Source: Sphingobium sp.
GTDB lineage: Bacteria; Pseudomonadota; Alphaproteobacteria; Sphingomonadales; Sphingomonadaceae
Assembly (NCBI GenBank): GCA_017744605.1
Contig: JAGIAZ010000003.1
Location: 1 to 64,000 of the forward strand
Direction: 5' to 3'
DNA: 64,000 nucleotides
Position numbers and translations under genes: made by a program. Shown piece by piece: positions 1 through 64,000 of this stretch (the first letter of the stretch is position 1; each line of letters opens with the position of its first letter). The notes beneath the pieces were generated by a model that saw only the letters and a list, made by a program, of their open reading frames with translations, was not told the origin of the DNA and searched no databases.

Positions 1-92
1 CACAGCGAGCTGTTGGTGAACGACACATCATAGGCGCCCACCTGCATCGGGTGGAGCACGGTGATTTCGAACTGTTCCATCGGGCCGGCCAT
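1..92 (-). CDS. atpB: ATP synthase F0 subunit a (AtpB), 5' end only
   Basis: Only the first 30 or so codons lie in the window; the gene runs off the left edge. Translation begins MAGPMEQFEITVLHP and continues into VSFTNSSL, the usual N-terminal region of the membrane subunit a that forms the proton half-channels of F0. A second in-frame ATG at position 80 (MEQFEI) is the alternative start. It lies 10 bp downstream of the AtpZ/AtpI-like gene on the same strand, the usual head of the F0 operon. The assignment rests on a short N-terminal match and on context. Confidence 0.8.
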   Translation of the reverse strand, partial: MAGPMEQFEITVLHPMQVGAYDVSFTNSSL

Positions 93-102
93 GGTCGGTC
101 CT

Positions 103-402
103 TCAATCCTTCCTGTCGTTGGCGGGATCGGCGTCGAACTCGGCCGAGGTCTTCATCGCGCGGCGGGTGCCGGCGGCGAAGCCCAGAACGAGCAACACGA
201 TCATCGCCCAAGGTGCGGTTCCGGCGAACCGATCGATGAGCCAGCCGAGAAAGCCGCTCACCAGGATCGCGCCGACAAACTCGATGCCGATCGCCCAACC
301 ACGGCCTTCCGAAGCGCCTTCGCCTGCCGTGATCCCGCGTTGCTGGGCAGACTTGGCCTTCGCAATACGCTGATCAAGCTCGTCTCGACTCTCGTCGGTC
401 AA
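103..402 (-). CDS. atpI: AtpZ/AtpI-family F0F1 ATP synthase accessory protein
   Basis: A 99-residue protein with a charged N-terminal tail and two predicted membrane helices (about residues 35-57, containing GFLGWLIDR, and 63-79). This is the normal size and layout of AtpZ/AtpI proteins, which are encoded at the head of F0 operons and have been linked to c-ring assembly or Mg2+ supply. It immediately precedes atpB on the same strand with a 10 bp gap, which supports the family call. Whether it is closer to AtpI or AtpZ cannot be settled by eye. Confidence 0.85.
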   Translation of the reverse strand: MTDESRDELDQRIAKAKSAQQRGITAGEGASEGRGWAIGIEFVGAILVSGFLGWLIDRFAGTAPWAMIVLLVLGFAAGTRRAMKTSAEFDADPANDRKD

Positions 403-593
403 ATCGGATCACCCCTGATCGAAAAATGCGTTTCCCCGCGCGCTGCACAGGGCCTTGCTTGCCGCAGGTGACCCACCTGAAGCGCGGCCCGTGTAGAAAG
501 GGAGCCCCCCCAAGTCAACCTTGCTTGCGCAGTGCACAAAATGCGGCTGAAAACTGCGCCGCAAGCGCTCGAAAAGCCTCGAATCGCCGAGGT

Positions 594-995
594 TCAGCCG
601 CCGTTGCCGGCACAATATGCCGGGAGAGCGATCGCGCCGGCGCCCTTCACCTGCCAGTCTGCCGTGCCGATCTTGTAGATCTGGCCGGTCTGCACGCGAG
701 AGCTGAGCGTCTGGCAGCCAGTGCTCGCGGCCACCTCCTGCACCGTCACGTTCCGCTTGGCGGCAAGATCGGTGTAGGCGGCGCGGCGCTTGATGTTCAG
801 CGCATCGACGGCCGAACGGACATCGGCGCCGACCGATCCCTTGATGCCGAGATAGCCGTCGGCCTGTTCGCCGACGGTGCCGGCGGCCTTGGCCGCGCTG
901 ATGACATTGTCCTGGGCGAGCGCCGGCGCGCCGAGACCGGCGATGAGGACGCCGAGGAGAAGTGGGCGGGCCACTTTGCTGATCAGATGTGTCAT
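594..995 (-). CDS. ydbL: YdbL family protein (DUF1318), exported
   Basis: 133 residues starting MTHLISKVARP, with a signal peptide ending near residue 28 (APALAQ). The mature part contains the GYLGIKGSVGADVR and VNAL/IKRRAAY-type segments typical of DUF1318/YdbL proteins and ends with a region containing two cysteines. The ATG overlaps the stop of the upstream lipoprotein gene by 4 bp (ATGA), indicating translational coupling. In E. coli the ydbH-ynbE-ydbL operon encodes an intermembrane bridge, and YdbL modulates YdbH-YnbE. A longer reading frame open to 1250 is unlikely because it would overlap ynbE entirely. Confidence 0.85.
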   Translation of the reverse strand: MTHLISKVARPLLLGVLIAGLGAPALAQDNVISAAKAAGTVGEQADGYLGIKGSVGADVRSAVDALNIKRRAAYTDLAAKRNVTVQEVAASTGCQTLSSRVQTGQIYKIGTADWQVKGAGAIALPAYCAGNGG

Positions 996-1183
996 TCTGG
1001 AAAAAGCTCCGGATTCTTGTCGATGAGGTCCTTGGCGTCCTTCTGAAGAGCGACGACCACGTTCGCATCGATCTTGATGTTGAGGTTGATCTCGATCGGC
1101 TTGTCGGGCGCGCGCACATTGATGCAGCCGCTCGTCAGGCCCAAAATCGCCAATATCGACGCTGTCCCGATCCTGCGTTCCAT
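992..1183 (-). CDS. ynbE: YnbE family outer-membrane lipoprotein
   Basis: A short lipoprotein of 63 residues with the lipobox LTSGC near residue 20, followed by the family sequence PIEINLNIKID. The start at 1183 (MERRIG) has an AGGAG sequence 4 bp upstream and gives a compact lipoprotein signal. An ATG at 1201 overlapping the ydbH stop is the alternative. In E. coli YnbE multimerises and docks on the C-terminus of YdbH to complete an inner-to-outer membrane bridge. It is the middle gene of the ydbH-ynbE-ydbL operon here, in the same order as in enterobacteria. Confidence 0.85.
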   Translation of the reverse strand: MERRIGTASILAILGLTSGCINVRAPDKPIEINLNIKIDANVVVALQKDAKDLIDKNPELFPE

Positions 1184-1197
1184 GCATCTCCTGCGCC

Positions 1198-4100
1198 TCA
1201 TTTCCGGTTCCCTTCTGTACTATTCTCGCTGTCGGCTGGCTGAACGACAAGAGGATCGTTGGCCTTGGCCGCTTTTTCCTCCTGGATCTTCCGTCGAATC
1301 AAATCGGTGGGATCGCTCAAATCGGTGTAAACGCCGAGCAGCTTGCGGAACGGCGCCTCGATCCGGATGTTGAAGACGATAGGAAGCTTGAGGAACGGGC
1401 GAAGCAGCCAGCTATGCTTGGTGTCCTCGCCCTGATTGATGCCGTTGAGCTTGATCTGGGTGACGAATTCCCCATCGAGCGCACCGTCGAGCCGCACGAC
1501 GAGACACCGATAGTTGAAATGCTTGAGCGCATCGAAGGCGAACTTGCCCATCGTGCCGAGCTGCGCATTCGACACGGCACCGACATAAGCGAGCGAACCG
1601 CCCTGGCGCGCATTGTCGCACGCCGGCAGCGGATCGGTGGCGCCGGCAAGCACGAGCGGCGGCAAGCCCGATTGCCGCGCGACGAGGACGCCGTTTTCGA
1701 TGCGTCCCCCATTGGCGTCGAAAATCATCGGAAACAGGCCGTCAAGCGTGCCATGCACGTCGATGTTCTGAAGCTGGAGCGTGTTGACGAACGCGGCCGC
1801 ATCGAGCCCGACGACGCGGAAGGTGAGCTGGCGGGGCTGGCGCGCATCGAGATTGAGCGTGGCGGGGAGCAGCTCCAGCGTGCCGCCGGAGAAAGGCCAG
1901 CGCCCGCCCTCGATCCGCGCCTGCTCGTTGGAGAGCAGCGCATAGTCGATGACGCCGTCGAAGACGTCGACGCCGGCACTGACCTGCCTGGCGGTGAGCC
2001 GCTGGTGCGGCGCCGTCTTGAGGCCGAGCAAGTCCGTGAAATGGATCGTCGTCGAAAAGCCGGTGACCGGACCGAAGGCGCCCGCGAAATTCATGTCGCG
2101 CGTGGAGAATGTGCCAGTGCTGGAGGTGACGCCCTCGGACGACCAGTGAATCGCACCCGATCCTTCGACCCGGCCCTCGACATTGGCCACGATGCCGAGG
2201 GACATGTTCGTCAGATCGTCGGGCTGGACGGCGCTTCCGAAGCGCAAGTCGGTGAGCGCGAAATCGGCCTGCCCTGCCCCACTGCCGAGATCATGCCCGA
2301 TCGTCATCCGGGCGACCGGCGCGCGGACCGCATGACTGGGCGTTCCCGTCGCGACGAGAGTCCCCGTTGCAGCAATCCTGCCGTCGGCGAGCGTCAGCTT
2401 CGCATCCGGCACCGCCATCGGATAAAAACGGGGATCGGCTTGCCGGTCGGTCACGCGCAGCGCACCATCGAGGGCCAAGGCGCCGTCGGCAAGCCGCCAT
2501 TTGCCCATGATGGCGCCGAGGTCGAGCGGCACCGTGCCGATCACTGCCGTCCCGTCCGCCAGGGTGCCGGCAAGGCTGCCGCCCTCTTCCAATTTGCCGT
2601 CGAATATTCCGGCGTGGAGCACGACCGGATCGGCCCCGCCCCCGATGCGGGCATCAAGTTCGGCTAGGTCGAAGCGATTCGACCGCACATCATAAAGTGC
2701 ATTTTGTGCGGCGACGGTGAGCGGGCTCTCGCCGATCTTGCCGCGCAGCGCCGGATCGACGACGCGCAACTGCGATCCGCCGATGCCGCACAGATCGAGC
2801 CTGGCGGGCTCGAACGATGCCGTCGAAATGTGGAGCGCCGACCAACGCAACGGCACGCAATCGCGGGGCAGGCGGATCGCCCCGTTGGCAGCGATCGTCA
2901 CGTCGACAGGCGCATTCAGGCCCCGGACGCCGCCTGTGCCGATGGGACCATCGAGCGTGACGCTGGTATTGACGCGCACATCGCCTCGCGACGAGCGCAG
3001 GAAGCGCACGGGCGTCAATGCGAGCCGCGCCGCGCCGGCACGATAATCGAAGGCATCGAGCATGCCCGAGAGACCGCCGCCGGGACGGCTGCTCATCGCC
3101 AGCTTCGTCTCCGGCAGCCCGCCGCCACCGCTCTCCAGTCCGCCGTCCAGCGTCCAGTCACCCTTGGGCAGATTAAGCGTCAGGCGACTGCCGTCCCGCA
3201 TGGCAATGCGCGCGCCGCTCGCCGCGGAGAAATTCGCGCCGTTGAGAAGCAGCTGCAGCGCCTGCCCCTCCCCCGTCACCCGCCCGCTCGCCGTCAGCCG
3301 ATTGGCGCGCGACGCCGACCGCAGCGCGCCAACCAGCTTCTTCGCGAGCGGCGCCAGCGGCGTGCCGGCGGACTGCGCCTCGATCTTGTCATAGGCGCCC
3401 TGTGACGTCGGTCGGATCTCTTCAGCCGTCAGCGTGCCGGCATAGCTGTAGTCCTGGTCCCTGGGGCTCGGCCGGACGGCATAGTCGCCGCCCAGCTTGA
3501 CGGCGCCGGTCGTGGCGATGCCGAGCGAGGATCGCGCCGCCGCCAACGACGCGCTGCCACGCAGCTCCGCGCTCGAGCCTTTCGCGGTGACGAGTCCCGA
3601 CAGCGTCGTCGCCGACCGGTCGCCGAACTGGACATGCGCGGCCGAGAGGACAAGGGCGGCGGTAATGTCCGACAAAGCCAGATCCGTGCGCAGGTCGGTG
3701 TCGATCCGCGGCGCGGCAAACGCGATATGACGCCCCGAACAAGCCATGTCGCGGACGGCCAGCGGCCCCTTGAGCCGAGCCTTGCCACCTTCCGTCGCGA
3801 CCTTGGTCTGCGCGACCGCGGCGTTGACGATGCAGTCGCCGAACGTCAGCCGCGGCGCCGTGGCGTTGAGGTCGCCGGCAAAGCCCGAACGCAGATTGCC
3901 GACTCCATTCAGCGCGACATCGACCATGCCGTTGTCCGTCGCGAGATGGGCCTTCACCATTTTGAGTTCGGCGGCAATGTCGGGGAGAGCCGCTTCGCCG
4001 CCGCTTTTCGGTATCAGCCTGTCGAGACTGCCGAGATCGAGCCTGCCGTCATGATAGCGCGCATCGATCACGACGGTGCCGGTGCGCAGACCCGTGACGC

Positions 4101-4413
4101 GGATGCCTGAGAGGCTATAGCCCAGATCGACCTCGATCCAGTCGGCGGTCAGGTCCGGGCGCCGGGGATCGCCGAGCACCAGCCGCTCGAGACGCTGCGT
4201 GCGCGGGCCGATGCGGGTGATCTCATAGCTGGCAGCGACATTCTTTTCGCGCAGCGCCTGCGCGACGAAATGGAGGGCGATCGGCTTGCGCGCCAGCCAG
4301 AGCCCGCCCGCCAGCAATACGGCGAGACTCGTCGCGCCGACGCCGATCCTGAACAGAGCACGACGCCGCGACCGCGCGGGGCGCTCAATCGCGATGTCCG
4401 GATCCTCGACCAA
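1198..4413 (-). CDS. ydbH: YdbH family AsmA-like intermembrane lipid transport protein
   Basis: 1071 residues. An N-terminal membrane anchor (about residues 20-42) is followed by a very long beta-rich periplasmic region and a conserved C-terminal domain of the YdbH (DctA-YdbH, PF11739) type, with segments such as IHWSSEGV and FDANGGRIENG. YdbH belongs to the AsmA-like/repeating beta-groove superfamily that carries phospholipid across the periplasm, acting redundantly with TamB and YhdP in E. coli. The start is TTG at 4413; no ATG is available upstream in frame. The order ydbH-ynbE-ydbL supports the call. The length exceeds the E. coli protein (about 880 residues). Confidence 0.85.
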   Translation of the reverse strand: MVEDPDIAIERPARSRRRALFRIGVGATSLAVLLAGGLWLARKPIALHFVAQALREKNVAASYEITRIGPRTQRLERLVLGDPRRPDLTADWIEVDLGYSLSGIRVTGLRTGTVVIDARYHDGRLDLGSLDRLIPKSGGEAALPDIAAELKMVKAHLATDNGMVDVALNGVGNLRSGFAGDLNATAPRLTFGDCIVNAAVAQTKVATEGGKARLKGPLAVRDMACSGRHIAFAAPRIDTDLRTDLALSDITAALVLSAAHVQFGDRSATTLSGLVTAKGSSAELRGSASLAAARSSLGIATTGAVKLGGDYAVRPSPRDQDYSYAGTLTAEEIRPTSQGAYDKIEAQSAGTPLAPLAKKLVGALRSASRANRLTASGRVTGEGQALQLLLNGANFSAASGARIAMRDGSRLTLNLPKGDWTLDGGLESGGGGLPETKLAMSSRPGGGLSGMLDAFDYRAGAARLALTPVRFLRSSRGDVRVNTSVTLDGPIGTGGVRGLNAPVDVTIAANGAIRLPRDCVPLRWSALHISTASFEPARLDLCGIGGSQLRVVDPALRGKIGESPLTVAAQNALYDVRSNRFDLAELDARIGGGADPVVLHAGIFDGKLEEGGSLAGTLADGTAVIGTVPLDLGAIMGKWRLADGALALDGALRVTDRQADPRFYPMAVPDAKLTLADGRIAATGTLVATGTPSHAVRAPVARMTIGHDLGSGAGQADFALTDLRFGSAVQPDDLTNMSLGIVANVEGRVEGSGAIHWSSEGVTSSTGTFSTRDMNFAGAFGPVTGFSTTIHFTDLLGLKTAPHQRLTARQVSAGVDVFDGVIDYALLSNEQARIEGGRWPFSGGTLELLPATLNLDARQPRQLTFRVVGLDAAAFVNTLQLQNIDVHGTLDGLFPMIFDANGGRIENGVLVARQSGLPPLVLAGATDPLPACDNARQGGSLAYVGAVSNAQLGTMGKFAFDALKHFNYRCLVVRLDGALDGEFVTQIKLNGINQGEDTKHSWLLRPFLKLPIVFNIRIEAPFRKLLGVYTDLSDPTDLIRRKIQEEKAAKANDPLVVQPADSENSTEGNRK

Positions 4414-4473
4414 GCTCTCGTGTCGTCCTTATAGTCCTTGCAGCTAAAAAGCTGCGCGCATAGCCTGAGTTCC

Positions 4474-5184
4474 ATGAGCGATACGCCGGGGGGAGGCAAG
4501 AGCGGGGCGAGCGTGCCGGTTGGTGCGGGCCATCGCGCGCGGTTGCGCCAGCGGCTCGCCGAGGGCGGCCCGGACGCGCTGCTGGACCATGAACTGGTCG
4601 AATATCTGCTCGCGCTCGCCATTCCTCGCCGGGACACCAAGCCGCTCGCCAAGCAGCTCATCGCCCGCTTCGGCGGCTTCGGCGCGCTGCTCACCGCGGA
4701 CTGGCGCGAGCTTGCGCAGGTGGACGGGCTCTCCGAAACCAGCATCGCGGCGCTCAAGATCGCGCAGGCGTCCGCGCTTCGCCTGCTGAAGAGCGAAATT
4801 GCCGAGCGCCCGCTCCTCTCGAGCTGGCAAGCGCTCCTGGACTATCTGCGCGCCGACATGGCCCATCTTTCGGTGGAGCGCGTTCGCGTCCTTCATCTCA
4901 ACGCCCAGCTCAGGCTGATCCGCGACGACCATATGGCCGACGGCACGATCGACGAGGCAGCCATCTATGCGCGCGAGGTGGTCAAGCGGGCTGTCGCCCT
5001 GGGTTCGACAGGCCTTATTCTCGTCCATAATCATCCCAGCGGCTCACCGGAACCGAGCCGCCAGGACATTGCCGTGACCCGCCAGATCGCCGATGCGACC
5101 AAACCGATCGGCGTGACGCTTCACGATCACATCATCATCGGCGCGCAGGGCCACAGCTCGATGCGGTCTATGGGATTGATCTAG
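4474..5184 (+). CDS. radC: RadC family JAB-domain protein
   Basis: 236 residues from ATG 4474 (MSDTPGG); a TTG at 4438 in the same frame would add 12 residues. The N-terminal half holds the UPF0758 helical region (LVEYLLALAIPRRDTKPLAK). The C-terminal half is a JAB/MPN metalloprotease-like domain with the zinc-binding signature HNHPSGSPEPSRQD near residues 185-198. RadC was named for DNA repair but its cellular role is unresolved. It is divergent from ydbH. The TAG stop (5182-5184) is overlapped by the start of an interspersed repeat. Confidence 0.9.
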   Translation: MSDTPGGGKSGASVPVGAGHRARLRQRLAEGGPDALLDHELVEYLLALAIPRRDTKPLAKQLIARFGGFGALLTADWRELAQVDGLSETSIAALKIAQASALRLLKSEIAERPLLSSWQALLDYLRADMAHLSVERVRVLHLNAQLRLIRDDHMADGTIDEAAIYAREVVKRAVALGSTGLILVHNHPSGSPEPSRQDIAVTRQIADATKPIGVTLHDHIIIGAQGHSSMRSMGLI

Positions 5185-5305
5185 AGGCCGATCCATCGAT
5201 GTGGAGCCGCTCGTCATTGCGAGCCCGGCTTCAGCCGGGCGAAACAATCCAGGGATAGGCAAGATTGGCCTGGATTGCCGCGCGACTTCGTCGCTCGCAA
5301 TGACG
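5183..5305 (+). repeat. Interspersed palindromic repeat, copy 1
   Basis: About 123 bp bounded by CGTCATTGCGAGC and its complement GCTCGCAATGACG (5293-5305), with a nested inverted pair CAATCCAGG / CCTGGATTG. A near-identical copy lies at 50166-50277 on the same strand. The homology begins upstream of the palindrome (AGAGGCCGATCCATCGATG), so the duplicated unit is larger than the hairpin. Copy 1 carries about 11 bp extra, a small hairpin CCCGGC-TTCA-GCCGGG. The transcript would fold into a long stem and may act as the 3' end of radC mRNA. Confidence 0.85.
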
Positions 5306-5339
5306 ATTCAGCTCTGCTGGATTGGAGTCCAGGGCGCTC

Positions 5340-5762
5340 CTACCCGCCGAAGAACTTGACCAGTTCGGCCTTGGTCAGGGTGCCGTCCTTGTCGGAATCG
5401 GCCTGAGCGAGCGCGTTATCGGCGTAGGTCTTGGCAGCCGCCGGGTCGACCTGACCGGCCTTCTGCTGCTCGGCAGTCTTGAGACTGGTGATCCAGGCGG
5501 TGAATTCCGCGGCCGTCACCGTACCGTCCTTGTTGGCGTCGGCCATCGGAAACTGCTGGTCGACAAATGCGACGACCGTGGGATTGGACGGTGCGGCCGG
5601 GGTCGGGGCCGGTGTCGCCGGGGCCTCAGCGTCGAGTGCCGGAGCCGGAGCCGCAGGCGCTTGTGCGCTCTCCGGGCCGGCAGGTTGATTTTGGGCAATG
5701 GCTGGCATGCTCAACGTCATAGCTGAAAGCAGCGGCAACAGAGTCAACGTTCGAATATTCAT
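5340..5762 (-). CDS. Exported EF-hand calcium-binding protein
   Basis: 140 residues from ATG 5762 (MNIRTL), with a signal peptide ending near ALA-type residues MPAIAQ. A proline/alanine-rich linker (roughly residues 25-60) is followed by two canonical EF-hand loops, DANKDGTVTAAEF and DSDKDGTLTKAEL, the second almost at the C-terminus. The protein is probably a periplasmic or secreted calcium-binding protein; no catalytic domain is present. The gene is monocistronic and divergent from purB. An upstream in-frame extension to 5846 would not begin with a signal peptide. Confidence 0.75.
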   Translation of the reverse strand: MNIRTLTLLPLLSAMTLSMPAIAQNQPAGPESAQAPAAPAPALDAEAPATPAPTPAAPSNPTVVAFVDQQFPMADANKDGTVTAAEFTAWITSLKTAEQQKAGQVDPAAAKTYADNALAQADSDKDGTLTKAELVKFFGG

Positions 5763-5980
5763 CGGAATCCTTCTCCAAATCAGTTCATCCCTCCCTTCGA
5801 CAGAACCACCGGTCATGCGTCGCGTTCCCTCAAAGGCAGGGCGCACGGCTCAATCTCGAAAGAATATATATCCTTTTCAATATTCTATCGGCGACCTGCC
5901 CGATTCCGCTGCCCAATTGCCTGTCGGGACGGCCCCTGCTAGGCGCACGGACACACTCATCACCTGCAAGGAATGAACTC

Positions 5981-7300
5981 ATGGTGCCCCGCTACGCCCG
6001 TCCGCAAATGACCGCGATCTGGGAGCCGGAGGCGCGCTTCAAGATCTGGTTCGAGATCGAGGCGCATGCGACGGATGCCTTGGCCGAGCTGGGCGTCGTG
6101 CCGAAGAGCGCCGCCAAGGCGCTGTGGGACTGGTGGACGACGAACCCCACGATCGACGTTGCCGCGATCGACGCGATCGAGGCGGTCACCAAGCACGACG
6201 TCATCGCCTTCCTCACATGGGTGGCGAACAATGTGGGCGACGAAGCGCGCTTCATGCACCAGGGCATGACCAGCTCCGACGTACTCGACACCTGCCTTAA
6301 CGTGCAGCTGACCCGCGCAGCCGATATCCTGCTCGCCGATCTCGATGCGCTGCTCGAGGCGATCAAGCGCCGCGCCTTCGAACATAAGCTCACGCCCACC
6401 ATCGGCCGCAGCCACGGCATCCATGCCGAGCCGGTGACCTTCGGCCTCAAGATGGCCGAGGCCTATGCCGAGTTCAGCCGCTGCAAGGTCCGTCTCCAGG
6501 CCGCCCGCGCCGATGTCGCGACTTGCGCCATCTCCGGCGCCGTCGGCACCTTCGCCAATATCGACCCGAAGGTGGAAGCGCATGTGGCCGAGAAGCTGGG
6601 CCTCACCGTCGAACCGGTCTCCACCCAGGTCATCCCGCGCGACCGCCACGCCATGTTCTTCGCGACACTGGGCGTCATCGCCAGCTCGATCGAACGACTC
6701 GCCGTCGAAGTCCGGCATCTCCAGCGCACCGAGGTGCTGGAAGCCGAGGAATATTTCTCGCCGGGCCAGAAGGGCTCTTCGGCCATGCCGCACAAGCGCA
6801 ATCCCGTGCTGACCGAGAATTTGACCGGTCTCGCGCGCGTCGTGCGTGCGGCGGTCACGCCCGCGCTGGAGAATGTGGCGCTCTGGCATGAGCGCGACAT
6901 TTCGCACTCGTCGGTCGAGCGCTTCTTCGGCCCGGACGCGACGATCACCCTCGACTTCGCCCTCGCCCGCCTCACCGGCGTCATCGACAAGCTGCTCGTC
7001 TATCCGGATCGAATGGCCAAGAACATGAACCGCATGGGCGGCCTCATCCATTCGCAGCGCGTGCTGCTCGCGCTCACCCAGGCGGGCTGTTCGCGCGAGG
7101 ACAGCTATGTGCTGGTCCAGCGCAACGCCATGAAGGTCTGGGAATCGGACGGCGCCCTCTCGCTGCTCGACCTGCTCAAGGGTGACGCCGACGTGACCGC
7201 GCATCTTTCATCCGCGCAGCTCGAGGCGTTGTTCGACCTCGACTACCATCTGAAGCATGTGGACACGATCTTCATGCGGGTCTTCGGCGCCACGAGCTGA
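5981..7300 (+). CDS. purB: Adenylosuccinate lyase
   Basis: 439 residues, normal for PurB. The fumarase/aspartase superfamily signature SSAMPHKRNP is at about residues 263-272, preceded by the HQGMTSSDVLDT and GRSHGIHAEP segments that build the active site. The enzyme acts twice in purine synthesis: SAICAR to AICAR plus fumarate, and adenylosuccinate to AMP plus fumarate. An AAGGA Shine-Dalgarno sequence lies about 8 bp before the ATG. The gene stands alone, followed by a gap of 142 bp. Confidence 0.97.
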   Translation: MVPRYARPQMTAIWEPEARFKIWFEIEAHATDALAELGVVPKSAAKALWDWWTTNPTIDVAAIDAIEAVTKHDVIAFLTWVANNVGDEARFMHQGMTSSDVLDTCLNVQLTRAADILLADLDALLEAIKRRAFEHKLTPTIGRSHGIHAEPVTFGLKMAEAYAEFSRCKVRLQAARADVATCAISGAVGTFANIDPKVEAHVAEKLGLTVEPVSTQVIPRDRHAMFFATLGVIASSIERLAVEVRHLQRTEVLEAEEYFSPGQKGSSAMPHKRNPVLTENLTGLARVVRAAVTPALENVALWHERDISHSSVERFFGPDATITLDFALARLTGVIDKLLVYPDRMAKNMNRMGGLIHSQRVLLALTQAGCSREDSYVLVQRNAMKVWESDGALSLLDLLKGDADVTAHLSSAQLEALFDLDYHLKHVDTIFMRVFGATS

Positions 7301-7442
7301 CCGCAGACGGGATTGTGCAACAAGGTCGCCCGACAGAACCGGCGGTGTTCCAGCATGCCCGGTGTCGTGGGCCGAAAGGCTAGGAAATTCCGGATTTGCT
7401 GACTATGGTCTGCGGGAACTGAAACGAACAGGGGCAGGAACC

Positions 7443-7748
7443 ATGCAATTCCTCAAGACGGCATTCTGGGTCGTTCTGGCCGTGGTGATCGCGCTCTTTT
7501 CCTACAATAACTGGACACCCGTCACGATCAGACTGTGGGGCGACCTTTGGCTGGAAACGCCACTCCCCGTGCTCGTGATCATATCCTTCCTGGCGGGATC
7601 GCTGCCGCTCTGGGTGCTGCACCGCATCTCGCGCTGGAGCATGGGCCGCAAGCTCGACAGCGCCGAGCGCGCCCTGGCCTCGGTCAAACCCGCTTACCCA
7701 CCTCCGTCACCGGCGTCGGACAGCCCTGGCGACACGGATCATCCATGA
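7443..7748 (+). CDS. LapA-like (DUF1049) membrane protein
   Basis: 101 residues from ATG 7443 (MQFLKT), with an AGGAA Shine-Dalgarno sequence 5-9 bp upstream. Two transmembrane helices (about 3-22 and 40-62) surround a short NNWTPVTIRLWGDLWLETPLP segment, the hallmark arrangement of LapA/YciS-type proteins. In E. coli LapA works with LapB in lipopolysaccharide assembly control. The C-terminal tail is proline/serine rich. It overlaps pyrF by 4 bp (ATGA); the neighbouring of a LapA-like gene and pyrF recalls the enterobacterial lapA-lapB-pyrF order, here without lapB. Confidence 0.8.
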   Translation: MQFLKTAFWVVLAVVIALFSYNNWTPVTIRLWGDLWLETPLPVLVIISFLAGSLPLWVLHRISRWSMGRKLDSAERALASVKPAYPPPSPASDSPGDTDHP

Positions 7749-8419
7749 GCAGCATCATCTATCTCGCCATCGATACGCCCAGCCTGCCCCGCGCCAGCGA
7801 ACTGGTTCGGCAGGTGCGCAATCATATCGGCGGCATCAAGCTGGGCCTCGAATTCTTCTGCGCCAATGGCCATCACGGCGTTCACGAAATGCGCAAGCTC
7901 GGCCTGCCGATCTTCCTCGATCTCAAGCTGCACGACATTCCGAACACCGTCGCCAAGGCCGTGCAGGCGCTGCATCCGCTCCAGCCGGCCGTGCTCACCG
8001 TCCATGCGGCAGGCGGCCGTGCGATGATGGAGGACGCCAAGGCGGCGGCCGGCGTGCACACCAAGGTCGTCGCCGTCACCGTATTGACCAGCCTCGACCA
8101 GGACGACCTGCGCGCTGCCGGCGTCTCGGCCTCTCCGCACGAGCAGGTCGAACGGCTTGCCCTGCTGGCCAGGGAGTCCGGGCTGGACGGCATCGTCTGC
8201 TCGGGCGCGGAAGTGGCCCATGCCCGCAAGATCTGGCCCGCCGGCTATTTCGTGGTGCCCGGCGTGCGTCCGGCGGGCGCGGCCAGGGGCGACCAGAAGC
8301 GCGCCGTGACGCCGCGCGAGGCGCTGGACAATGGCGCGTCCATGCTCGTCATCGGCCGCGCCATCACCAATGCGCTCGAGCCCGACCAGGTCGCGCGCGA
8401 AATCGAAGCGACGCTCTAA
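7745..8419 (+). CDS. pyrF: Orotidine 5'-phosphate decarboxylase
   Basis: 224 residues from ATG 7745 (MSSIIYLAID), translationally coupled to the upstream gene by an ATGA overlap. The active-site signature FLDLKLHDIPNT, with the Asp-x-Lys-x-x-Asp catalytic array, is at about residues 57-68. The C-terminal phosphate-binding segments VVPGVRP and LVIGRAIT follow. It converts OMP to UMP in the last step of pyrimidine synthesis. Confidence 0.97.
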   Translation: MSSIIYLAIDTPSLPRASELVRQVRNHIGGIKLGLEFFCANGHHGVHEMRKLGLPIFLDLKLHDIPNTVAKAVQALHPLQPAVLTVHAAGGRAMMEDAKAAAGVHTKVVAVTVLTSLDQDDLRAAGVSASPHEQVERLALLARESGLDGIVCSGAEVAHARKIWPAGYFVVPGVRPAGAARGDQKRAVTPREALDNGASMLVIGRAITNALEPDQVAREIEATL

Positions 8420-8485
8420 GTCACGCCGCGTTCGTGCGGCGCCAGATTTCCTCGACCTGAAAGTCGATGAAGGCGGGGAGGCAGG

Positions 8486-9139
8486 CTATCGCGCGAGCTT
8501 CTCCGCGCGGCCGCGCCAGGCCTCGGCAAGCACCTTGAGACCGGCCAATTCCGCCACGCCGGCCGGATCGCGCCGATACCCGCCGGCGACGAGAAGATCG
8601 AACATCCGCGCGACGCTCCATTCCGGGTGCGGCCGTTCGGTCAGCACCATCAAGTCGCCGGCCTGCGCCTCGCCTTCATGGATCACACGGAGATAGAAGC
8701 CGATACGTCCGGTCTGCACCGCCCGGGCCAGCGCCTCGTCAGTGCCGAAGCGATAGTTGAGCTTCGCGCAAGGCTGGCGTCCCTGCGAAATCTCGACGAT
8801 CGCGGAGCCCAGCGTGAAGCGGTCGCCCAGGCACAGCATGCCTTCGATCGCACCACGCGTCGCCAAATTCTCACCGAACGCCCCGGGGTTTTCGAGCAGC
8901 GCATGCTTGCCGAGCGGCATCCGCCACCAATGATAATGCTCCTGCGGAAAGACATGGATTGCCTTGTCAGGGCCGCCGTGAACCATCGGGTCGGCCACCG
9001 CATCGCCCTCGATTCCCAGCCAGCCGACGCGGACCGACCCCGAAACAGGCGTCTTGCCCATGGCGGAGAGCACGCCCGGCGCGATGAAGGCAGGCTTGCC
9101 GGTGAGGATCGCGTCGACATCGAGGAGGAGTTCGGTCAT
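8486..9139 (-). CDS. MOSC domain-containing protein (YiiM-like)
   Basis: 217 residues from ATG 9139 (MTELLLDVDAILTGK). A MOSC beta-barrel fills the first 160 residues, with GIEGDAVADPMVHGGPDKA and the conserved cysteine in QGRQPCAKLNYRF. The remaining C-terminal stretch is the three-helix extension seen in YiiM-type proteins. MOSC proteins bind sulfur or molybdenum cofactor, and E. coli YiiM helps detoxify N-hydroxylated base analogues. The substrate is not deducible here. The gene is convergent with pyrF. Confidence 0.88.
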   Translation of the reverse strand: MTELLLDVDAILTGKPAFIAPGVLSAMGKTPVSGSVRVGWLGIEGDAVADPMVHGGPDKAIHVFPQEHYHWWRMPLGKHALLENPGAFGENLATRGAIEGMLCLGDRFTLGSAIVEISQGRQPCAKLNYRFGTDEALARAVQTGRIGFYLRVIHEGEAQAGDLMVLTERPHPEWSVARMFDLLVAGGYRRDPAGVAELAGLKVLAEAWRGRAEKLAR

Positions 9140-9237
9140 CGCCCGGCCTTGCCACAGCCGAGCCGCCATAGCCACCGGGGAAGCATGGCGCACCCTTCCC
9201 TTTGCGTCACTCAAATCCCGCCGCTATAGGCGGGTCA

Positions 9238-10392
9238 ATGACGGCAAAAGACCTCCGCGTCGCGCTCTTCAGCGGGAACTATAATTATGAGCGCGACGGC
9301 GCCAATCAGGCGCTGAATCGCCTGATGGGATCGACGTTGCAGGCCGGTGCCGCAGTGCGGGTCTATTCACCGACCACCGACACGCCCGCCTTCCATCCGA
9401 CTGGCGACCTGGTTTCCGTGCCGAGCTGGCGCATGCCGGGCGGGCGCGGAGAATATCGCCTCGCCAAGGGACTCTCGGCCGAAATAGAGGCCGACCTCAA
9501 GGCCTTTGCGCCCAACATCGTCCATGTTTCCGCGCCTGACATTCTCGGCCATCGGGCGATCGGCTGGGCACGGCGCAACGGCATCCCGGTCATGGCCTCG
9601 CACCACACGCGCTTCGAGACCTATCCGAGCTATTACGGCCTGGGCATCCTCGAACCGCTGCTGATCTGGCTGCAGAAGCGCTTCTACAACAGCGTCGACC
9701 ACGCGATGGTGCCGAGCGCCAGCGTGGGCGAGATGCTCAAGCAGTGGGGCGTGACCACGCCGATCGGCACATGGGCCCGCGGCATCAACCACCAGCGCTT
9801 TCATCCGGACCGCCGCGACAACGCCTGGCGCCGCTCGCTCGGCCTGGCGGACGACGAGGTCGCCGTGGGTTTCCTGGGCCGCCTGGTGCTGGAAAAGGGC
9901 CTCGACGTCTTTGCCGAGGTCATCACCACGCTGAAGCGCCGCGGCGTGCCCCATCGGGTACTGGTCATCGGCAAGGGACCGGCGCGGGACTGGTTCGCGC
10001 AGCGCGTGCCGGAGGCGGTCTTCGCCGGCTTTCAGGCCGGCGACGATCTCGGCCGCGCGGTCGCCGGCATGGATATCTTCTTCATGCCGTCGGTTACCGA
10101 GAGCTTCGGCAACGTGACGTGCGAGGCGATGGCGGCCGGCGTGCCGGTCGTCGCGGCAGACGCCACCGGCAACAAGGATCTGGTCGTTCCCGGCAAAACC
10201 GGCTTCCTCGTCGATGCCAAGGATATTGGCGGCTATGCCGACGCGATTGCCCGGCTGATCGAGCAGCCGGAGTTACGCCTTGCCGCGGGCAGAGCTGGCC
10301 ATGAGCGCGTGCAGGGCTATGACTGGGACAAGGTGAATGCGGTCATGATCGCAGCCTATGAAGAGCTGCTGGCGAGAGGGAAGAAGACATAA
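9238..10392 (+). CDS. GT4-family glycosyltransferase
   Basis: 384 residues from ATG 9238 (MTAKDLRV). The GT-B fold is complete. The N-terminal acceptor domain has the FSGNYNYERDGANQ loop and DILGHRAIG. The C-terminal nucleotide-sugar domain has FLGRLVLEKGLD and the E-x7-E motif inside SVTESFGNVTCEAMAAG. It resembles the SqdX/MgtA type of glycolipid glycosyltransferase, and sphingomonads use such enzymes for glycosphingolipids and mannolipids, but donor and acceptor are inferred only. No linked biosynthetic genes are present. Confidence 0.85.
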   Translation: MTAKDLRVALFSGNYNYERDGANQALNRLMGSTLQAGAAVRVYSPTTDTPAFHPTGDLVSVPSWRMPGGRGEYRLAKGLSAEIEADLKAFAPNIVHVSAPDILGHRAIGWARRNGIPVMASHHTRFETYPSYYGLGILEPLLIWLQKRFYNSVDHAMVPSASVGEMLKQWGVTTPIGTWARGINHQRFHPDRRDNAWRRSLGLADDEVAVGFLGRLVLEKGLDVFAEVITTLKRRGVPHRVLVIGKGPARDWFAQRVPEAVFAGFQAGDDLGRAVAGMDIFFMPSVTESFGNVTCEAMAAGVPVVAADATGNKDLVVPGKTGFLVDAKDIGGYADAIARLIEQPELRLAAGRAGHERVQGYDWDKVNAVMIAAYEELLARGKKT

Positions 10393-10580
10393 GGACGATC
10401 GGACGGCGCATCGTCGCCCGACACGATGCCGAGGACAAGTCGATCATCGTCTCGGACGGCGTAACACGCCGATGACCCGCAATGGCGCGAAGCCATGCCG
10501 ATGCTAACGGCGAAGTGCGCCGGCGCAGCATCGAGATGCTGGACTATGCCGTGGCGATCGAGGGCGGTATCGGCCGCCCT
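10392..10580 (+). pseudogene. Remnant of a cupin-domain gene
   Basis: Two short in-phase fragments survive. At 10392-10475 the frame reads RRIVARHDAEDKSIIVSDG and then meets a TGA. At 10515-10580 it reads RRRSIEMLDYAVAIEGG. Both match the pattern of a small cupin protein family from memory: RRxVTGHDxxGKAxVxSDG at the N-terminus and an HRTxTxDYxxVLEGE-type strand about two thirds along. The intervening region is mostly missing. The remnant lies directly after the glycosyltransferase stop. The identification is by eye from short motifs. Confidence 0.5.
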
Positions 10581-10582
10581 CC

Positions 10583-10614
10583 CCTCAATGCCACTCGCCC
10601 TCAATGCCACTCGA
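10583..10614 (+). repeat. 16 bp tandem duplication at the end of the DUF2218 gene
   Basis: The sequence CCTCAATGCCACTCG occurs twice in direct succession (10583-10598 and 10599-10614). The second copy encodes the C-terminal EWH and stop of the minus-strand DUF2218 gene; the first copy repeats that end beyond the stop codon. It looks like a small slippage duplication at the junction with the decayed cupin remnant. Confidence 0.8.
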
Positions 10615-10912
10615 ACGTGAGCGGCGCCTCGCGAAAGGCGAAACGATCGAGATGACGCGCGACCGCACCTTGCAGGGCCGTCAGATGCTCGGCGCTGCTC
10701 GCTTCGATGCGGACCTCGAGCGTTTCGGGCCTGGCGGTCATGAAGACGAGCCCGTCGCCCGGCCAGTCCGCGCCGCGCGCATCCCGCGGGAAGTGGATCG
10801 TCGCCCGCTCGGGCGTGAACTCCACCTTCAGACTATGCTCCCAATGCTTGCAGAGCTGCTGCAGATACCGGCTGCCATTCGCGGTCGGCACATTCGAAAC
10901 GGACTCGTTCAT
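10601..10912 (-). CDS. DUF2218 family protein, paralog 2
   Basis: 103 residues from ATG 10912 (MNESVSNVP). It shares the DUF2218 pattern with its upstream neighbour: RYLQQLCKHW near the N-terminus, a strand with IHFPRDARGADWPGDGL, and a C-terminal HLDRFAFREAPLTFEW. DUF2218 has no proven function. It is third in a padR - DUF2218 - DUF2218 set, 16 bp after the second gene, so it probably belongs to a PadR-controlled operon. The C-terminal codons are duplicated in the adjoining DNA. Confidence 0.85.
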   Translation of the reverse strand: MNESVSNVPTANGSRYLQQLCKHWEHSLKVEFTPERATIHFPRDARGADWPGDGLVFMTARPETLEVRIEASSAEHLTALQGAVARHLDRFAFREAPLTFEWH

Positions 10913-10928
10913 TCTGTCTTTTCCATCC

Positions 10929-11252
10929 TTATCGCCATTCGATGGCGAGCGGCGCCTCGCGGAGCGTGAAACGAGCGAGATGGCGGACGACCGCGCTCCG
11001 CATCGCCTCAAGCTGGTCCGCGCAACTTGCGTCGATCCGCACCTCAAGATCAACCACGCCGGCGATCAGGACGATAAGCCCGTCGGCGGGCCAACCGGCG
11101 TCGCGGGCGTCCTTGGGAATCCGGACGACACCGCGCGCCTCGCCGATCTCCACCTGGAAACGCTGTTTCCAGTGCGCGCACAGCTGCTGGAGGTATCGGG
11201 CGGCATGGCCGGTGGGAATTCGCGCCATGCTGCCCAGCACTGTCAAGGTCAT
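10929..11252 (-). CDS. DUF2218 family protein, paralog 1
   Basis: 107 residues with RYLQQLCAHW, a central VRIPKDARDAGWPADGL strand and a C-terminal HLARFTLREAPLAIEW. It is clearly a paralog of the next gene, both ending in REAPL-x-x-EW. The ATG overlaps the padR stop by 4 bp (ATGA), so the pair is translationally coupled. Proteins of this family are often encoded beside PadR regulators or siderophore/iron genes (recalled, not checked); the biochemical function is unknown. Confidence 0.85.
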   Translation of the reverse strand: MTLTVLGSMARIPTGHAARYLQQLCAHWKQRFQVEIGEARGVVRIPKDARDAGWPADGLIVLIAGVVDLEVRIDASCADQLEAMRSAVVRHLARFTLREAPLAIEWR

Positions 11253-11926
11253 GGCAGGCGCTCGATCTTGCGCGCAGCCTCGTCGAGGATGTCGGCGATC
11301 TGGTGCGCCAGGTCGCCCTGCTCGTCGCCGAGGTCCATGCGGTTGTGGATCGCCGACTTGACGTTCTGCACGGCGCGGCGGACCGGCCCGCGGCCAACGC
11401 GGTTGCGCATGGCACCGACACCATTGAGACGGGTCATCAGCGCCTCGACCTCTTCCTCGCGCTCGGCGAGATGGTCGCGGCCCGCCTGGGTGATCTCGAA
11501 CACCTTGCGGGCGCCCGGCGTGTCCTGCTCGACGATGAGTTCCATATCGGCGAGCATGGTGAGCGTCGGGTAGACGATGCCCGGGCTCGGCGCATAGCCG
11601 CCGCCGGTCATCTCCTCGACCGCGCGGATGAGGTCATAACCGTGGCGCGGACCACTCTCGATGAGCTTCAGGAGCACGAGGCGAAGCTCGCCACCGTCGA
11701 ACATGCGGCCGCCGCCCTTGCCGCCCGGGCCACCGCGCATCGCGCCCTTGAGCGCTTCGTTGACGAACCCGCTGATCGTCTCGCCGAAATCCTCCCAGCC
11801 GCCTTTGCCGCCCTGGCCACCATGACGCCCGAAGCCGCGCCCGCGGCCACCGAATTGCATGCGGATATTCTCCCAACCGGGGAAGCCTTCGAAGCCGCCC
11901 TCCCAGCCCTTGGGTCCATGAGTCAT
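11249..11926 (-). CDS. PadR family transcriptional regulator
   Basis: 225 residues from ATG 11926 (MTHGPKG), preceded by a GGAG Shine-Dalgarno sequence about 8 bp upstream. An unusual Gly/Arg/Lys-rich N-terminal tail (roughly residues 1-75, rich in GRGRG and GGKGG) precedes a PadR winged-helix domain: ELRLVLLKLIESGPRHGYDLI, then PSPGIVYPTLTMLADM. A C-terminal helical dimerisation segment with EREEEVEAL follows. PadR proteins are usually repressors that sense small molecules. The palindrome at 11990-12001 is a candidate autoregulatory operator. It heads an operon with two DUF2218 genes. Confidence 0.9.
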   Translation of the reverse strand: MTHGPKGWEGGFEGFPGWENIRMQFGGRGRGFGRHGGQGGKGGWEDFGETISGFVNEALKGAMRGGPGGKGGGRMFDGGELRLVLLKLIESGPRHGYDLIRAVEEMTGGGYAPSPGIVYPTLTMLADMELIVEQDTPGARKVFEITQAGRDHLAEREEEVEALMTRLNGVGAMRNRVGRGPVRRAVQNVKSAIHNRMDLGDEQGDLAHQIADILDEAARKIERLP

Positions 11927-11989
11927 TTGAAAATCTCCAATCCTCTCGCAGCCCATATCGACAGGTCTGCGACTCGTTTCGATGTTTCT

Positions 11990-12001
11990 AAGATATATCT
12001 T
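11990..12001 (-). promoter_or_regulatory. Candidate PadR operator/promoter palindrome
   Basis: A perfect 12 bp palindrome AAGATATATCTT lies 64 bp upstream of the padR start in an AT-rich pocket that contrasts with the GC-rich surroundings. PadR regulators commonly bind such palindromes over their own promoter. Binding is inferred. Confidence 0.5.
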
Positions 12002-12038
12002 GAACTATCTACGTTCAAGGGCTGGCTCAATATTCCTC

Positions 12039-12117
12039 CGTCATTCCCCCGCGTGCGGGAATCCAGCCTTCAGCACAGCATTCTCCGGCCTGGGTTCCCC
12101 CATTCGCGGGAATGACG
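12039..12117. repeat. REP-like palindrome (CGTCATTCCC type)
   Basis: About 79 bp with termini CGTCATTCCC and GGGAATGACG, and nested inverted segments CGCGTGCGGGAATCCAG versus CTGGGTTCCCCCATTCGCG. It is a different family from the CGTCATTGCGAG repeat. It lies in the divergent space between padR and rarA, ending about 50 bp before the rarA start. No second copy was seen in the window. Confidence 0.75.
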
Positions 12118-12168
12118 AAATGACGAAGTGGGATTGGGCGAATGCGATTGCCCGCCTATATTGACGGC

Positions 12169-13485
12169 ATGTCCGACCTGTTCGGCGGCCTCGCAGCCGC
12201 ATCCCGATCCGATGAAACCCCCGGCGATGCGCCGCTTGCCGACCGGCTGCGGCCGAAGACACTGGGCGAAGTGGTCGGGCAGGATCACCTGACCGGGCCC
12301 GAAGGCACCATCGGCCGAATGGTCGCGGCGGGCCGGCTCAGCTCGATGATCCTCTGGGGCCCGCCCGGCACCGGCAAGACCACCCTCGCCCGCCTGCTCG
12401 CCCAGGCCGTGGACATGCGCTTTGCCGCGATCAGCGCCGTCTTCTCGGGCGTTGCGGACCTGAAAGCGGCCTTCGCTGCCGCCAGGGATGCTGCGCGCGC
12501 CGGGCAGAAGACGCTGCTCTTCGTGGACGAGATCCACCGCTTCAACCGCGCCCAGCAGGACGGCTTCCTGCCCTTCGTGGAGGACGGCACGGTGACGCTG
12601 ATCGGCGCCACCACCGAAAATCCGAGCTTCGAGCTCAACGCGGCTCTCCTCTCGCGCGCGCAGGTCCTGATCCTGCGTCGGCTCGACGAGGCGGCGCTGG
12701 AGGAATTGCTGCGCCGCGCCGAAGCGCTGGCCGAAAAGCCGCTGCCCCTGACCGACGACGCACGCGCCGCGCTCATCGCCTCGACGGACGGCGACGGGCG
12801 CTTCCTGCTCAACCAGGTCGAGACGCTGCAGAGCATCGCCATCGAAGAGCCGCTCGATCCGGCGGGCCTTGCCGCGCTGCTCCATCGCCGCATGCCGGTC
12901 TACGACAAGGACCGCGAGGGCCACTATAATCTCATCTCGGCCCTGCATAAGTCGCTGCGCGGATCGGACCCGCAGGCCGCGCTCTATTATCTCGCGCGCA
13001 TGCTCGTCGCGGGCGAGCAGCCGCTCTATGTGCTCCGCCGCCTGGTCCGCTTCGCCAGCGAGGATATCGGCCTCGCCGACCCGCAGGCGCTCGTCCAATG
13101 CCTGGCCGCCAAGGAGGCCTATGAATTTCTCGGCTCGCCAGAGGGCGAGATCGCCATCGTGCAGGCCTGCCTCTATCTCGCCACCGCACCCAAATCGAAC
13201 GCCGCCTACAAGGCGCAAAAGGCATCCTTCGCCAGTGCGAAGCAGACCGGCTCGCTCATGCCACCCGCCAACATCCTCAACGCGCCCACCAAGCTCATGA
13301 AGGAGATCGGCTACGGCAAGGGCTATACCTATGACCACGACACCGAGGCGGGCTTCTCCGGCGACAATTACTGGCCCGACGAAATGGCGCCGCAGACCTT
13401 CTATGAACCGACCGAGCGCGGCATGGAGAAACGGATCGCCGAGCGCATGGCATGGTGGGCCGAGATGAAGGCGCAGCGAACGTGA
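12169..13485 (+). CDS. rarA: Replication-associated recombination protein A (MgsA/Mgs1/WRNIP1 family AAA+ ATPase)
   Basis: 438 residues from ATG 12169 (MSDLFGG). AAA+ motifs are intact: Walker A GPPGTGKTT at about residues 65-73, Walker B FVDEIHRFNRAQQD at about 119-132, and sensor-1 ATTENPSF. The C-terminal tetramerisation region includes GSDPQAALYYLARM and the family signature LMKEIGYGKGY. RarA acts at stalled replication forks together with SSB and RecA. It is the first of three genes linked by stop/start overlaps. Confidence 0.95.
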   Translation: MSDLFGGLAAASRSDETPGDAPLADRLRPKTLGEVVGQDHLTGPEGTIGRMVAAGRLSSMILWGPPGTGKTTLARLLAQAVDMRFAAISAVFSGVADLKAAFAAARDAARAGQKTLLFVDEIHRFNRAQQDGFLPFVEDGTVTLIGATTENPSFELNAALLSRAQVLILRRLDEAALEELLRRAEALAEKPLPLTDDARAALIASTDGDGRFLLNQVETLQSIAIEEPLDPAGLAALLHRRMPVYDKDREGHYNLISALHKSLRGSDPQAALYYLARMLVAGEQPLYVLRRLVRFASEDIGLADPQALVQCLAAKEAYEFLGSPEGEIAIVQACLYLATAPKSNAAYKAQKASFASAKQTGSLMPPANILNAPTKLMKEIGYGKGYTYDHDTEAGFSGDNYWPDEMAPQTFYEPTERGMEKRIAERMAWWAEMKAQRT

Positions 13486-13832
13486 TCGCGGACTGGGACA
13501 GTGCCGTCGCCTATGCGCTCTCGCTGCCCGATACGGTGCTCTCGACCAGCTATGGCAAGCCGGCCGTCAAGGTCGCGTCGAACGGCCGGGCGTTTCTTTA
13601 TACGGGGCACGAAGCCAAGACCTCCTTCGGCATCGCGATCGATCTCGATACGGTCGAGATGCTCAAGGAAACGGACCCCGACACCTTCTGGCAAACCCCA
13701 CATTATGAGGGATGGCCGGCCGTTCTCATTCGCTACGGCAGCGCCGATCCCGAGCGGGTCCACACGATGATCGAGCGTTCACGCGACTGGACGGCCGCCA
13801 AGCCCAAGACGAAGCCGCGCAAGAAAAAGTGA
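13482..13832 (+). CDS. MmcQ/YjbR family DNA-binding protein
   Basis: 116 residues initiated at GTG 13482, overlapping the rarA TGA (GTGA). The small MmcQ/YjbR fold is recognisable from SLPDTVLSTSYGKPAVKV and the C-terminal DWTAAKPK lysine-rich tail. The family has a DNA-binding-like fold of unclear cellular role. Coupling to rarA suggests co-production, though functional linkage is not established. Confidence 0.8.
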   Translation: MIADWDSAVAYALSLPDTVLSTSYGKPAVKVASNGRAFLYTGHEAKTSFGIAIDLDTVEMLKETDPDTFWQTPHYEGWPAVLIRYGSADPERVHTMIERSRDWTAAKPKTKPRKKK

Positions 13833-14695
13833 GCCGATTCGAGCATTTCGTCGCGATCGACTGGTCCGGCGCCGTCGGGCCGCGCCAACCGGGTATCGCC
13901 GTCGCGATGTGCCGCGAGGGCGGCAGTGCGCCGCAGCTCGTTCTTCCCGCCGGTGGCATGTGGTCGCGCGAGGCCGTGCTGGATTGGCTGCTGACCGAAC
14001 TGCCGCCGGAAAGCCTCGTCGGCTTCGACATCGGCGCGTCCTTCGCTTTCGCCGACAAGGGTGCCTTCTTCCCGCATTGGGACCGCTCGCCGCCGGATGC
14101 CCGCTCGCTCTGGGCGCTGATCGAGGAGATCTGCGCGAACGATCCCCATCTCGCCGCCACCAGCTTCGTGCAGCACCCGGTGGCGCGGGCCTATTTTCGG
14201 CATCATGGCGAAGAAGGCGAATATTTCGGCGGCGGGCGCGGCCGTCTGCGCGTCGTCGAGGTGGAGCAAGGCCGGCAGGGGCTGAACCCCTATAGCAATT
14301 TCAACCTGGTCGGCGCCGCCCAGGTCGGCAAATCCACGCTCACCGGCATCCGGCTGCTGCATCGCCTGCAGGATCGTTTTCCGATCTGGCCCTTCGATGC
14401 GGACCCGGGCAGCGGCACGCTCATCGTCGAGATCTATACCAGCCTCGCCGCGCGCGAAGCGGGCAAGCGCAAGGGACAGACCAAGGTCTGGAGCGGCGAG
14501 GAACTGGACCTCTGCCTCGCCCGCTTCGGCTGCGCGCCGCACATCCCGCTCACCCGCTACAGCGACCACCAGACCGACGCGCTGCTGACCGCCGCCTGGC
14601 TGCGCCACGCCCACGCCCGTCCCGCGCTCTGGACACCGCGCGAACGCCTGCCCGATATTGCCCGCACGGAAGGCTGGACCTTCGGCGTGCTTTAG
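13829..14695 (+). CDS. DUF429-like predicted RNase H-fold protein
   Basis: 288 residues from GTG 13829, overlapping the previous stop (GTGA). The N-terminal FVAIDWSGAVG segment with an acidic residue after two hydrophobics, the later GFDIGASFAF, and the C-terminal SDHQTDALLTAAWLRH resemble the acidic-cluster pattern of RNase H-like DUF429 proteins. Function is not known. It is the last gene of a coupled rarA-mmcQ-x set and is followed by tRNA-Thr. Confidence 0.6.
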   Translation: MSRFEHFVAIDWSGAVGPRQPGIAVAMCREGGSAPQLVLPAGGMWSREAVLDWLLTELPPESLVGFDIGASFAFADKGAFFPHWDRSPPDARSLWALIEEICANDPHLAATSFVQHPVARAYFRHHGEEGEYFGGGRGRLRVVEVEQGRQGLNPYSNFNLVGAAQVGKSTLTGIRLLHRLQDRFPIWPFDADPGSGTLIVEIYTSLAAREAGKRKGQTKVWSGEELDLCLARFGCAPHIPLTRYSDHQTDALLTAAWLRHAHARPALWTPRERLPDIARTEGWTFGVL

Positions 14696-14723
14696 GGATA
14701 TGGGCGCACGTCGCTCGATGCGG

Positions 14724-14795
<72 letters not shown>

Positions 14796-14819
14796 CCAGC
14801 GACATCTCCTCCAAGCCAA

Positions 14820-15533
14820 TCAGAGCAAGATCTGAAAGACTTTGCCGGTCGCAGGCTCTCGGTAGAAATCGACGCTCGATCCGTTCCAATGATAATCGAG
14901 ATGTCGGCCCTGCATGGGATTGGCGGCGCGATCCGGGTAGAAGAGCGCGACGCACTCGCCCCCCGCCTGTCTCCGGCTCGGATAGATCAAGCCATCCGAC
15001 CCGGCCGCCTTGAGATCGGCGGCCAATAGCTGGCTCCCGGAATAATCGTCCGGATGCAGCGCATCCGCATAAAGGGATTCGTCCCGCAGATCATGCGCCT
15101 CGACATCGACGTCGATGATGATTTCGCGAAATTGGGAGGTCCACCCCGGGGGTTCGGCCGTCCTTGCCATGAAAATCTGGTGGTGATGGATCGTCTCGGA
15201 GAGTGCCGTTTCAAAACTGTCGGCAATGTAGAGGACGCCGAAATGACCCGCCGTAAACCGGCTCGGGCGATCGGGACTGGCATGGGTGAAAGGCGCCATG
15301 AGATAGCTCGCGCCGGGACCGCCGACCCGACGATCCGGCGGGACGAGGTCGAGCGCGCCGATCGTTTCCATCAGTCGCGGATTGGTCTTCTGCTCGGCGG
15401 ACATCAAAAGCGGCCAATCCGCCGGATCGGCAATGTCCTCGAACAGGTCGATCGGCGGAAAGGCGCTCCGAATGATCCGGCGAGCGCCGGTCCATTGGAC
15501 ATGGTGGCTCATAATGGTGGCGCGGTCGATCAC
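14820..15533 (-). CDS. RES-domain toxin of a RES/Xre type II toxin-antitoxin pair
   Basis: 237 residues. RES proteins degrade NAD+ (for example MbcT and SocB/RES toxins) and are named for conserved Arg, Glu and Ser residues. Here candidates are the Arg in PSRFTAGHFGVLY, the Glu in ETALSETIHHH, and a Ser near GSDGLIYPSRR. The gene follows its antitoxin with a 4 bp overlap, the usual antitoxin-first order. It ends about 25 bp from the tRNA-Thr gene and is convergent with it. Confidence 0.88.
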   Translation of the reverse strand: MIDRATIMSHHVQWTGARRIIRSAFPPIDLFEDIADPADWPLLMSAEQKTNPRLMETIGALDLVPPDRRVGGPGASYLMAPFTHASPDRPSRFTAGHFGVLYIADSFETALSETIHHHQIFMARTAEPPGWTSQFREIIIDVDVEAHDLRDESLYADALHPDDYSGSQLLAADLKAAGSDGLIYPSRRQAGGECVALFYPDRAANPMQGRHLDYHWNGSSVDFYREPATGKVFQILL

Positions 15534-15943
15534 CAGCTTCCGCGCTCGGCATCCAGATAGCGCCGAACGCGCATCAGGTCGGTCAGTTCGCCGCCCAGCA
15601 TGATCTCCAGGGCCGACCGCCCGCCGAATGCCTCGTTAGGCGCCTTTATCCAACGATAGCCGCGCGCGGGTTCGCTGAAGATGACACGTAGCGCCTTGTG
15701 GATCCCCATGAGGTTCGAAAGCCGGGCCTTACCGTCGCGATCGATCCTGCCCAGATCGCCGGCCTTCCAGCGCCGGAACGTCCGGAGCGGAAGATCGACC
15801 AGGAGCGAAGCCTGTTCGTCCGTCAGCTCCCAGAGCGCGAACAACCTCACGACCGCGCGAAACATGGCAGCCGCTTCCTCATCGGTAATGGGCTCCGGCC
15901 GGAATGGCCGAGGCTCGGTGTCGATCAGCGTCGCAAGCGCCAT
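15530..15943 (-). CDS. MbcA/ParS/Xre-type antitoxin
   Basis: 137 residues from ATG 15943 (MALATLID), which has GAGG just upstream; an ATG at 15955 is the alternative. The N-terminal Xre-like helix-turn-helix region reads LTDEQASLLVDLPLRTFRRWKAG. The C-terminal toxin-binding domain (DUF2384-type) has W-IKAPNEAFGGRSALEIML. It neutralises the downstream RES enzyme and represses its own promoter. An AT-rich inverted repeat upstream is a good operator candidate. Confidence 0.9.
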   Translation of the reverse strand: MALATLIDTEPRPFRPEPITDEEAAAMFRAVVRLFALWELTDEQASLLVDLPLRTFRRWKAGDLGRIDRDGKARLSNLMGIHKALRVIFSEPARGYRWIKAPNEAFGGRSALEIMLGGELTDLMRVRRYLDAERGSW

Positions 15944-15961
15944 GGCGGCCTCCATTTCATA

Positions 15962-15990
15962 ATGGCATTATATATATAATTAGATGCCAA
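15962..15990 (-). promoter_or_regulatory. Candidate operator/promoter of the xre-res operon
   Basis: Inverted half sites TGGCAT (15963-15968) and ATGCCA (15984-15989) flank a 15 bp core of almost pure A/T that contains TATATATA. A further TGGCA half site follows at 15992. This is the only strongly AT-rich spot for several hundred bp and lies immediately upstream of the antitoxin start, as expected for an autoregulated toxin-antitoxin promoter. Confidence 0.6.
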
Positions 15991-16045
15991 ATGGCAATAT
16001 GCGAGATCGATGCACAAATTTCAGCCGATCGGGGACCCGAATGGA

Positions 16046-16079
16046 AAAGGCCGCCAGTCCCATCGAACCGGCGGCCTTT
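16046..16079 (-). terminator. Rho-independent terminator after the M2 peptidase gene
   Basis: Perfect 10 bp inverted repeat AAAGGCCGCC / GGCGGCCTTT with a 14 nt loop, followed on the minus strand by a short T run (the arm itself ends in TTTT). It lies 32 bp past the peptidase stop codon and separates it from the xre-res promoter. Confidence 0.8.
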
Positions 16080-16110
16080 CCATATCGGCAAGGAGGCGTG
16101 ATCCTGCGCC

Positions 16111-17934
16111 TTACCAGCCGCAGCTCTTGCCCTTGTTCTGCTGATCGAGCCACGTCTTGAGCGGCGCGAAATAGTTGATCAGCGCCTTGCCGCTCATCTC
16201 GCGGCTGCCGGTGAACACCTGGAGCTCGTCCGGCCATGGCTTGGACGCGCCCATCTCCAGCATCTTGTCGAGGTTCGCGCCCACGGCCTTGTTGCCGTAG
16301 AACGAGCAACGATGCAGCGGCCCGGTCCAGCCGGCCTGCTTGCATGCCGCCTCGTAGAACTGGAACTGCAGCACCCGCGCCAGGAAGTAGCGCGTATAGG
16401 GCGTGTTGCCGGGAATATGGAACTTGGCGCCCGGATCGAAGCTGTCCGCATCGCGCGCGACCGGCGGCACGATGCCCTGATATTTCAGGCGCATGTCGGT
16501 CCAGGCCTTGTTGTAGTCGGCCGGCTTGATCGAACCGTCGAACACGCCCCAGCGCCAGCGGTCGATCAGCAGACCGAACGGCAGGAACGCCACCTTGTCC
16601 ATCGCCTGCCGCAGCAGGAGGCCGATGTCCTTGTCGGCGCTCGGCACCTTGGACGCGTCGAGCAGACCGATATCGACCAGATATTGCGGCGTGATCGAGA
16701 GCGCGATGAAGTCACCGATCGCTTCGTGGAAGCCGTCATTGGCGCCGTCCTGATGCAGGAAGTCCTGGTTCTGATAGGCGCGCTGGTAATAATTATGGCC
16801 GAGTTCATGATGGATGGTCACGAAGTCATCGCTGTTGACCTTCGTGCACATCTTGATGCGGATATCGTCCTTGGTGTCGATATCCCAGGCCGAGGCGTGG
16901 CAGACGACATCGCGGTCGCGCGGCTTGACGATCTGGCTGCGCGTCCAGAAGGTTTCCGGCAGCGGCTTGAAGCCCAGCGAGGAATAGAAGCCCTCGCCCT
17001 GCTTCACCATCCTGACCGGGTCATAGCCCTTGGCCGTGAGCAGATCGCCAATGTCGTAGCCAAGATCGCCCGCGCCCTTCGGCGCCACGATATTGTAGAT
17101 ATTGCCCCACTCCTGCGCCCACATATTGCCGAGCAGGTCGGCGCGGATCGGACCGGTCCTGGCCTGGATCGCATCGCCATATTTCTCGTTGAGCTTGGTG
17201 CGCGTGTAGCAGTGCAGCGAGTCATAGAGCGGCTTCACTTCCTGCCAGATCTTCTCCGTCAGCGCGGCGAACTGATCGGGCGGCATATCGTAGCCCGAGC
17301 GCCACATGGCGCCGGTGTCCGAGAAGCCCAGTTCCCTGGCGCCGGCATTGGCGATCTCGATCATGCGGGCATATTGGCCCTTCATCGGCTTGCCGACCTG
17401 GTCGTGCCAGCTCTTCCACATCTCGGCATATTCCGCCGGCGTATGGGGCTTGCCCATTTCGGCCTCGATGTCGCTGCCGTTGATGGGCTTGCCGCCGAGC
17501 GTGCCCATGCCCTTGCCATAGGCCGACTGGAGCTTGGTCGCGATCTCGTTGAGCTCGGTCGCGGCACCCGGCGTCGTCGGCGCGGGCAGCACGATGCCGG
17601 CGCGCAGCTTGTCGAGCTTGCGCTTCACGACCGGATCGAGGCCCGGCACGTTCTCATATTTCGCCGCGCCCTTGGCGAAGCGCACCGCCATCTCGGTGCC
17701 CTGCGCGCCGCTCTTGGCGGCCAGCGCGTCGGTATCCTCGGTGATGAAGGTGCTGTTGACCCACTGGATGCGGCTGGCGTCGACATAATATTCGAGCCCT
17801 TCCTTCTCGGCGGCAGCGACGAACGCCTTCGCATCGGCCGCCGTCGGCGGGTTCGAGTCGGCCCAGGCCGCGGTCGAGACGCAGCCGCAAGCGAGCGCTG
17901 CCGTAACGGCAAGGCGCGAGATGACGGTGTACAT
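16111..17934 (-). CDS. M2 family peptidyl-dipeptidase (ACE-like zinc metallopeptidase)
   Basis: 607 residues with an N-terminal signal peptide (about residues 1-25, ending TAAWA). The gluzincin motif HELGHNYYQ supplies two zinc histidines and the catalytic Glu near residue 380. The third ligand Glu is in NDGFHEAIGD about 25 residues later, exactly as in M2/angiotensin-converting-enzyme-like proteins. The C-terminus includes the chloride/substrate-site region FHIPGNTPYTRYFLARVLQFQFY. The protein is exported and probably removes dipeptides from peptides in the periplasm. The gene is monocistronic. Confidence 0.93.
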   Translation of the reverse strand: MYTVISRLAVTAALACGCVSTAAWADSNPPTAADAKAFVAAAEKEGLEYYVDASRIQWVNSTFITEDTDALAAKSGAQGTEMAVRFAKGAAKYENVPGLDPVVKRKLDKLRAGIVLPAPTTPGAATELNEIATKLQSAYGKGMGTLGGKPINGSDIEAEMGKPHTPAEYAEMWKSWHDQVGKPMKGQYARMIEIANAGARELGFSDTGAMWRSGYDMPPDQFAALTEKIWQEVKPLYDSLHCYTRTKLNEKYGDAIQARTGPIRADLLGNMWAQEWGNIYNIVAPKGAGDLGYDIGDLLTAKGYDPVRMVKQGEGFYSSLGFKPLPETFWTRSQIVKPRDRDVVCHASAWDIDTKDDIRIKMCTKVNSDDFVTIHHELGHNYYQRAYQNQDFLHQDGANDGFHEAIGDFIALSITPQYLVDIGLLDASKVPSADKDIGLLLRQAMDKVAFLPFGLLIDRWRWGVFDGSIKPADYNKAWTDMRLKYQGIVPPVARDADSFDPGAKFHIPGNTPYTRYFLARVLQFQFYEAACKQAGWTGPLHRCSFYGNKAVGANLDKMLEMGASKPWPDELQVFTGSREMSGKALINYFAPLKTWLDQQNKGKSCGW

Positions 17935-17992
17935 TCAGAACATTCCTCTGGAATTTTTGGATGGCTTGTCTGAGCGCGGATTTCCGCAGGCG

Positions 17993-18751
17993 TCAAGTGG
18001 CGAGGTAAGCCGCTATGGCGTCGCCCAATTCGGGCCTGGTGACGCAACTCATGTGATTGCCGGGCACGAACTGGTGACGTGCATCCGCCAGACGGTCGGC
18101 CAGCGTTTCCGGCGAGCCGACCTCGCGATCCTCCGAGCCCGCCACGACGAGGGTGGGCATGGTCACGCTGTCGAGCAGCGCCGGCGCAATATCTCCGGTG
18201 CTTCGCAGCAGGAGACTGACCGCGACCGGATCGATATGCATCTGCTTCATGAACTGGATCGCGAGATAATCGGCGTCGCCGAGCCGCGACACATCGAAGC
18301 GTGCGAGCATGGCGAGAAAATGATCCCGCCGCGCCGCCCAATCGGTCAGCGTTTCATAGCCCATGCCGCCCAGCACCAACCGCCCGGGCTTCAGTCCGCG
18401 CGACACGAGCGCGACCGAGAAACGCGCGCCGAGCGAATAGCCGACCAGATCGATGGCCCCAAGATCGAGCGCGGCAAGCACGGCCTCGATATCCAGCAAC
18501 GCGACATCGCGAGGATAAGTGGCCGGATCGAGCGGCGCCTCGCTTTCGCCATGGCAACGCAGGTCGAGCATGATCGCCTCGAACCCGGCCGCGGCGATTT
18601 TCGCGGCATGGCCGTAGCGAATCCAGTTGGTGTAAGCACTCGAGGCAAGGCCATGGATCATGACCACCGGCGGCCCGGCGCCCAGACGATGCACCGCAAC
18701 GCCAATGCCCGCATAGCCCGGAACGATCGTGAGACGGGGCTCGTTGCTCAT
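17993..18751 (-). CDS. Alpha/beta-fold hydrolase
   Basis: 252 residues from ATG 18751 (MSNEPRL). The alpha/beta hydrolase order is complete: oxyanion-loop HGLASS, nucleophile elbow GYSLGA at about residue 108, acidic residue in VAGSEDREVG, and catalytic His in VPGNHMS near the C-terminus. The substrate cannot be deduced. No lid domain is evident, so it is a compact esterase or lactonase type. It is divergent from marR. Confidence 0.85.
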   Translation of the reverse strand: MSNEPRLTIVPGYAGIGVAVHRLGAGPPVVMIHGLASSAYTNWIRYGHAAKIAAAGFEAIMLDLRCHGESEAPLDPATYPRDVALLDIEAVLAALDLGAIDLVGYSLGARFSVALVSRGLKPGRLVLGGMGYETLTDWAARRDHFLAMLARFDVSRLGDADYLAIQFMKQMHIDPVAVSLLLRSTGDIAPALLDSVTMPTLVVAGSEDREVGSPETLADRLADARHQFVPGNHMSCVTRPELGDAIAAYLAT

Positions 18752-18854
18752 GACCGTGCACATGAAAGCCGAAAAGCGGCGTGACAAGCACAAAATCGTA
18801 AGCTTTCCGCGCCATGACGCACTGCAACACGATTCGCCGCATTAACATTGCATT

Positions 18855-18872
18855 TAATAAGCACACTTATTA
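18855..18872 (+). promoter_or_regulatory. Candidate MarR-type operator
   Basis: A perfect inverted repeat TAATAAG-CACA-CTTATTA directly in front of the marR coding sequence, in an AT-rich stretch between divergent genes. MarR-family repressors of emrAB operons bind palindromes of this size over their own promoter. Its right arm touches the alternative ATG at 18872, so repressor binding and start region would coincide. Confidence 0.65.
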
Positions 18873-18883
18873 TGTGCGAGTCC

Positions 18884-19351
18884 ATGGATCAGCATCATAT
18901 AGCATTTGTTATCAACGACGTTGCGCGCCTGTTTCGGCGCCGCTTCGACGAGCGCACGCGGTCATTCGGCATTACCGGACCGCAGATGCGGGCGCTGGTG
19001 CAGATCATGCGCTTTCCCGGCATCAACCAGGGCGCGCTCGCCGATCGGCTCGATGTCGAGCCCATCACGACGTGCCGCATGGTCGATCGACTGGAGCAGG
19101 CCAATCTCGTCGAGCGTCGCCGCGACCCGCAGGATCGCCGGGCCTGGCAGCTCTTCCTGACGAACGCCGCCGAACCGATCGCCCAGCAACTCCAGGCCAT
19201 CGGCCAGAGTGTCCTCAATGATTCCCTTGAGGGAATCGGTGAAACCGATCATGGCGCCGTGATGGCCGTCCTCAAGCAGATACGCGATAACCTCAATCGT
19301 GCCGCGGGCGACGCGGCCAATGTGACGCCAAAGGTAATCAGCAATGGCTGA
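18884..19351 (+). CDS. MarR family transcriptional regulator of the emrAB operon
   Basis: 155 residues from ATG 18884 (MDQHHIAF); an ATG at 18872 adds four residues. The winged helix-turn-helix covers INQGALADRLDVEPITTCRMVDRLEQANLVERR, with the wing motif DPQDRRAW. It overlaps emrA by 8 bp and is preceded by a perfect palindrome, indicating an autoregulated marR-emrA-emrB operon that would be induced by toxic compounds. Confidence 0.9.
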   Translation: MDQHHIAFVINDVARLFRRRFDERTRSFGITGPQMRALVQIMRFPGINQGALADRLDVEPITTCRMVDRLEQANLVERRRDPQDRRAWQLFLTNAAEPIAQQLQAIGQSVLNDSLEGIGETDHGAVMAVLKQIRDNLNRAAGDAANVTPKVISNG

Positions 19352-20456
19352 AGCAGATCCCGTCATGAACAAGCCGCAGCGGGTCGAGGCCGTGCCAGCG
19401 CCTGCGCCGGTCATCTCCCAGCAGGAAGCCCCTGCCCCCAAGAATCGGCTGCGCCGCGCCATTCTCATGTTCGGCGTGCCGCTCGTCATCCTCGCTGCCG
19501 GTGCTTATGCATGGGCGACGAGCGGCCGTTCGGTCAGCACGGAAAATGCCTATGTGAGACGCGACATCAGTTCCGTCGGCAGCGATGTGGCGGGCCGTAT
19601 CGTCGAGGTGCGTGTCCGCGAGAACCAGATGGTCAAGGCCGGCGACGTCCTCTTCACCATCGACCAGGCCCCCTACAAGGTCGCGCTGGCCGAGGCCAAT
19701 GCCGCGATCGCCAATGCCGAAGTGAATGTGGGCAAGCTCAAGGAAGATTATCAGGCGACCGGCGCCGACATCGAGGGCGCGAAAAGCGACCTCTTCTATG
19801 CGCAGGAAGACCTGAAGCGCCAGCAGGCGCTGATGAACGACGGCTTCACGACGCGCGCCCGGCTCCAGCAATCCGAGCAGTCGGTCGCGACCGCCCGCAA
19901 GGTGCTCAACAACGCGCTCGCCGATGCCTCCAAGGCCAGGGCCGCGCTCGCCACCGGCGCGCAGGTGCCCGGCGTCAACCCCCAGGTCGCCAGTGCGCTC
20001 GCCCAGCGGGAACAGGCCAGGCTCAATCTCGACCGCACCGTGGTGCGCGCCCCGATCTCGGGCCGTGCGGCGGAGACACAGCGACTGCAGGTCGGCCAGA
20101 TGGCCGTTCAGGGCCTGCCGCTCGTCAGCATCGTGGCCAGCGAGAAGAGCTGGATCACGGCGAACTTCAAGGAAACCGACCTCGACAAAATGTGTCCCGG
20201 CCAGACCGCCGATATCAAGCTCGACGCCTATCCGGACCTGGCGCTCACCGGCCATGTGACCAGCATCGGCGGCGGCACCGGATCGCAATTCTCGATCCTT
20301 CCCGCGCAAAATGCCAACGGCAACTGGGTCAAGGTGACCCAGCGCGTGCCAGTGCGCATCGACATCGATGGAAATCCGGCGCGGACCATGATCGCGGGCC
20401 TCAGCGCCAAGGTCACAGTCCACTTCTCGAAGTGCAGCGCACCCGCAGCGCGCTGA
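19344..20456 (+). CDS. emrA: HlyD/EmrA-type periplasmic adaptor of a multidrug efflux pump
   Basis: 370 residues. A cytoplasmic tail and one transmembrane helix (about 37-57) lead into a biotinyl-lipoyl-like half motif (VSTENAYVRRDI... VAGRIVEVRV) and a long coiled-coil hairpin (about 115-215). The second lipoyl half follows (VVRAPISGRAAE), then the beta-barrel domain with SWITANFKETDL. This is the EmrA architecture. It bridges the inner-membrane DHA2 transporter encoded next to an outer-membrane TolC-type channel not encoded here. Confidence 0.93.
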   Translation: MAEADPVMNKPQRVEAVPAPAPVISQQEAPAPKNRLRRAILMFGVPLVILAAGAYAWATSGRSVSTENAYVRRDISSVGSDVAGRIVEVRVRENQMVKAGDVLFTIDQAPYKVALAEANAAIANAEVNVGKLKEDYQATGADIEGAKSDLFYAQEDLKRQQALMNDGFTTRARLQQSEQSVATARKVLNNALADASKARAALATGAQVPGVNPQVASALAQREQARLNLDRTVVRAPISGRAAETQRLQVGQMAVQGLPLVSIVASEKSWITANFKETDLDKMCPGQTADIKLDAYPDLALTGHVTSIGGGTGSQFSILPAQNANGNWVKVTQRVPVRIDIDGNPARTMIAGLSAKVTVHFSKCSAPAAR

Positions 20457-20460
20457 CAGC

Positions 20461-22002
20461 ATGGCGCCCAGTGAGGATCGGCCGCACCTTGTCGCCAGGC
20501 ACAAGGGACTCCTGACCGTCGCCATCATGGCGGCGATGGTGATGCAGGTGCTCGACACCACCATCACCAACGTCGCCCTGCCCAACATGCAGGCCTCGCT
20601 CGGCGCGGCTCAGGACACGATCAGCTGGGTCCTGACCAGCTATATCCTTGCATCCGCCGTGGCGATCCCGATCACCGGCTGGGTCGCCGACCGCTTCGGC
20701 ACCCGCCGCCTGTTCCTGGCCTCCGTCGGCCTGTTCGTGATCGCATCGATGCTGTGCGGCATCGCCCAGAGCCTCGAGCAGATGGTCTTCTTCCGCGCCC
20801 TCCAGGGACTTGGCGGCGCGTTTCTCGGGCCGCTCGCGCAGAGTCTCATGCTCGACATCAACAAGCCCTCCGAACAGGCGCGCGCAATGTCCGTCTATGG
20901 CATGGGCGTCATGGTCGGCCCGATCATGGGCCCGATCGTCGGCGGCTGGCTGACCGAGAATTTCGACTGGCGCTGGTGCTTCTATGTGAACGTGCCCGTC
21001 GGCGCCGCCTGCCTGCTCGGCCTCGTCTTCCTGCTGCCCGAAAAGCCGCTGCGCGAGCGCGAGTTCGACCTCTTCGGCTTCTCGCTGCTCGCCATGGGCC
21101 TGGCGGCGCTTCAGCTGATGCTCGACCGCGGCCAGAGCCAGGACTGGTTCAATTCGCACGAAATCTGGATCGAGACAGGCCTGGCGGTCATCGCCTTGTG
21201 GATGTTCCTCGTCCACTCGATCACCGCGAAGAAGCCGCTGTTCGATCCCAAGCTGATCACGGACCGCAATTTCGCGACCGGCGCGGTGTTCATGTTCATC
21301 ATCGGCATGATCATGCTGGCCGCGCTTGCCGTGCTGCCGCCGCTGCTCGAGGGCGTCTACGGCTATTCGGTCACCTATACCGGCATCACCCTCGCCTCGC
21401 GCGGTGTGGGCGTGCTCATCACCATGAGCATGGCCGGACGGCTCATGAAATATATCGACGCGCGCATCATGGTGGCGTCGGGCCTGGCGATCTCCGCGGG
21501 CTCGCTGTTCCTCATGACCGGCTGGGCCATCGAGATGGGCTGGGAGCCGATTGTCATTTCCGGCCTCATCCAGGGCCTCGGCATCGGCTTCGTCTTCGTG
21601 CCCCTGCAGGTTCTCGCTTTCGGCACGCTCCCTCCCCATTTCCGGACGGAGGGCGCGGCGGTGCTGAACCTCACGCGCAACATCGGTTCGTCGATCGGCA
21701 TCGCCATCGTCATGGCCATGCTCGCCCGCAACATGCAGGTCAGCCACGCCGATCTTGCCCAGAACATCACGCCGACCAGCCTGCCGATCGACCTGACCAA
21801 GGTCCTCGCGCTCGGCGGCTATGGCTCGGCGATCCTCGGCGCCGTCGACGGCCTCGTGAACCTGCAGGCCACGATGATTGCCTTCCTCGACGACTTCAAG
21901 CTGATGGGCATCGCCTGCATCGCCGCAACGCCGCTCGCCCTGTTCTTGCGCAAGCCCAAGCCGCGTCAACCCGGCGAGGCCGCGCCCGTCATTTCGGAAT
22001 GA
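20461..22002 (+). CDS. emrB: DHA2-family MFS multidrug transporter (EmrB/QacA type)
   Basis: 513 residues with about 14 hydrophobic helices. Diagnostic segments are LDTTITNVALP in helix 1, SYILASAVAIPITGWVADRFG (motif A region) and the MGPIVGGWLTENFDWRWCFYVNVP stretch typical of motif C and the following loop. It is a proton antiporter and third gene of marR-emrA-emrB, 4 bp after emrA. Confidence 0.94.
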   Translation: MAPSEDRPHLVARHKGLLTVAIMAAMVMQVLDTTITNVALPNMQASLGAAQDTISWVLTSYILASAVAIPITGWVADRFGTRRLFLASVGLFVIASMLCGIAQSLEQMVFFRALQGLGGAFLGPLAQSLMLDINKPSEQARAMSVYGMGVMVGPIMGPIVGGWLTENFDWRWCFYVNVPVGAACLLGLVFLLPEKPLREREFDLFGFSLLAMGLAALQLMLDRGQSQDWFNSHEIWIETGLAVIALWMFLVHSITAKKPLFDPKLITDRNFATGAVFMFIIGMIMLAALAVLPPLLEGVYGYSVTYTGITLASRGVGVLITMSMAGRLMKYIDARIMVASGLAISAGSLFLMTGWAIEMGWEPIVISGLIQGLGIGFVFVPLQVLAFGTLPPHFRTEGAAVLNLTRNIGSSIGIAIVMAMLARNMQVSHADLAQNITPTSLPIDLTKVLALGGYGSAILGAVDGLVNLQATMIAFLDDFKLMGIACIAATPLALFLRKPKPRQPGEAAPVISE

Positions 22003-22131
22003 GCGAGGCGGTATAAAATCGTCCCCATATGGCACGTCGGCCGGCCTATATTTATAGGCAGATATTGACTCGACTCCAGCGCGAGGCGTAATTTTCGATG
22101 GATCGTTTGAAGCGTTGTGGGGAGATCGCGC

Positions 22132-22824
22132 ATGAAAACGAAGTTCCTTATCGCCGCATCCTTGCTTGCCATGGCCGCACCCGGCTATGCGGTCGAGGTC
22201 GTCTGGGCTGACTGGCAATCCGTCAATGGCAATACCGTCACCGGCACCATGGCGACGACCACGCCGATCACGGTGACATTCAACGCGACGGGCGGCTTTG
22301 GTTTCGTCGAAACCGGCACCGGCACCAATTTCTGGAGCCCGGGCACGCCCTATACGAGCGGCGTGGTCACCAACGCGCCGCCAGCGGCCGAACTGATCGC
22401 ATTGAACCTCAAGGGCACCAACACCATCACGTTCAGCCAGCCCGTCCATGGGCTGTATTTTGCGATCATCAGCTGGAACGGCAACAACGCGACCTTCGAC
22501 CAGCCGTTCCAGATCATCAGCCAGGGCTGCGGCTATTGGGGCTGTGGCACCATCACGCTCGATCCCAGCACCAATACGTTCCTGTCGACCGGCGAGCCGC
22601 ACGGGGTCATCTATTTCCCCGGCACATTCTCGTCGCTGACCTTCACCGATACCCATAACGAATATTGGCACGGCATCACTGTCGGCGTCGAACGGTTGGC
22701 CACGCAGGAAGAAATCGACGGCGCCGTTCCCGAACCCGCGAGCTGGGCCATGATGATCGCCGGATTTGGCCTGGCGGGCTTCGCCATGCGCACGCGCAGG
22801 CGGACCAGGGTCAGCTTCGCCTAG
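22132..22824 (+). CDS. Secreted protein with PEPxxWA-type C-terminal sorting signal
   Basis: 230 residues from ATG 22132 (MKTKFLIA), with a signal peptide ending near GYA. The body is beta-rich with no recognised enzyme domain and two close cysteines (CGYWGC). The C-terminus is textbook PEPxxWA-CTERM: VPEPASWAMM, a hydrophobic helix, then the basic tail RTRRR. Such proteins are processed by exosortase and moved to the envelope or matrix. A matching exosortase and EpsI are encoded about 10 kb away. The 3' end overlaps the convergent neighbour by 14 bp. Confidence 0.9.
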   Translation: MKTKFLIAASLLAMAAPGYAVEVVWADWQSVNGNTVTGTMATTTPITVTFNATGGFGFVETGTGTNFWSPGTPYTSGVVTNAPPAAELIALNLKGTNTITFSQPVHGLYFAIISWNGNNATFDQPFQIISQGCGYWGCGTITLDPSTNTFLSTGEPHGVIYFPGTFSSLTFTDTHNEYWHGITVGVERLATQEEIDGAVPEPASWAMMIAGFGLAGFAMRTRRRTRVSFA

Positions 22825-23434
22825 GACGGCGGCGCGCGAAAAGCCCTGCCGCTATCCATGACAGGCCACTCCCCAGCTGGGCGGTGGCCATGTCCTTTTG
22901 CGGATCCCACATGTCGCCCTGCTGGCCGTTATAGCCTTCGACCATGTCAGGCGCGAGGGCGATAGTCAGCAGCCATTCGAAAATCTCATAAAGCGCGCTG
23001 ACCAGCCCGACCATCGCGAAGCCGAGCAACCAAGCGCTACGGTGGCCAAGGCCGCCATGACGTCGCGCCACTTCGACGATGACTGGCGTCAGCAACAGGC
23101 CGAAGGCGAGATGGACAAGACGGTCATATCCATTGCGCGCAATGCCGAAGAGTGCGGACAGCCTGCTGCCGGTAGCGGCAGCGAACCAACTATCATAGGG
23201 CACATAAGAATAGATGTAGCGGCCGCCTAGCGTGTGCAGCAGCAGGAACATCCAGATCAGCGCAACAGCGCCGGTCGAGAGCGGCCAGCGCCGCAACAGC
23301 CAGGGTGCGGCGAGGCAGACGACGACCGTTGGTGCGTGCTGGAGCGGCGCCAGCTCTGGATAGGGCTGTCGGATATTGGCGGCGACAACGGCAGCGAGCA
23401 GGCTCGCGATCAGGAACCACTGGCTGCGGGGCAA
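22811..23434 (-). CDS. DUF2238 (YjdF-like) integral membrane protein
   Basis: 207 residues if initiated at TTG 23434, just after the asd stop; no ATG or GTG lies near the correct N-terminus. Six or so transmembrane helices are visible. The family landmarks are GGRYIYSYVPYD, GIARNGYDRLVHLAFG, the YEIFEWLL helix, and GQQGDMWDPQKDM. The family is found in many proteobacteria and has no proven function. It is cotranscribed after asd. Confidence 0.8.
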   Translation of the reverse strand: MPRSQWFLIASLLAAVVAANIRQPYPELAPLQHAPTVVVCLAAPWLLRRWPLSTGAVALIWMFLLLHTLGGRYIYSYVPYDSWFAAATGSRLSALFGIARNGYDRLVHLAFGLLLTPVIVEVARRHGGLGHRSAWLLGFAMVGLVSALYEIFEWLLTIALAPDMVEGYNGQQGDMWDPQKDMATAQLGSGLSWIAAGLFARRRPRRS

Positions 23435-23438
23435 CCGG

Positions 23439-24464
23439 TCAGCCCTTCTTGAGGTGGCGGCGACCCAGAAGTTCGGCGATCTGCACGGCGTTGAGCGCGG
23501 CGCCCTTGCGGAGATTGTCCGAGACGCACCACAAAGAGAGGCCGTTCTCGACGGTGGAGTCCTCGCGGACACGGCTGACGAAGGTCGCATAGTCGCCGAC
23601 GCATTCGATCGGCGTCACATATCCGCCGTCCTCGCGCTTGTCGACGAGCATGATGCCCGGCGCCTCGCGGAGGATCGACTGAGCCTTCCTGGCCGAAATC
23701 TCGTCCTCGAACTCGATGTTGACCGCCTCGGAGTGGCCGACGAACACGGGCACGCGCACGCAGGTCGCGGTCACCTTGATCTTGGGGTCGAGGATCTTCT
23801 TGGTCTCGACCACCATCTTCCATTCCTCCTTCGTCGAGCCATCGTCGAGGAAGACATCGATATGGGGAATGACGTTGAAGGCGATCTGCTTGGTGAACTT
23901 CTTCGGCTCGGCCGGATCGCCGACGAAGATATTGCGGCTCTGCTCGAACAGCTCGTCCATGCCCTCCTTGCCGGCGCCGGAGACCGACTGGTAGGTCGCG
24001 ACGACCACGCGCTTGATCGTCGCGGCATCATGCAGCGGCTTCAAGGCCACCACCAGCTGCGCGGTCGAACAGTTCGGGTTCGCGATGATGTTCTTCTTCT
24101 TGTAGCCGTCGATCGCGTCCGGGTTCACCTCGGGCACGATGAGCGGCACATCGGGGTCCATGCGGTAAAGCGAGCTGTTGTCGATGACGACGCAGCCGGC
24201 CGCGGCCGCCTTGGGCGCATAGATCTGGGTCGGGCCCGAGCCGGCGGCGAACAGGGCGATATCCCAGCCGCTGAAATCGAAATGCTCGATATTCTTGACC
24301 TTGAGCATCTTGCCGGTCTCGCCGAACTCGATCTCGTCGCCCGTCGAGCGGGGCGATGCGACGGCGGCAAGCTCATCGATCGGGAATTCGCGCTCGGCGA
24401 GGATGTTGAGCATTTCACGACCGACATTGCCGGTCGCGCCGACGACCACGACACGATAACCCAC
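23439..24464 (-). CDS. asd: Aspartate-semialdehyde dehydrogenase
   Basis: 341 residues from GTG 24464, with AAGGA 8 bp upstream. The N-terminal NADP-binding loop GATGNVGREML, the active-site cysteine in NPNCSTAQLV (near residue 130), and the substrate-binding HSEAVNIEFE are all present. It reduces aspartyl phosphate to aspartate semialdehyde for lysine, threonine, methionine and diaminopimelate synthesis. A longer reading frame to 24524 lacks a plausible start context. Confidence 0.96.
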   Translation of the reverse strand: MGYRVVVVGATGNVGREMLNILAEREFPIDELAAVASPRSTGDEIEFGETGKMLKVKNIEHFDFSGWDIALFAAGSGPTQIYAPKAAAAGCVVIDNSSLYRMDPDVPLIVPEVNPDAIDGYKKKNIIANPNCSTAQLVVALKPLHDAATIKRVVVATYQSVSGAGKEGMDELFEQSRNIFVGDPAEPKKFTKQIAFNVIPHIDVFLDDGSTKEEWKMVVETKKILDPKIKVTATCVRVPVFVGHSEAVNIEFEDEISARKAQSILREAPGIMLVDKREDGGYVTPIECVGDYATFVSRVREDSTVENGLSLWCVSDNLRKGAALNAVQIAELLGRRHLKKG

Positions 24465-24584
24465 GGGGCAATTCCTTCCTGATGCGCTCGGCCAGACGCT
24501 GGGGGAGCGAGCGGGCGCCCGCATAGCGGATTGTCGCCCCGGCGCAAAGGCTGGAAGTTTACAAGATGGGTGCGTGGGCCGACC

Positions 24585-24758
24585 CTATCGATCGCAGGCT
24601 TCTGCGCCGTCGGACGCCTCGTCCTGCTCGCGGGCGATCTCCTCATGCTTGCGGGTCCGCATCGTGTCGCGACGGATGGCGTCGAGCGCGCGGCGTTTTG
24701 CGGCCGTCATCAGCCAGCCGCCGGGATTGGCGGGCACGCCGTCAGGTCGCCGGCAGCA
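24585..24758 (-). pseudogene. Remnant of an ECF sigma factor gene (ECF42-like)
   Basis: The 58 codons directly after the YciI stop, in the same frame, read GVPANPGGWLMTAAKRRAL, then DAIRRDTMRTRKHEEIARE, and end at a TAG. This matches the sigma-2 region of the YciI/DGPF-linked ECF sigma factors (ECF42), whose consensus includes GVPxNPGAWL-x-x-A-x-x-RAID and RKHEELxRE. No start codon, N-terminal helix region, sigma-4 or long C-terminal extension remains. The sigma gene normally follows the YciI gene in this family, so position and sequence agree. It appears to be a truncated, inactive relic. Confidence 0.75.
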
Positions 24759-25193
24759 TCAAGCGACGCCGAGCTTCCCTCGCTCCCCGGTGCGGGGGTT
24801 CGCAAGCTCTTCGGGAGTCACGAAATCGGCGAGGTCCGCGACTTCGAAGAACGGGCGGATCTCGATCTCGCTCTGGCCCGCGCCCGGATTGGGGCAGCGC
24901 TTCGCCCAGGCGATCGCCTCGTCCATGTCCTTAACCTCCCAGATCGAGAAGCCGGCAACGACGTCGCGCGCGTCGGCGAACGGGCCGTCGATGACCGTGC
25001 GCTTGTCACCATCGAAGATCATGCGCTTGGAATCCTTGCCGGGCTTGAGGCCAGCGGCCGCCACGAAGATGCCGGCTTCGACCAACTCCTCGGTGAACCG
25101 GTCCATGGCCTCGAAAGCCTCCATCGCCTCGGGCGTGGGCGCTACGCCGCTTTCGGTATCTTCATTTCCTTTCACGAACACCATGACTCGCAT
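24759..25193 (-). CDS. YciI/DGPF-domain protein
   Basis: 144 residues from ATG 25193 (MRVMVFVKGNEDTESG). The YciI-like dimeric ferredoxin-like fold is shown by TPEAMEAFEAMDRFTEELVEAG and the DGPF-type motif VIDGPFADARDVVAGFSIWEV. It has an added C-terminal tail of about 25 residues. Genes of this type usually sit beside an ECF42 sigma factor gene; here only a fragment of that partner is left immediately downstream, so the protein may be an orphan. Confidence 0.88.
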   Translation of the reverse strand: MRVMVFVKGNEDTESGVAPTPEAMEAFEAMDRFTEELVEAGIFVAAAGLKPGKDSKRMIFDGDKRTVIDGPFADARDVVAGFSIWEVKDMDEAIAWAKRCPNPGAGQSEIEIRPFFEVADLADFVTPEELANPRTGERGKLGVA

Positions 25194-25374
25194 CGTCTGT
25201 CTCCTGTGTTTCCGCCGGCCGAAACGGCTTGGGCATCGGAACGACGAACGGAGCTTCCCGAAATCGACATCGTCCTGCAAATTTATTCTCAGGCGATTCC
25301 TGGAGACGCGATGAACGGTGGCATCAGCGCCGAGATCCTGCATCTGGCGGCATGGGAGCGCGATTGGATCTGTC

Positions 25375-25923
25375 TCAGCTCGTCTTGGCGGGCGGCGCGC
25401 CGGGATTAGCCGACTGGGGGCCGACGAAGTTGGGGATGAACTGCTTGTGGCACTCGTCGCAGGCCTCATCGAGCTCGCCGCCGACCGCGAAGAAAGCGTC
25501 CTTGTCATGCTTCTCGGCGGCGGTTGCCGCCTTGAGCGCGAGCGCACGGACGCCGGCCACGGCCGCGTCCCATTTGGGATCATCGATGCGCCGGCCCGGC
25601 ATCAGCAACAGGTTGGTCAGTTCGGCCAAGGTCAGGGCGCCGCTCTCCGCCTCTTCCCATTCCTTGTCATCCTTGGGGAAGAGCGAGCGTTCGCCCTTCT
25701 CGTCGGCGACGAAACCCTGCCAGCGCCAGACGCCCTCGCCGCCATTCTGCATGACGTGGCCCATGAACTCCTTCATCGGGAGTCGGGCGAAATCGGCCGG
25801 CAGGTGGCTGCCGTCCCCGGACGCCGTGGTGGCGGCGGGCGCCGCTGCATTGCCCTGCGTGGCCTTGGTGCCGCATGCGCCGAGCAGCAGGACCGCAATC
25901 AGAACGCTTTTCGACATGCGCAT
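25375..25923 (-). CDS. Lipoprotein with C-terminal haem-binding CxxCH motif (cytochrome c'-like)
   Basis: 182 residues from ATG 25923, with GAGAGG upstream. The signal peptide ends in the lipobox LLGAC. The mature part is mostly helical, with a single CDECH motif near residue 160, close to the C-terminus, followed by KQFIPNF. A C-terminal CxxCH in a helical protein is typical of class II cytochromes (cytochrome c'), though a four-helix assignment is inferred. It is arranged in tandem with a related lipoprotein gene upstream. Electron-transfer or gas-binding roles are possible. Confidence 0.65.
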   Translation of the reverse strand: MRMSKSVLIAVLLLGACGTKATQGNAAAPAATTASGDGSHLPADFARLPMKEFMGHVMQNGGEGVWRWQGFVADEKGERSLFPKDDKEWEEAESGALTLAELTNLLLMPGRRIDDPKWDAAVAGVRALALKAATAAEKHDKDAFFAVGGELDEACDECHKQFIPNFVGPQSANPGAPPAKTS

Positions 25924-25995
25924 ATCAGGCACCTCTCTGTTTCATTGCGGAGGCTTCCCGCCCCCGGTTCATAGCATCTTCTGCCGGGCGGCTCG

Positions 25996-26580
25996 TCAGT
26001 TTGTCGATTTCGGGAATGGCGGCGGCTCGTCGGTGCCCCAGAAGGGCTCGTGGCAGCCGTCGCAAACCTCGTCCATCTCGCTGCCCACGGCATAAAGCAC
26101 GGCAACGTTCTTGCTCGCGGCCGCCTGCTTGAGCCTGGCGGTCGCATCGAGGAGGAGGCGCGCCTTGGTGACGAACTGGTCCGGATTGGCCCGGATCCGC
26201 CCTTCGATGGTCTTGGCGTTCACCGCATCCCAGTCCTTGCCCGCCGGGCCGACCTGGCCGACGGCCTGCTCGCCCATGATCGGCGTGCCCTTGGCCGTTA
26301 CTTCGATATCCCTGGCATGATCGATCAGTTCCTGCGCCCGCTCGTTCATGAGCGCGCTGGCATCGCCGATCTTCTTCCAGTCGTCGTTGGACAGCTTGGC
26401 CGGGTCGAGCGCGTCTCCCTTGTCGTTATAGGCCTTGCTCATCATGCCCCAAATGGCTTCGGCATTGGGCTCCATGACGAGCGCCATCGTCTCGTTGATG
26501 GTGTGCGGGGCCTTCTTTTCCGCCTGCTGGCAGCCGGTCAGCCCCAGCAAGGCCATCAGAACAATCCCGCTCGCCCGCAT
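25996..26580 (-). CDS. Lipoprotein with C-terminal haem-binding CxxCH motif, tandem relative
   Basis: 194 residues from ATG 26580 (MRASG), with GAGAGG 9 bp upstream. It has the lipobox LTGC at about residue 17, a helical mature part and a CDGCHEPFW motif near residue 176. The order of features (lipobox, helices, one C-terminal CxxCH) is the same as in the next gene, and both share SE-MDE-x-CDxCH / GELDEACDECH. This suggests a duplicated pair of membrane-anchored cytochrome c'-like proteins. There is a 72 bp gap to the next gene. Confidence 0.65.
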   Translation of the reverse strand: MRASGIVLMALLGLTGCQQAEKKAPHTINETMALVMEPNAEAIWGMMSKAYNDKGDALDPAKLSNDDWKKIGDASALMNERAQELIDHARDIEVTAKGTPIMGEQAVGQVGPAGKDWDAVNAKTIEGRIRANPDQFVTKARLLLDATARLKQAAASKNVAVLYAVGSEMDEVCDGCHEPFWGTDEPPPFPKSTN

Positions 26581-26640
26581 CGCCAAACCCTCTCAAATCG
26601 TCGCGGCGTATAGTAGTGGACCGAGTCAACCGGGCAAGCA

Positions 26641-26673
26641 AAAAGGGCGGCGCAATCACTACGCCGCCCTTTT
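26641..26673 (-). terminator. Rho-independent terminator after rplS
   Basis: Perfect 12 bp inverted repeat AAAAGGGCGGCG / CGCCGCCCTTTT with a 9 nt loop and flanking A and T runs. It lies 37 bp past the rplS stop codon on the minus strand and closes the rpsP-rimM-trmD-rplS gene set. Confidence 0.9.
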
Positions 26674-26709
26674 CTGAAACCGTTTCGTAACGCCGGTGAA
26701 ACCCGAAAA

Positions 26710-27078
26710 TCAGGCCTCTTCGCGGACGTCGCGCCGCTCGGCGATACGAGCGCGCTTGCCGGTGCGGCCGCGCAGATAATAGAGCTTGGCGCGACGCACG
26801 ACACCCTTGCGGACGACCGTGATGCTCTCGACGTTCGGCGAATAGAGCGGGAAGACACGCTCGACACCCTCACCGAAGCTGATCTTGCGAACCGTGAAGT
26901 TCGAGCCCATGCCCCGGTTCGAACGCGCGATGCACACGCCTTCGAACATCTGGACGCGGGTGCGGTCGCCTTCGACGACCTTCACGCCGACGCGCAGCGT
27001 GTCGCCCGGGCGGAACTCCGGAATATCCTTGTTGATGGCGGCAATCGATTCCGCCTCGATGGTCTGCAGCAGGTTCAT
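26710..27078 (-). CDS. rplS: 50S ribosomal protein L19
   Basis: 122 residues, normal for L19. The family signature [22 protein letters not shown]-type N-terminal barrel and [24 protein letters not shown] are intact. L19 lies at the 30S-50S interface. It follows trmD by about 40 bp and is followed by a strong terminator, the usual end of the rpsP-rimM-trmD-rplS operon. Confidence 0.98.
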
Positions 27079-27120
27079 TTGGCCTGTCTTTCTTCGTCTC
27101 GTGTGCGCACCAGAGGCAGG

Positions 27121-27825
27121 TCAGTCCCGAACGCCCCTATAGCGCTCCCAGAGGTCCGGCCTGCGTAGCCGTGTATCGTCTTCCGCCCGGCGTTTCCGCC
27201 ATGCCGCGATCTTCGCATGATCCCCCGATCGCAACACTTCAGGGATCATGCGCCCTTCCCACTCAGCAGGTCGGGTATAGTGGGGATATTCGAGGAGACC
27301 GTTCTCGAACGACTCCTCATCCCCGCTTGAAGCCGCGCCCATTACGCCGGGAAGCAGCCGAATGCAAGCGTCCAGCGCCAGTAAAGCGCCGATTTCTCCG
27401 CCTGAGAGGATGATATCGCCCATCGAGACCTGCTCGATCTGCGGCCGCGCCTCGAACAGGCGCTCATCGAACCCCTCGAAGCGACCGGAGAGGATGGTGA
27501 CCCCGGGGCCGGCGGCAAGATCGCGGATGCGCGCCTGCGTCATCGGGACGCCGCGCGGGGTCATGGCGAGGATCGGCAGGTCGGGGCGTTGCGCAACGGC
27601 GTGATCGACCGCAGCGGCGACCACATCGGCGCGCAGCACCATGCCGGCGCCGCCCCCGGCCGGCGTATCGTCGACGCTGCGATGTTTGTCCGTCGCGAAA
27701 TCGCGGATCTGGATGGGCTCGCAGGACCATTTGCCCTCGTCAAGTGCGCGGCCCGCCAGGCTGACACCCAGCGGCCCGGGGAACATCTCGGGATAGAGCG
27801 TGAGGATTTGCGCGGCGAAGGTCAT
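27121..27825 (-). CDS. trmD: tRNA (guanine-N1-)-methyltransferase
   Basis: 234 residues from ATG 27825 ([20 protein letters not shown]). The SPOUT-fold trefoil-knot landmarks are present: [11 protein letters not shown] and [19 protein letters not shown], then the C-terminal [13 protein letters not shown]. TrmD methylates G37 of tRNAs reading CNN codons and prevents +1 frameshifting. It is separated from rimM by an extra methyltransferase gene, unlike the standard operon. Confidence 0.97.
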
Positions 27826-27900
27826 GGGGTGCCTGCGGTGACCGATCCGCGCGCGCTTGGCAAGTCGCGCGTCAGCTGCCGCGAAGCGAGGAAGCGCGCT

Positions 27901-28881
27901 TCAGCGCGCCTTGTTCGCGACCAGGATCAGGAATTCGCCGATCGTCTTGCCGGTGAAGAAGCTCCGGCTCACGCTCTGCTTGAGCGCGGCGAGATCGAAG
28001 GACGGCGGCGCGTGACCTCGTGTCCGAGCAATGTCGCTGGACGCCTTCGACATGAAATCGAGATCATGCGGACCCCGGACACAGAATGCCCGCGCATCGG
28101 GCAAGCCGTTTTCGCGGACCAGCCGGGCCAGCGACTGCGCCGTGAACAGGCAGAGATGACGGGGCGTCTCCAGCCCGCGCCAGTCCGCGCCGAAGGTCGC
28201 ATGGCCGGCGGCCTGGAAATTGGGCGTAATCATGACGAGCCGGCCACCGGGCGCCAGCAGCATGGCGAGACGGGTCACGACCCGCGGCAGATCGGGCAGA
28301 TGCTCGATCACATTGTCGAGCAATATGCCCTCGAAGCGGCGATCGTCGAGCCGGGCATCGAACACGTCCATGACGTGAACCTCCGCGCCCTCGACGCGCG
28401 ACGCTTCGGCGATCGCTTCGGCGTCGAAATCGATGCCGACCGCCTTCCACCCGGCGCCGACCGCCTCGCGCAGAAAGCCGCCCGATCCGCAGCCGACGTC
28501 GAGCAGCGTGCCGGGCGTCATGCCCGCGAAATGATGGAGCTCGGTCTGGAAGAGGTGCCGCCATCGCGGCAGCAGCGCCGCGAGCAGCCGCTTCGTGCGC
28601 GGAAAACGCGGCGCGAACGGGATCGGCGGCAAGGGGCTGTTATCGCCGCGCTGCTCGCCATGGGTGTGATAGGTCTCGTAGAGCCGGCCGAGGCTCTCCG
28701 GCAGCGGCAGCGGGTCGATCCAGCCGCTCGCGCAGTCCGGGCTGTCGCAGCGGCGCAGCGACCAGACGCCCGGCGAACCGAAAAGAGGATCGCGCAGATT
28801 CTGATAGAGCAGCGCGCCCGCGCTCCCGCAGAGCGGGCAATCCGGCGCCGGCCGGGACAAAATGCCCTCATTGTCGATCAT
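27901..28881 (-). CDS. Class I SAM-dependent methyltransferase with N-terminal zinc-binding motif
   Basis: 326 residues. Two cysteine pairs near the N-terminus (CPLCG and CDSPDCASGW) suggest a small zinc site. The central Rossmann methyltransferase domain has motif I LLDVGCGSGGFLREA, then GIDFDAEAIAEAS and LLDNVIEHLPD. The C-terminal part is an extension of uncertain role. This pattern is common among sugar or small-molecule methyltransferases. It lies between rimM and trmD on the same strand, an unusual insertion into a translation operon. The substrate is unknown. Confidence 0.82.
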   Translation of the reverse strand: MIDNEGILSRPAPDCPLCGSAGALLYQNLRDPLFGSPGVWSLRRCDSPDCASGWIDPLPLPESLGRLYETYHTHGEQRGDNSPLPPIPFAPRFPRTKRLLAALLPRWRHLFQTELHHFAGMTPGTLLDVGCGSGGFLREAVGAGWKAVGIDFDAEAIAEASRVEGAEVHVMDVFDARLDDRRFEGILLDNVIEHLPDLPRVVTRLAMLLAPGGRLVMITPNFQAAGHATFGADWRGLETPRHLCLFTAQSLARLVRENGLPDARAFCVRGPHDLDFMSKASSDIARTRGHAPPSFDLAALKQSVSRSFFTGKTIGEFLILVANKAR

Positions 28882-28970
28882 GAGCCGATCCCCACCGCTC
28901 GCGTCCGGTCACTGCTAGCAAGCGAGTCCGCAAAGGCAACCGATTCGCGCGCAATCGCCGCTTTATGCGG

Positions 28971-29453
28971 TCATTCGATGAAGGCGGCGGCGATGACGGC
29001 GCGTTCCGCCTCGATCTGCACGACATGAATCGGCACCATGAAGCGCTTGCCGTCCGGCTTCTCGATCTCCAGAATGTCGCCCGCGCCGAAATTCTCGACA
29101 AGGACGACCGTGCCGACCGGCGCGCCGGCATCGCTGACGCACGGCAGGCCTATGAGGTCGCAATGATAATATTCGCCGGGCTCGAGCGGCGGCAGGGCCG
29201 AGCGCGGCACTGTGAGCACCACGCCGCGCAGCGCCTCGGCCTCGGTGCGGCCGGCGACTTCGGCAAAGCGCGCGACGGCGCCGTTCGGTCCGGGGCGGAC
29301 CGACTTCAAGGTCAGTGTCCGCGTGCCGGCACTGAACGTCTTGTAGCGCTTGAGGCTCTCCGGCCCGTCGCCGAAGAGCTTCAGGCGCAGTTCGCCCGCC
29401 ACGCCATGCGCGCCGATGATGGCGGCGAGCGTGACAGGGCGATCATTGGCCAA
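28971..29453 (-). CDS. rimM: Ribosome maturation factor RimM
   Basis: 160 residues from TTG 29453, 3 bp after the rpsP stop codon. The N-terminal RimM barrel begins VTLAAIIGAHGVAGELRLKLF and the C-terminal PRC-barrel contains GEYYHCDLIGLPV-like residues and VVLVENFGAGDILEIE. RimM assists assembly of the 30S head with S19. Tight spacing after rpsP indicates cotranscription. Confidence 0.96.
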   Translation of the reverse strand: MANDRPVTLAAIIGAHGVAGELRLKLFGDGPESLKRYKTFSAGTRTLTLKSVRPGPNGAVARFAEVAGRTEAEALRGVVLTVPRSALPPLEPGEYYHCDLIGLPCVSDAGAPVGTVVLVENFGAGDILEIEKPDGKRFMVPIHVVQIEAERAVIAAAFIE

Positions 29454-29456
29454 GGC

Positions 29457-29939
29457 TTAGCCTTCGGCCTGCTCTTCGGCGGCTTCGGCAGCAGGTGCTT
29501 CGGCAACGGCTTCCTCAGCGGCAGCGTCTTCGGCAACCGGCTCAGGCGCCGGCGGCGGAGCCTTGGCAGCTTCCTCGGCGGCCTTCTTCGCCTCTTCGGC
29601 CTCGGCCAGCTTGGCGGCCTTGTCCTCGGCGCGATCCTTGGCCTTCTGACCCGGCTCAGCCTTGTTGGGGTTGTTGCGGGCCGCGCGCTCCTTGACGCCG
29701 GCGGCGTCGAGGAAGCGGGCAACGCGGTCGGTCGGCTGGGCGCCGACGCTCACCCAATGCCTGGCCCGCTCGACATCGAGCACGACGCGCTTCTCATCGG
29801 TCTTGGCGAGAAGCGGGTTGTAGCTGCCGATACGCTCGATGAAACGGCCGTCACGGGGCGAACGGCTGTCGGTCACGACGATCTTGTAATAGGGGCGCTT
29901 CTTGGAGCCGCCGCGCGACAGACGAATGCTGGTTGCCAT
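29457..29939 (-). CDS. rpsP: 30S ribosomal protein S16 with extended C-terminal tail
   Basis: 160 residues, about twice the usual S16 length. The first 80 or so residues are standard: [33 protein letters not shown], and [19 protein letters not shown]. The rest is a low-complexity tail dominated by Ala, Glu, Lys and Pro. Such tails are frequent in alphaproteobacterial S16 and probably disordered. The gene opens the rpsP-rimM-trmD-rplS cluster and follows ffh on the same strand. Confidence 0.97.
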
Positions 29940-29983
29940 ATGAACTTACCTTACCTTTCTAAACTTGTTCAAACCGTTAGAAG

Positions 29984-31471
29984 TCACTTTTTCCTGAAAT
30001 TCTGAAATCGGGGCGGCATGCCGCCGGGCAGACCGGGAAGCCCTCCCCCTGCCCCGCCAAGCGCACCGAGATCGGGCATGTCGCCGCCGCCCAAGCCTCC
30101 AGCACCGCCGCCGAGCAGGCCGCCAAGGCCTCCGCCGCCGCCGAACATCTTGGCCAGCCCCTTGAGTCCGCCCATCTTCTTGAGCTTCTTCATGGTGGTC
30201 TCCATATCCTTGTGCATCTTGAGCAGCTTGTTCACGTCCTGCACCTGGAGACCGGCGCCCTTGGCGACACGGATCTTGCGCTTGGCATTGAGCAGTTCGG
30301 GGTGGTCGCGCTCCTTCTGGGTCATGGAGCCGATCAGCGCATCGAGATGGATCAGAGTCTTGTCGCCCACGCCGGCCGCGGCCATCTGTGCCTGGGCTTT
30401 CTTGAGGCCGGGGATCATGCCGGCAAGCATGCCGAGGCCGCCCATCTTCTGCATCTGCTGCAGCTGCGTGCGCAGATCGTTGAGATCGAACTTGCCCGCC
30501 GCCATCCGCTTGGCGAGCTTTTCGGCGTCCTCGGCCTGAATGGTCTCAGCCGCCTTCTCGACCAGGCTGACGACGTCGCCCATGCCGAGGATACGCTGCG
30601 CGACACGCGCCGGGCGGAAAGGCTCGAGCGCATCGAGCTTTTCGCCGACACCGGCGAACTTGATGGGCTGACCAGTGACCGCACGCATCGAGAGCGCGGC
30701 GCCGCCACGGGCATCGCCGTCCATACGGGTCAGGATGACGCCCGTGAGCGGCACCTGCTCGGTGAAGCTCCTGGCGACGTTGACGGCGTCCTGGCCGGTC
30801 AGGCTGTCGACGACGAGGAGGATTTCGGCGGGATTGGCGACATCGGCCACCGCCTTCATCTCGTCCATCAGCGCCTGATCGACATGAAGGCGGCCCGCCG
30901 TGTCGAGCATCAGCACGTCGAAGCCCTGCAGCTTCGCCGACTGCAGTGCGCGCCGGGCGATCTCGACCGGCTGCTGGCCGGCCACGATCGGTAGCGTCGC
31001 CACATCGATCTGCCCACCCAGCACGGCAAGCTGCTCCTGCGCGGCCGGGCGATTGACGTCCAGCGACGCCATCAGCACCTTCTTGCGGTCCTTTTCGCGA
31101 AGGCGCTTGGCGAGCTTGGCGGTGGTCGTCGTCTTGCCCGAGCCCTGCAAGCCGACCATCATGACGACGGCAGGCGGCGTGACATCGATCAGCAGGTCGG
31201 AGGCGTCGGCACCGAGCGTCTCGGTGAGCGTGTCGGAGACGATCTTGACGACCATCTGGCCCGGCGTGACCGAGCGCAGCACATCTGCGCCGACCGCGCG
31301 GTCGGTCGCCTTGTCGACGAACTCGCGCGCGACCGGCAGTGCGACGTCCGCTTCGAGCAGGGCGATTCGCACCTCGCGCATCGCGGCGCGCACATCCGCC
31401 TCCGAGAGCGCACCACGCCCCCTGAGCTTGTCGAATACGCCGCCGAGCCGATCGCTCAGACTGTCGAACAT
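29984..31471 (-). CDS. ffh: Signal recognition particle protein (Ffh/SRP54)
   Basis: 495 residues. The N domain is followed by the GTPase domain with GLQGSGKTTTTAKLA (G1), LDTAGRLHVD (G3), TRMDGDARGGAALS and FAGVGEKLD. The methionine-rich M domain (about 330-440) follows. The C-terminal tail is glycine-rich (repeated GGLGG). Ffh binds signal sequences of membrane proteins and the 4.5S RNA. The ffh-rpsP-rimM order is common. Confidence 0.98.
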   Translation of the reverse strand: MFDSLSDRLGGVFDKLRGRGALSEADVRAAMREVRIALLEADVALPVAREFVDKATDRAVGADVLRSVTPGQMVVKIVSDTLTETLGADASDLLIDVTPPAVVMMVGLQGSGKTTTTAKLAKRLREKDRKKVLMASLDVNRPAAQEQLAVLGGQIDVATLPIVAGQQPVEIARRALQSAKLQGFDVLMLDTAGRLHVDQALMDEMKAVADVANPAEILLVVDSLTGQDAVNVARSFTEQVPLTGVILTRMDGDARGGAALSMRAVTGQPIKFAGVGEKLDALEPFRPARVAQRILGMGDVVSLVEKAAETIQAEDAEKLAKRMAAGKFDLNDLRTQLQQMQKMGGLGMLAGMIPGLKKAQAQMAAAGVGDKTLIHLDALIGSMTQKERDHPELLNAKRKIRVAKGAGLQVQDVNKLLKMHKDMETTMKKLKKMGGLKGLAKMFGGGGGLGGLLGGGAGGLGGGDMPDLGALGGAGGGLPGLPGGMPPRFQNFRKK

Positions 31472-31813
31472 CGCGTCACCTCACAAGCGGCGCAAGCCGC
31501 GGAAAACCGGCTCTTCGGCCCTGCCACCATGGCGACAACGGAAAACGCGCCGGCGGGCGAAACCTCGCCGGCCAGCGTCGATCCCCAATGCCGAACCATG
31601 CAGCATTTCCAGGACTGTCAGAGCGCCCGGTGAGACGGAACACCGCCCTCGGACGCGGCGCGCATAGCCCAGCCTCACCTCAAAGGCAAGAAAGGGCGCC
31701 GATCGGGTCCATAGGCCGGGAACAAATCCGTTCGATAACGAGATGAAAACCTTGTCACCGTTAGACCGATTGCCAGTTTCATGCGACGGTGGTTGCTGAT
31801 AGGAATAATTCCC
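31472..31813. other. Gene-free stretch between divergent ffh and epsI
   Basis: 342 bp with no supported coding sequence. Two GC-rich hairpins lie on the ffh side: GCGGC-GCAA-GCCGC (31487-31500) and a perfect 7 bp stem GCCGGCG / CGCCGGC (31549-31572); they would be in the ffh leader RNA. No T run follows either, so they are not obvious terminators. The 4.5S RNA tetraloop/purine signature was looked for and not found. The rest presumably holds the two divergent promoters. Confidence 0.5.
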
Positions 31814-32524
31814 ATGTCCCAAACGGTTGATCAGCCCGAAAACCCCGAAAGCCCGACCGGGCTTTCCCGCCGCCACATACTCATGGGCGGGGCCATGCTC
31901 GCCGTGGCCGGCGCAGCCTATGCGCGCATGCCCAAGCGCCGCTTCCAGAACATCGACGACAAGACCTTCGAAGCGATGTTCCCGAAGAACTTCGGCAAAT
32001 GGCACACCCTGCCGTCGAGCGAATTGATCATGCCGCCCGAAGGCGACCTGACCGCCAAGCTCTACCAGCACATTCTCACGCGCACCTATGTCAATGATGC
32101 AGGCCAAGGCGTCATGTTCCTGGTCGCTTACAATAGCGAGCAGGTGAACAACGTCCAGGTTCATCGCCCGGAGATCTGCTACAAAGCCAGCGGCTTCGAC
32201 ATCCAGGACAGCAAGCCTTACGATATCCAGGTGAGCAAGGATCAGGTCATCCCGGCGCGTCTGGTGCGTGCGGAGCGCGTCTCGCGGGCCGAGAATATCA
32301 TCTACTGGACGCGCATCGGCGACGACTTTCCGCAGAGCTGGACGCAGCAGCGCATCGCGATGACCAAAGCCAATCTCGAAGGCTTTTATGCCGACGGCCT
32401 GCTCGTGCGCGCCTCGGTGATCGACAATGACGAGAGCAAATCCATCGCCGTGTTGTCGAGCTTCCTGCAGGAACTGGTGCAGAACAGCCCGCCGCAGGCG
32501 CGCTACATCGCCTTCCGGGCCTGA
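31814..32524 (+). CDS. epsI: Exosortase-associated protein EpsI (V-type)
   Basis: 236 residues from ATG 31814 (MSQTVDQ). A twin-arginine-like segment SRRHILMGGAMLAVAGAAYA at about residues 18-37 serves as signal or anchor. The EpsI (DUF3485) domain follows, with NVQVHRPEICYKASGF as the conserved core and later WTRIGDDFPQSWTQQR. EpsI is the usual partner of exosortases in polysaccharide/PEP-CTERM systems. It is convergent with the exosortase gene, ending about 38 bp from it, rather than in the same operon. Confidence 0.88.
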   Translation: MSQTVDQPENPESPTGLSRRHILMGGAMLAVAGAAYARMPKRRFQNIDDKTFEAMFPKNFGKWHTLPSSELIMPPEGDLTAKLYQHILTRTYVNDAGQGVMFLVAYNSEQVNNVQVHRPEICYKASGFDIQDSKPYDIQVSKDQVIPARLVRAERVSRAENIIYWTRIGDDFPQSWTQQRIAMTKANLEGFYADGLLVRASVIDNDESKSIAVLSSFLQELVQNSPPQARYIAFRA

Positions 32525-32561
32525 TCCCTATCTTTAAACCGAAAGCGGCTCGCGCGGTAGC

Positions 32562-33488
32562 TTAGCTTGCCTTCTGTGCCACCGCTTGTGCCGCTGCCAC
32601 GGGACCGTTGGCCGAGGACTTCAGATTGGGCCAGATCTTGCCGACCAGATGGTCGAGCAGGAAGATCGAGATCAGCGCCGTCATGAAGGTCGTCATGCCC
32701 GCAAAGTCATGCAGAAAGCCCTGCGCGATCGCCTCGCCGCCATAATAGGTCAGCAATACGAGGAACATGATGCGCACGAAGTTGGCGAAGATCGCCACCG
32801 GCGCCACGGCCACGAACAGCAACATCGCATAGCGGAAATTGGCGTGGTGCCGCAGATAGACGTAGAAGAGCGAGATGGCGGACAGCGAGATGAGCGAGTT
32901 GAGGCCCGAGCAGGCGTCCGCTACGAAAAGCTGATACTGGCCGATCTGGATGGTCACGCCTTCCTGCGCGATCGGATAGCCCAGATGGTAGAGCAGGCTC
33001 ACCGACCAGCCGGACAAGGCCACCTTCAGCGGATTGGTGACGGCCGCAACGATGGTGTCCGGCGGCGGGAACATGAACAGCATGTAGAACAGCGGAAACC
33101 ACAGCACGGTCAGCGCACGCCGCCCGATGAAGCTGAACAGCGTCAGGACCAGCAGGCCGTACATGACATAGCCCTCAATCTCGACGATCGCGCTGACGCG
33201 AGCGATATAATAGAGCGCCAGCAGGGGGATCAGAGCGAGCAGGACCGTTCGGGTCGGCGCCGGTTTGGCGAAAGGCCGCGCATGCTTCCATTCGCGCACC
33301 AGCAACCAGAGACCGGTCGCCAGCACGATCGGCCCGTGCGCGCCCTGCTCGGTCGACCAGCTGTCCTGGCTGACGAGCAGCATCGTCGGCACGAAAACGG
33401 CCAAGGCACCGGCGAGAAGAACCGGATTGGCCAGAATCCACTGGATCAGGGCACTTTTCGACCACTCAGTCGTGCTGGAATTTGTCAC
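32562..33488 (-). CDS. xrtV: Exosortase (XrtV-like)
   Basis: 308 residues from GTG 33488, with AAGGG upstream. About eight transmembrane helices. The exosortase/archaeosortase catalytic triad can be read: Cys in VADACSGLNSLIS, Arg in NFVRIMFLVLL, and His in GFLHDFAGM. The enzyme cleaves or transfers proteins bearing PEP-CTERM-type signals; the PEPxxWA protein at 22132 is a probable substrate. Assignment to the V type rests on the sphingomonad context and the neighbouring EpsI. Confidence 0.9.
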   Translation of the reverse strand: MTNSSTTEWSKSALIQWILANPVLLAGALAVFVPTMLLVSQDSWSTEQGAHGPIVLATGLWLLVREWKHARPFAKPAPTRTVLLALIPLLALYYIARVSAIVEIEGYVMYGLLVLTLFSFIGRRALTVLWFPLFYMLFMFPPPDTIVAAVTNPLKVALSGWSVSLLYHLGYPIAQEGVTIQIGQYQLFVADACSGLNSLISLSAISLFYVYLRHHANFRYAMLLFVAVAPVAIFANFVRIMFLVLLTYYGGEAIAQGFLHDFAGMTTFMTALISIFLLDHLVGKIWPNLKSSANGPVAAAQAVAQKAS

Positions 33489-33607
33489 TGCAACCCTTGT
33501 CCCGCCCCAAAATGTCCGGCCTTATTGGCCAAGTTGAGTTAACAGCCGGTATTTATACGCGATAGAGACCATATCTTCGGCCCGCAATATCCGGCCAAAG
33601 CGTTTGT

Positions 33608-34414
33608 TCAACTCCACCAATAAGCGATGGCCCGCATTTCAATGCTGACGCGCGGCGTCGCATCCGGCGGGCTCAACGGATCGTCGAACGCGACATGCGG
33701 CATGAGGCGCGCGACCCCCATCTCGCTGTCATGCGTCTTGAAAACGATTGCCTCGTCCGCCGTCAGATCGGGATACCAGCACCAGCGGTGCCCCGGATCG
33801 TGCGCCACCACATAGCCCTCGAACGACCAGTCGCCCTTGGGGCTGTCGAAGACGGCGTCCGCCAGGATGAGCTCATTGCCGCGCACGGTCCGCGCATCGC
33901 ACAGCGCGAGCGGCACATCCTGCGGCGCGGGCGAGAGGGCGCGCCAGACATTGTAATGCGCCGCGCGCCGGAAAGGCCGCCCCTCGGCACGGCCTTCGGC
34001 AAACTGCCGGCCGGTCGCATCGCTGATGTCGACATGCGCGAAGCGCGCAGGATGGCTATTGTCCGACGACCCCGCTTTTCCGCCCCGCTCTGAAAAGCGC
34101 ATGATCGGCGGACTGTTGCAAAAGACGGCATCCGCGCCGGAAACGCTCTTCACCAGCTCCGCGATTTCGGGGCAATGCATCTGCGCAGCGGCATCGCGAT
34201 CGGCAAAATCGGTCACGGCGCTCTTGTGATCGACGAGGATGAAGCCCTCGACATCGAGGCTGGTCGGCTGGCCGCGCATGCCATGGATCGGCATCGTCCG
34301 CGCATCGATCACCACGGTATCGCGGCTGTGATCATTGGCGAAATAGCGAGGGCGCTCGGGCTCGCGGGCCGAGTAGTTGATCGTGATCGCGTCGCGCGCG
34401 CCTGATTGAGGCAT
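33608..34414 (-). CDS. CmcJ/NvfI family non-haem iron oxidoreductase, paralog A
   Basis: 268 residues from ATG 34414 (MPQSGARD). The family pattern is visible: an N-terminal DITINYSARE-like strand, FAHVDISD with likely metal-binding His and Asp (near residue 140), NVWRALS, and the C-terminal HDPGHRWCWYPDLTADEAIVFKTHDS with HVAFDDP. CmcJ takes part in cephamycin 7-alpha-methoxylation and NvfI is a fungal 2-oxoglutarate dioxygenase; the reaction here is unknown. A second family member lies at 45523-46362. Confidence 0.8.
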   Translation of the reverse strand: MPQSGARDAITINYSAREPERPRYFANDHSRDTVVIDARTMPIHGMRGQPTSLDVEGFILVDHKSAVTDFADRDAAAQMHCPEIAELVKSVSGADAVFCNSPPIMRFSERGGKAGSSDNSHPARFAHVDISDATGRQFAEGRAEGRPFRRAAHYNVWRALSPAPQDVPLALCDARTVRGNELILADAVFDSPKGDWSFEGYVVAHDPGHRWCWYPDLTADEAIVFKTHDSEMGVARLMPHVAFDDPLSPPDATPRVSIEMRAIAYWWS

Positions 34415-34550
34415 GGGGGCGTCCTCTCCGGTTCCGTCCCCGCGTAGCGGTTCGGCGCGCGCGAGAAAAGAGCGCACCGGCTGGACAGCGAGGAAAAAGC
34501 GCGTCTTTAATGCGTGATCGGAGGCCAATGGGCTGGGGGAGCGGACGAGC

Positions 34551-35855
34551 ATGACCAGCGCAAGTGCCGCATCGGCGCAGCAGGGCCATCTGCGCTCGAT
34601 CATCGGCGGTTCGCTCGGCAATTTCATCGAGTGGTACGACTGGTACGCCTATTCGGCCTTCTCCGTCTATTTCGCGAGCCGCTTCTTCCCGTCGGGCGAC
34701 CGGACCGCGGAACTGCTCGGCGCGGCGGCCATCTTCGCGGTCGGGTTTTTCATGCGGCCGATCGGCGCCTGGCTGATGGGCGTCTATGCAGACCGCCATG
34801 GCCGCAAGGCGGGCCTCGCTCTGTCGGTCGCGATGATGGGCGGCGGCTCGCTGATGATCGCCTGCATCCCGACCGCAGCGACCATCGGCGTCGCCGCGCC
34901 GATCCTGCTGCTCGTCGCGCGGCTGTTGCAGGGCCTCAGCGTCGGCGGCGAATATGGCGCGAGCGCGACTTATCTCGCCGAAATGGCGACCGAGAGCCGG
35001 CGCGGTCACATCTCCAGCTATCAATATGTGACGCTGATCGGCGGCCAACTCGCAGCGCTGGCCGTGCAGATGATCCTGCAGACGATGCTCGACGAGGCAC
35101 AGATGGAAGCCTGGGGCTGGCGCATCGCCTTCCTGATCGGCGCGATATTGGCGTTCGGGGTCTATTTTCTGCGGCGCAAGATCGCCGAGACCGCCGATTA
35201 CCAGACGGCAAGGGCCACGGGGCGCAAGTCCGGCGGGCTAGAACTGATCCGCGAGCATCCGGGTGCGGCACTGCTGGTGCTGGCCCTGACCGCAGGCGGC
35301 ACGCTCGCCTTCTATGCCTACACGACCTACATGCAGAAATATCTCGCCAACTCGGCAGGCTTCACCCGCCCGCAGGCGACCACGATCATGACCGGCGCAT
35401 TGTTCCTCTTCATGTGCGCGCAGCCTATGTTCGGCAGCCTGTCGGACCGGATCGGCCGGCGGCCACTGCTGATCGGCTTCGGCCTCGCCGGCACTTTGTT
35501 CACCGTTCCGCTCTTCCACGGCATCGCCCATGCCGGATCGCCGTTTGTCGCCTTTCTGCTCGTGCTGGCAGGGCTCATATGCGTCTCGGGCTATACCTCG
35601 ATCAACGCCGTGGTGAAGGCGGAACTCTTCCCCGCGCATATCCGCGCGCTGGGCGTTGCGCTCCCCTACGCCGTCGCCAACAGCCTGTTCGGCGGCACGG
35701 CGGAATATGTGGCGCTCAAGCTCAAGGACATCGGCCATGAAAGCCTGTTCTACTGGTATGTGAGCGGCATGTGCGCATTGTCGCTCATCGCCTATTGGCG
35801 CATGCGCGAGACGGCGCGGTTTGGGACGATGAGCGGCGCCGAAACGGTCAGCTGA
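34551..35855 (+). CDS. MFS transporter of the metabolite:H+ symporter (MHS) family
   Basis: 434 residues with 12 predicted helices. Signature segments are IIGGSLGNFIEWYDWYAYSAF in helix 1, RPIGAWLMGVYADRHGRKAGL (MFS motif A) and VGGEYGASATYLAEMA. This is the KgtP/ProP-like metabolite:proton symporter group, so an organic acid or similar solute is likely, but specificity cannot be read. Its 3' end overlaps the convergent tesB-like gene by 8 bp. Confidence 0.88.
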   Translation: MTSASAASAQQGHLRSIIGGSLGNFIEWYDWYAYSAFSVYFASRFFPSGDRTAELLGAAAIFAVGFFMRPIGAWLMGVYADRHGRKAGLALSVAMMGGGSLMIACIPTAATIGVAAPILLLVARLLQGLSVGGEYGASATYLAEMATESRRGHISSYQYVTLIGGQLAALAVQMILQTMLDEAQMEAWGWRIAFLIGAILAFGVYFLRRKIAETADYQTARATGRKSGGLELIREHPGAALLVLALTAGGTLAFYAYTTYMQKYLANSAGFTRPQATTIMTGALFLFMCAQPMFGSLSDRIGRRPLLIGFGLAGTLFTVPLFHGIAHAGSPFVAFLLVLAGLICVSGYTSINAVVKAELFPAHIRALGVALPYAVANSLFGGTAEYVALKLKDIGHESLFYWYVSGMCALSLIAYWRMRETARFGTMSGAETVS

Positions 35856-36744
35856 CCGGCCGCATCAGCCCTTCCTGTGCGGTGCTCGCCACCAGGCGCC
35901 CGTCCCTGGTGAAGAAGCGACCGCAGGCGAGGCCGCGTGCGTCCCCGGTCCACGGGCTTTCGATCTGGTAGAGCAGCCAGTCGCCGCACTGGACGTCGCC
36001 ATGGAACCACATGCTGTGATCGATGCTCGCCGACTGATAGCCCGGCATGCCGATCTGTACGCCATGCGCCCGATAGGCCGAGGCAAGCAGCAGGGAATCG
36101 CTGATCCAGCCCAATAGGGCGCGCTGCATGGCCTGCGGCAGGTCGAGCGGCCCCTCTCCCACCCTGATCCAGCAATAAGCGAGACCCGGATGCGGCTGTT
36201 TCAGCGCTTCCGGCATCAATGTGGCGACCGGCCGATATTCGAATGCACTGGGCCGCTGGATCAGGCGCTTGAAGACCGGACTGGCCTTGTCGGGATGCTG
36301 CGCGACATAGTCCGCGAAACTGCCCAGTTCCTCGGGCATGGGCACGTCGGGCATCGGCATCTGGTGATGCAGGCCCTGTTCGCGCGCATGGAAGGAGGCG
36401 GTCATGTTGAAGGCAGGCTTGCCGTCCTGCCGCGCCACCACGCGGCGGTTGGAGAAGGCCTTGCCGTCCATGTCCGCATCGACCGCATAGTCGATTTCGT
36501 GATCCTCGCTCGCGGGGCGCATGAAATAGCAGTGCAGCGAATGGATGGGCCGGTTCTCCGGCACGGTCTTGCTGGCCGCCATGATCGCCTGGCCGACCAC
36601 TTGTCCACCGAAGACACGGCCGACGCCGCCGGGCCTGCGCGCGCCGACGAAGTGCAGCGGCTCGGCGTCCGGGCGCACGTCGAGAAGGCCGAGGAGGCCC
36701 GCGACCAGCGCCGCTACTTCCGGATCGCCCTGCCCTGCTGACAT
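35848..36744 (-). CDS. tesB: Acyl-CoA thioesterase II
   Basis: 298 residues from ATG 36744 (MSAGQGDPE). It has a double hot-dog fold: the first half has GVGRVFGGQVVGQAIMAASKT and SLHCYFMRPA, the second half has DSLLLASAYRAHG and SIDHSMWFHGDVQCGDWLLY with the catalytic Asp, and a C-terminal GRFFTRDGRLVAS. TesB hydrolyses a broad range of acyl-CoA thioesters. The gene is monocistronic. Confidence 0.93.
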   Translation of the reverse strand: MSAGQGDPEVAALVAGLLGLLDVRPDAEPLHFVGARRPGGVGRVFGGQVVGQAIMAASKTVPENRPIHSLHCYFMRPASEDHEIDYAVDADMDGKAFSNRRVVARQDGKPAFNMTASFHAREQGLHHQMPMPDVPMPEELGSFADYVAQHPDKASPVFKRLIQRPSAFEYRPVATLMPEALKQPHPGLAYCWIRVGEGPLDLPQAMQRALLGWISDSLLLASAYRAHGVQIGMPGYQSASIDHSMWFHGDVQCGDWLLYQIESPWTGDARGLACGRFFTRDGRLVASTAQEGLMRPVS

Positions 36745-36919
36745 TCGCGTCAACTGCATCAATTGCATCTACCCGGCAAGGCCCACGCGCGTTATTCAGA
36801 TTCGAGATCGCCTTTGCGCGAAGGGTAACGTGCCAAGATCAATGCCCGCTCGCAATGGAAGGCGGGCTCGTCACGTCTGGCACCTTGGCAAGGACGCCCA
36901 ATGGGCCTAGGCGGCGCAC

Positions 36920-37267
36920 ATGACCGACCTTTTCGCCTATAAGCTGCTGACCGAGGCCCAGTGGAAGGACTGGAAGGATTCCGGCACCTTCACCGGCGCG
37001 CCGGTCGACGTGACAGACGGCTATATCCACCTCTCCACTCGCGAACAGGCGCGCGAGACGGCCGAGAAATGGTTCGCGGAGACCGATCCCCTGATCCTCG
37101 TCATGATCGACCTGCCGGCACTGGGCGACACCGTGCGCTGGGAGCCCTCGCGCGGCGGCGCGCTCTTCCCGCATGTCTATGGCACGATGCCGATGAGCGC
37201 GGTGTCCGGACACAGCAGGCTGCGACTGCAGGCCAACGGCAAGCATGACTGGCCGGCGGGGTTTTAA
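36920..37267 (+). CDS. DUF952 family protein
   Basis: 115 residues. DUF952 landmarks: [11 protein letters not shown] at the N-terminus, [19 protein letters not shown] in the middle, and the C-terminal [12 protein letters not shown]. The fold is thought to be related to ADP-ribosyltransferase/RNA 2'-phosphotransferase-like proteins, but no activity is proven for this group. The gene lies 34 bp upstream of trmFO and may be cotranscribed with it. Confidence 0.88.
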
Positions 37268-37301
37268 TTCACGTTCCAAACACGGAGATGTTGGAATTCA
37301 C

Positions 37302-38651
37302 ATGACCCCTCAGGTCCATATTATCGGCGGCGGTCTCGCAGGGTCGGAAGCGGCCTGGCAGCTGGCGCAGGCCGGCGTTCCGGTGCGCCTCTCGGAAATG
37401 CGCGGCGGCGGGGACATGACGCCCGCGCACCAGACCGATCAGCTCGCCGAAATGGTCTGCTCCAACAGTTTCAGGTCCGACGATGCCAACAGCAATGCCG
37501 TCGGCCTGCTTCATCAGGAAATGCGCACGCTCGGCTCGCTGATCATGGCCTGCGCCGACAGGGTCAAGGTTCCGGCCGGATCGGCGCTCGCGGTCGACCG
37601 CGACCTGTTCGCGCAGGGCGTCAGCGCGGCCATATCCGCGCATCCGCTGATCGAGATCGTGCGCAAGCGCATGGATGCCATTCCAAGCGAGGGCGCGACC
37701 ATCATCGCGACGGGTCCGCTGACCGCCGCACCGCTTGCCGAGGCCATCGCAAAGGCCACCGGGAACGACCAGCTCGCCTTCTTCGACGCCATTGCGCCCA
37801 TCGTCCATGTCGACAGCATCGACATGGACATCGCCTGGAAGGCCAGCCGCTGGGACAAGGGATCGCCCGATGGCGACGGCAAGGACTATATCAACTGCCC
37901 GATGGACAAGGCGCAGTATGAAGCGTTCGTCGAAGGCCTGCGCACGCTGCCCAAGACCGAGTTCAAACAGTGGGAGAAGGACACGCCCTATTTCGAGGGC
38001 TGTATGCCCATCGAGGTCATGGCCGAGCGCGGCGGGGAAACACTGCGCTTCGGGCCGATGAAGCCGGTCGGTCTCGACAATCCGCGCACCGGGCGCTGGC
38101 CCTATGCGGTCGTGCAGCTTCGGCAGGACAATGCACTCGGCACGCTGTGGAACATGGTCGGCTTCCAGACCAAGCTCAAATATGAAGCGCAGGTCGAGCT
38201 GTTCCGGACGATCCCCGGCCTCGAAAACGCGCAGTTCGCCCGGCTCGGCGGCCTCCACCGCAATACGTTCATCCGGAGCCCGGAGCTGCTCGACGGCGCG
38301 CTGCGCCTTCGCTCGATGCCGCACGTGCGCTTCGCGGGACAGATCACCGGCTGCGAAGGCTATGTCGAAAGCGCGGCCGTCGGCCTGCTTGCGGGGCTGA
38401 TGACCGCGGCCGAACTGGCCGGGCGCGATCTGCCCCCGCCGCCGCCCGAAACCGCCCTGGGCGCGCTGCTCAGCCATATCACCGGCGGCGCGGAGGCCGA
38501 GAGCTACCAGCCGATGAACGTCAATTTCGGGCTGTTTCCGCCCATCGCGGACGAGACGGTTCGCAAGAAGGACCGCAAGCGCGCCTATACCGACCGGGCC
38601 CGTGCGGCGCTGGCGGCGTGGCGCGGCTTATTCAGTCCTCTTCCGGCTTAG
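37302..38651 (+). CDS. trmFO: Methylenetetrahydrofolate-tRNA-(uracil-5-)-methyltransferase TrmFO
   Basis: 449 residues from ATG 37302 ([20 protein letters not shown]), with a GGAG sequence upstream. The FAD-binding [10 protein letters not shown], the [16 protein letters not shown] core with the conserved Cys, [12 protein letters not shown] and the C-terminal GLFPPI segments are typical. The enzyme forms ribothymidine at position 54 of tRNA using methylenetetrahydrofolate and FAD. The 3' end overlaps the convergent EF-hand gene by 20 bp. Confidence 0.97.
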
Positions 38652-39108
38652 GCGCGCAACTACAGGCCGGCGCCTTGCGCTTCGGGGCCGTGGCGGCAAA
38701 TTCGGCGCGAGTCAGCTTGGCGTCGTTGTTCGCGTCGGCGGCGGCAAAACGGTCCGACGTCTTCACGGCCCACTCCTCGAACGACAGCAGGTTGTTGCCG
38801 TCCTTGTCGAGCTTGCGGAAGGCATTCGCGCGGCTCGCCAGCATCTCGGTGCGCGTGACGATATTGTCGCGATTGCGGTCATAGCGGTCGAAGCGCTTTT
38901 CCTCGCGTGTCCGCGCAGTGGCCTGGGGCACAGGCGGCGCCTTGCCGACTGCATTCGGATCGCCGGTGCCGGGCAGCGTGTCAGCGCTCGGCGGCAGGGG
39001 CTGCGCCCGAAGGCCGACGGGATTGCTCTCGCTCCGGCCTTGCCACCAGACGAGTCCGCCGGCCACCAGCAGCAGCGCGGCAATCGAACCAGCCAGAAAA
39101 CGCCCCAT
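38632..39108 (-). CDS. Membrane-anchored EF-hand protein
   Basis: 158 residues with an N-terminal hydrophobic segment (about 4-22) that could be an uncleaved anchor or signal. A proline-rich linker precedes three EF-hand-like loops: [25 protein letters not shown] and [13 protein letters not shown]. The C-terminus has a CSC motif. Together with the protein at 5340 it is the second exported EF-hand protein in the window. Its function is unknown. Confidence 0.75.
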
Positions 39109-39134
39109 AGCTTCCCCCTTGGGCCGGATTTAGC

Positions 39135-39803
39135 TCAGGGCAGCAACGACCGCCAGAGCAGTGCGCGATAATGGCGCGGTTCGAAGCCGTGGGGAATACG
39201 CCCGGCGCGCACGTCGGCATGGGCCAGCTGATAGAGGAGCCGCAGCGGCTTCAATCCCCTGCCGGCGGGAAAACGCGCCTGCGGACGCGCACGGGCCTGC
39301 GCCATCGCGGCTTCGGCAAGGAGAGGATCGCCCGTATGGCCCGCCAGATCCCATAAAGCCCAGATGCTGCCAGCCTGCGACAATATGTCGCTATGCGCCG
39401 TGTCGGCGATCAGGCCGAACAATCCGCCGCCCCGCTTCGCGCCAAAATGGAGCAGATCGTCGGGCGTCAGCGCCTCGGAGCCAAGCAACGTCCGCCACCC
39501 GTCGATGAGCAGTCCCGCGCAGGCCGCCGCGCCCGCCGGTGCCGTGGCGCGCCATGCTTCGACCAGCGGCTCGCCTCGCCCTTTCGCCTGATCTCCCTCC
39601 ACCAGCACGGCGTCCCACCAGGCCAGGCGGATTGCGGCGATGGTCGGCTCCCCGCCGCGTCGCACAACCGCAGCCAACCGCTGGTCCAGCGTCCAGCTGA
39701 GGATGTGCCATGGCTGTGCCTCGCGCCGCGCATAGGCCGTCAACAAGGCGGGTAGCGGCGATAATTCGGCCCGCATTTGCGCCAGGTTCGGAGCGCCGCT
39801 CAC
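39135..39803 (-). CDS. Squalene/phytoene synthase family protein
   Basis: 222 residues, shorter than typical synthases (about 280-350). It begins AYARREAQPWHIL and contains IAAIRLAWWDAVLVEGD, the equivalent of the RLxWW region in NDUFAF6/HpnC-like members. The two Asp-rich DxxxD motifs of true prenyl head-to-head synthases are not evident. It is therefore likely a divergent, possibly non-catalytic family member. It lies in the same direction as the EF-hand gene, 26 bp before it. Confidence 0.72.
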   Translation of the reverse strand: MSGAPNLAQMRAELSPLPALLTAYARREAQPWHILSWTLDQRLAAVVRRGGEPTIAAIRLAWWDAVLVEGDQAKGRGEPLVEAWRATAPAGAAACAGLLIDGWRTLLGSEALTPDDLLHFGAKRGGGLFGLIADTAHSDILSQAGSIWALWDLAGHTGDPLLAEAAMAQARARPQARFPAGRGLKPLRLLYQLAHADVRAGRIPHGFEPRHYRALLWRSLLP

Positions 39804-40059
39804 GTCGCGTCAACCATGGTCACCCGAAATTTGCCTACGCACCTATCACGGCACCCGCATCGCCCCATAGAAACCGACGAACCGCGGTAATCTGCGCCGT
39901 TTGCCAAAATACACCCCCCATTCACTATCAAACCGCACCGATTGTTAATCATTCTGCACGAATGTGCATGACAGGTCGATCGATCCAGGCCGTGCCATGC
40001 CTGCAGCAAATGTGCGCCGGATTTCGGTCGGAATAGCGTGGCGGTGTGGGAATCCCAAG

Positions 40060-41391
40060 ATGAAGCATGACCTTCTTCCGAGAAAGCTGAGCGACTTCCT
40101 TCGGAGGCTTACAAAGGATCGCAGGGGCAATATCCTGGCGATCGCCGCTGCGGCGCTTCCGCTCATCGTGGGATGCGCGGGGCTCGCGACCGATACCATT
40201 CAATGGACATTGTGGAAGCGCCAGTTGCAACGCGCGGCGGACTCCGGGGCGATTGCCGGCGTCTACCAGCGCTCGACCGACAACGGCGCAACGACCAACA
40301 CGTCGACTGCCGTCTGCCACGATCTCAATCTCAATCTGCACACGAAGATGGCTTTGCAGGGCGCAACGCCCTGCTCCGGCAGTGTCGGAAGCTATACGAC
40401 GCTGAGCTATCCCACGAGTTCATCCTACGCGACCAATCAGGTCAGGGTCGTGTTGCAGGTTCGGCAGCGCCTGCCTTTCAGCTCAATCTTTATATCCACG
40501 CCGCCGATGATCACGGCAACGGCGACCGCTGCGAGCATCGCGGCGGGCGGTAGCGCCTGCATCATGTCGCTCGGCACCAGTGGAACCGGCATCTACAACA
40601 ACGGCAATACGACCGTCGCCGCACCGACCTGCATCCTGTTTTCGAACTCGACCTCCGCGAACTCGGCAAGCGCCGGCGGCAGCTCGGCCGTCACGGCCAA
40701 GGCGATCGCGGCCGTTGGCGGCATCCAGCAATCCAACAACTGGTCCGTCCAGCAATATCTTCCTTATTCTCCGGCCATGTCGGATCCGTTCGCGAACGTG
40801 ACCCCCGACCCGAATGACATGCACTGCACGTCCGCAGCACTCACGGACGCCACGGTCGTCGCCACCCTGGGTACGACCAACTGCTTTTCTTCGCTGTCGG
40901 TCGGTTCGAACAGGACGCTCATCATGCCGCCCAACTTCGGGCCCATCTACATCAACGGCGGCGGCGTCGACCTGAAGGGCGCGTTCGTCTGCGTGGGCTG
41001 CACGATCGTGCTGACCAACAAGGATCCGGCACCCAACGCACCGATCGGCACCGTCTCGTCAAACGCATCGGCGAGCAACAACATCACAGCGCCCATCTCG
41101 GGAACCTATCAGGGCATCGCGATCTACCAGGATCGGCGGGCCACGGGAAACACCAACAAGATCAATGGCGGCGCGGGCAGCGTGATCACCGGCGCCGTCT
41201 ATTTTCCGAGCGATACGCTCCAGCTCAACGGAACCGGGGATACCGTCTCCCTGTGCTCGATGTTCATCGCCAAGAATGTCGTGTTCACCGGAACCAGTAC
41301 GCTTGCGATCAGCAGCCCGGACGATACGGCATGTTCCGGCTCAGGCATGCCATCCAATTCCGCCACCCGGGTTGTGAGACTGATCGCATGA
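40060..41391 (+). CDS. TadG-like pilus assembly protein
   Basis: 443 residues from ATG 40060 (MKHDLLP). The N-terminal segment after RRGNILAIAAAALPLIVGCAGLATD is the TadE/TadG-type membrane anchor (about residues 24-46), followed by LQRAADSGAIAGVY. The large periplasmic part is Ser/Thr/Asn rich with many cysteines, like TadG adhesin-type proteins. It is coupled by ATGA overlap to the next gene. It is part of a three-gene Tad minor-pilin set; the secretion ATPase and prepilin genes are not in the window. Confidence 0.82.
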   Translation: MKHDLLPRKLSDFLRRLTKDRRGNILAIAAAALPLIVGCAGLATDTIQWTLWKRQLQRAADSGAIAGVYQRSTDNGATTNTSTAVCHDLNLNLHTKMALQGATPCSGSVGSYTTLSYPTSSSYATNQVRVVLQVRQRLPFSSIFISTPPMITATATAASIAAGGSACIMSLGTSGTGIYNNGNTTVAAPTCILFSNSTSANSASAGGSSAVTAKAIAAVGGIQQSNNWSVQQYLPYSPAMSDPFANVTPDPNDMHCTSAALTDATVVATLGTTNCFSSLSVGSNRTLIMPPNFGPIYINGGGVDLKGAFVCVGCTIVLTNKDPAPNAPIGTVSSNASASNNITAPISGTYQGIAIYQDRRATGNTNKINGGAGSVITGAVYFPSDTLQLNGTGDTVSLCSMFIAKNVVFTGTSTLAISSPDDTACSGSGMPSNSATRVVRLIA

Positions 41392-41924
41392 CCCCATGGC
41401 GCTCCATCAAGCTGTTCGCGGAAGAACGCGGCGCGGCCGTTGTCGAATTGGCGCTCGTGGCGCCGATCCTCGGCATGGCGGTGATCGGCATTGTCGACAT
41501 GAGCAATGCCTATAGCCGCAAGCTGGCGCTCGAGCAGGGCGCTCAGCGCGCGATCGAGAAGATTGCGCAGACCACGGAAGATGCCACGGTCGAGACAACG
41601 CTGGCGACCGAAGCTGTTTGCCAGGTGAACGGTGTCAACCCGGATGGAACCTGCAAGAACAGCCCGATCACCACGAGCAACGTAACCGTCACCTGGCGGC
41701 TTGAATGCACAAATTCGAGTGGCACCACCGCTGTGCAATCGAGCACGGATCCGGCTACCTACGACGCGTTCACCTGCGGCTTGGGGACGGTGAGTCAGGC
41801 GCGCTACGTGCAGGTTGCGGTGACCGACAAATATTATCCGCTCTTCCCGCTTCATTTTTCGGCCTTCACGAACGCCGACTCTGCCTATCACATCTCCGCG
41901 ACGGCGGGCATGAGGACGTCATGA
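41388..41924 (+). CDS. TadE-like minor pilin/pseudopilin 1
   Basis: 178 residues from ATG 41388, overlapping the previous stop (ATGA). The TadE signature is RGAAVVELALVAPILGMAVIGIVD at about residues 14-37: a Glu five residues into the hydrophobic stretch, as in Flp-type prepilins. The rest is a periplasmic domain with a few cysteines. It is likely a minor pilin of the Tad system. Confidence 0.85.
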   Translation: MTPWRSIKLFAEERGAAVVELALVAPILGMAVIGIVDMSNAYSRKLALEQGAQRAIEKIAQTTEDATVETTLATEAVCQVNGVNPDGTCKNSPITTSNVTVTWRLECTNSSGTTAVQSSTDPATYDAFTCGLGTVSQARYVQVAVTDKYYPLFPLHFSAFTNADSAYHISATAGMRTS

Positions 41925-42349
41925 GAGTACGCACGCATCTTGGTCGTGACGAACGCGGCGCCGCCGTGGTGGAACTGGCATTCGCCCTGCCCGTCCTGAT
42001 TGTCATGCTGTGGGCCTTCGTGCAGCTCGCTCAGGTCTATCGTGCATCGGCCGGCATTCAGCAGGCGCTGGGTGAAGGCGCTCGCTACGCAACCCTGTGC
42101 CTGAACCCCAACTCGCTGGGTTGCACCGCCCCGACGGCCCCGCAGATCAAGAGCAAGATCAGCGCCAGCGTCTATGGAATCGGGCCCGGAACATTTACCG
42201 TTTTCGACCCTGTCGGCGGCACCTCCGGCACCGCGAAATATTACGACCTGAAGGTGAGCTATTCGCAACCGACAACGCTGCTGCTGCTTCCCGGACCGAC
42301 GATGAGGCTCAGCCGTTCGAAGCGGGTCTGGATTTCGACCAGCTCCTGA
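41921..42349 (+). CDS. TadE-like minor pilin/pseudopilin 2
   Basis: 142 residues from ATG 41921, again coupled by ATGA. The N-terminal segment RGAAVVELAFALPVLIVMLWAFVQLAQ is a TadE anchor with the conserved Glu. The short periplasmic domain has two cysteines (near residues 60 and 65). It is the last gene of the three-gene Tad operon. Confidence 0.87.
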   Translation: MRVRTHLGRDERGAAVVELAFALPVLIVMLWAFVQLAQVYRASAGIQQALGEGARYATLCLNPNSLGCTAPTAPQIKSKISASVYGIGPGTFTVFDPVGGTSGTAKYYDLKVSYSQPTTLLLLPGPTMRLSRSKRVWISTSS

Positions 42350-42540
42350 GCAAGCATGAGCGCCAGGCTTGGCGCTGGCCCGGACGGCCGGCCGTACCTG
42401 CTCTCCGTCCACGGATCGCGACGCATATTCCTGAAAGACCGGCGCATCCGTCGCACGCCGCATGGACTGGGTGAGCTTGCTGTCGGGCGAAAGGCCTGCC
42501 ATGGGCGACGCTTCCGGCGCGCCCATGGCGAGATAGGCGC

Positions 42541-43899
42541 TCAGTCCTTGTAGCAGACCTTCTTGACCGCCGAGACGACGCGGCCCGCGCCGATCAGTGC
42601 CGCCTTTTCCAGATTGGCGGCATAAGGCAGCGGCACGTCCTCATTGGTGACGCGCAGCACCGGCGCGTCGAGATCGTCGAAGCCCTGCTCCATGCAGACC
42701 GCCATGATTTCGGACGCGATCGAGCAGACCGGCCAGCCTTCCTCGACGACGACGAGGCGATTGGTCTTCTTGAGGCTTTCCAGCACGGTCGCCGTGTCGA
42801 GCGGACGCAATGTGCGCAGATCGATCACTTCCGCGTCGATTCCCTCGCCGGCAAGCGTTTCGGCCGCTTCCAGCGCGACGGCAATGCCGATCGAGTAGCT
42901 GACGATGGTCACGTCCTTGCCGGGGCGCACGATGCGCGCCTTGCCGATCGGGAGCACATAGTCCTCGATCTCGGGCAGCTCGAAGCTGCGACCGTAGACC
43001 AGCTCGTTCTCGAGGAAGACGACCGGGTCTTCGCTACGGATCGCGGCCTTGAGAAGACCCTTGCAGTCCGCCGCGTCATAAGGCGCGATGACGATCAGGC
43101 CGGGCACGGCCGCGTACCAGGGACCGTAATTCTGCGAGTGCTGCGCGCCGACGCGCGAGGCTGCGCCATTGGGGCCGCGGAACACGATCGGACAGCGCAT
43201 CTGGCCGCCGGACATATAGTTGGTCTTGGCCGCCGAGTTGATGATCTGATCGATCGCCTGCATGGCGAAATTGAAGGTCATGAACTCGATGACCGGACGC
43301 AGGCCACCCATCGCCGCGCCGGCGCCGAGGCCGGCAAAGCCATGCTCGGTGATCGGCGTATCGATGACGCGCTTCGGACCGAACTCGTCGAGCAGGCCCT
43401 GGGTCACCTTGTAGGCGCCCTGATATTCGGCGACTTCTTCGCCCATCACGAAAACGCGCGAATCCTTGCGCATTTCCTCGGCCATGGCATCCCGCAGCGC
43501 CTCGCGCACGGTGATCTTGACCATCGCGGTGCCGGCCGGGATCGCCGGATCGGCGGCCGGCGCCGAGGACATGGGCTTGGGCGCCGATGCCGGTACGGCG
43601 GCGGGTTCAGGCGCAAGCGCGGCGGCAGATGCCGCCGGAGCGGGCGACGCCGCCTCTCCTTCGCCGGCAAGCACGGCGATGACCGTACCGACCTTCACAT
43701 TGTCGGTGCCTTCGGCGATCAGGATCTTCTCGATCGTGCCTTCGTCGACGGCCTCGAATTCCATCGTCGCCTTGTCCGTCTCGATCTCGGCCATGATATC
43801 GCCGGACTTGACGGTGTCGCCTTCCTTGACGAGCCACTTGGCGAGCGTGCCCTCTTCCATCGTGGGCGAGAGCGCCGGCATCTTGATCTCGAGACCCAT
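42541..43899 (-). CDS. pdhB: Pyruvate dehydrogenase E1 component beta subunit with N-terminal lipoyl domain
   Basis: 452 residues. An N-terminal lipoyl domain (about 1-78), with the lipoylated Lys in [12 protein letters not shown], is joined by an Ala/Pro linker to a transketolase-like E1 beta (about 130-452) with the segments [33 protein letters not shown] and [15 protein letters not shown]. The lipoyl fusion is characteristic of alphaproteobacterial PDH complexes. It overlaps pdhA by one base (TAATG). With E1 alpha it decarboxylates pyruvate; E2 and E3 are not in the window. Confidence 0.96.
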
Positions 43900-44990
43900 T
43901 AGTAACGCTCCACCAGTACGTCGGTATATAGTTCAGCCATATCGGGCTCGGGCGAGCTCTCGGCAAAGTCGGCCGCTTCGGCCACGATCTTGCGGATCTC
44001 CGTGTCGATCGCCTTGAGGTCGTCCTCCTTGGCGCCCGCCTCGATCAGGATCTTCTTCACATGTTCGATCGGATCGCTCTTGTCGCGAACCGCCTGCACT
44101 TCCTCGCGCGAGCGGTATTTGGCGGGGTCGGACATCGAGTGACCGCGATAGCGATAGGTCTTCATCTCCAGGATGATCGGGCCATTGCCCGCGCGGATCC
44201 ATGCGAGCGCCTCTTCGGTCGCGCCGCGCACGGCGTTCACGTCCATGCCGTCGACCTGGATGCCCGGGATGCGGAAGCTCTCGCCGCGGCGATAGAGCTG
44301 ATCCTCGGACGACGAGCGGTTGACCGACGTGCCCATCGCATATTGATTGTTCTCGATCACATAGATGATCGGAAGCTTCCAGAGCTCCGCCATGTTGAAG
44401 CTCTCGTAGACCTGGCCCTGATTGGAGGCGCCGTCACCGAAATAGGCGACGCAGACGCCGCCATCCTCCTTATATTTGTGGCTGAAGGCGAGGCCCGTGC
44501 CGAGCGAGACCTGCGCGCCGACGATGCCGTGGCCGCCGTAGAACTTGTGCTCGACGCTGAACATGTGCATCGAACCGCCCTTGCCGTGCGAGATGCCGGC
44601 GGCGCGGCCGGTCAGCTCGGCCATGATGACCTTGGGATCGATGCCATAAGCGAGCATGTGGCCATGGTCGCGATAGCCGGTGATGACGCTGTCCTTGCCG
44701 GGCGTCAGCGCCGACTGGATGCCGACCGCGACCGCTTCCTGGCCGATGTAGAGATGGCAGAAACCGCCGATGAGACCGAGGCCGTAAAGCTGGCCGGCGC
44801 GCTCCTCGAAGCGGCGGATCAGCGTCATCTGCTTGTAGAACTCGAAAAGCTCGTCCTTGCTGGCGGCATAGGGTTGCGGCTCGCCGGGACGCTCGCGGTT
44901 ATGATCTGCCGGCGCGGGAACCGCTGCAGGCTTCGACGCCTTTGTCGTGCGAGTGGAGGCCGGTTTAGCCAAGAGGATCATCCTTCTCAT
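43899..44990 (-). CDS. pdhA: Pyruvate dehydrogenase E1 component alpha subunit
   Basis: 363 residues if started at ATG 44990; other candidates are ATG 44981 and TTG 45005, and no clear Shine-Dalgarno sequence decides. An Ala/Pro/Lys-rich tail (about 35 residues) precedes the conserved domain. ThDP-binding motif [17 protein letters not shown]... VIENN and the phosphorylation-loop-like [13 protein letters not shown] are present. It forms an alpha2-beta2 heterotetramer with PdhB. Confidence 0.96.
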
Positions 44991-45096
44991 GCAGGAATTT
45001 GGCAATTGCTATAGTCTTGCGGCAAGCGCAAGCGCAACGTCCTGCTGAGCATTCCGGATCGGAAATCGAACGGAGGCCGGAACCTCGACGCCACAG

Positions 45097-45408
45097 TCAC
45101 TGCTGGGGCAGCACAACCTCGTCGGGATGGGTCACGCCCAACTGCTTGCGCGCCAGTTCCTCAGCCAGATCCGGATCGACATGGCGCGGATCGAGCAGCT
45201 TCACGCGGTTTGCGATGGCCGCTTCATGCTTCCTGAGCTGCGCAAGCTCGATCTTGCGCTGGTCGAGCCGGCGCGAATAATCGCCCCACGCCAGGATGCC
45301 GCTGGGGCCGAAAACGGCATAGCCCATGAAGACCATGAGCAGCATGATGGCAAATGCGGGCCAGAGGGCCGAACCCAGAAGAAGCCGTAATTTTGCCAGT
45401 TGCGCCAT
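45097..45408 (-). CDS. ftsB: FtsB/DivIC family cell division protein
   Basis: 103 residues from ATG 45408 (MAQLAKLRL). One transmembrane helix (about 13-33) is followed by a YSRRLDQRKIELAQLRKHEAAIANRV coiled coil, the FtsB/septum formation initiator architecture. A C-terminal PDLAEELARKQLGVTHPDEVVL segment is also typical. It bridges FtsQ and FtsL in the divisome. Location between eno and pdhA is common in alphaproteobacteria. Confidence 0.88.
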   Translation of the reverse strand: MAQLAKLRLLLGSALWPAFAIMLLMVFMGYAVFGPSGILAWGDYSRRLDQRKIELAQLRKHEAAIANRVKLLDPRHVDPDLAEELARKQLGVTHPDEVVLPQQ

Positions 45409-45522
45409 GCCCACCCAAGAATCAGACTGATTCGTTCTTTGCAAGGCCTAATTGCCGCGCTGCGGTGAACCGAGTCAGGATTACGAAGAACCGAGGCCGT
45501 ATCCCCGGTCAGTCACAGCCAA

Positions 45523-46362
45523 TCAGTCGTAGAAGGCGAAGAAGCGTGCCTCGAGACTGGCGCGCGGCACAGCATATTCCTGACCCGGTATGTCGAAGCC
45601 CGTATGGAACGGCTGGGCGGCCTGGGGCTGGTCCGAATCATAGCCGAGGAAGACCAGCACATCCTCCGCGCCCATGTTCGACGCGTAGGACCAGCGGTGA
45701 CCGGCGCTGTATCGGCAGCTGGCGGCCTCGACGCTTTCCATCATCGAGCCCTTGGCCGTGAGGATCGCGTCATAGAGCGCCACGTCGGCAGGCTGGACCG
45801 ACGTCCTGTCGACGAGCGCCAGCACATTGTCCTGCGGCGGATCGGAGACCGCGCGCCAGGTCTGGAAGAGAACGAAACGGCGATAGGGCGCGATCTCGCG
45901 GCCCAACGCCGCCAGGCTGAAATCGAGGAAGCGGCCGACCGATTTGTCCGTCACGTCGACATGGATGAAGTCTGCCGCCGCCGCCCAGCTTTGCCGTGAC
46001 GCGCGCGGGCTGAGCCGGACGGTGAGCCCGGTCGCCTGCGGAATGACCTCGCGCGCGCCGCTGATCTTTTCGATGAGCGGCTGCAACTCTTCATAATAAG
46101 CGCGGTTGATCGGCGGCAGACCGTCCTGCGTGACCAGATTGGTATCGAGCATCTCGGGGCGACGCGCATAATCGCTCCGGTGCGTGGCGAGCATGAACCC
46201 TTCGCGTTCGATGGAGGGCGGTTGCGCCGCCGTGCGTATGTCGTGGATGGCGACCTCATGCGCTTCGAACGGCATGAGGTTGCGGGCGGGATCGACCAGG
46301 TCAAAGCGGCCGCGCGGCACCCGCGCATCGAAATAGTTCAGCGTGGCGCAGACAGTGGTCAT
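45523..46362 (-). CDS. CmcJ/NvfI family non-haem iron oxidoreductase, paralog B
   Basis: 279 residues. Same pattern as paralog A: ATLNYFDARV at the N-terminus, IHVDVTDKS with probable metal His and Asp, FQTWRAVSDPPQD, and SAGHRWSYASNMGAEDVLVFLGYDSD with HTGFDIP. Identity to paralog A appears low outside these motifs. It is inserted between ftsB and eno on the same strand, so it is probably read with housekeeping genes. The substrate is unknown. Confidence 0.82.
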   Translation of the reverse strand: MTTVCATLNYFDARVPRGRFDLVDPARNLMPFEAHEVAIHDIRTAAQPPSIEREGFMLATHRSDYARRPEMLDTNLVTQDGLPPINRAYYEELQPLIEKISGAREVIPQATGLTVRLSPRASRQSWAAAADFIHVDVTDKSVGRFLDFSLAALGREIAPYRRFVLFQTWRAVSDPPQDNVLALVDRTSVQPADVALYDAILTAKGSMMESVEAASCRYSAGHRWSYASNMGAEDVLVFLGYDSDQPQAAQPFHTGFDIPGQEYAVPRASLEARFFAFYD

Positions 46363-46416
46363 CGCCGAATCATGGCCGGGCCTGCGCGCCGTGACTTGCC
46401 GTAGCGCGCATAGGCA

Positions 46417-47730
<1,314 letters not shown>

Positions 47731-47920
47731 TTAGCGAGGCAACCGGATCAACGCAATTGCGTTACAAGGATTGCGTTACAGGGAAAGTGACGAGGGAGGT
47801 CAGGCGCAGCGGCCCGGCGGCATCTCCCGCCGAAAATCATTGTGCGCCGCTGTAATTGACGGCGAGCGCTGTTATATTCATGTGCGAGGGGCGTCAGAAC
47901 GCCAAGGAAAGGAACTGCCC

Positions 47921-48346
47921 ATGCCCAGCAAGAAGAGCACGGATAAGCAGGACGGCGACGTCGCCGTCATGGATGCTCCCGAGGCCACGACGCGCGGCTG
48001 GCGCGAACAGGCCGGGGATTTTGCCGACCAGGCCAAGGATGCCGCCCGCAGCGGCGCCACCAGCGCCAAGAATGTGACCGGTGAAGCCTTGCACGGCCTC
48101 TCCAAGCTGATCGCCGACACGGCCGCCACCGTCGATGACAAGCTCGGCCCGCAATATGGCGATTATGCCCGCAAGGCGGCCGAGGCCGTCTCTGGCGCCG
48201 CCAAGTCGCTGGACGACAAGGACCTCGACCAACTCGCCGAGGATGCCCGCAACTTCGTGCGCAAGAGCCCGGCCGTCGCCATCGGCGCCGCAGCCATCGT
48301 CGGCTTCGTGCTGATGCGCATGATGCGCGGCTCCAGCGACGACTGA
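47921..48346 (+). CDS. DUF883/ElaB-like C-tail membrane protein
   Basis: 141 residues from ATG 47921 (MPSKKST), with AAGGAAAGGAA upstream. A long amphipathic helical region rich in Ala, Asp and Lys (about 25-115) is followed by a C-terminal membrane helix AVAIGAAAIVGFVLMRMM, as in ElaB/YqjD proteins. E. coli relatives are tail-anchored, stationary-phase induced, and bind ribosomes. It is first of a four-gene operon (47921-49776). Confidence 0.75.
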   Translation: MPSKKSTDKQDGDVAVMDAPEATTRGWREQAGDFADQAKDAARSGATSAKNVTGEALHGLSKLIADTAATVDDKLGPQYGDYARKAAEAVSGAAKSLDDKDLDQLAEDARNFVRKSPAVAIGAAAIVGFVLMRMMRGSSDD

Positions 48347-48390
48347 GCGGACGCAACGGCAACAGACTGAGCGGAGCGGGCGAGCGGCTG

Positions 48391-48762
48391 ATGGATGATG
48401 AAGAGGCGGGCGCGGACAATGCGCGAAAGGGGCCGCCACCCGATACGATCCACGCCAGCGTCGAGCGCCTCATCGCGTCCGGCAAGGATTTGGCCGAAGC
48501 CGAAATCAGCTGGGCCAAGCTCAAGGGCCGCAGCCTCGCCTCGCTTCTCCGCAAAGGCCTGTTCTTCGGCATTCTCGCGACGACCGGGCTGATGGTCGGC
48601 TTTTCGCTCCTCCTCGTTGCGGGCATCGTCGCGATCGCCCCGCACGTGGGAGGCCTCCTCCCTGCCACGCTCATCATGATCGGTATCGCCTTCGCGCTCG
48701 CCATCATCTTCGGCCTGCTGGCGCGCAATGCGTTCCGCGACATGATCGGGGACGATGGATGA
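48391..48762 (+). CDS. Phage holin family/YqjE-like membrane protein
   Basis: 123 residues with an N-terminal amphipathic region (IHASVERLIASGKDLAEAEISWAKLKGR) and two transmembrane helices (about 60-82 and 88-110). This is the ACT/holin-X (YqjE) pattern, where the holin name is historical; there is no phage context. It is the second gene of the four-gene operon and overlaps the next by 4 bp. Confidence 0.72.
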   Translation: MDDEEAGADNARKGPPPDTIHASVERLIASGKDLAEAEISWAKLKGRSLASLLRKGLFFGILATTGLMVGFSLLLVAGIVAIAPHVGGLLPATLIMIGIAFALAIIFGLLARNAFRDMIGDDG

Positions 48763-49097
48763 GCAAGGCGGACAAGGAGCGCGAAATCGCCAGGGCCCGT
48801 GAGCGCGCGGACCTCGCGCGCATGCGCTTCGGCAATGCCGTGAGCGGTGTCCTGCATCGCCTGACACCCGACAATCTGCGCGCCGAGGCGATCGAGGTGG
48901 TGAGCGACCAGCTCGAGCAGGCCAAGCAGGACCTTCTGCGGCGCTTCAGGCATTGGCCGGCCGCACTCGGCACCGTTGCGGCGGCGGGCCTTGCCATCCT
49001 CTTCTGGCGGCCGGCACGCGTCGCGGCGCGCTATGCGCTGCGTGCCGCGACCATTGCCTGGTCGATGCGCGATTTATGGAGATCGAAGAATGGCTGA
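48759..49097 (+). CDS. Small membrane-associated protein, YqjK/DUF3618-like
   Basis: 112 residues from ATG 48759, overlapping the previous stop (ATGA). It is highly basic and helical, with one hydrophobic stretch (about WPAALGTVAAAGLAILFW, residues 67-84). The segment IARARERADLARMRF at the N-terminus recalls DUF3618/YqjK partners of ElaB-type genes. No firm family assignment. It overlaps the next gene by 8 bp. Confidence 0.6.
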   Translation: MSKADKEREIARARERADLARMRFGNAVSGVLHRLTPDNLRAEAIEVVSDQLEQAKQDLLRRFRHWPAALGTVAAAGLAILFWRPARVAARYALRAATIAWSMRDLWRSKNG

Positions 49098-49776
49098 GAA
49101 AACACGCAAACCCGCAACGGCCAAGCCCAAGGCGACCGTGCAAAAGGCTGGAACCAGGGCCAAGCAAGAGATCGCAAAGGGCATCGAGCAGGCCGGGCGC
49201 ACAGGCAGTGCCGTGATCGCCGATGCCCGTAAGCGTGGCGAAGCGGTGATCGCCGACGCGCGCAAGACCGGCGAAGCGGCGCTCAAGACGGTCCGGAAGC
49301 GCGGCGGCGCGGTCATCGCCGATGCCCGCGACATGAGCGAAGCCGTCATGAGCACGGCGCGGAAGCGTGGCGGAGCCGCGATCGCCGAAGCTCTCGAGAA
49401 AGGCGAGGCCGCCATTTCAACCGCGCGGAAAAAAGGCGGGGCCGCCATTTCAACCGCGCGGAAAAAAGGCGGGGCCGCCATTTCCACGGCGCGCGAGAAG
49501 AGCGGTGCGGTGATCGAGGACACGCGCGAAAAAACGGCACGCGCCGCCGCCGAAACCAATCGCCTCTTCCAGGAACATCCGATCACGGCCGTGGCCGCAG
49601 CAGTGGCGGCGGGCGCAGTGCTCGGCATTTTCCTGCCGCGCCTCAACATCACGAGTCGGGCCGGAAAACTCGCCGGCCGCGCCCTCAAGGCAACGGCTGC
49701 GAACGAAGCGGCGCAGCGCGTCTGGTCGAGCATGCGTGACGCCGGAAAGCCGGAAAGCGAAACCGGCACCGACTGA
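49090..49776 (+). CDS. Hendecad-repeat protein with C-terminal membrane helix
   Basis: 228 residues from ATG 49090 (MAEKTRKP). A Lys/Ala-rich tail is followed by about nine tandem 11-residue units (residues 35-150) of the kind KRGGAAISTAR, predicted to form an extended right-handed coiled coil or amphipathic helix, as in LEA/apolipoprotein-type proteins. A membrane helix ITAVAAAVAAGAVLGIFL follows, then a tail. Two units are encoded by identical 33 bp repeats. It is the last gene of the four-gene operon. The function is unknown; membrane-binding stress protection is a guess. Confidence 0.7.
   Translation: MAEKTRKPATAKPKATVQKAGTRAKQEIAKGIEQAGRTGSAVIADARKRGEAVIADARKTGEAALKTVRKRGGAVIADARDMSEAVMSTARKRGGAAIAEALEKGEAAISTARKKGGAAISTARKKGGAAISTAREKSGAVIEDTREKTARAAAETNRLFQEHPITAVAAAVAAGAVLGIFLPRLNITSRAGKLAGRALKATAANEAAQRVWSSMRDAGKPESETGTD
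49411..49476 (+). repeat. 33 bp tandem repeat, two perfect copies
   Basis: Two identical 33 bp units (49411-49443 and 49444-49476), each an exact 11 codons, followed by a diverged third copy from 49477. Perfect identity, including silent sites, shows that this expansion is recent. Related but diverged units extend upstream to about 49200. Confidence 0.9.
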
Positions 49777-49930
49777 CCCGCCTGCCGCCTTGGCAAGCAC
49801 GAACGGGACTGATAGCGCAAGGCACAAGGAAGGGCGCGCCGATGCAGTGGCTGCGGCCGGAGTTGTTTGTCGCATTTTCCGAGTCGCCGGATGTCCTCAT
49901 CCGATTTGAAAATGCTTGGAGGAACCAGTC

Positions 49931-50158
49931 TTGAGCCAGTTGTTGCATCTCGTCATGGGCGGCCGCGTGAAGGATCCGACGAGCCTTGAGTTCGTCGACC
50001 CGAAGGCGATCGAGGTCGTCGGCGTTTTCGCCAGCTATGCGGAAGCCGAAAAGGCATGGCGCGGCGCCGCACAGCGCACGGTCGACGATGCCGAAATGCG
50101 CTATGTGGTGGTGCACCTGCACCGGCTCCTCGATCCCGAGACGGGCCAGCATACCTGA
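49931..50158 (+). CDS. DUF4170 family protein
   Basis: 75 residues from TTG 49931, chosen because GGAGG ends 8 bp upstream; the in-frame TTG at 49916 has no such signal. The DUF4170 pattern is present: HLVMGGRVKDPTSLEFVDP, FASYAEAEKAWRGAAQRTVDDAEMRYVV, HLHRLLDP. The family is confined largely to alphaproteobacteria and is uncharacterised. An interspersed repeat begins 8 bp after its stop codon. Confidence 0.83.
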   Translation: MSQLLHLVMGGRVKDPTSLEFVDPKAIEVVGVFASYAEAEKAWRGAAQRTVDDAEMRYVVVHLHRLLDPETGQHT

Positions 50159-50165
50159 AACGCGC

Positions 50166-50277
50166 CCAGAGGCCGATCCATCGATGTTGAACCGCTCGTC
50201 ATTGCGAGCCGAGCGAAACAATCCAGGCACGGGCAAGATCGGCCTGGATTGCCGCGCGACTTCGTCGCTCGCAATGA
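50166..50277 (+). repeat. Interspersed palindromic repeat, copy 2
   Basis: About 112 bp, near identical to 5183-5305 apart from a missing 11 bp internal hairpin and a handful of substitutions. It has the same CGTCATTGCGAGC...GCTCGCAATGACG ends, and the same upstream extension AGAGGCCGATCCATCGATG. It lies between the DUF4170 and rhomboid genes, again immediately after a stop codon. Confidence 0.85.
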
Positions 50278-50305
50278 CGCTTCAAGCCGCCTGCTGAATC
50301 AGAGC

Positions 50306-50977
50306 CTAATGGCCTGCCTGCCGCTTGAAGCGCGAGGCCAGGAGCGGCCGCGCCATCAGCAGACCGGCGATGAACCCGCCGACATGCGCCCAGACGGCGA
50401 TGCTGCCGGCCGGCCCGCCAAAGCCCATCCCCGAAATGCCGATCATGACCTGGATCACCGTCCAGCCCGCGGCGAGCCAGAGTATCCGCAGGAACTGGGC
50501 GGAGAACGGCCCGATCGCGGAGACCTCCCGGCGGCTGTAGATCAGCGCATATGTGCCGATCACCGCCGAGATCGCTCCGCTCGCGCCGACCATCGGCACG
50601 CCGCTCATCGGATCGGACAGCCATTGCGCAACGGCGGCCGCATAGGCGCCGACGGCATAAAGGACGAGATAGCGGGCCGGGCCCAGCAGATGCTCGATCT
50701 GCCGCCCGCAATAGATGAGGATCATCAGGTTGAGGCCGACGTGAATCCAGCTCGAATGGACCAGCGTCGCGCTCAGCGGCGTGATCCAGACCGGCAGCCA
50801 GGGCAAGGCCGTGGAGATGTCGCCGCCGGTCCGCAGAAAAGCCTCGAGCCGCAGCGGAATGAAGCCCGCCAGCGTCGCGATCTCGTCATTATGCTGCGTC
50901 ACATAAGCGAGGAAGAAGGCGACGAACGTGACCAGCGCGACGGCATCGGTCGTGCGCGCACGCGGCATCAAAGCCAT
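50306..50977 (-). CDS. Rhomboid family intramembrane serine protease
   Basis: 223 residues from ATG 50977 (MALMPRART). Six transmembrane helices. The catalytic serine is in VGASGAISAVIG and the catalytic histidine in VWAHVGGFIAGLL; the L1-loop HSSWIHVGLNLMIL and GRQIEHLLGPARYL are also typical. It cleaves membrane proteins within the bilayer. The substrate is unknown. It lies just downstream of greA on the same strand. Confidence 0.92.
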   Translation of the reverse strand: MALMPRARTTDAVALVTFVAFFLAYVTQHNDEIATLAGFIPLRLEAFLRTGGDISTALPWLPVWITPLSATLVHSSWIHVGLNLMILIYCGRQIEHLLGPARYLVLYAVGAYAAAVAQWLSDPMSGVPMVGASGAISAVIGTYALIYSRREVSAIGPFSAQFLRILWLAAGWTVIQVMIGISGMGFGGPAGSIAVWAHVGGFIAGLLMARPLLASRFKRQAGH

Positions 50978-51008
50978 GGCGATGCTCCGCTGCTTCGCTT
51001 CGGAACGT

Positions 51009-51485
51009 TCAGATGAATTCGATCTTCTCGACAAGGTAGAACTTGTCGCCCGATGGCACCGTCACTTCGACTTCCTCGCCGACCTGGCGGCCGATGAGGG
51101 CACGGCCGAGCGGGCTCGAATAGCTGATCATGCCGAGCTTGGCATCCGCCTCGGCCTGGCCGACAATCTGGTAGCGCACCGGATGCTCGTCCTCGTCGAG
51201 CAACGTCACCGTCGCGCCGAAGACGATCTTGTCGCCGGACAGTGTCGAAGGATCGATGATCTGGGCACGCGAGAGCTTGTCCTCGATGTCGACGATGCTC
51301 GCCTCGATCTGGCCCTGGCGCTCCTTGGCGGCGTGATATTCGGCGTTTTCGGAAAGATCGCCATGCGCGCGCGCTTCCTCGATCGCATCAACGACGATCG
51401 GACGCTCGGCCTTGAGCGCGCGAAGCTGATCGCTCAGCTTCTCATACCCAATTGCCAGCATCGGCATCTTCTCAACGGTCGCCAT
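51009..51485 (-). CDS. greA: Transcription elongation factor GreA
   Basis: 158 residues, normal length. The N-terminal coiled coil has [33 protein letters not shown] with the acidic tip residues. The C-terminal FKBP-like domain has [25 protein letters not shown]. GreA stimulates transcript cleavage by stalled RNA polymerase. It lies about 140 bp downstream of carB, on the same strand. Confidence 0.97.
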
Positions 51486-51627
51486 TTGGACTCCCCAATA
51501 TATTCAATGCCTGGCCAAGCTCGGCCTTTGGCCGTTTCCGAGTGTGCCGGGCTCCTGCGCCGGAACGCGAACTCCCTTGCCGACAGTCGGTTCCGTCGGC
51601 CCGCACCCATTCTTGTCTCTTGGAAGA

Positions 51628-54966
<3,339 letters not shown>

Positions 54967-54990
54967 TATTGGCCTTGGCAAATGCTGAAG

Positions 54991-55030
54991 GCCCTCTCAC
55001 CCTTCAGGGGGAGAGGGTTGGGAGAGGGGG
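54991..55030. repeat. Left inverted repeat of DUF559 element 1
   Basis: 40 bp rich in C/G with an internal hairpin (CCCTCTC...GAGAGGG). It is the reverse complement of 55384-55424, differing by one inserted C and about two substitutions. The DUF559 ATG (55032) follows after 1 bp. It lies only 25 bp upstream of the divergent carB start. Confidence 0.9.
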
Positions 55031-55031
55031 A

Positions 55032-55412
55032 ATGACGCAACGCCATCCGGAAACGCGAGCGAGAGCGAAGCAACTCCGCGCCGATATGACTTCGCCAGAG
55101 CGCGTTCTTTGGAGCGCTATTCGCGCCGGTCAACTTGGCGTCAAATTCCAGCGACAGGTCGTTCTCGCGCCCTATATCGCCGATTTCGCGGCGCGCTCGG
55201 AAAAGCTCGTGATCGAAATCGACGGTGAAACTCATGCCAAACAAGGTGCCAAAGATGCTGCCAGAACGGAGATTCTTGAAGCACGGGGCTATCGCGTACT
55301 GCGCTTCTCGAACAGTGAGATCATGACCAATCTCGAAGGCGTGATGCGCATCATCCTGATCGCGCTCGGCCGAGAGTCGAAGCCCCCCCTCTCCCCAACC
55401 CTCTCCCCCTAA
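55032..55412 (+). CDS. DUF559 (Vsr/PD-(D/E)XK-like) endonuclease-domain protein, element 1
   Basis: 126 residues from ATG 55032 (MTQRHPET). DUF559 landmarks: ARQLR-type N-terminus with SPERVLWSAIR, FQRQVVLAPYIADFA, the ExDG nuclease core VIEIDGETH, and the C-terminal RGYRVLRFSNSEI... EGV. The D..ExD pattern is consistent with a PD-(D/E)XK/very-short-patch-repair-like fold. The last residues, PPLSPTLSP, and the TAA stop are encoded by the right inverted repeat. It lies on the plus strand inside a minus-strand carA-rraB-carB cluster. A DUF559 paralog with the same layout is at 58035. Confidence 0.88.
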   Translation: MTQRHPETRARAKQLRADMTSPERVLWSAIRAGQLGVKFQRQVVLAPYIADFAARSEKLVIEIDGETHAKQGAKDAARTEILEARGYRVLRFSNSEIMTNLEGVMRIILIALGRESKPPLSPTLSP

Positions 55413-55424
55413 AGGGTGAGAGGG
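55384..55424. repeat. Right inverted repeat of DUF559 element 1
   Basis: 41 bp, inverse of 54991-55030 with one extra C and one base change. The change turns CTGAAGG into CTAAAGG and creates the TAA stop of the DUF559 reading frame, so the repeat also serves as the 3' end of the gene. Confidence 0.9.
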
Positions 55425-55444
55425 AGCAGTGAAGCATCCCTTTT

Positions 55445-55813
55445 TCAATGCGCCGCTCCCGTCGCCGCTTCGCAGCCCCAGCCGTCATATTCGACGCCGC
55501 ACATGATCTCGATCTGGAGGCATTTGCGGGTGAGTTGGCGGATCGATTCTTCGTCGACGGCCTGCTCGCATTCGAGGAAGAGATACTGGTCGCCCTCCTC
55601 GTCCGTCTCGCGGTCGAGCTCGACGAAACCGAACTGGCTGGCGATGTTGAGCAGCTTCTCGAAGCTCTCGTCATCGCCCTTGAAGCTCACGTCGACAAGC
55701 CGCGGCCGGCGAGCCTTGTCGCCATTGGCGGCGAGCTGGCGCAAGATATCCTTGTCGGCCTCCCACTCGGCATCGAGCCGGGCCTGATCGACCTTGGGCA
55801 GCTTGAGGCTCAT
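55445..55813 (-). CDS. rraB: RraB family ribonuclease E inhibitor
   Basis: 122 residues from ATG 55813 (MSLKLPKVDQ). RraB (PF06877) pattern: LRQLAANGDKARRPRLVDVSFKGDDESF, then QFGFVELDRETDEEGDQYLFLECEQ and the C-terminal YDGWGCE. E. coli RraB binds and modulates RNase E. The ATG overlaps the upstream gene's stop by 4 bp. It sits in the carA-carB cluster, with a DUF559 element immediately downstream. Assignment is by motif. Confidence 0.82.
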   Translation of the reverse strand: MSLKLPKVDQARLDAEWEADKDILRQLAANGDKARRPRLVDVSFKGDDESFEKLLNIASQFGFVELDRETDEEGDQYLFLECEQAVDEESIRQLTRKCLQIEIMCGVEYDGWGCEAATGAAH

Positions 55814-56172
55814 TTCGAACCCGGCACGGGAAAAGTGGAGAACCCGGCCTCCAGCAGCCCGAACTCCTTGCTCGCGAAGCGATTGGTCAGCGTCCACGCT
55901 TCATCGAGCGTCCTGTTCCTGGGATCGACATGAAGCATGGTCTGGCCCGAACGGTCGGCGCGATAGCTGCTCGGCCAGCCTTCCGCCGTCAGCCTGACCC
56001 TTGCGGCGTCCATGTCCTTCTTCTTGCCCGACACGGCGATGCTCTGGACGCAATGCTTCACGCCCCGGTTCTCGAAGCAGGGAAGGCCGGAGAGCTGCTG
56101 CTCATCCTGAATCCCTGCGGACGGAGGGGACGCAGCCTGCGCGACGGCCAGAGCAATCGCGATCATGCTCAT
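55810..56172 (-). CDS. Small exported protein, unrecognised
   Basis: 120 residues from ATG 56172 (MSMIAIALAVAQAAS), overlapping the carA stop by 4 bp; an ATG at 56166 is the alternative. A signal peptide ends near AQAAS. The mature part contains two cysteines (CFENRGVKHCVQS) and no recognisable domain. It is coupled by ATGA overlaps both to carA upstream and to rraB downstream. Confidence 0.6.
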   Translation of the reverse strand: MSMIAIALAVAQAASPPSAGIQDEQQLSGLPCFENRGVKHCVQSIAVSGKKKDMDAARVRLTAEGWPSSYRADRSGQTMLHVDPRNRTLDEAWTLTNRFASKEFGLLEAGFSTFPVPGSK

Positions 56173-57338
56173 GGCTTCAGGCCTCCGACGAACTTCTCGA
56201 ACAGGTAGAAGCTGTCCATCGGCCCCGGGCTCGCCTCGGGATGGTATTGCACGCCGAAGACCGGCTTGTCGGTGAATGCGATGCCGCAATTGCTGCCGTC
56301 GAACAGGCTGACATGGGTCTCGACCACGTTGGCCGGGAGCGTCGCGGCGTCGACAGCGAAGCCGTGGTTCATGCTGGTGATCTCGACGGTGCCGTTTTCC
56401 AGCCGCTTGACCGGATGGTTCGCGCCGCGATGGCCCTGATGCATCTTGCTGGTCCTGGCGCCCGCGGCGATGCCCAGCATCTGGTGGCCGAGGCAGATGC
56501 CGAAGATCGGCATATTCTCGTCGATCAGCCGCTTGATCACGGGGACCGCATATTCGCCCGTCGCGGCCGGGTCACCGGGGCCGTTGGAAAGGAACACACC
56601 CGCGGGCTTGAGCGCCATGATCTCGTCATAGCTGGCCTGGGCGGGCAGCACGGTGACGCGCGCGCCGGCCTTCACGAGATTGCGGAAGATATTGTGCTTG
56701 GCGCCATAGTCGATGGCGACGACGTGCGGCGCGTCCGAGCTCGCAGCGCCGAGATGATAGCCGTGGCCAAGCGCCCATTCGCCATCATCCCAGCCGCGCG
56801 AGGCCTGCTGCTGGGTCACTTCGATGGCGAGGTCCATACCCTCGAGGCCCGGCCAGGCCTTGGCCTTCTCGTGCAGCGACCTGAGGTCGAACTTGCCGTC
56901 GGGATGATGCGCGATCACCGCATTGGGCGCGCCCTGCATGCGCACCCGCCGGGTCAGTGCCCGTGTGTCCACACCGGAAAGGCCGATACGGCCTCGCTCC
57001 TTCAGCCACTGGTCGAACGGCTCGACATTGCGGAAGTTGCTGGGAACGGTCACATCTTCGCGCACCACGCAGCCGAGCGCCCAGGGCGTCTCCGCCTCGA
57101 TGTCGTCGAAGTTGGTGCCGACATTGCCGATATGCGGGAAGGTGAAGGTGATGATCTGCCCGGCGAAGCTCGGGTCGGTCATGATTTCCTGATAGCCGGT
57201 CATGGCGGTGTGGAAGCAAAGTTCGCCCACCGCCTCGCCCACCGCGCCGAAGCCGCGGCCGAAGATGACGGTCCCATCGCCGAAAACCAATACCCCCGTC
57301 GCTCCTTTGGGCACGGTCGGGTATTTGGCGGTCGCCAT
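56169..57338 (-). CDS. carA: Carbamoyl-phosphate synthase small chain (glutamine amidotransferase)
   Basis: 389 residues from ATG 57338 (MATAKYP); an ATG at 57347 is possible, and AAAGGA lies closer to the latter. The N-terminal domain has TGYQEIMTDPSFAGQI; the class I amidotransferase domain has the nucleophile in FGICLGHQMLG and the His-Glu pair in GVQYHPEASPGP. It supplies ammonia to CarB. It heads the carA-x-rraB-carB cluster. Confidence 0.97.
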   Translation of the reverse strand: MATAKYPTVPKGATGVLVFGDGTVIFGRGFGAVGEAVGELCFHTAMTGYQEIMTDPSFAGQIITFTFPHIGNVGTNFDDIEAETPWALGCVVREDVTVPSNFRNVEPFDQWLKERGRIGLSGVDTRALTRRVRMQGAPNAVIAHHPDGKFDLRSLHEKAKAWPGLEGMDLAIEVTQQQASRGWDDGEWALGHGYHLGAASSDAPHVVAIDYGAKHNIFRNLVKAGARVTVLPAQASYDEIMALKPAGVFLSNGPGDPAATGEYAVPVIKRLIDENMPIFGICLGHQMLGIAAGARTSKMHQGHRGANHPVKRLENGTVEITSMNHGFAVDAATLPANVVETHVSLFDGSNCGIAFTDKPVFGVQYHPEASPGPMDSFYLFEKFVGGLKP

Positions 57339-57511
57339 GGCAATCATTTCCTTTGTTTCGGTTTTGGCGATTCGGCCTTCGCAGCCCCTGCCTGAGCATG
57401 GGCTAAACGGCCGGTCACCTAGGGTTTCACACCGGCACGGTCAATCCTATTAAAATCCGCAAAAGCACTCTATCAATGGTCCTTTCCGGCAAGACGAACA
57501 AGGATACGCGC

Positions 57512-57967
57512 ATGGCGATTCGCGATGGGATCAAAGCTGCTCAGATCGAGTCGATGAAGAGCGGCGACAAAGGCCGTCTGGCGGCGGTCCGCCTTATCCT
57601 CGCCAAGCTCAAGGACCGCGACATCGAACTGCGCACGGCGACGCAGGTGCCGGAGGACGACACGATCGTCGTCGAGGTCCTCCAGAAGATGGTGAAGCAG
57701 CGCCGCGAATCGATCGCCATGTACGAGCAGGGCAATCGCCCCGAACTGGCCGCCCAGGAACAGGCCGAGATCGCCGTGATCGAGAGCTTCCTGCCCCAGC
57801 AGCTGAGCGACGCCGAAACGAGCGCCGCGATCGAGGCGATCAAGGCCGAACTCGGCGCGAGCGGTCTCAAGGACATGGGCCGCGTCATGGCCACCCTCAA
57901 GGAGCGCCACGGCACCGTGCTCGACATGAGCAAGGCGAGCGCGATGGTGAAGGCGGCGCTGGGGTGA
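57512..57967 (+). CDS. GatB/YqeY domain-containing protein
   Basis: 151 residues from ATG 57512 (MAIRDGIKAAQIESMKSGDK), with AAGGA about 8 bp upstream; an ATG at 57476 is less likely. The YqeY pattern includes KSGDKGRLAAVRLILAKLKDRDIE, MVKQRRESIAMYEQGNRPELAAQE and IESFLPQQLSD. The family resembles the tail domain of GatB and may bind tRNA or amino-acyl groups. It usually precedes dnaG; here a DUF559 element separates the two. Confidence 0.93.
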   Translation: MAIRDGIKAAQIESMKSGDKGRLAAVRLILAKLKDRDIELRTATQVPEDDTIVVEVLQKMVKQRRESIAMYEQGNRPELAAQEQAEIAVIESFLPQQLSDAETSAAIEAIKAELGASGLKDMGRVMATLKERHGTVLDMSKASAMVKAALG

Positions 57968-57974
57968 ATATCCC

Positions 57975-57992
57975 CGCCCAAAAGCTTGGGCG
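57975..57992 (+). terminator. Hairpin after yqeY, possible weak terminator
   Basis: A perfect 7 bp stem CGCCCAA / TTGGGCG with a 4 nt loop, 8 bp beyond the yqeY stop. No T run follows, so intrinsic termination is doubtful. It may be part of the DNA flanking DUF559 element 2. Confidence 0.35.
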
Positions 57993-57997
57993 CGCCT

Positions 57998-58034
57998 ACT
58001 CCCCTCCCGCTGGCGGGAGGGGTCGGGGGAGGGC
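57998..58034. repeat. Left inverted repeat of DUF559 element 2
   Basis: 37 bp of C/G-rich sequence containing its own hairpin CCCCTCCCGC-TG-GCGGGAGGGG. It is the reverse complement of 58374-58410 with two mismatches (35 of 37). The DUF559 start codon follows immediately (58035). Confidence 0.9.
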
Positions 58035-58433
58035 ATGAACTGGCCCAACCGCCGTTACACTGACCTCGCGCGTAATCTACGCAATAATGCGACCGATGCC
58101 GAGCGCGTGCTCTGGAATGCCTTGAGCAACCGAAAGGTCGGCGGAGTCCGCTTCAATCGACAGGTCTGCGTCGGACCGTATGTGTGTGATTTCGTAGCTC
58201 GGACGCCGCGCCTCATCGTGGAGGTCGACGGCGGACAGCACGCCATAAATGGCGGCGACGCAGAGCGCACGGCCCGGCTGGAGAGCCAGGGCTATCGGAT
58301 GTTGCGCTTCTGGAATCACGATGTGCTGACCAATGTCGAAGGCGTTGTCGCAGAAGTTGCTAACGCGCTTAGGGCCCTCCCCCAACCCCTCCCGCCAGCG
58401 GGAGGGGAGCCGAACATGCGGGAGGTGGTATAA
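58035..58433 (+). CDS. DUF559 (Vsr/PD-(D/E)XK-like) endonuclease-domain protein, element 2
   Basis: 132 residues from ATG 58035 (MNWPNRRY). Aligned with the element 1 protein it keeps LR-x-xATDAERVLWNAL, FNRQVCVGPYVCDFVA, the ExD core VEVDGGQH, and LESQGYRMLRFWNHDV... EGVV. Identity appears moderate, so the two are paralogs rather than recent copies. The C-terminal residues LPQPLPPAGGE are encoded by the right inverted repeat; the frame then reads through to a TAA exactly adjoining the dnaG ATG. It sits between yqeY and dnaG. Confidence 0.88.
   Translation: MNWPNRRYTDLARNLRNNATDAERVLWNALSNRKVGGVRFNRQVCVGPYVCDFVARTPRLIVEVDGGQHAINGGDAERTARLESQGYRMLRFWNHDVLTNVEGVVAEVANALRALPQPLPPAGGEPNMREVV
58374..58410. 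repeat. Right inverted repeat of DUF559 element 2
   Basis: 37 bp inverse of 57998-58034 with two mismatches. It lies within the 3' end of the DUF559 reading frame and only 24 bp before dnaG; the dnaG ribosome-binding site GGAGG (58421-58425) follows just after it. Confidence 0.9.
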
Positions 58434-60335
58434 ATGTCCTTGTCTCCGCAATGGCTGGACGAGCTCCGCGCGCGCACGTCGTTGTCGACGCTGATCGGCA
58501 AGACCATCAAGGTCGTCAGGGCCGGGCGCGAGTACAAGGCGTGCTGTCCCTTCCATAACGAGAAGACGCCCAGCTTCACGATCAACGACGAGAAGGGCTT
58601 CTACCATTGCTTCGGCTGCGGCGCGCATGGCGATGCGATCCGCTGGATGACCGACCAGCGCGGCCTGCCTTTCATGGACGCGATCAAGGAACTGGCGGCC
58701 AGCGCCGGCATGGACGTGCCCGCACCCGATCCGCGCGCCGCCAGGCGCGCCGAAAAAGCGCAGTCGCTGCATGATGTGACTGCGGCCGCGCAGGACTGGT
58801 TCGTCGAGCAGTTCGCCGGCATCGAGGGCGCGGAGGCACGGGCCTACATCGCCAGGCGCGGGATCAGCGCCAAGACGCAGGCGGCTTTCGGCATCGGCTT
58901 CTCGCCCGACAGCAGGACCAAGCTCAAGACGGCGCTTGGCACGGGCCCAAGGGCCTTCCCCGAGGAGATGAGCATCGAGGCCGGCATGCTCATCCAGCCG
59001 GAGGACGGGAAGCGCGAGAGCTATGATCGCTTCCGCGGGCGCCTGATGATCCCGATCCGCGACCAGCGCGGACGCGTCATCGCTTTCGGCGGCCGCATCC
59101 TGGGCCAGGGCGAGCCCAAATATCTGAACTCGCCCGAGACGCCGATCTTCGACAAGGGGCGCACGCTCTACAATCTCGACAAGGCGGCGCCCGCCGCGCG
59201 CAAGTCCGGCAGGATCGTGGTGGTCGAGGGCTATATGGACGCGATTGCCATTTCCCAGGCCGGCATCGCCGAAGTCGTCGCTCCGCTCGGCACGGCGCTC
59301 ACCGAAGCGCAGATCGAGAAGCTCTGGACGATGGTGGAAACACCGGTGCTCTGCTTCGACGGCGATGCGGCCGGCCAGCGCGCCGCGCTGCGCGCCGCCC
59401 ATCGCGCGCTTCCCCTGCTCCGCCCCGGCCACAGCCTAGGTTTTGCGACGCTGCCCACCGGCCAGGATCCGGACGATCTCATTCGCGCATCCGGCGTGAA
59501 AGCCTTCGAGGCGGTGATCGAAGCCGCGATCCCGCTCATCGACCTGCTCTGGCGCACCGAGCATGCCGCCGCGCCCCTCTCGACGCCCGAGCAGCGCGCG
59601 GGCTTCAAGCAGCGCCTGAAGGCCCTGACCGACCAGGTCACCGACGGCGACATCCGCGCTCACTATGTCCGGCAGTTCCGCGAGCGGCATGACGAACTCT
59701 TCTTCGGCACACCCAATGCGCCGGAACGACGTTCCTTTGGGGCCCAAGCCGCTCGGCAGGGCGGACGCGGCACGATGAAAAACGGGCGCTGGATCGCCCC
59801 GCCGCCTCCCCCGACCGACGATGCGCGCGCGATCAGCGCCGGCAGTGGCGACATATTGCTTTTGCGTGCAGTTCTCGCCGGCCTGCTGCGCTTTCCGGGC
59901 GAGATTCTCGTGCATCGCGAATCGCTTGCCGGGCTCGAACCCGCCGATCGCGGTCTTGCCCGCTTGCTCGATGCGCTGCTTGAAGCCGCCGACCGCGAAG
60001 AAACGGTTGAAACAAAGCGCCTCCTTACCATATTGGGCGATAGTGACGTGTATAATATGGCGAAGGGGTTGCTCCGGGCCGATGCGTTGCATTTCACGTT
60101 CACTGGGGACGAGGCGGACAGACGGCGCGCGCAGCGCGACCTGGCGGAAGCGATCGCAGTGATAGTGGCAATGCCGAGGATCGAGGCGGAGCTGGCGGCA
60201 GTAACGAGGACCATGGCAGAGGAACAGGACGATGCGGCCTTCGGGGCGGCATTCGCCCGACAGCAGACTCTGCTCAAGCTGAAGGCCGATCTCGCGGCAC
60301 GAACGGCGGAACTGGCGCAACCCCAGGACGATTGA
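58434..60335 (+). CDS. dnaG: DNA primase
   Basis: 633 residues. The CHCC zinc finger ([12 protein letters not shown] ... [13 protein letters not shown]) lies at about residues 38-66. The catalytic TOPRIM core has [15 protein letters not shown] (Glu) and [15 protein letters not shown] (Asp-x-Asp). The C-terminal helicase-binding domain follows a variable linker. It makes replication primers. GGAGG lies 8 bp before the ATG, which directly follows the TAA of the DUF559 gene. Confidence 0.98.
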
Positions 60336-60385
60336 ACCCATTGGCCGGCGTGGCGGCACGCGCCCGGCACGGAGTAAGACATTAG

Positions 60386-62440
60386 ATGGCGACCAAGGTG
60401 ACCAAGGGTGCGGCAGCCGGCGGCGGCGACAATGGCGGCGAAGAGGGTGGCGACGCGCCCCTGCTCGATCTCAACGAAGCCTCGATCAAGAAGCTGATCG
60501 CGCGCGCCAAGAAGCGCGGCTACATCACCTATGACGAGCTCAACAGCGCCCTGCCCCAGGACCAGATGGCCTCGGAGCAGATCGAGGACGTCATGTCCGC
60601 GCTCAACGACATGGGCGTCAACATCGTCGAGAATGACGAAGCCGGCGAGGAAGGCGAGGACCAGCAGGAGGCCGACGCCGATTCCGCGGACGATGGCGGC
60701 GAGGACGATGGCTCGGGCAATGTCGCCGAGAAGAAGCGCGAGACGGTCGACCGCACCGACGATCCGGTGCGCATGTACCTGCGCGAGATGGGCGCCGTGG
60801 AGTTGCTCAGCCGCGAGGGCGAGATCGCCATCGCCAAGCGCATCGAGGCCGGCCGCGACACCATGATCCTGGGTCTGTGCGAAAGCCCGACCACTTTCAA
60901 CGCGATCATCGAATGGTCCACCGCGCTCAACAACGGCGAGATGCAGCTGCGCGAGATCCTCGATCTCGACGCGATGCTCTCCAAGGATCCGGCACCCGAG
61001 AGCCTCTCCGACGAGGAAGGCGGCGACGACGGCGAGATCAGCGAGAAGACCGCCGGCCCTTCGTTCAAGGACGAGGATGAGGTCGAGGAAGAGCCCGAGA
61101 CCGAGGAAGACGAGGACGGCAACATGGTCGAGCGCCGCGCGCCTCGGCAGGAAGAAGAGGACGAGGAGGACAACACCCTCTCCCTCGCGGCCATGGAAGA
61201 GCTGCTCAAACCCGACGCGCTCGCGAAGTTCGCGCAGATCGGCGAACTGTTCCACAAGTTCACCAAAATCCAGCAGGCGCGTCTGGTCGCGCTCGGCAAT
61301 GGCGTCGAGCTGCCGGCCAAGGACGAGGCCAATTATCACAAGCTGCGCGAGGACCTGACCGCGGAAGTGGAAAGCGTCCAGTTCCACCAGCAGAAGATCG
61401 AATATCTCGTCGACCAGCTCTATGCCTTCAACCGGCGTCTCACCACGCTCGGCGGCCAGATGCTGCGCCTCGCCGAGCGCCACAAGGTGCCCCGCAAGGA
61501 CTTCCTCGACCAGTATGTCAGCCACGAGCTGGACGACGGCTGGCTGGAGAAGGTCGCCAAGCTCGACAAGAAATGGTCGGCCTTCGCGCAGGGCGAGACC
61601 GACGCGGTCGACCGCATTCGCACCGAAGTGGGCGAGATCGCGCAGGCGACCGGCACGTCGCTTCCCGAGTTCCGCCGCATCGTCAACATGGTGCAAAAGG
61701 GCGAGCGCGAGGCGCGCATCGCGAAGAAGGAGATGGTGGAAGCCAATCTCCGCCTCGTGATCTCGATCGCGAAGAAGTACACGAACCGCGGCCTGCAGTT
61801 CCTGGACCTCATCCAGGAAGGAAACATCGGCCTCATGAAGGCGGTCGACAAGTTCGAGTATCGCCGCGGCTACAAGTTCTCGACCTATGCGACCTGGTGG
61901 ATCCGTCAGGCGATCACCCGCTCTATCGCGGACCAGGCCCGCACAATCCGCATCCCGGTCCATATGATCGAGACGATCAACAAGCTGGTGCGCACCAGCC
62001 GCCAGTTCCTCCATGAGCAGGGCCGCGAGCCCACGCCCGAGGAAATGGCCGAGCGGCTGTCAATGCCACTTGAGAAGGTTCGCAAGGTGATGAAGATCGC
62101 CAAGGAGCCGATCTCCCTCGAAACGCCGATCGGCGACGAGGAAGACAGCCACCTGGGCGATTTCATCGAGGACAAGAACGCGATCATCCCGGTGGATGCG
62201 GCCATCCAGGCCAATCTCAAGGAAACGGTCACTCGCGTCCTCGCCAGCCTCACGCCCCGCGAGGAGCGCGTGCTGCGCATGCGCTTCGGCATCGGCATGA
62301 ACACCGATCACACGCTCGAGGAAGTCGGCCAGCAATTCTCGGTGACGCGCGAGCGCATCCGTCAGATCGAAGCCAAGGCGCTGCGCAAGCTCAAGCACCC
62401 CTCGCGCAGCCGGAAGATGCGCAGCTTCCTGGATCAGTAG
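60386..62440 (+). CDS. rpoD: RNA polymerase primary sigma factor (sigma-70)
   Basis: 684 residues. Region 1.1 ([21 protein letters not shown]) is followed by an acidic linker, region 1.2 ([21 protein letters not shown]), and a large non-conserved Glu/Asp-rich insert (about 205-270). Region 2 ([48 protein letters not shown]), regions 3 and 4 with the [16 protein letters not shown]... [10 protein letters not shown] helix-turn-helix close it. It is downstream of dnaG, as in the macromolecular synthesis operon, and ends with a terminator. Confidence 0.98.
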
Positions 62441-62464
62441 GCTTCAGGGCGTTTCCGCGAGCTT

Positions 62465-62497
62465 AAAAAGCCGGGAGCCCGCGGCGTCCGGCTTTTT
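62465..62497 (+). terminator. Rho-independent terminator after rpoD
   Basis: Inverted repeat AAAAAGCCGG / CCGGCTTTTT around a 13 nt GC-rich loop, with flanking A and T runs, 24 bp after the rpoD stop. It can also serve the convergent lipoprotein gene ending at 62502. Confidence 0.85.
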
Positions 62498-62501
62498 CCG
62501 T

Positions 62502-63455
62502 TCAGTCCCGCTTGCCGACGAGCACGCCGTAGACATGCGCCACGGCGCCGCTTTGCGGATCGATATACGGCGCGTCGAACTTCACCATCAGCTCGTTCGC
62601 CGCAGGTCCGGTCAGCAGGGCGGTGAATGTCGCTTCGCCGCTGACACCCGGTACGGTCAGCGTGCCCGAAAATTGCCCGCCGGGCCAACGCGTCCCCTGT
62701 CCAAAGGCGAAACGCTGGCTGAGTTGGATACCGGACGGCAGCGTCCCGAAATCACCGCTGACCGCGCCCGTGGCGAAGTCGATGGAGATCGTTCCGCCAA
62801 CCGTCAGACCTGAATCCATGGTCCGCACAGCCGGCCGGCTGATGCCAAAACCGAATAGGCTGAAATCGCCTCGACCGCTCGCAGGCAGCGCTGTGGTTGG
62901 CGCGGGCGTCCCATATGCTATCACGCCCCAGGGCCCGTCGCTACGCGGTCTCGGGCCCAGGATCGTCCATCCGAAATAGCCGGCGCTGGTCGAGGCAAGC
63001 GCCATGACCATGTTCTGCGGGCCCGGGCGCAACATATAGGCGACGATGTCGGGCGCGCCGACGAGGACACCGCCAAAATTGCCGTCGATCTCGCTGGCCA
63101 GCACGCCATTGAACAGAGCATCGATGCCGGTCTTCGGGATAGCCATCCGATAGCTGTTGTCCGCCATGATCCAGATCGCGATAGGATCGGTTCCGTTGGG
63201 CATCGTCGCCTGCTCATTCGGATAGAACCATGACATGGTCGAAAAGCTTGTGGAGCCGTCAAAGGGTCTCGGCAGCAGCAAATCCTTGACCGCGATCGAC
63301 GCCGGGGCAACTGTCGGCGTCGGCGTCGGCGTCGGCGCGGGGCTCGGGGTGGGGCTCGGCGTGGCGAGCGTGACCGCGGGCGCGCTGCCCGATCCCTCGC
63401 CGCAACCAACCAAAAGGAAGCAAAGACTGGACGCAACCAGAAGAGCCGTTCGCAT
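62502..63455 (-). CDS. TbpB-like (transferrin-binding-protein-like) lipoprotein
   Basis: 317 residues from ATG 63455 (MRTALLV). The lipobox FLLVGC is at about residue 18, then a Pro/Thr-rich spacer PTPSPAPTPTPTPT. The mature body has the repeated beta-barrel pattern of TbpB-like/Slam-dependent surface lipoproteins: WGVIAYGTPAPTTALPASGRGDFSLFGFG, DFATGAVSGDFG, and GEATFTALLTGPAANELM. It is probably outer-membrane anchored, possibly surface exposed, with unknown ligand. No Slam gene is in the window. Confidence 0.72.
   Translation of the reverse strand: MRTALLVASSLCFLLVGCGEGSGSAPAVTLATPSPTPSPAPTPTPTPTVAPASIAVKDLLLPRPFDGSTSFSTMSWFYPNEQATMPNGTDPIAIWIMADNSYRMAIPKTGIDALFNGVLASEIDGNFGGVLVGAPDIVAYMLRPGPQNMVMALASTSAGYFGWTILGPRPRSDGPWGVIAYGTPAPTTALPASGRGDFSLFGFGISRPAVRTMDSGLTVGGTISIDFATGAVSGDFGTLPSGIQLSQRFAFGQGTRWPGGQFSGTLTVPGVSGEATFTALLTGPAANELMVKFDAPYIDPQSGAVAHVYGVLVGKRD
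63313..63336 (+). repeat. 6 bp tandem repeat (GTCGGC x 4) in the lipoprotein linker
   Basis: Four consecutive GTCGGC units on the plus strand code for alternating Pro and Thr in the linker of the minus-strand lipoprotein. Copy-number change would be in frame and would only lengthen or shorten the spacer. Confidence 0.85.
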
Positions 63456-63541
63456 GATCGGAATTCCCCACGCTTCAAAGCCAAAGCCGTGTGGGGCCAA
63501 TCACGCCGGAAGTCTTGGACGGAGCCGAAGTCCGGGCTGCT

Positions 63542-64000
63542 TCAACTGAACTGGGATGATATCTGCCGGCCGATGGTCGCACGATTGCGGACGTCGGACG
63601 GCGTTTCGCCATAGGTTTTGCGGAAGGCTCGATTGAAATAGGACAGGTCGCCGAATCCGCAAGCAAAGGCAAGATCGGCAATCGACGATTGCAGCGCGGG
63701 CGAGGTCGACAGCCGGTATTGCGCCAGGCTCAGGCGCTCCGCCAGCAGGTATCGCGAGAAGGTCGTCCCGCGCTCCGCGAAGAGCAATTGAGCATAACGC
63801 TCACTGATCTTGTGGGTCGCCGCCACATCGCTGATCGATAGCCCTGGATCGGTCATATGCTTGGCAATCCAACGTGCAATCGTCGCAAAACGTGCTGCCC
63901 GAACGGATTCGCCATCGACCGACCCGATCTTGCCCCTGCTGGAGGCAAGCGTCAGAGCGACGAGATGACAGAGATGGTCCGCCACCACCTGCTCGAGCGC
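63542..64000 (-). CDS. AraC family transcriptional regulator, C-terminal part
   Basis: The gene continues past the right edge, so only about 153 codons of the C-terminal half are visible. The double helix-turn-helix domain is present: LSISDVAATHKISERYAQLLFAERGTTFSRYLLAERL, followed by SSIADLAFACGFGDLSYFNRAFRKTYGETPSDVR. Any effector domain lies outside the window. It is upstream of the TbpB-like gene on the same strand and could regulate it. Confidence 0.9.
   Translation of the reverse strand, partial: ALEQVVADHLCHLVALTLASSRGKIGSVDGESVRAARFATIARWIAKHMTDPGLSISDVAATHKISERYAQLLFAERGTTFSRYLLAERLSLAQYRLSTSPALQSSIADLAFACGFGDLSYFNRAFRKTYGETPSDVRNRATIGRQISSQFS

Follow-up and report, generated by a model that had tools for sequence, protein, structure and literature searches.

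To our knowledge, REPIN–RAYT is the only partnership of a domesticated enzyme with dispersed palindromes that has been studied well. Two further points of comparison for the present locus are structure 3r3p, which we take to be an EDxHD homing endonuclease, and the palindromes of S. chlorophenolicum and S. wittichii, both presumably sphingomonads. For the RAYTs of E. coli, one study reports that the repeats are commoner where the enzyme is present (PMC8049555). CGTC-tagged REPs of Alphaproteobacteria, which occur in S. chlorophenolicum and S. wittichii, are mostly head-to-head dimers according to a 2013 survey; its authors state that these REPs are apparently without a dedicated transposase, and a whole palindrome superfamily appears there without an enzyme (PMC3733652). 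DUF559 is still listed in Pfam as a domain of unknown function. In the open-licence literature we found no description of DUF559 with inverted or palindromic repeats or with transposition (an earlier description elsewhere is possible) and nothing on REPIN/RAYT in Sphingomonas.

Here we describe two DUF559 nuclease genes with inverted hairpin repeats in a 64,000-nucleotide stretch of Sphingobium sp. DNA (the window), and follow one of them, element 2, through related genomes. Like RAYT–REPIN systems and REPtrons, element 2 has an enzyme gene with palindromic repeats of its own type on either side, and these repeats also form dispersed inverted doublets that are commoner where the enzyme is present; its nuclease clade (clade D) is single-copy and apparently vertically inherited. 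Unlike those systems, the enzyme is a DUF559 (Vsr-like) protein and not a Y1 HUH transposase, there is by eye no GTAG tag at the 5′ foot of the stem, the G-rich tail repeats the 3′ strand of the stem, and copy number is low. Head-to-head palindrome pairs are shared with the CGTC REPs, but the CGTC end, A/T first pairs and CCA tail given in the survey do not fit the element-2 arms, and here a nuclease gene is attached. A possible likeness to Vsr-like/EDxHD homing endonucleases lies in a profile match of DUF559 to 3r3p; the differences are that no intron is involved, that the gene sits between inverted hairpin repeats in intergenic DNA, and that short gene-less pairs exist.

Two DUF559 genes in the window carry inverted hairpin arms

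Element 2 spans positions 57999-58409 of the window (Table 1). An inverted-repeat search gave arms of 36 nt with 35/36 positions matching (97% complementary), 339 nt apart, the same feature that an earlier note on this DNA had described as 37-bp inverted repeats with 35 of 37 matching. The arm consists of a 10-bp palindrome, CCCCTCCCGC/GCGGGAGGGG, with two loop bases (a folding program opens the innermost stem pair), followed by the tail TCGGGGGAGGGC, in agreement with the design of a 10-bp hairpin and a G-rich tail that the note had proposed. Its remark that start codon and repeat end abut was also accurate, as the nuclease ATG (58035) directly follows the last base of the left arm (58034). 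The gene was further said to lie between the arms, which holds for the left side; on the right, the arm forms part of the 3′-terminal coding sequence, encoding ...LPQPLPPAGGE..., and the stop codon (58431-58433) is beyond the arm and directly before the dnaG ATG (58434). In each window element the start codon comes right after the G-rich tail, which occupies the Shine-Dalgarno position.

Table 1. Positions of the two DUF559 elements and their neighbours in the window
Feature	Position	Strand	Remarks
Left arm, element 1	54992..55030	+	G-type repeat
DUF559 nuclease gene, element 1	55032..55412	+	126 aa, G clade, between carB and carA
Right arm, element 1	55385..55424	-	inverted
GatB/YqeY-domain gene	57512..57967	+	left neighbour of shared insertion site
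Left arm, element 2	57999..58034	+	10-bp hairpin followed by G-rich tail with four G-tracts; D-type repeat
DUF559 (PF04480) Vsr-like nuclease gene, element 2	58035..58433	+	132 aa, D clade
Right arm, element 2	58374..58409	-	same repeat inverted, overlaps 3′ end of DUF559 ORF
dnaG (DNA primase)	58434..60335	+	right neighbour of shared insertion site

Element 1, about 3 kb from element 2, follows the same plan with a different repeat: its arms (54992-55022 and 55394-55424) match at 97% and extend to 39-40 nt with one gap, and its gene starts at the ATG at 55032, so the reported sharing of architecture with divergence of repeat is borne out. The neighbouring carB and carA were named by reading of the ORFs. 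In the site clustering, element 1 was grouped (cluster S04) with DUF559 elements of different clades (L005, L007, L009, L014, L027, L037 and L039).

The order carA, GatB/YqeY, DUF559, dnaG is common to the window and a Sphingomonas parapaucimobilis record, which makes a Sphingomonas-like host likely. The window comes from genome G000, whose 3.37 Mb assembly consists of 86 contigs and has a completeness of 80.8% and a contamination of 5.3%; contig C17 carries a third DUF559 match of this genome. At 57996-57999 a CTAC, which reads GTAG on the opposite strand and lies 3′ of the palindrome there, abuts the element-2 left arm; by eye, it is absent at the right arm and at the arm start of the other D elements printed. 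No T-run was seen by eye in the flanks of either element-2 arm, short T-runs lie outside some K and F arms, and a plain terminator function of the arms is not favoured.

The encoded protein belongs to the DUF559 nuclease family

The element-2 protein matched Pfam DUF559 with an E-value of 2.8e-36 (124.1 bits; curated cut-off 20.6), and the Pfam matches were confined to DUF559 and MTES_1575. NCBIfam PRK09767 matched below its cut-off, and the Vsr model matched element 1 only, at 17.1 bits against a cut-off of 97.85. When a 59-sequence profile was compared with the PDB, it found 3hrl, an 'Endonuclease-Like Protein' (E 3.8e-34), and 3r3p, a 'Mobile intron protein' (E 3.5e-4). Ten columns were invariant (W27, F40, R42, Q43, D52, E63, D65, R78, G86 and R91). 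The nucleases are under purifying selection, with a median dN/dS over the domain of 0.11-0.27 in nine clades. In PADLOC, element 1 had two weak matches and element 2 had none.

Inverted arms are a general feature of DUF559 genes

A PF04480 profile search of 80 relatives gave matches in 53. Across genomes G000-G048, 153 PF04480 matches were counted and 140 domain rows were analysed, two of which are fragments of one gene (L334); L331-L333 and L335 were left out of the element analysis. Arms were scored as present when an inverted pair scoring 18 or more lay within 200 bp of the gene, and control ORFs were picked mechanically from the same loci (ATG to stop, at least 120 codons, more than 450 bp from a DUF559 domain). 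Arm pairs were found at 129/140 DUF559 hits in these genomes versus 3/119 control ORFs. The best inverted pair lay above the best of 134 shuffles for 122 of 134 DUF559 hits, one of the 134 being a spurious low-scoring domain. In a second control, in which the upstream region of one gene was set against the downstream region of another, 38/134 also passed, as is expected because elements share repeats. Chance inverted repeats are rejected by the shuffles and by the control ORFs, which firmly supports the earlier view that the arrangement is not accidental: the inverted-arm arrangement around DUF559 genes is real and general.

Beyond these relatives, DUF559 matches occurred in 46/150 genomes of a phylum-wide sample, and 23 of the 29 loci fetched from it had arm pairs scoring at least 18 (the pair at L269 is not hairpin-like). 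We also took 29 named loci, of which one was cut off; arms were present at 18 of the 28 assessable loci, including Deinococcus, Azospirillum and Sinorhizobium, and absent at 10, including E. coli, three Pseudomonas, Hoeflea, two Microvirga and a Bacteroidetes genome. A similar hairpin repeat lies upstream of the Neisseria gonorrhoeae DUF559 homologue (L393) and recurs downstream in direct orientation (1370-1403 and 1983-2017), with an inverted match further downstream. The 'plasmid' records L392 (E. coli, 4.9 Mb) and L393 (2.17 Mb) are chromosome-sized and probably mislabelled. In the D element L072 a further insert, bounded by inverted ends of its own (CGATTTGGG..CCCAAATCG), splits the right arm.

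Repeat type largely follows nuclease clade

The arms sort into about a dozen types, and the nuclease clades in a protein tree largely agree with arm type, with a mild circularity in that the repeat types were known when the clade lists were assigned. Typing by regular expressions left 40/133 elements without a type on both sides, so the protein tree was used to define the clades. Site clusters were formed by single-linkage, and 109 of the 124 arm-bearing elements had a proper site label and entered an across-site test, in which pairs came from different sites and different genomes. Arm similarity was 0.633 within clades (148 pairs: G 49, A1 32, C 25, H 25, F 11 and B 6) and 0.310 between clades (5169 pairs). 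The matrix correlation was 0.159, a value reached in 0/500 permutations (maximum 0.119). A correlation between nuclease subfamily and repeat across genomes, on which the earlier note had made its proposal depend, was therefore found. The nearest protein relative at another site fell in the top tenth of arm similarity for 43/109 elements, against about 11 expected by chance.

Location rather than clade might have decided the repeat. This was rejected, since arms at the same site had a similarity of 0.818 within a clade (332 pairs) and 0.41 between clades (106 pairs, chiefly D with Ep and K). Repeat type is statistically specific to enzyme type, with two exceptions: A-type arms are shared by clades A1 and A2 and by one locus placed nearest G, and clade D has a single site and thus no across-site comparison. 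As all D-clade genes lie at that one site, in all 13 genomes typed, the agreement of D arms with D genes could be linkage. Clades Ep, K and A2 are likewise each at one site, in contrast to C, with 8 site labels, and H, with at least 7. D and E arms have a common hairpin and different tails. Within genomes, 2/214 pairs of DUF559 domains exceeded 80% identity, so recent self-copying is rare.

Two arm types keep their hairpins through compensatory changes

For covariation, 16 distinct B-type arms were picked from 26 and 19 distinct A-type arms from 33; MAFFT misplaces the first hairpin of A-type arms, and their second hairpin alone was counted. In B-type arms, 98.8% of pair cells were standard and 25 cells were two-sided, against a shuffle mean of 7.1 (0/500 as high). 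The A-type second hairpin had 94.7% standard pairs and 24 two-sided cells, against a mean of 8.5 (0/500 as high), and both two-sided counts were far above every slid version. Counts of pairs with two-sided changes, the measure least prone to relatedness, gave a weaker signal, with 5 versus 3.3 for B (29/500 as high) and 4 versus 3.4 for A (207/500). These two related arm types keep their hairpins by compensatory changes; D arms vary too little for such a comparison.

The second hairpins of A and B arms close with C-GNA-G loops in 45/59 arms. Such loops are unusually stable in DNA hairpins, so a single-stranded DNA form would be favoured, and RNA is possible too. On the strand that runs from hairpin to tail, a motif of four G-tracts was present in 146/162 single-hairpin arms (C, D, E, Ep, F, G, H, K and L), against about 2.9 expected from single-base shuffles, which are a weak control because they break G-runs. 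The same motif occurred in 4/84 arms of types A, B, I and J.

Gene-less copies are dispersed as head-to-head pairs

The hairpin common to D and E, with at most one mismatch, was found in 28/31 same-genus genomes and 0/19 others of the order (control 0). The exact D motif occurred at 114 sites in 30 of 61 same-genus genomes, with a maximum of 12 in one genome and none for the reversed pattern. All close exact-motif D pairs (25/25) were head-to-head, 21-42 nt apart, and this dispersal of the element-2 repeat extends the likeness to RAYTs and REP sequences that the earlier note had drawn. Eight longer exact D pairs were gene-sized. For 48/114 D sites an exact-motif partner was absent, and several of the printed examples have a diverged partner. 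The window genome has one D pair; it lies on contig C19, immediately upstream of a reading frame whose beginning, as read from the sequence, resembles that of a biotin carboxylase. Among the F matches tabulated, 13/17 short head-to-head pairs were exactly 68 nt apart and 11/11 gene-sized pairs exactly 400 apart. Two further close F pairs among the matches listed were tail-out (-+) and lay beside nuclease genes. The reversed-pattern control was 0 for D, C, A and F; for G it was uninformative, as the reversed pattern matches in many of the same genomes.

The purM–purN junction, inspected by eye at 30 loci (L336-L365), held a palindrome pair in 26 of the 29 gaps that could be delimited; 7 pairs were of D type, 19 were of an unrelated CCGTTCG type, and 3 gaps had neither. 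In D-type pairs (L177, L178, L183, L191 and others) the end is often a GGGGAG lying a few bases upstream of a start codon, placed as if this were the ribosome-binding site of the downstream gene.

Dispersed copies of some repeat types accompany the cognate nuclease

Repeat copies per genome were compared between genomes with and without the cognate clade in 49 genomes, with the arms at fetched nuclease loci subtracted. The means for F were 6.8 and 1.1 (16 and 33 genomes; p 7e-7). Corresponding values were 3.5 and 0.9 for D (13 and 36; p 6e-5), 2.0 and 0.2 for C (8 and 41; p 0.03) and 0.6 and 0.2 for G (13 and 36; p 0.009), and there was no association for A (0.4 and 0.4; 19 and 30; p 0.6). F, D, C and G were then corrected with a DnaG tree of 48 genomes. 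The F association persisted at the best-fit lambda of 0 (p 9.7e-9) and at lambda 1 (p 1.5e-6), that of D had p 3.2e-5 at its best-fit lambda of 0 and was marginal at lambda 1 (p 0.087), C gave p 0.026 at lambda 0 and 0.007 at lambda 1, and that of G was gone (p 0.24 and 0.23). A trans association was accordingly not supported for the A and G types. Dispersed copies go with the cognate nuclease clearly for F, moderately for D and weakly for C.

Among the 50 cells of repeat type by nuclease clade, tested without correction, most off-diagonal cells were not significant; the exceptions were D repeats with A (p 0.002), H (0.01) and F (0.02) nucleases, and G nucleases with either C (0.008) or A repeats (0.04). 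Dispersed D repeats were present in 11 of the 36 genomes without a D nuclease, and F repeats in 16 of the 33 without an F nuclease. The proposal that each nuclease has its own cognate repeat thus stands in part. It is upheld by arms that track clade across sites and by the trans association of F, D and C; it does not carry over to the A-type arms shared by two clades, the hairpin shared by D and E, the nearest relatives outside the top tenth, or the dispersed G and A repeats.

RAYT-driven repeats were considered as a general cause and rejected. The RAYT family (PF01797) matched in 17/61 genomes, with no match in 22/30 D-carrying genomes or in the window genome, an 81%-complete assembly, and the five repeat motifs were absent from the 4 RAYT loci examined among 20 listed matches.

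The yqeY–dnaG gap is occupied by different nucleases

The dnaG locus was found in 60 of 61 genomes searched. By best tblastn hit, the yqeY–dnaG gap holds a DUF559 gene in 26/60 (14 D, 6 K, 4 Ep and 2 nearest F). A GIY-YIG nuclease occupies it in 16/60 (L224, L225, L242, L243, L252 and others), an assignment that rests on a Pfam PF01541 match for one protein (E 5.5e-16) and on tblastn with that protein for the rest. In 9/60 the gap is shorter than 120 bp and has neither nuclease, and in the last 9/60 it has other contents, among which we read G086 and G080 as shortened D elements and G082 and G022 as shortened GIY-YIG elements. Between occupied and empty gaps, which included no closely related pair, no target-site duplication was seen by eye.

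A proposed nuclease-run partnership and its alternatives

We lean towards the view that element 2 belongs to a REPIN-like family as the member that carries the enzyme, in a partnership like that of RAYT and REPIN but run by an unrelated Vsr-like nuclease. From the arrangement described above we infer steps of binding, cutting, mobilisation and autoregulation. The DUF559 protein would most likely recognise the folded form of its own repeat, hairpin plus G-rich tail, and would cut or nick at the repeat ends; repair or copying may then, on occasion, give rise at another place to a gene-less head-to-head copy of the two-arm unit. The gene of clade D would itself rarely move, being single-copy, at one site and kept by selection, and would act in trans on the small pairs, and other clades (C and H) would also change site. 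In the window, the G-rich tail in the Shine-Dalgarno position may allow the repeat to control its own enzyme. The present data show no excision product or recent insertion.

The nuclease could instead act in a homing-like manner, cutting unoccupied intergenic sites into which the element is copied by break repair, with the dispersed pairs being internal-deletion derivatives and not units mobilised in trans. The match to the mobile-intron nuclease 3r3p fits this, as does the yqeY–dnaG site, where DUF559 genes of four clades alternate with GIY-YIG genes, empty gaps and the two gaps read as shortened D elements; yet we think it rather unlikely, because by itself it leaves unexplained both the exact 68-nt F pairs in several genomes and clade-specific arms with conserved folding, and D pairs lie at many different places. 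About as improbable, in our judgement, is that nothing here is mobile and DUF559 is a retained repair or defence nuclease, its arms regulating expression or serving as chromosomal processing sites. Purifying selection, the fixed D site, the tail in the Shine-Dalgarno position, the excess of four-G-tract motifs in single-hairpin arms and the weak, below-cut-off similarity of element 1 to Vsr would all suit a nuclease that serves its host. Such a role does not account for the same arms occurring as symmetric pairs away from any listed nuclease, a 5′ regulator needs no right arm, and the sparse PADLOC matches also count against this reading.

The palindromes might also be passive neighbours, spread abundantly by another enzyme and flanking nuclease genes by accident. 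They are common at gene junctions, as the purM–purN gaps illustrate with a pair from one of two superfamilies in nearly every case, and the A-type repeat goes with two nuclease clades. Set against this are the contrast between DUF559 hits and control ORFs, arms that follow clade, an F dispersal that follows the F nuclease after tree correction, and the lack of a RAYT-family match in the window genome, and we regard an accidental association as very unlikely.

A possible second nuclease–palindrome family

Inverted repeats of their own, CGTTCGTTTCGAGC... (CGTTCGTTTCGAGCG..GTCGAGAAACG), are present at the GIY-YIG loci printed, and GIY-YIG nucleases with their palindromes are possibly a second nuclease–palindrome family. 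Extending the partnership that we favour for element 2, we tentatively entertain a wider, distinctly less certain reading: DUF559 and GIY-YIG, two unrelated single-domain folds, might be dedicated enzymes of REPIN-like families in bacteria without a matching RAYT, in competition with each other for a few intergenic sites next to core genes. Each would recognise a folded single strand of its own repeat, which for DUF559 would be a hairpin switchable with a four-G-tract form. If true, both would be candidate partners for palindrome families thought to be without a transposase. A second, unrelated nuclease family with type-specific, dispersed palindromes would give DUF559 a testable job, and would suggest that partnerships between enzymes and palindromes arose more than once. 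In several of the GIY-YIG loci, hairpins of the CCCCTCCC type also lie outside the GIY-YIG inverted repeats.
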